DNA of 30,145 nucleotides from Lachnospiraceae bacterium UBA5902 (GTDB lineage Bacteria > Bacillota > Clostridia > Lachnospirales > Lachnospiraceae): positions 2,419 to 32,563 of the forward strand of contig DJEI01000005.1 of the NCBI GenBank assembly GCA_002431865.1, in the 5' to 3' direction. Both the position numbers and the translations under genes were made by a program. Under the pieces are notes generated by a model. The model had not been told where the DNA came from. It did not search any database and saw nothing but the letters and a program-made list of their open reading frames with translations. How positions within the stretch are numbered: position 1 is the first letter of the stretch; each line of letters opens with the position of its first letter. Below are positions 1 to 30,145 of this stretch, piece by piece.

Positions 1-785
1 CCGAGCAGCATGAAAGTTGTCATATAATCACGTGGCTGCATCAATAACCACATTGGCATAACAGATGCAAGGAACAGATATGCCATAACAATGTAGATCC
101 AGGCTGTCTTTGTTGCATACCAAGGAAGATGCATGCCAAGAGCAAACATACCAACTAACAATGCAATTGCGATGACTGCTCTGACGCCCTCATTCATATT
201 CTTTACATGCTTCTGGAGCACACCAAATACGATCGCTGCTACGATGAACAACATGGAGATGGAAGCTGCGGATGCATTTGCATAGCTTGTCTCCTTCGCC
301 ATGTCTGCAACGCCCTTACCTACGAAAGTTCCGGCTACCATATCCGTAAATGCTGCGATAACCAGCAATGTGAACAGCCAGCAGAACAGCATGAAAAGCT
401 TTCTTCCGACCTTACCGATGTACTTCTCAATAATCATACCCATCGATTTTCCTTCATTCTTCACAGATGCATACAGGGCTCCGAAATCCTGTACGGCTCC
501 GAAGAACAATCCACCGATTAACAGCCAGAGCAATACTGGCACCCAGCCGAATACCGACGCAAGGATTGGTCCGGTTACAGGACCTGCACCTGCAATGGAT
601 GAAAACTGATGCGCAAATACTGTGAATTTGGATGATGGAACATAATCCTGTCCATCCTCAAATTTCACTGCCGGAGTCTCTGCCTTTGGATCAATCCCCC
701 ATTTCTTTGCAAGCCATCTGCCATAGAGAAGATAGCCTGCGAACAGCACTACAATTCCGATTAATACAATAACTAAACCATTCAT
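1..785 (-). CDS. cstA: CstA-family carbon starvation / peptide-pyruvate transporter, N-terminal part (runs off the left edge)
   Basis: The first 261 codons are present; the rest lies beyond the window. The reading frame starts at the ATG at 785 with a GAGGAAG ribosome site just upstream. The protein begins with a hydrophobic helix, then shows the family hallmark SSIAGAGPVTGPI around residues 63-75, a GAVQDFGALY segment, several further membrane helices and a QPRDY motif near the cut end. These are typical of CstA inner-membrane proteins, which in Enterobacteria take up peptides or pyruvate during starvation. The substrate here cannot be read from the sequence. A T-box leader with its own promoter reads toward this gene, so transcription may respond to an uncharged tRNA, which would suit an amino-acid or peptide carrier. 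Family call is firm; substrate is inference. Confidence 0.9.
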   Translation of the reverse strand, partial: MNGLVIVLIGIVVLFAGYLLYGRWLAKKWGIDPKAETPAVKFEDGQDYVPSSKFTVFAHQFSSIAGAGPVTGPILASVFGWVPVLLWLLIGGLFFGAVQDFGALYASVKNEGKSMGMIIEKYIGKVGRKLFMLFCWLFTLLVIAAFTDMVAGTFVGKGVADMAKETSYANASAASISMLFIVAAIVFGVLQKHVKNMNEGVRAVIAIALLVGMFALGMHLPWYATKTAWIYIVMAYLFLASVMPMWLLMQPRDYMTTFMLL

Positions 786-998
786 ACTTCCTCGCCCGCC
801 ACGTGGCGGCTCCCTTCTATATATTTTTGTTACAAAGAGTAAATACGTCTTACAACCGAGCAGGCTAACGCCTCCTCGGCATACACTCTGTATAACACTT
901 CGATTCCGCTTCGCTTCATTTCAGTGATTATACGTTCACCAAATACAGATTTTCGTGCAAGCACGAATCTGTACTTGGCTCATCGTGTATAACAAATA
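786..998 (-). other. Hairpin-rich untranslated stretch between the T-box terminator and cstA
   Basis: No gene is visible. Three inverted repeats follow one another. At 929-991, TATAC, CCAA, TACAGAT and CGTGC at 929-958 pair with GCACG, ATCTGTA, TTGG and GTATA at 961-991. At 856-879, CCGAG and AGGC pair with GCCT and CTCGG around a TAAC loop; this sits inside a weaker outer repeat at 829-896. At 798-811 the palindrome CCGCCACGTGGCGG lies just upstream of the cstA ribosome site. None is followed by a clear U-run in the cstA direction, so they look like RNA folding or processing elements, or old repeat insertions, rather than terminators. Confidence 0.5.
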
Positions 999-1029
999 AA
1001 ACCTCCGTCTTACATAAAGACGAAGGTTT
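999..1029 (-). terminator. T-box intrinsic terminator
   Basis: AAACCT-CGTCTT (999-1011) pairs with AAGACG-AGGTTT (1017-1029) around a short loop with one C/A mismatch. On the minus strand it is followed by TTTTATTT. It lies directly after the T-box core, the expected place for the competing terminator. Confidence 0.85.
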
Positions 1030-1323
1030 GAAACTTCCGCGTTACCACTTTATTTGCCACATATGCGACCACTCATTCTCATCTTACAGATAGCATATCG
1101 ATATATTTATATTTGCATTCATATTATCTCAACATGTCATCTGTGAAATAAGCTTCTATGTAACGGTAGAAAACCGGTGACACCTAATGTCCTTGAAGGA
1201 ATTCAGTGCACTGCTCGCAGAGGATAATTTCCGAAATCCTACACCGTCTCACACCAGCCGACAGCTCTCTGAAGTATTTCCTTTCGAAAACCTTGTTCTG
1301 TTCTCAGCATTTGCTCTTTGTTT
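999..1323 (-). ncRNA. T-box riboswitch leader (minus strand, upstream of cstA)
   Basis: Read on the minus strand, the transcript carries the distal stem I signature AGAGAGCTG...GGCTGGTG near 1250-1270. Further on comes the T-box core AGTGGTAACGCGG at 1049-1037, followed directly by a strong intrinsic terminator. The order stem I, core, terminator is that of T-box leaders, in which uncharged tRNA stabilises the antiterminator. The core bulge TGGT should pair with a tRNA ending in ACCA, so a tRNA with discriminator A is expected. I could not fix the specifier codon by hand: lower stem I (AAGGAA with TTCCTT near 1198-1290) leaves no unambiguous specifier loop. Downstream is only cstA, about 215 nt beyond the terminator. 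Confidence 0.8.
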
Positions 1324-1329
1324 ACCGAC

Positions 1330-1358
1330 ATACTAGTCCTATTAAAAACGAATGTCAA
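1330..1358 (-). promoter_or_regulatory. Promoter of the T-box/cstA transcript
   Basis: On the minus strand there is TTGACA (1358-1353), a 17-nt spacer and TAGTAT (1335-1330). This is a near-consensus housekeeping promoter, with transcription expected to begin about 1323, just before the T-box stem I. Confidence 0.75.
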
Positions 1359-1385
1359 GTACTTTTTTGAAATTTTTTCGCAATC

Positions 1386-1415
1386 AAAACTTCATTTATG
1401 CTTTGATTTATGAAG
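1386..1415 (-). terminator. Weak possible terminator after feoAB
   Basis: CTTCAT (1390-1395) and ATGAAG (1410-1415) form a short stem; the minus-strand transcript continues with TTTTGATT. It lies just after the feoB stop codon. The stem is short and AT-rich, so the call is tentative. Confidence 0.35.
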
Positions 1416-1422
1416 CATCCAT

Positions 1423-3807
1423 TTATACCACTCCGAATGCGAGTCCAACTGCATGCACCAGAAATGCAACAACCCAGGCAATCAGACATTGCACAATGAC
1501 AGTAACCACTGCCGCTTTCGTGCCACCCATTTCCCGCTTCACTGTCGCAATGGCTGCCACACACGGTGTATAAAGCAACGTAAAAATCAAGAATACCATT
1601 GCTGTAAATGGAGTAAATAACTTAGCTACCTGCGTCACGTCACCACCAAGCAGAACCGTAAGCGTCGATACCACGCTCTCTTTCGCTGTAAATCCCGTAA
1701 TCAGCGCCGTCGACACTCTCCAGTCTCCGAATCCAAGCGGCTTGAAAATTGGTGTGATCAGACTTCCGATCAGGGCAAGCATACTCTGATCTGCCGAAGC
1801 AGCAACATTGAACCTCAGATCAAAGGTCTGCAGGAACCAGATGATGATCGAAGCAAGGAAGATAATCGTAAATGCCTTCTGAATAAATCCCTTTGCCTTC
1901 TCCCAGATCAGGTGCAGCACACTTTTCGCTGATGGCAGCCGGTAGTTCGGCAGCTCCATAACAAAAGGTACTGGTTCTCCTTTAAATTTTGTCATCTTTA
2001 AAATGAGCGCATATATCACTGCACACACAATCCCGATCAGATAGAGTCCAACCATTGCAAATACACGATACTGCCGCTGCACGAATGCGCTGATCATAAG
2101 TGTGTAGATTGGCAGCTTCGCACTACAGCTCATAAATGGTGTAAGTAAGATTGTCATCTTCCGGTCACGTTCACTCGACAGTGTCCTTGTCGCCATGATC
2201 GCCGGCACCGAACATCCAAATCCGATCAGCATCGGCACGAAGCTTCTGCCCGATAAACCAATTTTACGAAGCGGCTTATCCATGACAAATGCAACCCGCG
2301 CCATATATCCGGTATCTTCCAGAATCGAAAGGAAGAAAAACAGGATCACGATTGTAGGGAGAAAGCTGATGACACTTCCGACACCCTGACAGATACCATC
2401 CACCACAAGGGACCGCACGACCGGGTTGATCTGCGCAGCGATAAGTCCCTTGTTGATCCATCCGATAACTGTATCAACGCCAAGTGCCATCACATCGGAC
2501 AGCCATGCGCCAAGCAGGCTGAACGTCATGGCAAAAACTATCGCCATAATTCCGATGAAGCACGGAATTGCTGTATATTTTCCAGTCAGGAGTTTATCTA
2601 TCCGGACACTTCTGCGATGTTCTTTACTCTCATGTGGGCGCACGACCGTCTTCTCACACAGTTTTCCAATAAACTGAAACCGCATATCTGCGATTGCCGC
2701 TTCTCGATCCAGCCCTGTTTCTTTCTCCATGACTGACACGATCTGCTCAAATGCTTCCTTCTTATCTTCCGCAAGGTGTAATGTCTCTTCGATTGGTGCA
2801 TCCTTCTCGATCAGCTTCGTTGCAGCAAAACGGACAGGAAGATCTGCTTCCTTCGCATCATTTTCAATCATATGTGCAACTGCGTGGATGCAACGGTGCA
2901 CCGCTCCAACCGGATCCTTATCATCCTTGCTGTCCGGACAGAAATCAATTCGTCCTGGCGGTTCATGATATCTCGCGACATGCATTGCATGACTCACCAG
3001 TTCGTCAATACCTTCATTTTTCGCAGCTGAAATTGGTACCACAGGAATTCCAAGTATCTGTTCCAGCTCATTTACACGGATTGTGCCGCCATTTGCCCGC
3101 ACTTCATCCATCATATTCAGTGCGAGCACCATTGGAATTCCCAGTTCCATGAGCTGCATCGTCAGACACAGATTACGCTCTAAGTTCGACGCATCCACAA
3201 TATTGATGATGCCACTTGGTTTGCCCTCGATCAGAAATTCCCGCGTCACAATTTCCTCGCTGGAATACGGGGACAGGGAATAAATGCCCGGAAGGTCTGT
3301 CACTGTTGCCTCCGGGTGATTCCGAATCGTACCATCCTTCCGGTCAACCGTCACACCTGGGAAGTTGCCGACATGCTGATTCGCACCTGTTAACTGGTTA
3401 AAAAGTGTCGTCTTACCACAGTTCTGGTTGCCCGCCAACGCAAATGTCAGCTTACCCCCCTTCGGAACTGCCGTCTTCTCATCATGTATATGGGTAGGAT
3501 CTGCCTGTCCCAATTCTCCAACCCCCGGGTGTTCAATCGACTCATAGCGCACATTCTGTTTTGGGGCTTCCGCTTCCTTTTCATGCACATGATCCACATC
3601 TATTTTCTGTGCCTCACTCAATCGCAGCGTAAGCTCATATCCGCGCACCTTCATCTGTACAGGGTCACCCATTGGCGCAATCTTCTGCAGAGTGACTTCT
3701 GTTCCCGGCGTCAAGCCCATATCCAGAAGATGATGCCGCAAGGCACCTTCGCCGCCGACCGCCGTGATATAAGCGCTCTGCCCCGGCTGTAATTCATCCA
3801 TTGTCAT
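1423..3807 (-). CDS. feoB: FeoA-FeoB fusion, ferrous iron transporter
   Basis: A single 794-residue protein joins an SH3-like FeoA domain (residues 1-72, MTMDELQPGQ to LRLSEAQKI) through a linker of about 40 residues to a full FeoB. The FeoB GTPase shows G1 GNQNCGKTT at 126-134, G3 DLPG at 171-174 and G4 NMMD at 231-234. It is followed by the helical GDI-like region and a polytopic membrane domain ending near the C-terminus, so nothing is missing. FeoB imports Fe(II) across the cytoplasmic membrane; FeoA normally acts as a separate partner, here tethered. The frame is open further upstream, but the ATG at 3807 has a GGAGA ribosome site 9 nt ahead and starts exactly at the FeoA domain. The strong promoter at 3847-3875 fits this start. 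No FeoC-like gene follows. Confidence 0.95.
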   Translation of the reverse strand: MTMDELQPGQSAYITAVGGEGALRHHLLDMGLTPGTEVTLQKIAPMGDPVQMKVRGYELTLRLSEAQKIDVDHVHEKEAEAPKQNVRYESIEHPGVGELGQADPTHIHDEKTAVPKGGKLTFALAGNQNCGKTTLFNQLTGANQHVGNFPGVTVDRKDGTIRNHPEATVTDLPGIYSLSPYSSEEIVTREFLIEGKPSGIINIVDASNLERNLCLTMQLMELGIPMVLALNMMDEVRANGGTIRVNELEQILGIPVVPISAAKNEGIDELVSHAMHVARYHEPPGRIDFCPDSKDDKDPVGAVHRCIHAVAHMIENDAKEADLPVRFAATKLIEKDAPIEETLHLAEDKKEAFEQIVSVMEKETGLDREAAIADMRFQFIGKLCEKTVVRPHESKEHRRSVRIDKLLTGKYTAIPCFIGIMAIVFAMTFSLLGAWLSDVMALGVDTVIGWINKGLIAAQINPVVRSLVVDGICQGVGSVISFLPTIVILFFFLSILEDTGYMARVAFVMDKPLRKIGLSGRSFVPMLIGFGCSVPAIMATRTLSSERDRKMTILLTPFMSCSAKLPIYTLMISAFVQRQYRVFAMVGLYLIGIVCAVIYALILKMTKFKGEPVPFVMELPNYRLPSAKSVLHLIWEKAKGFIQKAFTIIFLASIIIWFLQTFDLRFNVAASADQSMLALIGSLITPIFKPLGFGDWRVSTALITGFTAKESVVSTLTVLLGGDVTQVAKLFTPFTAMVFLIFTLLYTPCVAAIATVKREMGGTKAAVVTVIVQCLIAWVVAFLVHAVGLAFGVV

Positions 3808-3846
3808 CTGTAATCGTCTCCATCTCCACATAGATATATTTTGATG

Positions 3847-3875
3847 ATTATACAATCTCAATAATGGTTCGTCAA
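3847..3875 (-). promoter_or_regulatory. feoAB promoter with overlapping inverted repeat
   Basis: Minus strand: TTGACG (3875-3870), 17-nt spacer, TATAAT (3852-3847). The -35 box lies inside the inverted repeat GTCAA-TCA-TTGAC (3871-3883), a plausible operator for an iron-responsive repressor; no regulator can be named from the site alone. Confidence 0.75.
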
Positions 3876-3946
3876 TCATTGACCACTTATTATATTTTTT
3901 AACAATAAATACGACTGTACAATTTCTTTTTTTCGGATGCATTATG

Positions 3947-3955
3947 TGATATAAT
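3947..3955 (+). promoter_or_regulatory. Extended -10 promoter for the DUF3137/LacX pair
   Basis: TGATATAAT matches an extended -10 box (TGn-TATAAT), 42 nt ahead of the start codon at 3997. No good -35 hexamer is visible, as is common with extended -10 promoters. It diverges from the feoAB promoter. Confidence 0.5.
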
Positions 3956-3996
3956 TTTTATTGATAATTGTTTTAGAAAAATTGAGGTACCAAACT

Positions 3997-4968
3997 ATGG
4001 CAAATCCAAATGATAAACAGCTTCTATCCCAGATCGCATCCAACCAGAAAAAACAACGTGTTGGATTTATCCTGACTCCCATTTTATTTATCATTTCCAT
4101 GGGAATCATTATGGCTGGAATCTCGGCGATTCAGTCCGGTAATACCGTTCCCGGCATCTGCATCATTCTAGTCGGTGTAGCCGGGATCGTCCTTTCCGCA
4201 AAATATCTTGAACGTATAAGCGATCAGAAGAATAAGATGAAGGATCTGGTCGGGCAATCTGTCGTGAGAGAGATTCTCTCGGAGCGTATCTCCGTCGAGC
4301 AGTACATTCCGAACCAGTATTTCAACAAGGACTTTCTGGAGCATTGCGGTGTCCTGCCAAACTACGACCGGTGTGGCGGCTCCGACTATATCAGTGGAAC
4401 CTACCGCGGTGTGCCGATCACCTATTGCGACCTGCATCTTGAGGTGGAACAGGAAAGCACTGACAGCGATGGCAACACAACGACTTCCTATTACACGGTG
4501 TTCCGCGGTCCTGTCATCAATCTGGCACTGCGCCAGCCGTTAAATGGCTATGTCCGTATCCGCGAGCGCAAGAATTCACGAAAAGAGAAAGGATTTTTCT
4601 CCGGTATTATCAATGGTGCCGCCGATTTGTTCAACATCGACCGGAACACGATCGAGACAGAAAATGCCCAGTTCAACCAGCAGTTCAAGGTCGATACGTC
4701 TGATCCTCAGCTTGCATTCTACATTCTGGCGCCACAGTTCATGGAGCATATCATGCAGGCGGATATGATTGTAAATGGCTATACGAATATCGAGTTTAAT
4801 CAGGACATCGTGACGCTCGCATTGAACAATGGAACCGATGCATTTGAGCTTGGCAAATATAAAAAGAACGATCATTTCCTTGATGAAGCACGACAACGGT
4901 TCCGCTATGAGCTTAATTCGATATTAAGTATTGTCGACGAGATGTTGACGAAGGAGAATTTGTTTTAG
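3997..4968 (+). CDS. DUF3137-like membrane protein of unknown function
   Basis: 323 residues. Two hydrophobic helices lie near the N-terminus (about residues 20-40 and 48-65), followed by a soluble region with a YISGTYRGVPITYCDLHLE segment and an FRGPVINLAL segment. This arrangement resembles the DUF3137 family of paired-helix membrane proteins, whose role is not known. The likely start is the ATG at 3997 with GAGGT eight nt upstream; the frame extends 36 nt further to a TTG without a better ribosome site. The stop is followed 12 nt later by the LacX-like gene, whose ribosome site overlaps the end of this gene, so the two are probably co-transcribed. Family assignment is by pattern recognition only; no function is claimed. 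Confidence 0.7.
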   Translation: MANPNDKQLLSQIASNQKKQRVGFILTPILFIISMGIIMAGISAIQSGNTVPGICIILVGVAGIVLSAKYLERISDQKNKMKDLVGQSVVREILSERISVEQYIPNQYFNKDFLEHCGVLPNYDRCGGSDYISGTYRGVPITYCDLHLEVEQESTDSDGNTTTSYYTVFRGPVINLALRQPLNGYVRIRERKNSRKEKGFFSGIINGAADLFNIDRNTIETENAQFNQQFKVDTSDPQLAFYILAPQFMEHIMQADMIVNGYTNIEFNQDIVTLALNNGTDAFELGKYKKNDHFLDEARQRFRYELNSILSIVDEMLTKENLF

Positions 4969-4980
4969 GAGGCATCACAC

Positions 4981-5874
4981 ATGTTACATACGATTGAAAA
5001 CGATTGTCTGAAAGTTATGGTATCCGACCACGGTGCCGAGCTGACCAGTGTTTACGATAAAGTGCGGGATTTCGAACGGATCTGGTGTGCCGATCCGGCA
5101 GTCTGGAACCGACACGCTCCGGTTCTGTTTCCATTTGTTGGAAAGGTTAAAGGCGGTGCCTATCGTTACAACGGAAAAACATACGCCATGAATACGCAGC
5201 ACGGATTTGCGCGCGACGCGGAATTCACCTGCATCGAGGAAACCACTGATTCTATCACGCACAGGCTTGTGTATTCCGATGAGACACTGGGGATCTATCC
5301 ATTTGAATTCGAACTGCTAATCACACACCGCTTTGATGCAGAAAATCCACGTCTTCTGCACGTCTCATGGACAGTCCGGAATCTTGGTTCAAGAGAAATG
5401 TTATATTCCATCGGCGGACATCCTGGATTCCAGATTGCGCCGGGACATGCACGAAATGAATATTCCGTCGTCCTGCCAGATGCAAATCCGCGGCACTATC
5501 TCCTGCTTGATGCAGACGGTTCCGGACTTGCCGATACGAGCAGGAGTTATCCCTTCAACGATACTGGCAGTGCATATGTGCCTGTCACGGATACGCTGTT
5601 CGACAACGACGCGCTGGTCTTCGAGGATAACCAACTTCCTGTCGTCGGACTGGTTGATGCAGATAAAAAGCCATTTGTCACACTCACCTGTACAGACTTC
5701 CCATATGTTGGTATCTGGTCGAAGCCGGATGGTCCATATGTCTGCTTAGAGCCTTGGATTGGACGTACCGATAACATGGATTTCACCGGAGATCTGAGTG
5801 AGAAGCCGGGTGAGCAGAAGCTGGATGCAAACGCCGAAGCCGTGCACACTTATACAATCGAATTCCACGAGTAA
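4981..5874 (+). CDS. LacX-type aldose 1-epimerase family protein
   Basis: 297 residues, full length for the LacX branch of the galactose mutarotase fold. Residues that look catalytic are His74 (in NTQHGFARDA), His147 (in SIGGHPGF) and Glu257 (in CLEPWIG), matching the His-His-Glu set that interconverts alpha and beta anomers of aldoses. It has no signal peptide or membrane helix, so it should be cytoplasmic. The start at 4981 has an AGGAGG site 9 nt upstream that overlaps the end of the preceding gene. LacX proteins are often found with lactose or galactose genes; here lacZ and mgl lie 7 kb or more away on the other strand. The true sugar substrate of this branch is uncertain. Confidence 0.85.
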   Translation: MLHTIENDCLKVMVSDHGAELTSVYDKVRDFERIWCADPAVWNRHAPVLFPFVGKVKGGAYRYNGKTYAMNTQHGFARDAEFTCIEETTDSITHRLVYSDETLGIYPFEFELLITHRFDAENPRLLHVSWTVRNLGSREMLYSIGGHPGFQIAPGHARNEYSVVLPDANPRHYLLLDADGSGLADTSRSYPFNDTGSAYVPVTDTLFDNDALVFEDNQLPVVGLVDADKKPFVTLTCTDFPYVGIWSKPDGPYVCLEPWIGRTDNMDFTGDLSEKPGEQKLDANAEAVHTYTIEFHE

Positions 5875-5914
5875 ATGCATCTTGCAATATTGATCCATTC
5901 ATAAACATGCAAAC

Positions 5915-5967
5915 ACAGGGACAGACAATTGAGCAGACGAATCAGTCACCTCAATATCTGTCCCTGT
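5915..5967. terminator. Bidirectional terminator between lacX-like gene and sbcC
   Basis: ACAGGGACAGA (5915-5925) pairs perfectly with TCTGTCCCTGT (5957-5967); TTGAG (5929-5933) also pairs with CTCAA (5950-5954). T-rich sequence follows on the plus strand (TTTCTATATTTT) and a shorter one on the minus strand. It lies between the ends of two converging genes. Confidence 0.8.
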
Positions 5968-5981
5968 TTCTATATTTTCTC

Positions 5982-8900
5982 TTATACCGCTGTCTCCATG
6001 TGAATCCGGCTGCCGCCTCTGCCTTTTGTGACGCGCAGCTTCTGTGGAATATCCATCAGTTCGTCCCGGTGACTAATGATGCCGACCAGCTTATTTTCTC
6101 CTGACATGCTGAGTAACGCGTCCTTTGTCTCCTCCAGCGACTTCGAATCCAACGTACCAAAGCCCTCATCGACAAACAATGCATCCATCTGGATACCTCC
6201 TCGATTTTCCGCGATTGTATCCGACAAGCCAAGTGCCAGCGATAACGATGCTTTAAAGCTCTCTCCGCCAGACAGATTTCCAACCGGGCGGCGTTTTCCT
6301 GTACTGATATCCAGCACCTCCAGATCCAGAAATGTATTGGTCTGTTTTCCTATCGCATTCGTCTGCCGGTACAACTGAAACTGGTTGTCACTCATCGGAA
6401 GCAGATGCCGGTTTGCCGCCTGAAGAATACTGTCAAATCCTGTTGCCTGAATATACTGCTCAAACGTAATTTTTCCGTTTCTTGTCTGCCCGGATACAAG
6501 CATGTACAACCGATAGCTTGTATCATTTTCCTTCTTTGCTTTCTCGTATGCCACCTGCTGTGCTCGGATATTTTGTTGTTTCTCGCAGTTATTCTGGATA
6601 CGGAATGTAATCGCCTGCAAAGCCGTCCGAAGTGTTTCCACCTGTGCACGATTTCCAGAATATTCCTGTTGTAACTGTTCAAGATCAACCGGCGTCCGAT
6701 GTCTGGCATCCTGCTCCTGTTCCAGCTGTGTCAGTCTGGCAGTAACCTCGGTTGCCTTTTTGTCATAATCTGCCAGTCTCCTTTCCTCCGCATGTATCTC
6801 TGCATCCGTTGCCACCTGCGCCTGCATCTCCTCAACCGATGCAAACTGACAGGCTGTCAGCTTCTCATCCAAACGCTGTTTTAACATCTGCGCATCGGAC
6901 TTTTGCTGTTCGAGTGCCTGCTTCTGCGTTGCAATGGACGCCTGTACGCGTGCCACCGCTTCATCTGCGGATTTCTTTTCTTTCGCGGCTGCATCAAGTG
7001 CTGTCTGAATCTCCGTCACACGTGCCAATGCATGATTGCCTGCCTGCTCAGCAGACTTCCAATCTGAATACGATAATGTCTGTAACGCTGCAAAGGTTGC
7101 CTGTGAAGCTGCCTGCTTCGCAATGAGCGATTGTCTCTCCTCAGCAAGCTTCTTTCGCTGCTCTGCAAGCTGTGCCATCTCCGCTCCTTGTGCACGTGCA
7201 AGCATTTCTTCCACTTCTCGCAGCTTCTCACAGTTTTGCTGCAATATATCCAGTTGCTCTCTGCTCTGCGCAACTGCATCTACCAGCTTTGCCCGCTGTC
7301 GCCCGAAGATTGCAAGAAGCTTGTCTAGCTCCGATGTATCATCAACAGTCTCTACCGACATACAGCTCTGTATCTGCTCTTTTAACTGAATTTCTTTTGC
7401 CTGCACATCTGCCCGCAAAGACGAAGCACTGGCAGTTGCCTGATTAAAGGCTTCCAGTTTTTCTTCTTCCACTGCCTTTAATTCTTTGCATTGTTCCTCC
7501 GTCACAGATGCCTCAACCAGCGTTGCAAGCTTCTCATGATGCGTAGCTCCACACACCGGGCATGGCTCACCCTCTGCCAGATCACTTGCCAGAATTCCTA
7601 CCAGATTCGCCCGATACAGTCTGTCTGCATGGGTATATGCGTCCTTTGCAGACTCATACGCATCCTGCTTTTTAAGGTATCTGTTCTGTGCTTCCTCTAA
7701 CTCCTGCTGCTTCCGTTTCCATGAAGGAATCAGATTTTTTGCAATGGATTCCGTCTTTTTCTGGCTGTCCAGAAGTTTATCATGCGCCGCCTGTGCCTGC
7801 GCAAGCTTCTGTGGCTCTTCCTTCCACATTGCCAGCTGCTCCTGCAACTCTTTAATCCGCTTCTGTAACGTCTGTTCCGCTGTTCCAAGTGCGGCTTCCT
7901 GCTGTTCCTGTGCGGCAAGCTGCAACCGGATTTGTCCAAGTTCGTGTTGCAGCATTTCCCGCTCTTTATAGCGTGGTTCTTCCTCACGCACCTTATCCAC
8001 GAGCTTCTGGCATTGCTCCGCTTCCGGTAGCAAATTTTCCGTCTCTTTCACCTTCGCATCTGCCATCTCAGCACGTATCTGACAATCCACGAGCGTCTGC
8101 GCTCCAGCTGTGATCAGCTGCTTTGTCCGCTCCCATTCATGTGCCTTTGTGATCCACGCATCATACTCCGGCTTTACTTTATAGGTTGCCTGCTTCCTTC
8201 GATCAAGCTGTATCCTTCGTTCTTCAAATAATCCCTTTTGAGATTCTAATACTTCCTGCTCTTCCTTCGTCCGGGCATATCGCTCCAAAATTGCGTTGTT
8301 ATCCTTTGCCGATACGAGCGCGCCCTGTAATTTCTGTAATTCTTCCTCCGCCTGTGCAAGCACAGTTTCTTTTTGCTTTGCTTTTTCTGTATCTTCCCCG
8401 ATTACAGCTTGCAGCAACGTAAGCATTTCCTCGATATTCCACACTGCTTTGCTGTCCTGCAGCTTCTCCTGCAGATCACAGATACGCTGTGCCACCGACC
8501 GCGGTTGTTCTTCCGAATCCTCCGCCAAGTTCTCTGCCAAGTTTTCTGTCAAGTTTTCTGCCAAAATTCCTGATGTCACTTTCTGGATCTCCGCAGACTC
8601 CACCTTTACCTCACGGAACGACTGGGAAATACTCTGCTCCTTTTCCTTACGCACTGCAAAACTTACATCCATTCGATTTTTCAGTTTCAGTTCCAGCTTC
8701 CTATAGGCATCCGTCTGGAAGATCGTTCGCAGAATCTCTGTACGCTCGTTTGTCTTTGCATTTAACAGCTTCCAGAATTCTCCCTGCGCGATCATTGCAA
8801 CCTGCATAAACTGTCCGGCATCCATATTCAGAAGCTGTGGAATCACGCCCGGTTTCTCTTTCGTTCCATCAACGTTCTTCGCACCTTCGAACGTTGTTCC

Positions 8901-9260
8901 ATCCGGCTGATAGAAGATCACCTTTTCTGCCTGCTCATCCGGCTTGCCATTTCGGTTGGTATACTTAAAACTCGGCTTTCTGCACACATGATAATCCTTG
9001 CCCTGATGCGTAAAATAAAAATCGACAAAGCTTTCCACTTTCTTATCCACGTACTCGCTTTTCAGATTCTTCGTGTCGCGGTAGCTTCCACTCGCCTCCC
9101 CATACAGCGCATAGCTGATTGCATCAAAGATTGTTGTTTTTCCGGCTCCGGTATCTCCACAGATCAAAAACAATCCTTTCTCCTCAAACCGGGTGAAATC
9201 AATCTCCGTCTGCTCTGCATACGCCCCAAACGCCTGCATCACCAATCTAGTCGGCTTCAT
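5982..9260 (-). CDS. sbcC: SbcC nuclease subunit (SMC-like ATPase)
   Basis: 1092 residues, normal for SbcC/Rad50. Walker A GDTGAGKTT is at residues 35-43, long coiled coils flank the zinc-hook CPVC at 567-570, and the C-terminal half has the signature NLSGGESFKASLS (about 990) and Walker B LFVDEGFG (about 1025). SbcC pairs with SbcD as an ATP-dependent nuclease that opens hairpins and trims blocked DNA ends. The ATG at 9260 is preceded by GGAGG and overlaps the end of sbcD by 14 nt, so translation is probably coupled. An in-frame stretch of four 12-bp repeats (8524-8571) encodes LAEN-like units in the first coiled coil, a likely length-variable segment. The protein is otherwise complete. Confidence 0.95.
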   Translation of the reverse strand: MKPTRLVMQAFGAYAEQTEIDFTRFEEKGLFLICGDTGAGKTTIFDAISYALYGEASGSYRDTKNLKSEYVDKKVESFVDFYFTHQGKDYHVCRKPSFKYTNRNGKPDEQAEKVIFYQPDGTTFEGAKNVDGTKEKPGVIPQLLNMDAGQFMQVAMIAQGEFWKLLNAKTNERTEILRTIFQTDAYRKLELKLKNRMDVSFAVRKEKEQSISQSFREVKVESAEIQKVTSGILAENLTENLAENLAEDSEEQPRSVAQRICDLQEKLQDSKAVWNIEEMLTLLQAVIGEDTEKAKQKETVLAQAEEELQKLQGALVSAKDNNAILERYARTKEEQEVLESQKGLFEERRIQLDRRKQATYKVKPEYDAWITKAHEWERTKQLITAGAQTLVDCQIRAEMADAKVKETENLLPEAEQCQKLVDKVREEEPRYKEREMLQHELGQIRLQLAAQEQQEAALGTAEQTLQKRIKELQEQLAMWKEEPQKLAQAQAAHDKLLDSQKKTESIAKNLIPSWKRKQQELEEAQNRYLKKQDAYESAKDAYTHADRLYRANLVGILASDLAEGEPCPVCGATHHEKLATLVEASVTEEQCKELKAVEEEKLEAFNQATASASSLRADVQAKEIQLKEQIQSCMSVETVDDTSELDKLLAIFGRQRAKLVDAVAQSREQLDILQQNCEKLREVEEMLARAQGAEMAQLAEQRKKLAEERQSLIAKQAASQATFAALQTLSYSDWKSAEQAGNHALARVTEIQTALDAAAKEKKSADEAVARVQASIATQKQALEQQKSDAQMLKQRLDEKLTACQFASVEEMQAQVATDAEIHAEERRLADYDKKATEVTARLTQLEQEQDARHRTPVDLEQLQQEYSGNRAQVETLRTALQAITFRIQNNCEKQQNIRAQQVAYEKAKKENDTSYRLYMLVSGQTRNGKITFEQYIQATGFDSILQAANRHLLPMSDNQFQLYRQTNAIGKQTNTFLDLEVLDISTGKRRPVGNLSGGESFKASLSLALGLSDTIAENRGGIQMDALFVDEGFGTLDSKSLEETKDALLSMSGENKLVGIISHRDELMDIPQKLRVTKGRGGSRIHMETAV
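8524..8571 (-). repeat. Four 12-bp tandem repeats inside sbcC
   Basis: The plus-strand unit GCCAAGTTTTCT recurs four times with few changes and encodes four-residue units LAEN/LTEN/LAEN/LAED. Loss or gain of a unit keeps the frame. Confidence 0.8.
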
Positions 9261-10443
9261 AGATTCCCACCTCCTTCGCAACGTCCTTCATCATATCCAT
9301 TTCCTCTTCACTAATCCCGACACCATACATCTGCTTATAAAAATCAGCGATCAGCTCCTCATACGTCCGGCTCTGTGTTGCCTGCACTACATCCACATGT
9401 GACAGCTCGCGTGTACGGGAGTTATCATAATCAAGTTTTATCGTGTTTGGATAGTATTGCCGCATGATCCGCATCGCATCCGGAACAATATCCTCATCGG
9501 TCAGTGTCACATAGACAAAATCCTGTGTATGTTCGATTTGATTTTCTTCCTTTACAATCTCATCGAACGTTCCCCGGATATGAATGAGATCCCGTAGCGG
9601 AACGAGCTTCTCCAGCTCGATTGTCACCTGTCCATCTCCATCCACTGTCACAATTGGCACCTGTTTTGCGCCGTCCCGTTCACGCTCGCCACCCGGAATC
9701 TGCTTCACCGAACCAGCCTCTGACAAAGAATATTTGAGTGGGGAACCTGCATACCGAACTTCCTTTCTTCCAACACTCTGCGACGAATGGATATGTCCAA
9801 GTGCCACATAACAAAATGCATCAAAACAGTCATACCCTATCTTCTCTACCGTTCCGACATGCTGTGTCAGCGCACCCTCAGAGCCTCCCAGCGTTGGGTC
9901 TTTGCCCTTTCCTGATACAAACTGGTGCGCCACTAAAATATTTCTCTGTGCCGGATCGATCTCTGCGTGTGCCAGTACCTCCCGCACCGCATCCTCATAC
10001 GTCTCGATCTTTGCCTCCGGGAACGCACGCTTCACCTGGGATGCTTTCACGAACGGGAGCTGATAGATATGCACAGCCCCATAAGCATCCTCTGCCACAT
10101 GATGAAATAATTCCCCCTGATATTTGGCAGCGATATGTACATCATTTACCGCAAATAAGCTGCTTCCAAAATTCAGCCGCTCGTCCGAATCATGATTTCC
10201 GCTGATCATGTACACCTGCAAATGCTGTGCAGCCAATGCACGGATAAACTCATCCAAGATCTGCACCGCCCCTTCACTTGGTACCGTCTTGTCAAACACA
10301 TCTCCGGCAATCAGAACCGCATCCACCCGCTTTTCCTCTGCAATCTTCAAAATCTGCCACAGGATGTACCGCTGGTCATCCTTCAGGTCAAAATCCCCCA
10401 ATGTTTTTCCCAGATGTAAATCTGCCAAATGTAAAAACTTCAT
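9247..10443 (-). CDS. sbcD: SbcD nuclease subunit (Mre11-like)
   Basis: 398 residues with the calcineurin-like phosphoesterase motifs in order: DLH with Asp8 and His10, GDVFD with Asp48, GNHD at 82-85, then later His motifs VAHQF and GHIHSS, which together bind the two catalytic metals. This is the nuclease partner of SbcC. The ATG at 10443 starts directly on the first motif (MKFLHLADLHLG) and has GAGAGGTGAGAG ahead of it; the frame is open nine codons further upstream without a better site. Its stop overlaps the sbcC start by 14 nt and its own start is 4 nt after the stop of the small gene upstream, so the three genes form one operon. Confidence 0.95.
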   Translation of the reverse strand: MKFLHLADLHLGKTLGDFDLKDDQRYILWQILKIAEEKRVDAVLIAGDVFDKTVPSEGAVQILDEFIRALAAQHLQVYMISGNHDSDERLNFGSSLFAVNDVHIAAKYQGELFHHVAEDAYGAVHIYQLPFVKASQVKRAFPEAKIETYEDAVREVLAHAEIDPAQRNILVAHQFVSGKGKDPTLGGSEGALTQHVGTVEKIGYDCFDAFCYVALGHIHSSQSVGRKEVRYAGSPLKYSLSEAGSVKQIPGGERERDGAKQVPIVTVDGDGQVTIELEKLVPLRDLIHIRGTFDEIVKEENQIEHTQDFVYVTLTDEDIVPDAMRIMRQYYPNTIKLDYDNSRTRELSHVDVVQATQSRTYEELIADFYKQMYGVGISEEEMDMMKDVAKEVGIYEAD

Positions 10444-10447
10444 ACTC

Positions 10448-10744
10448 TCACCTCTCCGGTATCTGTTCATTTAACCATGCAAGCACGGCTTCCCTTCCCT
10501 CTGCATCAAACGGAAATGTTTTCCTTGTGATCTGCTCCTCTGGTGTTTTCTCATAGCAGGTACTTGCATGCCATATACACACCTCAAAAAAATTCTCGGA
10601 AGTCGTCTCGCCGCCTTCCTCCTCCGGCTCATGCTCGACCGTGAGTTTTGCGATCCGGTACCGCGGTCCGTAAATATCGCCGCCCGTCAGAATTCCCTTT
10701 GCATTATAAAATGGTAAATCAAATATCACATCACCTATAATCAC
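10448..10744 (-). CDS. Small protein of unknown function, first gene of the sbcDC operon
   Basis: 98 residues from the GTG at 10744, chosen because GGGAGGAG lies 6-7 nt upstream; ATG codons further upstream (10759, 10810) either overlap that ribosome site or lack one. The protein is acidic (a patch around EPEEEGGE), starts with IIGDVIFDLPFYNAKG and ends with DAEGREAVLAWLNEQIPER. It has no signal peptide or membrane helix, and two cysteines in the C-terminal half (CIWHASTC). I do not recognise a family. The stop is 4 nt from the sbcD start, so it is translated with the nuclease; whether it affects SbcCD is unknown. Confidence 0.7.
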   Translation of the reverse strand: MIIGDVIFDLPFYNAKGILTGGDIYGPRYRIAKLTVEHEPEEEGGETTSENFFEVCIWHASTCYEKTPEEQITRKTFPFDAEGREAVLAWLNEQIPER

Positions 10745-10790
10745 GCGTACTCCTCCCATATGTTTCGTTCTTATAAATTTTACTTTTATC

Positions 10791-10799
10791 ATTATATCA
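10791..10799 (-). promoter_or_regulatory. Extended -10 promoter of the small gene-sbcD-sbcC operon
   Basis: The minus strand reads TGATATAAT (10799-10791), an extended -10 box, 47 nt ahead of the GTG start. No convincing -35 hexamer is seen. Confidence 0.5.
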
Positions 10800-10877
10800 T
10801 ACGGAAGCATATTTTCTAATCAAAAAAGAAACTGATTCATTTTCCCGCATCCATCTATGGAATCTCTTGTCGGTTTG

Positions 10878-10886
10878 TGCTAGAAT
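10878..10886 (+). promoter_or_regulatory. Extended -10 promoter of alr
   Basis: TGCTAGAAT fits TGn-TAnAAT, 36 nt upstream of the alr start codon. The -35 region is poor. Confidence 0.45.
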
Positions 10887-10921
10887 AGGTATCAAAATAT
10901 TGCATAATCGAGGTGCGAAAG

Positions 10922-12091
10922 ATGGATTCCACATTGAAGCGGACATGGGCAGAAATTGACTTGGATGCCCTGGCTCATAACTATAAAACATTGCGCGACC
11001 GCATCGGCGCAAATGTCAAGTTTTTAGGCGTTGTCAAAGCAGATGCCTACGGACACGGCTCCGTACAGGTCAGCCGCCTGCTGCAGGAGCTTGGTGCCGA
11101 TTATCTGGCGGTCAGCAGCATTGACGAAGCAATTGAACTTCGTTTAAATGACATCACGATGCCGATTCTGATTCTTGGACATACGCCGAAGGAGCAGGTC
11201 AGCCGCCTGATCGAGTACAACATCACGCAGGCTGTTACCTGTAAGGCAAAGGCACTTGAATACAGTGAAGAAGCCGTGAAATGCGGCGGTACATTGAAGA
11301 TTCATATCAAGGTTGACACCGGAATGTCCCGACTGGGCTATCTGTGCGACGGGGATTATTTTGATACCGGTGTGGAAGGTATCTGCGAGGGCTGTTCCCT
11401 TCCGGGACTTTACGCGGAAGGTATCTTTACTCATTTTGCTGTATCGGATGAGCCGGGCGAAGCATGCAAAGCCTACACGGAGCATCAGTTCCAGTTATTT
11501 ACTGACGTAATCAAAAGCGTCGAGGAAAAGCTCGGCAAACGATTTGCCATCCGCCACTGTGCCAATACAGGCGCAGTAGCCCGTTATCCGGAAACATGGC
11601 TCGATATGGTAAGACCGGGACTTTTGTTATACGGCTATGGAGAATTCGCAGACGAACTTGGACTTCAGCCAGTCATGAGCTTAAAGACAACGGTCAGTAC
11701 GATCAAGACTTATCCTGCCGGCACCGCAATCAGCTACGGCGGCATCTATGTAACAGACAAGACGACACGTATGGGTGTCATCCCTTACGGCTATGCCGAT
11801 GGATTCTTCCGTGCCCTCTCTAACCGCTGCACGCTGATGTCGGACGAAGGTCCGGTTCCACAGCGCGGAAAGATCTGTATGGATATGTGCATGATCGACC
11901 TGACGGACAAGATGAAGGTCGATGTCGGAAGCGAGATTGAAATCTTCGGAAAGAAGAACTCCATCAACGATATGGCAGCTCTGGCAAACACGATTCCGTA
12001 CGAATTAACCTGTGCCGTGAGCAAGCGAGTTCCAAGATTCTATTACCGGGACGGAAAGATGATTGAGAAAGAATTGCTGCTGCGTGGGTAA
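10922..12091 (+). CDS. alr: Alanine racemase
   Basis: 389 residues. The PLP lysine is Lys39 in VVKADAYGHGS, and the second catalytic residue is Tyr272 in the SYGG motif that follows TYPAGTAI. The MGVIPYGYADGF and KICMDMCMIDLT stretches complete the usual fold-type III PLP enzyme. It makes D-alanine for peptidoglycan in the cytoplasm. The ATG at 10922 has GAGG eight nt upstream; a GTG three codons earlier overlaps that site and is less likely. The gene stands alone, divergent from the sbcDC operon, and no clear terminator follows it; only a weak hairpin (12133-12154) without a U-run lies beyond. Confidence 0.95.
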   Translation: MDSTLKRTWAEIDLDALAHNYKTLRDRIGANVKFLGVVKADAYGHGSVQVSRLLQELGADYLAVSSIDEAIELRLNDITMPILILGHTPKEQVSRLIEYNITQAVTCKAKALEYSEEAVKCGGTLKIHIKVDTGMSRLGYLCDGDYFDTGVEGICEGCSLPGLYAEGIFTHFAVSDEPGEACKAYTEHQFQLFTDVIKSVEEKLGKRFAIRHCANTGAVARYPETWLDMVRPGLLLYGYGEFADELGLQPVMSLKTTVSTIKTYPAGTAISYGGIYVTDKTTRMGVIPYGYADGFFRALSNRCTLMSDEGPVPQRGKICMDMCMIDLTDKMKVDVGSEIEIFGKKNSINDMAALANTIPYELTCAVSKRVPRFYYRDGKMIEKELLLRG

Positions 12092-12172
12092 ATTATTGCG
12101 CAGGGAATTACATAGACATAAAAAATATCCAACTGCATATAATAGCTATTGCAGATTTATCAAAAATACCGC

Positions 12173-12201
12173 TTGCACTTAAGGAGTATTGATGGTATCA
12201 T
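12173..12201 (+). promoter_or_regulatory. Promoter of the abiF-like structured RNA
   Basis: TTGCAC (12173-12178), a spacer of exactly 17 nt and TATCAT (12196-12201) preceded by TGG, which adds an extended -10. Transcription is expected to start near 12208. Confidence 0.7.
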
Positions 12202-12207
12202 ATCTGT

Positions 12208-12276
12208 AAGTGATCAGGTTGCAGAAACTCGCGATGCCTGCGACCGGAAGGAAGACCTGCGGGTCTTCCTTTTTTT
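12208..12276 (+). ncRNA. Probable abiF-type small RNA (about 70 nt)
   Basis: A good promoter is followed by an 8-bp stem, GGTTGCAG (12217-12224) with CTGCGACC (12238-12245) enclosing a 13-nt loop. Four nt later comes a strong terminator hairpin. The promoter, short hairpin RNA and terminator lie immediately upstream of a reading frame that matches the start of Abi_2/AbiF proteins, with 25 nt between U-run and start codon. A conserved abiF RNA motif in this position has been described in comparative RNA searches, and such RNAs have been proposed to act as antitoxins of AbiF-like proteins. I recall the context, not the exact consensus, so the assignment rests mainly on layout and fold. The only function-bearing part left may be the RNA itself. 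Confidence 0.6.
12249..12276 (+). terminator. Intrinsic terminator ending the small RNA
   Basis: AGGAAGACC (12249-12257) pairs perfectly with GGTCTTCCT (12262-12270) around TGCG, followed by a run of T to 12276. It separates the small RNA from the truncated reading frame downstream. Confidence 0.9.
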
Positions 12277-12301
12277 GTACAAAAAATTGGGGGAATAACA
12301 T

Positions 12302-16068
<3,767 letters not shown>

Positions 16069-16086
16069 ATCTTGTTCTCCGTTTCC

Positions 16087-16092
16087 ATTATA
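16087..16092 (-). promoter_or_regulatory. Possible -10 box for the DUF6553-lacZ operon
   Basis: The minus strand reads TATAAT (16092-16087), 19 nt before the start codon at 16068. The -35 position (16110-16115) is CGGATG, a poor match that coincides with the edge of the tandem repeats, so an activator may be needed. Confidence 0.4.
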
Positions 16093-16109
16093 CTGCCAAT
16101 CTGCATCCT

Positions 16110-16157
16110 CATCCGTTTATCCGCGCATCCATTCATCCACGCATCCGTTTATCCGCG
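16110..16157. repeat. Three 16-bp tandem repeats upstream of the lacZ operon
   Basis: Units CATCCGTTTATCCGCG (16110-16125), CATCCATTCATCCACG (16126-16141) and CATCCGTTTATCCGCG (16142-16157), followed by a partial CATTC. Each unit is itself two 8-bp degenerate halves. The array ends at the -35 position of the promoter at 16087, so it could be a set of regulator sites. Confidence 0.85.
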
Positions 16158-16205
16158 CATTCTTCTGTATATTCATTTTCTGCATAATTCCAGTTGCAGC
16201 CATCC

Positions 16206-17249
16206 TTACTTTTCAAGAAATGTATCGACATTATCCGCATCTACCTTGCGGTACTGTGACATATAGTAGATGTCATCCTCAAGCCCATATCCTTTGATAT
16301 CGCTTCCCTGAAATACCGCAACCGTCAAAAATGCAATCATTCTCGCCTGATCTTCTTTGTCATTGTAGACCGTTCCCTGCATCGTGCCAGATTCGATTGC
16401 CTCCAATGCATCGGGCAGACCATTGACGCCAAAGATAATCGGTCGTTCCTCTTCCTTATATCCGGCATTTTTGTATGCCTCGACGGCCCCAAGCGCCATG
16501 TCATCGTTGTTGGACAATATCAGTTCAATGTCAGAACCATACTGATCAATCAGCTGGCTCATCCGGTTTTCCGCCTGCGCACGATTCCAGTCCGCAAACT
16601 GATAACTGAGCTTTTCTAATTCTACGTCATTTTCAATCATGGTCTTAACCGACAAGTCCGTCCGGCTGATGGCATCCTGATGTCCGGCTTCGCCCTCTAA
16701 GAGCACATACTGGATTTTCCCATCACCATTCTTATCGACCTCCGGGTGGTTCTTGATATATTCTGCGGCAATCTCTCCCTGCATCTCGCCGGACTGCGCC
16801 GCATCACAGCCAACATAGAACAGCTTATCCCATTGCAGCAGATCCTCCTGCACCGGCTCCCGGTTAAAGAAGATAACCGGGATGTCGTTCTGCCGTGCCA
16901 TGCGGATGATATTCGACGGTGCTGTACGATCGACTAGATTCACACATAAAACATCGCATCCGGCATCAATCATTTCCTCGACAATCTTATCCTGCTCCTG
17001 CTGGTCATTGTCCCCACTTCGTACGGAAACAATCACGTTCATTGTGTTACTCTCTTTCGCTTTCAGGTCGTTTTTCAATATATCCGTCATCGCATTGATA
17101 AACGGATCATCCGGCGTATACGTCACCACGCCAACACGCAGCGTATGATCTGTTTTCTTTATAGAGTTTCCACATCCCACCAGGGAAATGGCAAGCGCAA
17201 GCACACACAAGAGTGCTATTCTATTGTTCTTTCTGTTTCTTCTACTCAT
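16206..17249 (-). CDS. Galactose/glucose-binding lipoprotein, MglB-like with standard topology
   Basis: 347 residues. The lipobox LVGC places the lipidated Cys at 26. The fold is the normal type I order: VVTYTPDDPF at 41-50 (Asp48 and Phe50 for the sugar), PVIFFNREP with Asn129, calcium loop DKNGDGKIQ from Asp172, His190-Asp192-Arg196 in GHQDAISR, Trp221, and SNND with Asn248. The usual Asp in the FGVDA motif is Asn276 here (FGVNGLPDA), and GTVYND supplies Asn296. It should sit on the outer membrane face and bind galactose or glucose. The start overlaps the end of the upstream anchored binding protein by 8 nt. Position at the end of the two-component operon, apart from the mgl transporter genes, suggests a sensing role rather than bulk uptake; that is inference. 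Confidence 0.9.
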   Translation of the reverse strand: MSRRNRKNNRIALLCVLALAISLVGCGNSIKKTDHTLRVGVVTYTPDDPFINAMTDILKNDLKAKESNTMNVIVSVRSGDNDQQEQDKIVEEMIDAGCDVLCVNLVDRTAPSNIIRMARQNDIPVIFFNREPVQEDLLQWDKLFYVGCDAAQSGEMQGEIAAEYIKNHPEVDKNGDGKIQYVLLEGEAGHQDAISRTDLSVKTMIENDVELEKLSYQFADWNRAQAENRMSQLIDQYGSDIELILSNNDDMALGAVEAYKNAGYKEEERPIIFGVNGLPDALEAIESGTMQGTVYNDKEDQARMIAFLTVAVFQGSDIKGYGLEDDIYYMSQYRKVDADNVDTFLEK

Positions 17250-18216
17250 ACGAATACAAAAACCTTTCTATCTCATCCGAGAACAAATCTTTCTTATAGA
17301 TAACCTTTACCTCTTTCTCATGGCTCTTCAATGTATAAAATGTCCGCGTGAGTTTTTTCGCAATCTCCTCAACGCTTTCATAACCAATGCTGTATCCATC
17401 CGGGACAACCAGACATTGCACCTGCCCTGCATCAAGCAGCGCAATCGATTTCATGCTCGTACCGACACCATAGATCTTCGCATCCCTGTACATGCCATTT
17501 TCCGCCTGTTCGCCCAGTACATCCAGGGCTTGTGTATCCATTACCACCATATAATCGACGGACTCCTGTACATCGACAACCGCACAGATATCGGTATCGC
17601 TTTCCTCATTATATTCCCATGCAATCTCACAATCCTGTTCTGCCAGTGCATCCTTCAGTCCCTGAATACGATTCACGCTCGCCTCCGTCTTAGACCGTCC
17701 GACGATCACGCCAATCCGCTTTCCCTTCAGACTGTCTTCATCCTGTGTGATAAGCTGTGTACCAAGAGTGTATCCAATCTGATAGTTATCCGGCTTGACT
17801 GTTGCATACCCGCTTGCCTCCGGTTGTTCGCCTGTATAAACATCCTCTGTCAGAAGTACAAATGGCTTCTTCTGCTCGCCGAGCCAATCTAACATGTCCT
17901 TTGTATCTATGCCCGGTGCCGGACACAGGATAAATGCATCCACATCATTTTCCAGCTGTTCCTCAATAAGCGCCCGCTCGTCCTGCGCTCCCGCAATATC
18001 GTCTGTATTACAGATGATAAGATGCAGATTGTTATTTTTCGCAGACTGCTTCAATCCGTTAATCACACCCTCCCAGCGGGTATCGCCGGAATTCTGCAGG
18101 ATTATCGCCACGCGCTTCTGTGGAACATCCTCCCGGAAAATTTTGTGTACGAAGAAAGCCGCAAGCAGAATCAAAATAAGTTCCGCAATGAGGAAAGTTA
18201 CTTTATTTCGTTTCAT
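17242..18216 (-). CDS. Membrane-anchored RbsB/LacI-like substrate-binding protein
   Basis: 324 residues. An uncleaved N-terminal helix (about residues 7-23, no lipobox) is followed by a periplasmic-binding-protein-like domain beginning KRVAIILQNSGDTRWEGVINGL, with ICNTDD, ILCPAPGID, IGVIVGRSKTEASVNRIQGLKDAL and IYGVGTSMKSIALLD in the order of family 4 sugar-binding domains. The sugar cannot be deduced. It overlaps the histidine kinase gene by 14 nt upstream and the MglB-like lipoprotein gene by 8 nt downstream, so all are translated from one message. Such accessory binding proteins often present a ligand to the sensor domain of a neighbouring kinase, the role suggested here. Confidence 0.85.
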   Translation of the reverse strand: MKRNKVTFLIAELILILLAAFFVHKIFREDVPQKRVAIILQNSGDTRWEGVINGLKQSAKNNNLHLIICNTDDIAGAQDERALIEEQLENDVDAFILCPAPGIDTKDMLDWLGEQKKPFVLLTEDVYTGEQPEASGYATVKPDNYQIGYTLGTQLITQDEDSLKGKRIGVIVGRSKTEASVNRIQGLKDALAEQDCEIAWEYNEESDTDICAVVDVQESVDYMVVMDTQALDVLGEQAENGMYRDAKIYGVGTSMKSIALLDAGQVQCLVVPDGYSIGYESVEEIAKKLTRTFYTLKSHEKEVKVIYKKDLFSDEIERFLYSYE

Positions 18217-20194
18217 CTGTCACTCTCCCCTTTCTATAGCTCTGCGTCTCCAGCTGCTGCCGATTCTCCTCCGTAAACGGAATCGCCGGAATGTGAATCA
18301 CAATCCTCGTGCCCTCATCTGCTTCGCTGTAAACCTCCAGACCATATTCATTTCCAAACATCAGCTGAATCCGGTTGTGTACGTTAATAAGTCCCACACC
18401 AGAGCCATGCTTCGGTACTTTGTTGTTGTCCTTAAGGATATTTTCAACTATATCCTCACTCATTCCCATACCATTATCCTCGACGGAAAGATAGATATCG
18501 TCGCCCTTTTTCTCACCGCGTACCGTGATCATGCCGCCATCATCTTCATCCATATTTCCAACGCCATAATAAATCGCATTTTCCAGAATTGGCTGCACGA
18601 TGAGCTTGACCGTACAGTAATTCTTGATCTCCTCGTCAATATCAAACTCCACCTGAAACCGCTCTTTATAGCGCACAAGCTGAATATTCATATAGCTTCG
18701 GCTATGCTGCAGCTCGTCTGCAATACGGATCACCGTTCTGCCCTTTGACAGACTGATCCGAAGCAGCTTCGCAAGCTCAGAAATCATAAGCACCGCTTCC
18801 TTATTCTTCTGCGCCTCGACCATCCATGTGATCGATTCAAGTGTATTGTACAGAAAATGCGGATTGATCTGGCTTTGCAGTGCATCCATCTCGCTCTTTC
18901 TACGCTCGGTCTGCTCGCGGATAATCTCCTGCATCAGATCCTCAATCTGTTCATAGGATTTCTTGACTGAATATCCAAGGTGCCGGATCTCAGAAGAACC
19001 ACCAATATAGATGTCTGTATCTCCACCAGCCTCGTATGCCTTGACTGACTCATTCAGCCGCAGGATTGGGCGGGAAATCTTTCTCGATATGATCCGGTTT
19101 ACTTCAAGCAGCATCATCATCAAAATGAGGATTGCCGTGATAATATAATACCGGAACCGGTTGATACTCGTCGTCTGCACACGATCCGGAATTACACCAA
19201 CCAACTTCCAGCCCGTATATGCCACACTGCTTACCACGACATTTCCGTGGCTTCCATTTAAGGAAAGCTTGTAGGTTCCATCCTCTAACTTCGCGACCTT
19301 CTCACAGTCCTCTGAGAAATATCCGCGGTCAATATCTGCCTGCCGTGGATGATAGATCATCTGTCCATCACGGCTGCACAGGTAATAGTAAATGCCATTT
19401 GAGGATTCATTGATCCGCTTCATCGTGTTCGAAATCACGGAGTATTTCATATCGACCAGCAGCACACCGCTACGCGGTGTCTCTCCGTCGTTGATGTCCA
19501 CCGAACGGCTCAAGGAGATAACCCAATAATACCGGTATGTGCCATCGTCAAACAGATTCTGGATATGCGGCACAGAGAAATGTACATTCTCGATGTCCGC
19601 CTCTGCGTTCTCATACCAGTCCTGTTCCCATGCCTTTGCACCCTTCTTACGCTCCGAAACCGGCTCTGCAGCTACCTGTGCACCATCATTATCATACAAT
19701 GCCATACTCTGAATCTGAGCCGCGTTGATCTCATAGAGCAGACCGAACTGGCGATTGAAATTTTCACTGGAGATATCATTTTCCTGAATAATATTATAGT
19801 TGACCGCATTCGTGATCTGCCGGATATTCAGCAGATCTGCATCAAGTTTATCCTTTGTGCTTTCGACCATGCTCTCTGCATTCGTGACAGCCGTCTGCTT
19901 CATCGCCATCTTGAACCGGTTGTACAGAAGCAGACCAATCGTGATCGTCGTGATCAGTGTAAGCGCCGTAAGTACCGCCATAATAATAGACTGGATATCC
20001 AGACCGATAAATTTTCCATGGCGAATCCAGCCCTGCCGCTTCATAAAACGATGGGTTTTCGACTGCACTTTATTCACTTTTATCTTCTTAGTCCGCTTCT
20101 TCAATGTGCAAAATCCTCTGATTACTGTATTGCCGTTATGACTGCAACTGGCTGAATCTGTGTTACTATCGATGGATTCATATGATTGGCTCAT
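18203..20194 (-). CDS. YesM-type sensor histidine kinase
   Basis: 663 residues. Cytoplasmic N-terminus, membrane helix at about 68-91, an extracellular Cache-like sensor domain to about 345, second helix 349-370 and a HAMP-like linker. It then has the His_kinase domain with His446 in QINPHFLYNTLE, N-box ILENAIYYG (about 537-545), DNGMGM at 573-578 and the glycine box GSGVGLINV near 597. This set belongs to the LytS/YesM class. The start is uncertain: the ATG at 20194 has no good ribosome site, and a TTG at 20104 has AGAGG ahead of it; both lie before the first helix. The gene is 21 nt after the response regulator and overlaps the next gene by 14 nt. Confidence 0.92.
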   Translation of the reverse strand: MSQSYESIDSNTDSASCSHNGNTVIRGFCTLKKRTKKIKVNKVQSKTHRFMKRQGWIRHGKFIGLDIQSIIMAVLTALTLITTITIGLLLYNRFKMAMKQTAVTNAESMVESTKDKLDADLLNIRQITNAVNYNIIQENDISSENFNRQFGLLYEINAAQIQSMALYDNDGAQVAAEPVSERKKGAKAWEQDWYENAEADIENVHFSVPHIQNLFDDGTYRYYWVISLSRSVDINDGETPRSGVLLVDMKYSVISNTMKRINESSNGIYYYLCSRDGQMIYHPRQADIDRGYFSEDCEKVAKLEDGTYKLSLNGSHGNVVVSSVAYTGWKLVGVIPDRVQTTSINRFRYYIITAILILMMMLLEVNRIISRKISRPILRLNESVKAYEAGGDTDIYIGGSSEIRHLGYSVKKSYEQIEDLMQEIIREQTERRKSEMDALQSQINPHFLYNTLESITWMVEAQKNKEAVLMISELAKLLRISLSKGRTVIRIADELQHSRSYMNIQLVRYKERFQVEFDIDEEIKNYCTVKLIVQPILENAIYYGVGNMDEDDGGMITVRGEKKGDDIYLSVEDNGMGMSEDIVENILKDNNKVPKHGSGVGLINVHNRIQLMFGNEYGLEVYSEADEGTRIVIHIPAIPFTEENRQQLETQSYRKGRVTDETK

Positions 20195-20215
20195 ATGTTT
20201 CGTGCAACGTAGTCA

Positions 20216-21820
20216 TTACCGGTTCATATGCTGTGCGCGGTACTTGGACGGAGATACCCCAAACCGCTTCTTAAATACATAACTGAAATAATTCGCATCC
20301 AGATAGCCAACGCTCTCCGCAATCTGGTAGCTCTTGTCGTTCGTCTCCAATATGAGTGTTGCCGCATGATCCATCCGGTAATCGGTCAGATATGTGATAA
20401 ATGCTTTACCTGTCTCTTTCTTGAATACCGAAGAGAAGTATGAATTTGACACACCAAGCACCGAGCAGACCGTATCCAACGACAGATTTGGTTCCATATA
20501 ACGCTCACGAACCAGATTCTGCGCATCCGATACAAGCCGTCTTGATGTGCTGTTTCGCGCATTTTTCAACTGCTCGCCGAGTGCCACCGAAACCTCCTGC
20601 ATCCATGCTGTAAGCGTACTCTCATCCATCTGTGGAATCATCTCATATGGATTCTGTATTCCGCGCAGATAGTCATTAAAGTCTAAGAAATTATTTGCAC
20701 AGAAACGATAGAATGCACCTACCATCTCCATGATTGCGAGATTATATTGACTCACTGTCTTCGCATTGCTGTGCAGCTTCTCAATCTCATTTGTCACAGC
20801 CTTCTCAATTTCTTCTTTGATTCCAAGATGAATTGCCTTGAACAAGTCATGCATCTTCGTGTCTTCCGGCTGTATCTGTGTCTCCTGTTCTTTTGGAGCA
20901 AGTTCGCCGATATTGATTGCACGGGATGTGCCATACAATACGCGGTAAGATACTGCCTCTCTGGCTCCGTCATAGGAAGTATTCACATTTACCAGATTAT
21001 CACAGACTCGCCCGATTCCAGCAGTTACGACTGCGCCTATTACACGATACGCCCATTTACAGAAGCGGTCACACGAATCAGTGAACTGCACGATTGCATC
21101 TTCCGACGGAAGTTCGATCAGCATCAGTGTATTTCCAAGATACGTAAATACATGGCTCTTCCATTCGGCTGCCAGACGCTCTTTGATTTCATGTTCAACT
21201 GACATCGCAAGCAGCAATGGATTCATACCATCCGGCACGTGATGCTCGGATGTATGGAAGATTGCACAGCCATAGTAAGGTCCTTTCATGTCAATCTGAT
21301 ACGCGGCGAAGAATTTCTCGCAATATTCTTCGGTTACTCTGCCCTCAATCAAGGATACAAAGAAGTTGTTCTGCAAGACCGGAAGTGCCGCATTGAAATA
21401 GTTCTCCAGACGTGTCACATTCAGTTTCTCTTCACGCTCCCGATCCAACGTCTCCTTCAATCGTCCCAGACATTCGGACAACTCCGCTGCGTTGATTGGT
21501 TTCAACATGTATTCCTCGACTTCGAGATGCACCGCTTCCTTTGCATATTCAAATTCGTCGAAGCCGGTAAAGATGATGATATGGATATTCTGATAGTCGC
21601 GGTTTAAGCGGCGGGATAACTCCAAACCATCCATGTATGGCATCTTGATATCTGTAATGACGACATCCGGCTGGAGTTTCTCAACCAGTTCCAGAGCTTT
21701 CACACCATTGGTTGCATTTCCAACGACGAGGAAACCAAGGTCATCCCATTGTATACGTTGTTCAATTACTTCAATGACTTCTGCTTCATCGTCCACCAGA
21801 AGTACTTTATATTTTTCCAT
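20216..21820 (-). CDS. YesN/AraC-type response regulator
   Basis: 534 residues from the ATG at 21820, which has GGGGTG upstream; a GTG four codons earlier overlaps that site. The receiver domain (about 1-120) has the acidic pair DDE at 10-12, phosphoacceptor Asp57 in PDVVITDIKMPYMDG, and KPI near 105. A long middle region leads to a C-terminal AraC helix-turn-helix pair, ending with the family signature ESVGYLDANYFSYVFKKRFG and SPSKYR. Such regulators usually activate an adjacent sugar-transport operon. The mgl operon lies upstream in the same orientation and its promoter has a poor -35, so it is a natural target. The message has an unusually long leader of about 290 nt containing a giant hairpin. 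Confidence 0.92.
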   Translation of the reverse strand: MEKYKVLLVDDEAEVIEVIEQRIQWDDLGFLVVGNATNGVKALELVEKLQPDVVITDIKMPYMDGLELSRRLNRDYQNIHIIIFTGFDEFEYAKEAVHLEVEEYMLKPINAAELSECLGRLKETLDREREEKLNVTRLENYFNAALPVLQNNFFVSLIEGRVTEEYCEKFFAAYQIDMKGPYYGCAIFHTSEHHVPDGMNPLLLAMSVEHEIKERLAAEWKSHVFTYLGNTLMLIELPSEDAIVQFTDSCDRFCKWAYRVIGAVVTAGIGRVCDNLVNVNTSYDGAREAVSYRVLYGTSRAINIGELAPKEQETQIQPEDTKMHDLFKAIHLGIKEEIEKAVTNEIEKLHSNAKTVSQYNLAIMEMVGAFYRFCANNFLDFNDYLRGIQNPYEMIPQMDESTLTAWMQEVSVALGEQLKNARNSTSRRLVSDAQNLVRERYMEPNLSLDTVCSVLGVSNSYFSSVFKKETGKAFITYLTDYRMDHAATLILETNDKSYQIAESVGYLDANYFSYVFKKRFGVSPSKYRAQHMNR

Positions 21821-21844
21821 GTAGCACCCCACTTGTTATCGCCT

Positions 21845-22082
21845 GCCGGGTAGGTTTTGAAAGCATTTAGATTTTGGAATCGGAGTTGTAGGGAACTAAC
21901 GATTCCACGCAGACACGCTCCCGCTCACTTCCACACGCAACAGACACTAAACTCACAGCTCTACCATTCTTCGAATCGGTATCACTGTTCGTTAAGTGCT
22001 GGCGTGTTCCAATGGTCTGCATTAAAATCGTTATTCCCTCGCAACTCCATCCACATATTAGAATGCTTCCGAACTACCCGGC
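21845..22082. repeat. 240-bp near-palindrome in the response-regulator leader
   Basis: Paired blocks in order: GCCGGGTAG (21845-21853) with CTACCCGGC (22074-22082); AAGCATT (21861) with AATGCTT (22062); GGAGTTG (21882) with CAACTCC (22042); AACGATT (21898) with AATCGTT (22026); GCAGAC (21909) with GTCTGC (22015); ACACGC (21933) with GCGTGT (22002); CACTAAAC (21945) with GTTAAGTG (21991, one mismatch); ACAG (21955) with CTGT (21985); and ACCATTC with GAATCGGT near the tip (21963-21980). Nearly the whole span can fold on itself. It contains no gene. It could be a foldback or MITE-type insertion or a structured leader RNA. Confidence 0.8.
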
Positions 22083-22116
22083 TAGTCTTATTATTCTTTG
22101 TTGTTTCATTGTCTTT

Positions 22117-22125
22117 ATTATACCA
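22117..22125 (-). promoter_or_regulatory. Promoter of the response regulator-kinase operon
   Basis: The minus strand shows TGGTATAAT (22125-22117), an extended -10 box; the -35 position (22145-22140) is TATCTT. Transcription would begin near 22110, outside the right arm of the palindrome, so the whole hairpin is transcribed. Confidence 0.5.
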
Positions 22126-22162
22126 AAGTTATCACTATAAAGATACCTAAATATCAAGCTGT

Positions 22163-22396
22163 TTGTGACTTAGAAGTTCTTAATGTTCTGTGAATTCCCA
22201 GCAATGTTTGAACAGGACGTTCAAACAAGCCACCAGTGAGCCACGAATGTCGAGCGGAGGGCGCATATGAACGGAGTTCATATTTAGGACGCGCCCGACA
22301 ATCTGCCGCCGAGCCATGCGAGGGGGCAATACCCGTGTGGCGGTTGCGTACGGTACCAATCTATATATCAGAACATTTAGAACTTCTTAGTTACAA
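22163..22396. mobile_element. MITE-like element with 28-bp terminal inverted repeats, copy 1
   Basis: The ends 22163-22190 and 22369-22396 are inverted copies matching at 25 of 28 positions; the shared core is AGAAGTTCT followed by AATGTTCTG. Inside are GC-rich hairpins: TGTTTGAAC with GTTCAAACA (22205-22227), and a long stem from TGTCG/GGGCGC to GCGCCC/CGACA (about 22248-22300) with ATATGAAC-GGA-GTTCATAT at its tip. There is no coding sequence. A second copy of the family at 30049 confirms that it is a dispersed repeat. It lies between the mglC terminator and the promoter of the regulator operon. Confidence 0.8.
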
Positions 22397-22477
22397 CACA
22401 TCCTATATTGTTCTGATTAAACAGTGCCATATAAACTGGTCTTATTGCATTCTGACATTATATGCAAGATATAGGAA

Positions 22478-22518
22478 AAGCCACCCAGCCATGCCTTGTG
22501 CACTTAACCGGGTGACTT
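22478..22518 (-). terminator. Terminator of the mgl operon
   Basis: AAGCCACCC (22478-22486) pairs with GGGTGACTT (22510-22518), with one G-T pair; the minus-strand transcript continues with TTTTCC. It lies about 85 nt after the mglC stop. The U-run is short. Confidence 0.65.
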
Positions 22519-22603
22519 CGCCAGTTTACAACTTTATTTGATTACTTTGATTATAGCTATCTAATTTCACTGTCTGCCTATAACTTTATAGTTTCCGGCT
22601 TAA

Positions 22604-24256
22604 TTACTTCTTCTGAACATACTTCAGACAGTCAAGTGTTACAGCGGCAAGGATGATAATACCTTCGAAGATGAACTGAAGGTTTGTATCAATACCGAGG
22701 ATTGTCAGAGAATATGTAAGGGATGTGAAGATCAGTACACCAGTTACAACACCGGAGATCTTACCAATACCACCTGTGAAGGATACACCACCTACTACGC
22801 AGGCTGCAATGGCGTCCATATCCCAACCTTGTCCATAAGCGGCACTACCGGAACCAACCATACGGTTACACTCAAGCCATGAGCCGAATCCGTAAAGGAT
22901 ACCAGCTAAGATGAATGCACCAAGTGTTACCTTGAATACAGAGATACCGGATACGGCTGCTGCCTCAGGGTTACCACCAACTGCGTAAAGGTTCTTACCA
23001 AATGTTGTCTTGTTCCAGATGAACCATACAACTACGATTGCCACAATTGCCCAAAGAATGATCGTTGGGAATCCGCCAAGGTTCGGAATGAACATGTTTG
23101 GAATGCTGGAATCAATTGCTCCGAAAGATACACCCTTGGTTGCGTATGTTACAAGTCCAAAGATGATCAGCATGTTCGCCATTGTCGAAATGAATGGATG
23201 CATCTTGTACTTTGCCATGAAGAAACCTGCAATACTTGCAAACAATGTTGTAAGTACGATACATGCAACCAGTGCGATGATGGCTCTTCCACCTGCCGGA
23301 ATTCCTGTGAAGTCGAAGATGTGACCAAATACACCACCGGTATTGACTCCACTATGCATGATAATGGTTGCGGTTACCATACCCATACCTACCATACGTC
23401 CAATGGAAAGGTCCGTACCTGTTAACAGGATCAGTCCGGCAACACCCAGTGCCAAGAACATACGTGGGGAAGCCTGCTGTAAAATATTTAAAATGTTTGT
23501 CAGTGTCAAAAGCTGTGTATGCTTTACAATCGGTGTGATGATACACAGTGCAATGAAGATGAGTAAGATTACAATGTACAGACCATTCTTATACAGGAAC
23601 TGTGTTGTATTGAATGTGTACTTGTAGTTTTCTACCTTCTGTGCCTGCTTCTGTCCAAATGTATACTTTGACATACGGAGCAGATCGATTAGATGGAACT
23701 TATGTGCAAATGCATCATGCTTTCTGTCCTTGATCTCCTGCAGCTTGGACTCATGTGTCATCTGTGCATCGAACAGACGGTTACGGTATACATACTTCTC
23801 ATCCTTGATTTCCTCAGAATCGGAAAGCTTTGCAAGCGCCTGCTCATGTTCTGTCTTGATGGTTGCTACGATCTTCTCATAAGAAGCGTTCTCTGCTGCC
23901 TTTTCTGCCTCACAGCTTGCAACAACCTTCTCATAGTAGTCGCTCTTATAATGCTTGGAGAGATAGCTCTCTGCATCGGAAATGAGCTTGAATACCTTAT
24001 CCTTGTTTGCAGATTCTACGGATTTTGCTCTCTCTAACTCTGCCTTATCCTTTGCAATAATCTTTGCTTTCTCTTCCTTTGTTAAATTCTTATCTTCTTT
24101 TGCAATTGCGATATGGTTCTTTAAGCCGCGAACCTTGTCAGATCCATCTACACGAAGTGCATCAATCTGTGCCTGTATTTTTCCTACATATTCATCAATC
24201 GGCTTCAAGAGGGCTGCCTCTGCATCAGCCGAAAGGATCATACTTGTATCTGCCAT
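22604..24256 (-). CDS. mglC: MglC-like galactose ABC transporter permease with long N-terminal extension
   Basis: 550 residues, far longer than the usual 330-340 of MglC. The membrane permease (about residues 218-550) is typical of CUT2 transporters: ILLTGTDLSIGRMVGMG, HPFISTMANMLIIFG, the coupling segment NPEAAAVSGISVFKVTLGAF, and GWDMDAIAACVVGGVSFTGGIG. Ahead of it lie about 215 residues that are highly charged, rich in Lys/Glu/Ala and without membrane helices, probably cytoplasmic coiled coil (for example KEDKNLTKEEKAKIIAKDKA). The ATG at 24256 has AGAGGAG eight nt upstream; a TTG two codons earlier is less likely. It is the last gene of the operon, 18 nt after mglA. The extension's role is unknown; it would face the ATPase. 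Confidence 0.9.
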   Translation of the reverse strand: MADTSMILSADAEAALLKPIDEYVGKIQAQIDALRVDGSDKVRGLKNHIAIAKEDKNLTKEEKAKIIAKDKAELERAKSVESANKDKVFKLISDAESYLSKHYKSDYYEKVVASCEAEKAAENASYEKIVATIKTEHEQALAKLSDSEEIKDEKYVYRNRLFDAQMTHESKLQEIKDRKHDAFAHKFHLIDLLRMSKYTFGQKQAQKVENYKYTFNTTQFLYKNGLYIVILLIFIALCIITPIVKHTQLLTLTNILNILQQASPRMFLALGVAGLILLTGTDLSIGRMVGMGMVTATIIMHSGVNTGGVFGHIFDFTGIPAGGRAIIALVACIVLTTLFASIAGFFMAKYKMHPFISTMANMLIIFGLVTYATKGVSFGAIDSSIPNMFIPNLGGFPTIILWAIVAIVVVWFIWNKTTFGKNLYAVGGNPEAAAVSGISVFKVTLGAFILAGILYGFGSWLECNRMVGSGSAAYGQGWDMDAIAACVVGGVSFTGGIGKISGVVTGVLIFTSLTYSLTILGIDTNLQFIFEGIIILAAVTLDCLKYVQKK

Positions 24257-24274
24257 CGCCAAAACTCCTCTCTA

Positions 24275-25783
24275 TTACAAATATTTCGCGCTAAGCTTTA
24301 ATAATTCTTCCTGATTTGTCTCCTTCGTATTTACGATACCTGCCAGATGTCCATTTGACATAACGCCAATACGATTTGTGATTCCGAGGATCTCCGGCAT
24401 CTCAGAGGAAACAACGATAATCGTCTTGCCCTGCTTTGCCATGTTGATGATCAACTCGTAAATCTCATATTTTGCTCCAACGTCGATACCTCTTGTCGGA
24501 TCATCCATCATAAAGATGTTTGGAGAACGCTCCAGCCATTTACCGAAGATTACCTTCTGCTGGTTACCGCCAGACAGGTTTGCGATCATATCATCCGGTC
24601 CCATACATTTTGTATGCATGACCTTGATCTCCTCGGCTGTCGCACGTACCATGTCGTCGTTGGAAAGTGCGATTCCGCTCTTATAATGCTTCATGTTTGC
24701 AATGGTTGTGTTAAATGTGATATCTGCCTTTAAGAACAGACCGTTTGCCTTACGTTCCTCTGTGATCAGGGCAAATCCATGATCCATCGCATCCTTTGGA
24801 GAAGCGAAGTTCATCATCTTACCATTGTAGAGCACGTTTCCGGCTGCTCTTGTACGCATACCAAATATCGTCTCAAGAAGCTCTGTACGACCTGCACCGA
24901 CCAATCCATACAAGCCAAATATCTCACCCTTCTTCACATCGAAGGAGATATTCTGGAGCTTCGGTGCATACTTTGTTGAAAGATTCTGTACGGAGAGTAC
25001 TGTCTCTCCCGGTGTATTATCCACTGGTGGGAATCGGTTATCCAGAGACCGGCCTACCATGGCGGATATGAGTTCGTTCATGTTTGTATCTTTGCTGTCC
25101 TTCGTCATAACAAGACTACCGTCCCGCAGTACGGAGATCTGATCACAGATCTCGAAGATCTCATCCATCTTATGGGAGATGTAGATGAGGGAGATTCCCT
25201 GTGACTTCAGCTGACGCATCATCTTGAAGAGCTTTGCAACCTCCGGTGCAGTCAGGGATGAAGTAGGCTCATCCAATACAATTACTTTGGAATTGTACGA
25301 AATTGCCTTTGCGATCTCACACATCTGACGTTTTGATACAGACATCTTCTTCATCGGCTGTGTTAAATTAACTGTGATTCCAAGCTTTCTGAAAAGATCA
25401 GAAGCTTCCTTCTTCATTCTGCCCTCATCGACTACACCAAGTGAATTCTTTGGGTAACGACCGAGGAACAGGTTATCGATTACATTTCTCTCTAAGCACT
25501 GGTTCAATTCCTGATGTACCATTGCGACTCCATTTTCAAGGGCGTCCTTTGGTCCAGAGAAATTTACTTCCTTGCCATCTAATACGATTGTTCCTTCGTC
25601 CTTCTGGTAGGTTCCGAAGAGACATTTCATCATTGTCGATTTTCCGGCACCATTCTCACCCATAAGTCCCATGATAGAACCTGGCTTCACATTCAGGTCA
25701 ATATGGTTAAGAACCTTGTTTCTTCCGAATGATTTACTCATGCCATGAATCGATAAGATGTATTTATTCTTATCATCTGCCAT
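24275..25783 (-). CDS. mglA: MglA-like galactose ABC transporter ATP-binding protein (tandem ABC domains)
   Basis: 502 residues with two ABC domains, the normal CUT2 size. The first has Walker A GENGAGKST, Walker B VIVLDEPTSSL and a His switch (YISHKMDEIFEI). The second has a degenerate P-loop GLVGAGRTE without the lysine, a good signature NLSGGNQQKVIFGKWL, and Walker B FMMDDPTRGID, in which Asp replaces the usual catalytic Glu. A degenerate P-loop in one half is common in this family; the Asp is less so. The protein drives galactose import with the MglC permease at the cytoplasmic membrane. The ATG at 25783 has GGGAAG upstream. It lies 90 nt after mglB, across a terminator-like hairpin, and is followed closely by mglC. 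Confidence 0.93.
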   Translation of the reverse strand: MADDKNKYILSIHGMSKSFGRNKVLNHIDLNVKPGSIMGLMGENGAGKSTMMKCLFGTYQKDEGTIVLDGKEVNFSGPKDALENGVAMVHQELNQCLERNVIDNLFLGRYPKNSLGVVDEGRMKKEASDLFRKLGITVNLTQPMKKMSVSKRQMCEIAKAISYNSKVIVLDEPTSSLTAPEVAKLFKMMRQLKSQGISLIYISHKMDEIFEICDQISVLRDGSLVMTKDSKDTNMNELISAMVGRSLDNRFPPVDNTPGETVLSVQNLSTKYAPKLQNISFDVKKGEIFGLYGLVGAGRTELLETIFGMRTRAAGNVLYNGKMMNFASPKDAMDHGFALITEERKANGLFLKADITFNTTIANMKHYKSGIALSNDDMVRATAEEIKVMHTKCMGPDDMIANLSGGNQQKVIFGKWLERSPNIFMMDDPTRGIDVGAKYEIYELIINMAKQGKTIIVVSSEMPEILGITNRIGVMSNGHLAGIVNTKETNQEELLKLSAKYL

Positions 25784-25802
25784 ATCTCTACTTCCCTTTC
25801 TT

Positions 25803-25839
25803 AAAAAGAAGGGTATCAATTTTTAACTGACACCCTTCT
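25803..25839 (-). terminator. Intercistronic hairpin with U-run between mglB and mglA
   Basis: AGAAGGGT-TC (25807-25817) pairs with GA-ACCCTTCT (25829-25839) with one mismatch, and the minus-strand transcript continues TTTTT. It can act as a leaky terminator or 3' protector, making more binding protein than transporter, a usual pattern in such operons. Confidence 0.7.
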
Positions 25840-25873
25840 GTGGTTAAATCATTTTGCCGTCCAATCAGTTCTC

Positions 25874-27139
25874 TTACTTATTAAGAAGTGATGTGTAAGA
25901 TGCTGCGTTATCTGTCTTAACCATGTTGATTGCGAATGCATCGTACTCGCCTGGGTTACCAAGACGGTTTGTAATGTTAGACTCTGTCTGACCATCACCA
26001 CCGATGTAATCAACCTTGAGGTTCAGAAGATCATCGTAGTTCTGAAGAAGTGGCTGGTATGTTGAGCTTAAGAAGTTATCGGAAGCGTTGTAGATATCAA
26101 GCCATACCTTCTTCTCCGGACTCTTGCCAGAGTCGAGCTGGTGTGAAACCTTGTCATAAACCTTTGTTGAGTCTGTGAAATCCTGGTAGTTCTCTGCTGT
26201 TACTGCGATATTCAATGCGTAGTAAGATCTCTCTTCTTCTGAGTATCTGTAATCAACGCCCTCGTCAAGCTTGTTGCCAGCTTCATCTGCTGTACCGATA
26301 CCTGTATCTACATCTACGCCATCAAGTGCGTTACGAAGAACGCGGAGTGTCAGGTAAGCCTGAACGTCTGCATGCTGTGAAATTGTTCCACCGTAGCCTT
26401 CTGCGATAGCTGCTACTGCATCGCTGTTTGCATCGTATCCAAATGTAGGAACCTTGTTGTCCTTTGCCCAAGCGTTAAACATTGACATTCCCATACCATC
26501 GTTATTAGAAACAACTACATCAATCTGATCACCGAAAGAAGCTGTCCATGTACCGATTGCGTTACCTGCTGTTGCTGCATCCCATGTAGCACCTGCAGAG
26601 TTCTTCATCTCCTGTGAAGCAAGCTCACGGATTGTATATGTCTTTCCGTCTACATCAAGCGTTGCATCCTGTACAACCTTTGCAGAGCCATCTACGTTTG
26701 TACCTGCCGGTGAAGAATCGATAGCTCCGTCTGTCTCAACACCTGTGCCAAGTGCGGAACGAACACCTCTTGTACGTGCGATGGAATCGTTATGTCCGAT
26801 ATCACCGATTGCAAGTACGTATCCGATTACGCCATCACCGTTACGGTCGATGGTTGCTGCGTTCTTCTTGATGTAATCAAGTACCATCTCACCCTGAAGC
26901 TCAGCACCCTGATTTGCATCGAAACCTACATAGTAAGTATCTTTGTTGAAGTTAAGGGCTGTCTTGTCAAGCTCTCCAGTTGATGAGTTGGATGGCTGAC
27001 GGTTGTACCATACGAGCGGCTTATCCTTGTTTGCTACTCCACTGCTTGATGCAGAACCACCACCGGATGATCCACATCCTACCATTGACAGTGCCATTGT
27101 TGCTGCTGCGATCACAGCTAAGATTTTTTTCTTCTTCAT
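25874..27139 (-). CDS. mglB: Galactose-binding lipoprotein MglB, apparently circularly permuted
   Basis: 421 residues with signal peptide and lipobox SMVGC (Cys22). The mature part opens with KPLVWYNRQPS (Asn46), which matches the middle of ordinary MglB (PVVFFNKEPS). It continues in normal order: YYVGFD, calcium loop DRNGDGVIG from Asp98, His116-Asp118-Arg122 in GHNDSIAR, Trp186, SNND with Asn213, and FGYDA with Asp236. After the usual C-terminal strand (YALNIAVTAENYQDF, 307-321) a linker of about 20 residues leads to VWLDIYNASDNFLSS (345-359) and AFAINMVKTDNAASY (401-415), which match the normal N-terminus (VTIYKYDDNF, ALAINLVDPAAAG). So the first beta-alpha units sit at the end. All main sugar contacts are kept except a late Asn, here Gln255. 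GGAGG precedes the ATG. Confidence 0.9.
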   Translation of the reverse strand: MKKKKILAVIAAATMALSMVGCGSSGGGSASSSGVANKDKPLVWYNRQPSNSSTGELDKTALNFNKDTYYVGFDANQGAELQGEMVLDYIKKNAATIDRNGDGVIGYVLAIGDIGHNDSIARTRGVRSALGTGVETDGAIDSSPAGTNVDGSAKVVQDATLDVDGKTYTIRELASQEMKNSAGATWDAATAGNAIGTWTASFGDQIDVVVSNNDGMGMSMFNAWAKDNKVPTFGYDANSDAVAAIAEGYGGTISQHADVQAYLTLRVLRNALDGVDVDTGIGTADEAGNKLDEGVDYRYSEEERSYYALNIAVTAENYQDFTDSTKVYDKVSHQLDSGKSPEKKVWLDIYNASDNFLSSTYQPLLQNYDDLLNLKVDYIGGDGQTESNITNRLGNPGEYDAFAINMVKTDNAASYTSLLNK

Positions 27140-27235
27140 ACTCTTTCCTCCTATGAATTGAATTTGTTCATCGTGCTGCTTTTGTTCATTTTGTACACTT
27201 TTTTTGAACTTTTCCCTGCCTCATTGACTAAATTT

Positions 27236-27264
27236 ATTATATTTAGAATGAGGGGCAGAAAGAA
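27236..27264 (-). promoter_or_regulatory. mglBAC promoter, weak -35
   Basis: The minus strand reads TATAAT (27241-27236) with TTCTTT at the -35 position (27264-27259) and several ATTCT-like repeats just upstream. The poor -35 fits dependence on an activator such as the neighbouring AraC-type regulator (inference). Between this box and the mglB start, the 9-bp sequence TTTGTTCAT occurs twice on the plus strand (27163 and 27181). Confidence 0.45.
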
Positions 27265-27408
27265 TAGAATATTTTTGGATAGATTATCAATTTTTTTCGA
27301 TTATATGGATTTTTTATAGTTATTTTGACGAATCCGTCTATATTTTTCCTGAAACTGCACAAAAAATTCCTTTTTTCTCGAAAATTTGAAGCACATTTAC
27401 CAATGATT

Positions 27409-28362
27409 TTATATTTTTTTCATCTTATATTTTTTCCGCTGTCCCTGTATTTCTGTAAAGCCAAATGCCAGAACTCCGACCATTCCAAACGCCATCATTT
27501 TGATAAGGCTTTCATAATAGGTATCCAGATTACCAGACCACCTCATAAGCTCCTTCGCATGTACAAAACAGCTTTGGAACGAAGAAGCTCTATAGTAGTA
27601 GTCTGAAAGTTTAGACGCCTGTATCGCCATTGCCATATCTACCCGGAATGCCAGATACAACCATGCGGCTGACACCGCAACACACAACAGAAAACTTATA
27701 ATCGACAGCTTTTCACCCTTCCACTTATATCCATAGATCACCGCAGCTCCCATCGCGAGTCCGGCATAGCTTGACACGAATCCAATACGTGCGATCAGAA
27801 AAATCAACAGCGCACCCAGAACGCCACCGCCAATCGCACCGAGCAGACCGAGTGCATAATTCTCCCGCACAACATAATCATCTTCCCGGTTCAGCTTCAA
27901 CGCATATTCCGTCATCTTCGCAGATTCCTCATTTAAAAAGGAATAGCCATCCTCCACCTGATAGACGTCCGTCGGTCCCTGCACGCCTCTGGCATCACAA
28001 TTATAATATTGATATCGTTCAAATTGTGTGATCATACCTTCCAGCCGATTCTTGATCAACTGCACATTCTTTTTTGTGCCACCACGAATCGGAACATACA
28101 CCGCAATACTAAATCCTTTCGGTATGATCCTGCCGCCTCTTGGAAGTACTGCGCGCATCGTTCCCCACACATCTACAGACGCCGGTGTCTGATCGTTGGA
28201 AACTGAAAATGCAACCATTATCATTTTTTTACCGGAACCATTACCCGGTTTCACTACATATGTATATCCCCGGTACACGCCATGCAGCTGGCTTTTCATT
28301 CCTGTCCGCGTTGCCTGCAGCTCCTCAGCTAATTTCGTTAATATTCTTCTATTCGATGCCAT
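27409..28362 (-). CDS. Membrane protein of unknown function
   Basis: 317 residues. The N-terminal 170 residues are soluble, with a stretch GYTYVVKPGNGSGKKMIMVAFS and a YYNCDARGVQGPTDVYQVEDGYSFL segment. They are followed by three closely spaced membrane helices (roughly 176-195, 198-216, 222-244), a loop and a fourth helix near 290-306, ending in a lysine-rich tail. I do not recognise a family. The ATG at 28362 has GGGGAGG nine nt upstream; the frame runs nine codons further to a GTG without a site. It starts 57 nt after the ABC-F gene with no terminator between, so co-transcription is likely but not proven. No clear terminator is seen after it. Confidence 0.75.
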   Translation of the reverse strand: MASNRRILTKLAEELQATRTGMKSQLHGVYRGYTYVVKPGNGSGKKMIMVAFSVSNDQTPASVDVWGTMRAVLPRGGRIIPKGFSIAVYVPIRGGTKKNVQLIKNRLEGMITQFERYQYYNCDARGVQGPTDVYQVEDGYSFLNEESAKMTEYALKLNREDDYVVRENYALGLLGAIGGGVLGALLIFLIARIGFVSSYAGLAMGAAVIYGYKWKGEKLSIISFLLCVAVSAAWLYLAFRVDMAMAIQASKLSDYYYRASSFQSCFVHAKELMRWSGNLDTYYESLIKMMAFGMVGVLAFGFTEIQGQRKKYKMKKI

Positions 28363-28419
28363 CCGGCAAACACCTCCCCTGTTTGACACTTATGTCTCAT
28401 AATATTCCCTTTTCGTTTT

Positions 28420-29976
28420 CTATACTGCCAGCCGGCTGAATTCTTCCAGATTCCATACCTTTGTCACTATATCCGAATAAAATTCCGGCTCATGGCAGAC
28501 CAGAAGAACCGAACCATGGTATTCTTTCAGTGCACGTTTCAACTCATCTTTCGCTTCTACATCCAGATGGTTCGTCGGCTCATCCAAGATCAACAGATTC
28601 GACTCCCGGTTGATGAGCTTACACAGACGTACCTTCGCCTGTTCACCACCACTTAACACCCGCACCTTGCTCTCGATATGCTTCGTCGTGAGTCCGCATT
28701 TCGCCAATGCCGAACGCACCTCATACTGTGAATATCCCGGGAACTCCTGCCAGATCTCCTCCAGACAGGTATTCTCCGTGCCGGCCATCTCCTGTTCAAA
28801 ATAGCCCTTGTACAGATAGTCCCCCAGCTCGACCTTGCCGGATAATGCCGGAACGATGCCAAGCAGGCTCTTTAAGAGCGTACTTTTACCAATACCGTTT
28901 GTACCGATAATTGCAATCTTCTCTCCGCGCTCCATCCGCAGATTGATTGGCTTGGATAGCGGTGCATTCTTATCGTATCCAATAACAAGATCCTCTGTCT
29001 CAAAGAGCATCTTGCCCGGTGTCCGCGCCTCCTTAAAATAAAACTCCGGCTTTGGCTTCTCCCTGGCAAGCTCGATCACTTCCATCTTGTCAAGCTTCTT
29101 CTGTCTCGACATCGCCATATTTCTTGTGGCAACCCGCGCTTTATTTCGTGCCACGAAATCTTTCAGCTCATTGATCTCCTGCTGCTGTTTCCGGTACGCC
29201 GCCTCCTGCTGTGCCTTCTTCGCTTCATAAACTTCTAAGAATTTATCATAGTTTCCGACGTAGCGGTTCAGCTCCTGATTCTCCATATGATAGATGATAT
29301 TCACGACATCATTTAAGAACGGAATATCATGACTGATCAGGATAAATGCATTCTCATATTCCTGCAGATACCGCTTCAACCACTCAATATGCTCCGCATC
29401 CAGATAGTTTGTCGGCTCATCTAAAAGCAGAATCTCCGGTTTTTCCAAAAGCAGTTTTGCAAGCAGCACCTTCGTACGCTGTCCGCCACTTAAATCTGTC
29501 ACATCATGGTCAAGCCCCAATTCCAGAAGTCCGAGTGCCCGTGCCACCTGCTCAACCTTCGAATCAATCATATAAAAATCATGGTTCGTCAGCATATCCT
29601 GCAGCGTACCAACCTCTTCCATCAGCTCCGTGATTTCGTCATCCGTCGCATCTGCCATGCTCTCGTAAATCTCGTTGATGTTCTGCTCCATATCAAACAA
29701 ATACGAAAATGCGGACTTCAGGACATCCTCGATCGTCATGCCCCTCTCCAACACGGCATGCTGATCCAGATATCCGACACGCACATGTTTATTCCATTCT
29801 ACTTTTCCTTCGTCCGGTGCAAGCGTGCCTGTCACGATATTCATGAAGGTACTTTTTCCTTCGCCATTCGCACCGATCAGACCGATATGCTCGCCCGCCA
29901 GCAGGCGGAACGATACATCATTAAAGATCGCACGGTCACCAAAACCGTGCGTTAAGTTCTCAACATTTAAAATCAT
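28420..29976 (-). CDS. ABC-F family ATPase (YkpA/YbiT-like)
   Basis: 517 residues with two ABC domains and no membrane helices. The first has Walker A GANGEGKST, signature LSGGQRTKVLLAKLL and LLLDEPTNYLD. A charged linker with YRKQQQEINELKDFVARNKA and KARVATRNMAMSRQKKLDKM follows. The second domain has GTNGIGKST, LSGGEQAKVRLCKL and LILDEPTNHLD. This is the duplicated soluble architecture of ABC-F proteins, which act on ribosomes. The linker length and absence of a C-terminal extension point to the EttA/YbiT/YkpA-like housekeeping branch rather than antibiotic-resistance ABC-F proteins, though this is not certain. The ATG at 29976 begins the first domain directly (MILNVENLTHGF); its ribosome site is weak. 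It reads first in a pair with the membrane protein gene downstream. Confidence 0.92.
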   Translation of the reverse strand: MILNVENLTHGFGDRAIFNDVSFRLLAGEHIGLIGANGEGKSTFMNIVTGTLAPDEGKVEWNKHVRVGYLDQHAVLERGMTIEDVLKSAFSYLFDMEQNINEIYESMADATDDEITELMEEVGTLQDMLTNHDFYMIDSKVEQVARALGLLELGLDHDVTDLSGGQRTKVLLAKLLLEKPEILLLDEPTNYLDAEHIEWLKRYLQEYENAFILISHDIPFLNDVVNIIYHMENQELNRYVGNYDKFLEVYEAKKAQQEAAYRKQQQEINELKDFVARNKARVATRNMAMSRQKKLDKMEVIELAREKPKPEFYFKEARTPGKMLFETEDLVIGYDKNAPLSKPINLRMERGEKIAIIGTNGIGKSTLLKSLLGIVPALSGKVELGDYLYKGYFEQEMAGTENTCLEEIWQEFPGYSQYEVRSALAKCGLTTKHIESKVRVLSGGEQAKVRLCKLINRESNLLILDEPTNHLDVEAKDELKRALKEYHGSVLLVCHEPEFYSDIVTKVWNLEEFSRLAV

Positions 29977-30048
29977 CTGTCTTTGTTTTACGAAACATAT
30001 TGTGAATTGTGTATATGTCCGTACCACATTCTGATAATATAAGATGTA

Positions 30049-30145
30049 TTGAAACCAAGAAGTTCTAGATGTTCTGATTTACCTTCTATTACCGTACGCA
30101 ACCACCGCCAATTCGCCATCCATGGCTCAATGGCGGTTTGTTTGA
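30049..30145. mobile_element. MITE-like element, copy 2 (cut by the right edge)
   Basis: The end repeat at 30049-30076 contains AAGAAGTTCTAGATGTTCTG and is followed by ACCGTACGCAACC, a GCCA hairpin (ACCGCCA with TGGCGGT, 30112-30138) and GGTTTGTTTGA. These match, in order, the minus-strand reading of copy 1 (22396 downward), including ACCGTACGCAACCGCCA and TGGCTTGTTTGAA. Relative to copy 1 it is inverted and shorter, with about 60 bp of the central stem missing. The far end lies outside the window. It sits upstream of the ABC-F gene. Confidence 0.75.

Follow-up and report, generated by a model that had tools for sequence, protein, structure and literature searches.

Within a 30,145-nucleotide stretch of a contig from Lachnospiraceae bacterium UBA5902 (hereafter, the window), the gene at 25874..27139 most probably encodes a lipid-anchored protein that binds the substrate of a glucose/galactose ABC transporter of the mgl (CUT2) type and in which a circularly permuted chain rebuilds the sugar site; we put the probability of this reading at about 0.93. 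That the protein is naturally permuted, with its sugar site rebuilt, had been proposed in the original prediction from the sequence, and this is supported here by sequence alignment, profile comparison, the predicted fold and a solved homologue. The accompanying remark that no described natural permutant was known in this family does not hold as a claim of novelty: TpMglB-2 (Tp0684) of Treponema pallidum was described as circularly permuted in 2016 (PMC4990184), and thus the permuted MglB of the window is genuine but not new. It is a member of the TpMglB-2 subfamily (Type Ic/Cluster Bc), and the first quarter of the ordinary chain stands at its end. Three results go beyond the 2016 description: (i) evidence for homology of the moved tail, (ii) linkage of the permuted protein to an extended permease, and (iii) a conserved seven-gene module. 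The relevant features of the window are as follows.

25874..27139, minus strand: permuted mglB, encoding a 421-aa circularly permuted glucose/galactose-binding lipoprotein (sequence, Pfam, structure match)
27074..27139, minus strand: signal peptide and lipobox, residues 1-22, with Cys22 as the predicted lipid anchor (sequence reading)
26114..27031, minus strand: core, residues 37-342, corresponding to E. coli MglB from residue ~84 (mature) to the C-terminus, with insertions and the linker to the tail (alignments)
25877..26113, minus strand: moved tail, residues 343-421, counterpart of strand-helix units 1-3 of the N-lobe (Pfam, profiles, predicted fold)
24275..25819, minus strand: mglA, encoding the transporter ATPase (MglA is the best NCBIfam model, at 669 bits against a cut-off of 828)
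22604..24262, minus strand: mglC, permease with N-terminal extension (best NCBIfam model MglC, 283 bits, below the cut-off of 386)
23618..24262, minus strand: N-terminal extension of MglC, residues 1-215 (Pfam-negative, predicted long helices)
20216..21832, minus strand: response regulator with receiver and AraC-type DNA-binding domains (Pfam, locus comparison)
18203..20194, minus strand: sensor histidine kinase with dCache domain (Pfam, locus comparison)
17242..18216, minus strand: PBP2, second periplasmic-binding-type protein (PF13407), ordinary order (Pfam, locus comparison)
16206..17249, minus strand: P0002, ordinary-order MglB-like lipoprotein, proposed sensor (Pfam, NCBIfam, alignment)
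12396..15440, minus strand: beta-galactosidase (GH2, LacZ type), plausible target pathway

The coordinates first assigned to permuted mglB are correct, and the gene lies on the minus strand. Its product retains a predicted signal peptide and lipobox, as had been read from the sequence (SMVGC, ending at Cys22), followed by a Ser/Gly-rich linker that leads to WYNRQP. This segment (residues 44-49) aligns with FFNKEP of E. coli MglB, around residue 89 of the mature protein, and the DIYNASDNF and AINMVKTDNAA segments of the tail align with the E. coli N-terminus, both in agreement with the original prediction. The tail is recognized by PF18610 (Peripla_BP_7) at residues 342-412 (E 9.4e-41, 138.3 bits against a gathering cut-off of 36.8). 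This 71-position model represents the tail alone, not the whole permuted protein, and a search by its Pfam name found no paper. The NCBIfam equivalog model for MglB, NF011924, matched permuted MglB in two stretches and scored 89.1 bits against a cut-off of 420.

TpMglB-2 was solved in 2016 as a circularly permuted, glucose-binding protein that closes on its ligand; its topology includes a fourth hinge crossing, the designation 'Type Ic/Cluster Bc' was proposed for such ligand-binding proteins, and the same topology was reported for spirochaetes as well as Gram-positive bacteria, of which many are gut commensals (PMC4990184). Later PDB entries, 6bgc and 6bgd, contain its W145A variant, one of them with glucose. 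Permuted MglB and TpMglB-2 (5jx2, 6bgc, 6bgd) match structurally from end to end: residues 37-419 of 421 were aligned by phmmer with residues 19-385 of the 387-residue TpMglB-2 chain, and a BLASTP alignment with a Treponema saccharophilum protein covers residues 3-419. The 2016 search counted as TpMglB-2-like those proteins that were covered over more than 90% by TpMglB-2 and had matching N-termini; permuted MglB shows both properties. The placement of the first three N-lobe strands at the C-terminus, which distinguishes TpMglB-2-like proteins, is seen in permuted MglB by alignment, profile, predicted fold and homologue.

Chain order was compared by local alignment of permuted MglB in its native order and in the restored order, with the tail placed before the core. 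The restored order scored higher against both ordinary proteins: 254 versus 233 on the paralogue P0002, a score matched by none of 500 tail shuffles in either of two runs, and 257 versus 231 on E. coli MglB, equalled by 1 of 500 shuffles. The gain was weaker for P0246, a protein 100% identical to the TpMglB-2 query (294 to 315 on E. coli MglB, reached by 11/500 shuffles; 249 to 269 on P0002, reached by 3/500). The tail alone was not significant in pairwise comparison with P0002 (score 31 versus a shuffle mean of 30.7, reached by 233 of 500 shuffles), and profiles were therefore used for it. The tail profile reached 27.5 with the profile of sensor-type ordinary proteins, where 300 column shuffles averaged 13.5 and peaked at 25.4; with the transport MglB profile it reached 22.0, where 300 shuffles averaged 12.9 and peaked at 21.2. 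It aligned collinearly to the N-terminal strands, at positions 38-109 and 62-138, respectively, and with the order restored, the profile alignments spanned 297 columns instead of 220 and 295 instead of 217. In both the tail and the ordinary N-terminus, a D-x-F sugar-contact motif and an NMV/NLV segment occupy corresponding places. The hhalign probabilities for the tail alone, with a profile built from 11 of the 13 non-redundant permuted rows, were low (22.5% and 4.1%; E 0.00093 and 0.01, as single comparisons), and the evidence is for this reason rated moderate rather than strong. Judged from these comparisons, the tail appears to be homologous, not merely analogous, to the ordinary MglB N-terminus.

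The origin of the tail was left undecided in PMC4990184, which cited 13% identity and suggested possible acquisition from another gene; the moderate profile evidence is an addition to that work. In such a scenario, an MglB core would have lost its N-terminal strands, and a C-terminal segment of foreign origin would have come by convergence to occupy the corresponding place in the fold. The insignificant pairwise score of the tail on P0002 agrees with this scenario, and the donor could have been another member of the same superfamily. The collinear match to two ordinary profiles, above all 300 column shuffles in each case, and the matching places of the D-x-F motif and the NMV/NLV segment argue against it, and we regard it as unlikely.

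The ten sugar contacts of E. coli MglB (Table 2 of PMC4990184) map to D354, F356, N46, H116, D118, R122, W186, N213, D236 and Q255 of permuted MglB. Nine of them are identical, the tenth being N256 of E. coli MglB in place of Q255, and all nine contact residues named in the original prediction correspond in the alignment to E. coli contacts. Among 339 permuted rows, a set that holds many close relatives and excludes permuted proteins of at least 460 aa, N46, H116, D118, W186, N213, D236 and F356 are kept in every row, R122 and Q255 in 338 each, and D354 in 337. The place of Q255 is mostly occupied by Asn in the ordinary sets (44/48 sensor rows and 13/14 transport rows). The sensor counts take in 48 of the 62 ordinary rows, after a filter dropped 14 rows named P; the odd one among the 14 transport rows is L124_3, a different binding protein that was collected together with the transport MglB proteins and stayed in the profile, the tree and the contact counts. 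P0002 likewise has nine of the ten E. coli contacts, with N276 at the place of D236.

The AlphaFold2 model of permuted MglB supports the permuted topology, with a mean pLDDT below 65 in three of five models. The TpMglB-2 structures may be within the AlphaFold2 training data, and thus the prediction is not fully independent. In the predicted fold the tail completes the N-lobe, in agreement with the topology of the solved homologue; a separate C-terminal domain formed by residues 343-421 was rejected on the basis of this fold and of the structural match to TpMglB-2. Chain order, homology, predicted fold, conserved contact residues and operon are computational results. Together they suggest the following course of the chain: it would be anchored through Cys22, enter the N-lobe at the strand before the sugar contact N46, pass through the C-lobe and the hinge, and return by an extra (fourth) hinge segment to finish with three strand-helix units whose place in ordinary MglB is at the N-terminus. 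With these units the sheet of the N-lobe would be complete, and D354 and F356, the two sugar contacts carried by the tail, would come to lie in the cleft, so that the usual Venus-flytrap site would be rebuilt. The closed, sugar-loaded protein would then hand its sugar, presumably glucose/galactose in this bacterium, to MglC/MglA.

The assembly that contains the window is fragmented (111 contigs, 87.69% complete), which might point to an error of assembly or annotation, or to a gene in decay. This explanation is refuted by the relatives and has practically no weight: each of the 80 named loci, the best 80 of 441 candidates, contains one ORF that scores more than 500 bits against P0001 (permuted MglB) over at least residues ~35-419, all 120 proteins among the TpMglB-2 matches listed carry both PF13407 and PF18610, and crystal structures of TpMglB-2 have been solved. 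Three metagenomic, MglB-related database proteins, P0013 and P0099 (permuted) and P0127 (ordinary), were inspected by eye as candidate permutation intermediates and rejected. In each of them an internal piece is tandemly repeated, and no N-terminus follows an intact C-terminus; the duplications may be assembly errors.

PF18610 was found in 32 of 299 sampled genomes of the family, 4 of 391 of the class and 2 of 398 of the phylum, in draws that overlap and include the genome of the window itself, and in none of 14 well-known control genomes. Five of 37 genomes of the same genus match P0001, and four of them encode the permuted protein. These four show a second, partial match ~9 kb distant on their contig, in a 353-355-aa frame, that resembles the match of the ordinary-order paralogue in the window. 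G723, a genus genome that is 71% complete, gave only partial matches, and the remaining 32 gave neither kind of match at the search threshold. The argument that the paralogue rules out a family-wide difference stands in part: the paralogue has the ordinary order, with PF13407 positions 1-256 at residues 39-315, and the superfamily is not permuted as a whole, but the permutation is common to a large subfamily. A family-wide difference in order was rejected, since the ordinary arrangement is found in the paralogue and in E. coli MglB alike.

A tree was built from 60 core rows, among them 13 permuted ones, non-redundant at 80% from 339, and 28 of the 62 ordinary rows. The permuted rows form one clade (98/95), and the neighbouring paralogue falls outside it. 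One branch of the clade holds TpMglB-2 and two relatives from its search, the other the ten rows from the P0001 side. The exact place of the clade is uncertain; long branches occur elsewhere, and L124_3 was flagged as one. Some alignment rows begin at match ends instead of start codons, and L010 includes frame upstream of its likely start. Among viral contigs, 36 stretches fit a pattern, none of which was confirmed as a relative. All seven module genes are present on a 252-kb plasmid of Agathobacter rectalis (NZ_CP143948.1; L142), with IS91, integrase and MobA/MobL genes within ~11 kb upstream of the module. The plasmid is typed as non-mobilizable; hence it is considered a plasmid home of the module and not evidence of transfer. 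A divergent permuted MglB in genome G1056 (L145:7639-11027), which is not among the 339 permuted rows, is an orphan, 57% identical, with Ile at the place of D118. It adjoins HD-domain and GGDEF proteins on the same strand and may represent reuse of such a binding protein for c-di-GMP signalling.

The window contains the one-strand mglB-mglA-mglC order of a CUT2 mgl ABC transporter operon. Among the best 80 of 441 candidate loci, a set that consequently leans towards close relatives, mglA adjoins permuted mglB in 78, the stretches of the other two (L039, L042) ending there, and mglC follows in 71 of the 71 with room. The mglC frame has at least 500 aa in 70 of these 71; in the sole exception, L056, mglC is split over two overlapping frames. 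Long frames were also found in L140, L142 and L146 (556, 554 and 567 aa), and plasmid pTS2 of T. saccharophilum encodes a 562-aa MglC that is 45% identical over residues 23-552, the extension included. In ordinary mgl operons, 11 of 11 MglC frames have 339-409 aa without the extension and align to the MglC P0004 only from residues 204-222 onward. This set consists of E. coli and ten same-phylum loci (L127-L137) from nine of the 15 genomes with an MglB-model match; G548, G501, G320 and G516 were left out, and two further stretches of G207 (L138, L139) had no mglC. The extension is predicted to form long helices at residues 62-145 and 149-196. It has balanced charge (39 K/R, 39 D/E), no hydrophobic segment and no Pfam match, and a profile search at E 0.001 found no solved structure related to MglC.

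The linkage is broken once, by the G1056 orphan, which has neither mglA nor mglC in its 14-kb stretch, and a narrow search of open-licence PMC articles found no paper on the linkage to an extended permease. We tentatively suggest, as a reading that is less likely than not, that permuted MglB and the ~215-residue MglC extension arose or spread together and are inherited as a single transporter lineage spanning Lachnospiraceae and Treponema, the permutation being half of a coupled change. The moved anchor point may alter docking of the binding protein, and the extension may provide a further contact in the cytoplasm, for regulation or as a scaffold. The extension may thus be functionally coupled to the permuted protein, although inheritance of the operon from a shared ancestor would suffice to produce this association. 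Of all these results, the link to the permease most deserves further work.

Downstream of the mgl operon, the genes for the response regulator, the histidine kinase, PBP2 and the ordinary-order MglB (16206-21832) follow one another in this order in 48 of the 63 loci with room, again among the best 80 of 441. In the other 15, the block is rearranged, partial (in some cases running off the stretch end) or absent; they include L056, in which an otherwise complete order is hidden by split frames. The adjacent genes for substrate-binding proteins (SBPs), histidine kinase and response regulator have the arrangement of SBP-kinase-regulator three-component systems, of which CuaDSR and XylFII-LytS are examples (PMC10384115). 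By analogy with these, the ordinary-order paralogues probably act as sensors with the kinase and the response regulator; one of these ordinary-order proteins would sense sugar for the kinase, and the permuted protein would serve transport. Sensing by the kinase, the response regulator and these paralogues would in turn regulate the operon. The ordinary-order protein looks more divergent, with 62 representatives at 80% identity versus 13 permuted ones, drawn from 173 and 339 rows that were gathered differently. Promoter and terminator scans were at chance (12 hits versus 12.9 expected and 3 versus 2.9, respectively) and were set aside.

Two-component genes downstream of permuted mglB in the same direction, as well as the G1056 orphan beside GGDEF and HD proteins, would also fit a permuted protein that is a sensor and no component of a transporter. 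The nearly constant succession of mglA and mglC described above speaks against that reading, which we consider improbable; a better candidate sensor is the paralogue of ordinary order, which lies at the module's kinase end. One protein may combine both functions, as E. coli MglB is described as serving transport and sensing (PMC4990184).

Two further genes of the window were noted. Upstream of mglB, a minus-strand gene at 27409-28389 encodes a 326-aa protein with hydrophobic stretches in its second half and no Pfam or NCBIfam match; it has a match at E 1e-10 in 2 of 103 loci, of which L001, spanning the gene, is the window's own DNA. At 1423-3942 (minus strand), a single 839-aa ORF combines FeoA and FeoB domains.

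As a natural permutant that has many relatives, a solved homologue and ordinary paralogues in the same cluster, permuted MglB is a good system for studying the costs and gains of chain order; the additions that could matter are the evidence for tail homology and the linkage to the extended permease. Comparison with known systems places permuted MglB closest to TpMglB-2, with which it shares the permuted order, the sugar site, including Q255, and 41-43% identity. It is ~14 residues longer between 134 and 156, and it retains Asp at D354, as in E. coli MglB, whereas TpMglB-2 has Asn. The permuted operon on the T. saccharophilum plasmid lacks, within a 21-kb stretch, the run of response regulator, histidine kinase, PBP2 and ordinary MglB. 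Ordinary E. coli MglB has the same fold, nine of the ten sugar contacts and the same operon partners, mglA and mglC, but its N-lobe strands 1-3 are N-terminal, its MglC has no extension, and N256 stands in place of Q255. The CuaABC/CuaDSR system, as described in PMC10384115, similarly combines a transport SBP with a second SBP beside a histidine kinase and a response regulator; in the window, by contrast, it is a permuted protein that serves as the putative transport SBP, and the kinase has two SBPs of ordinary order beside it.
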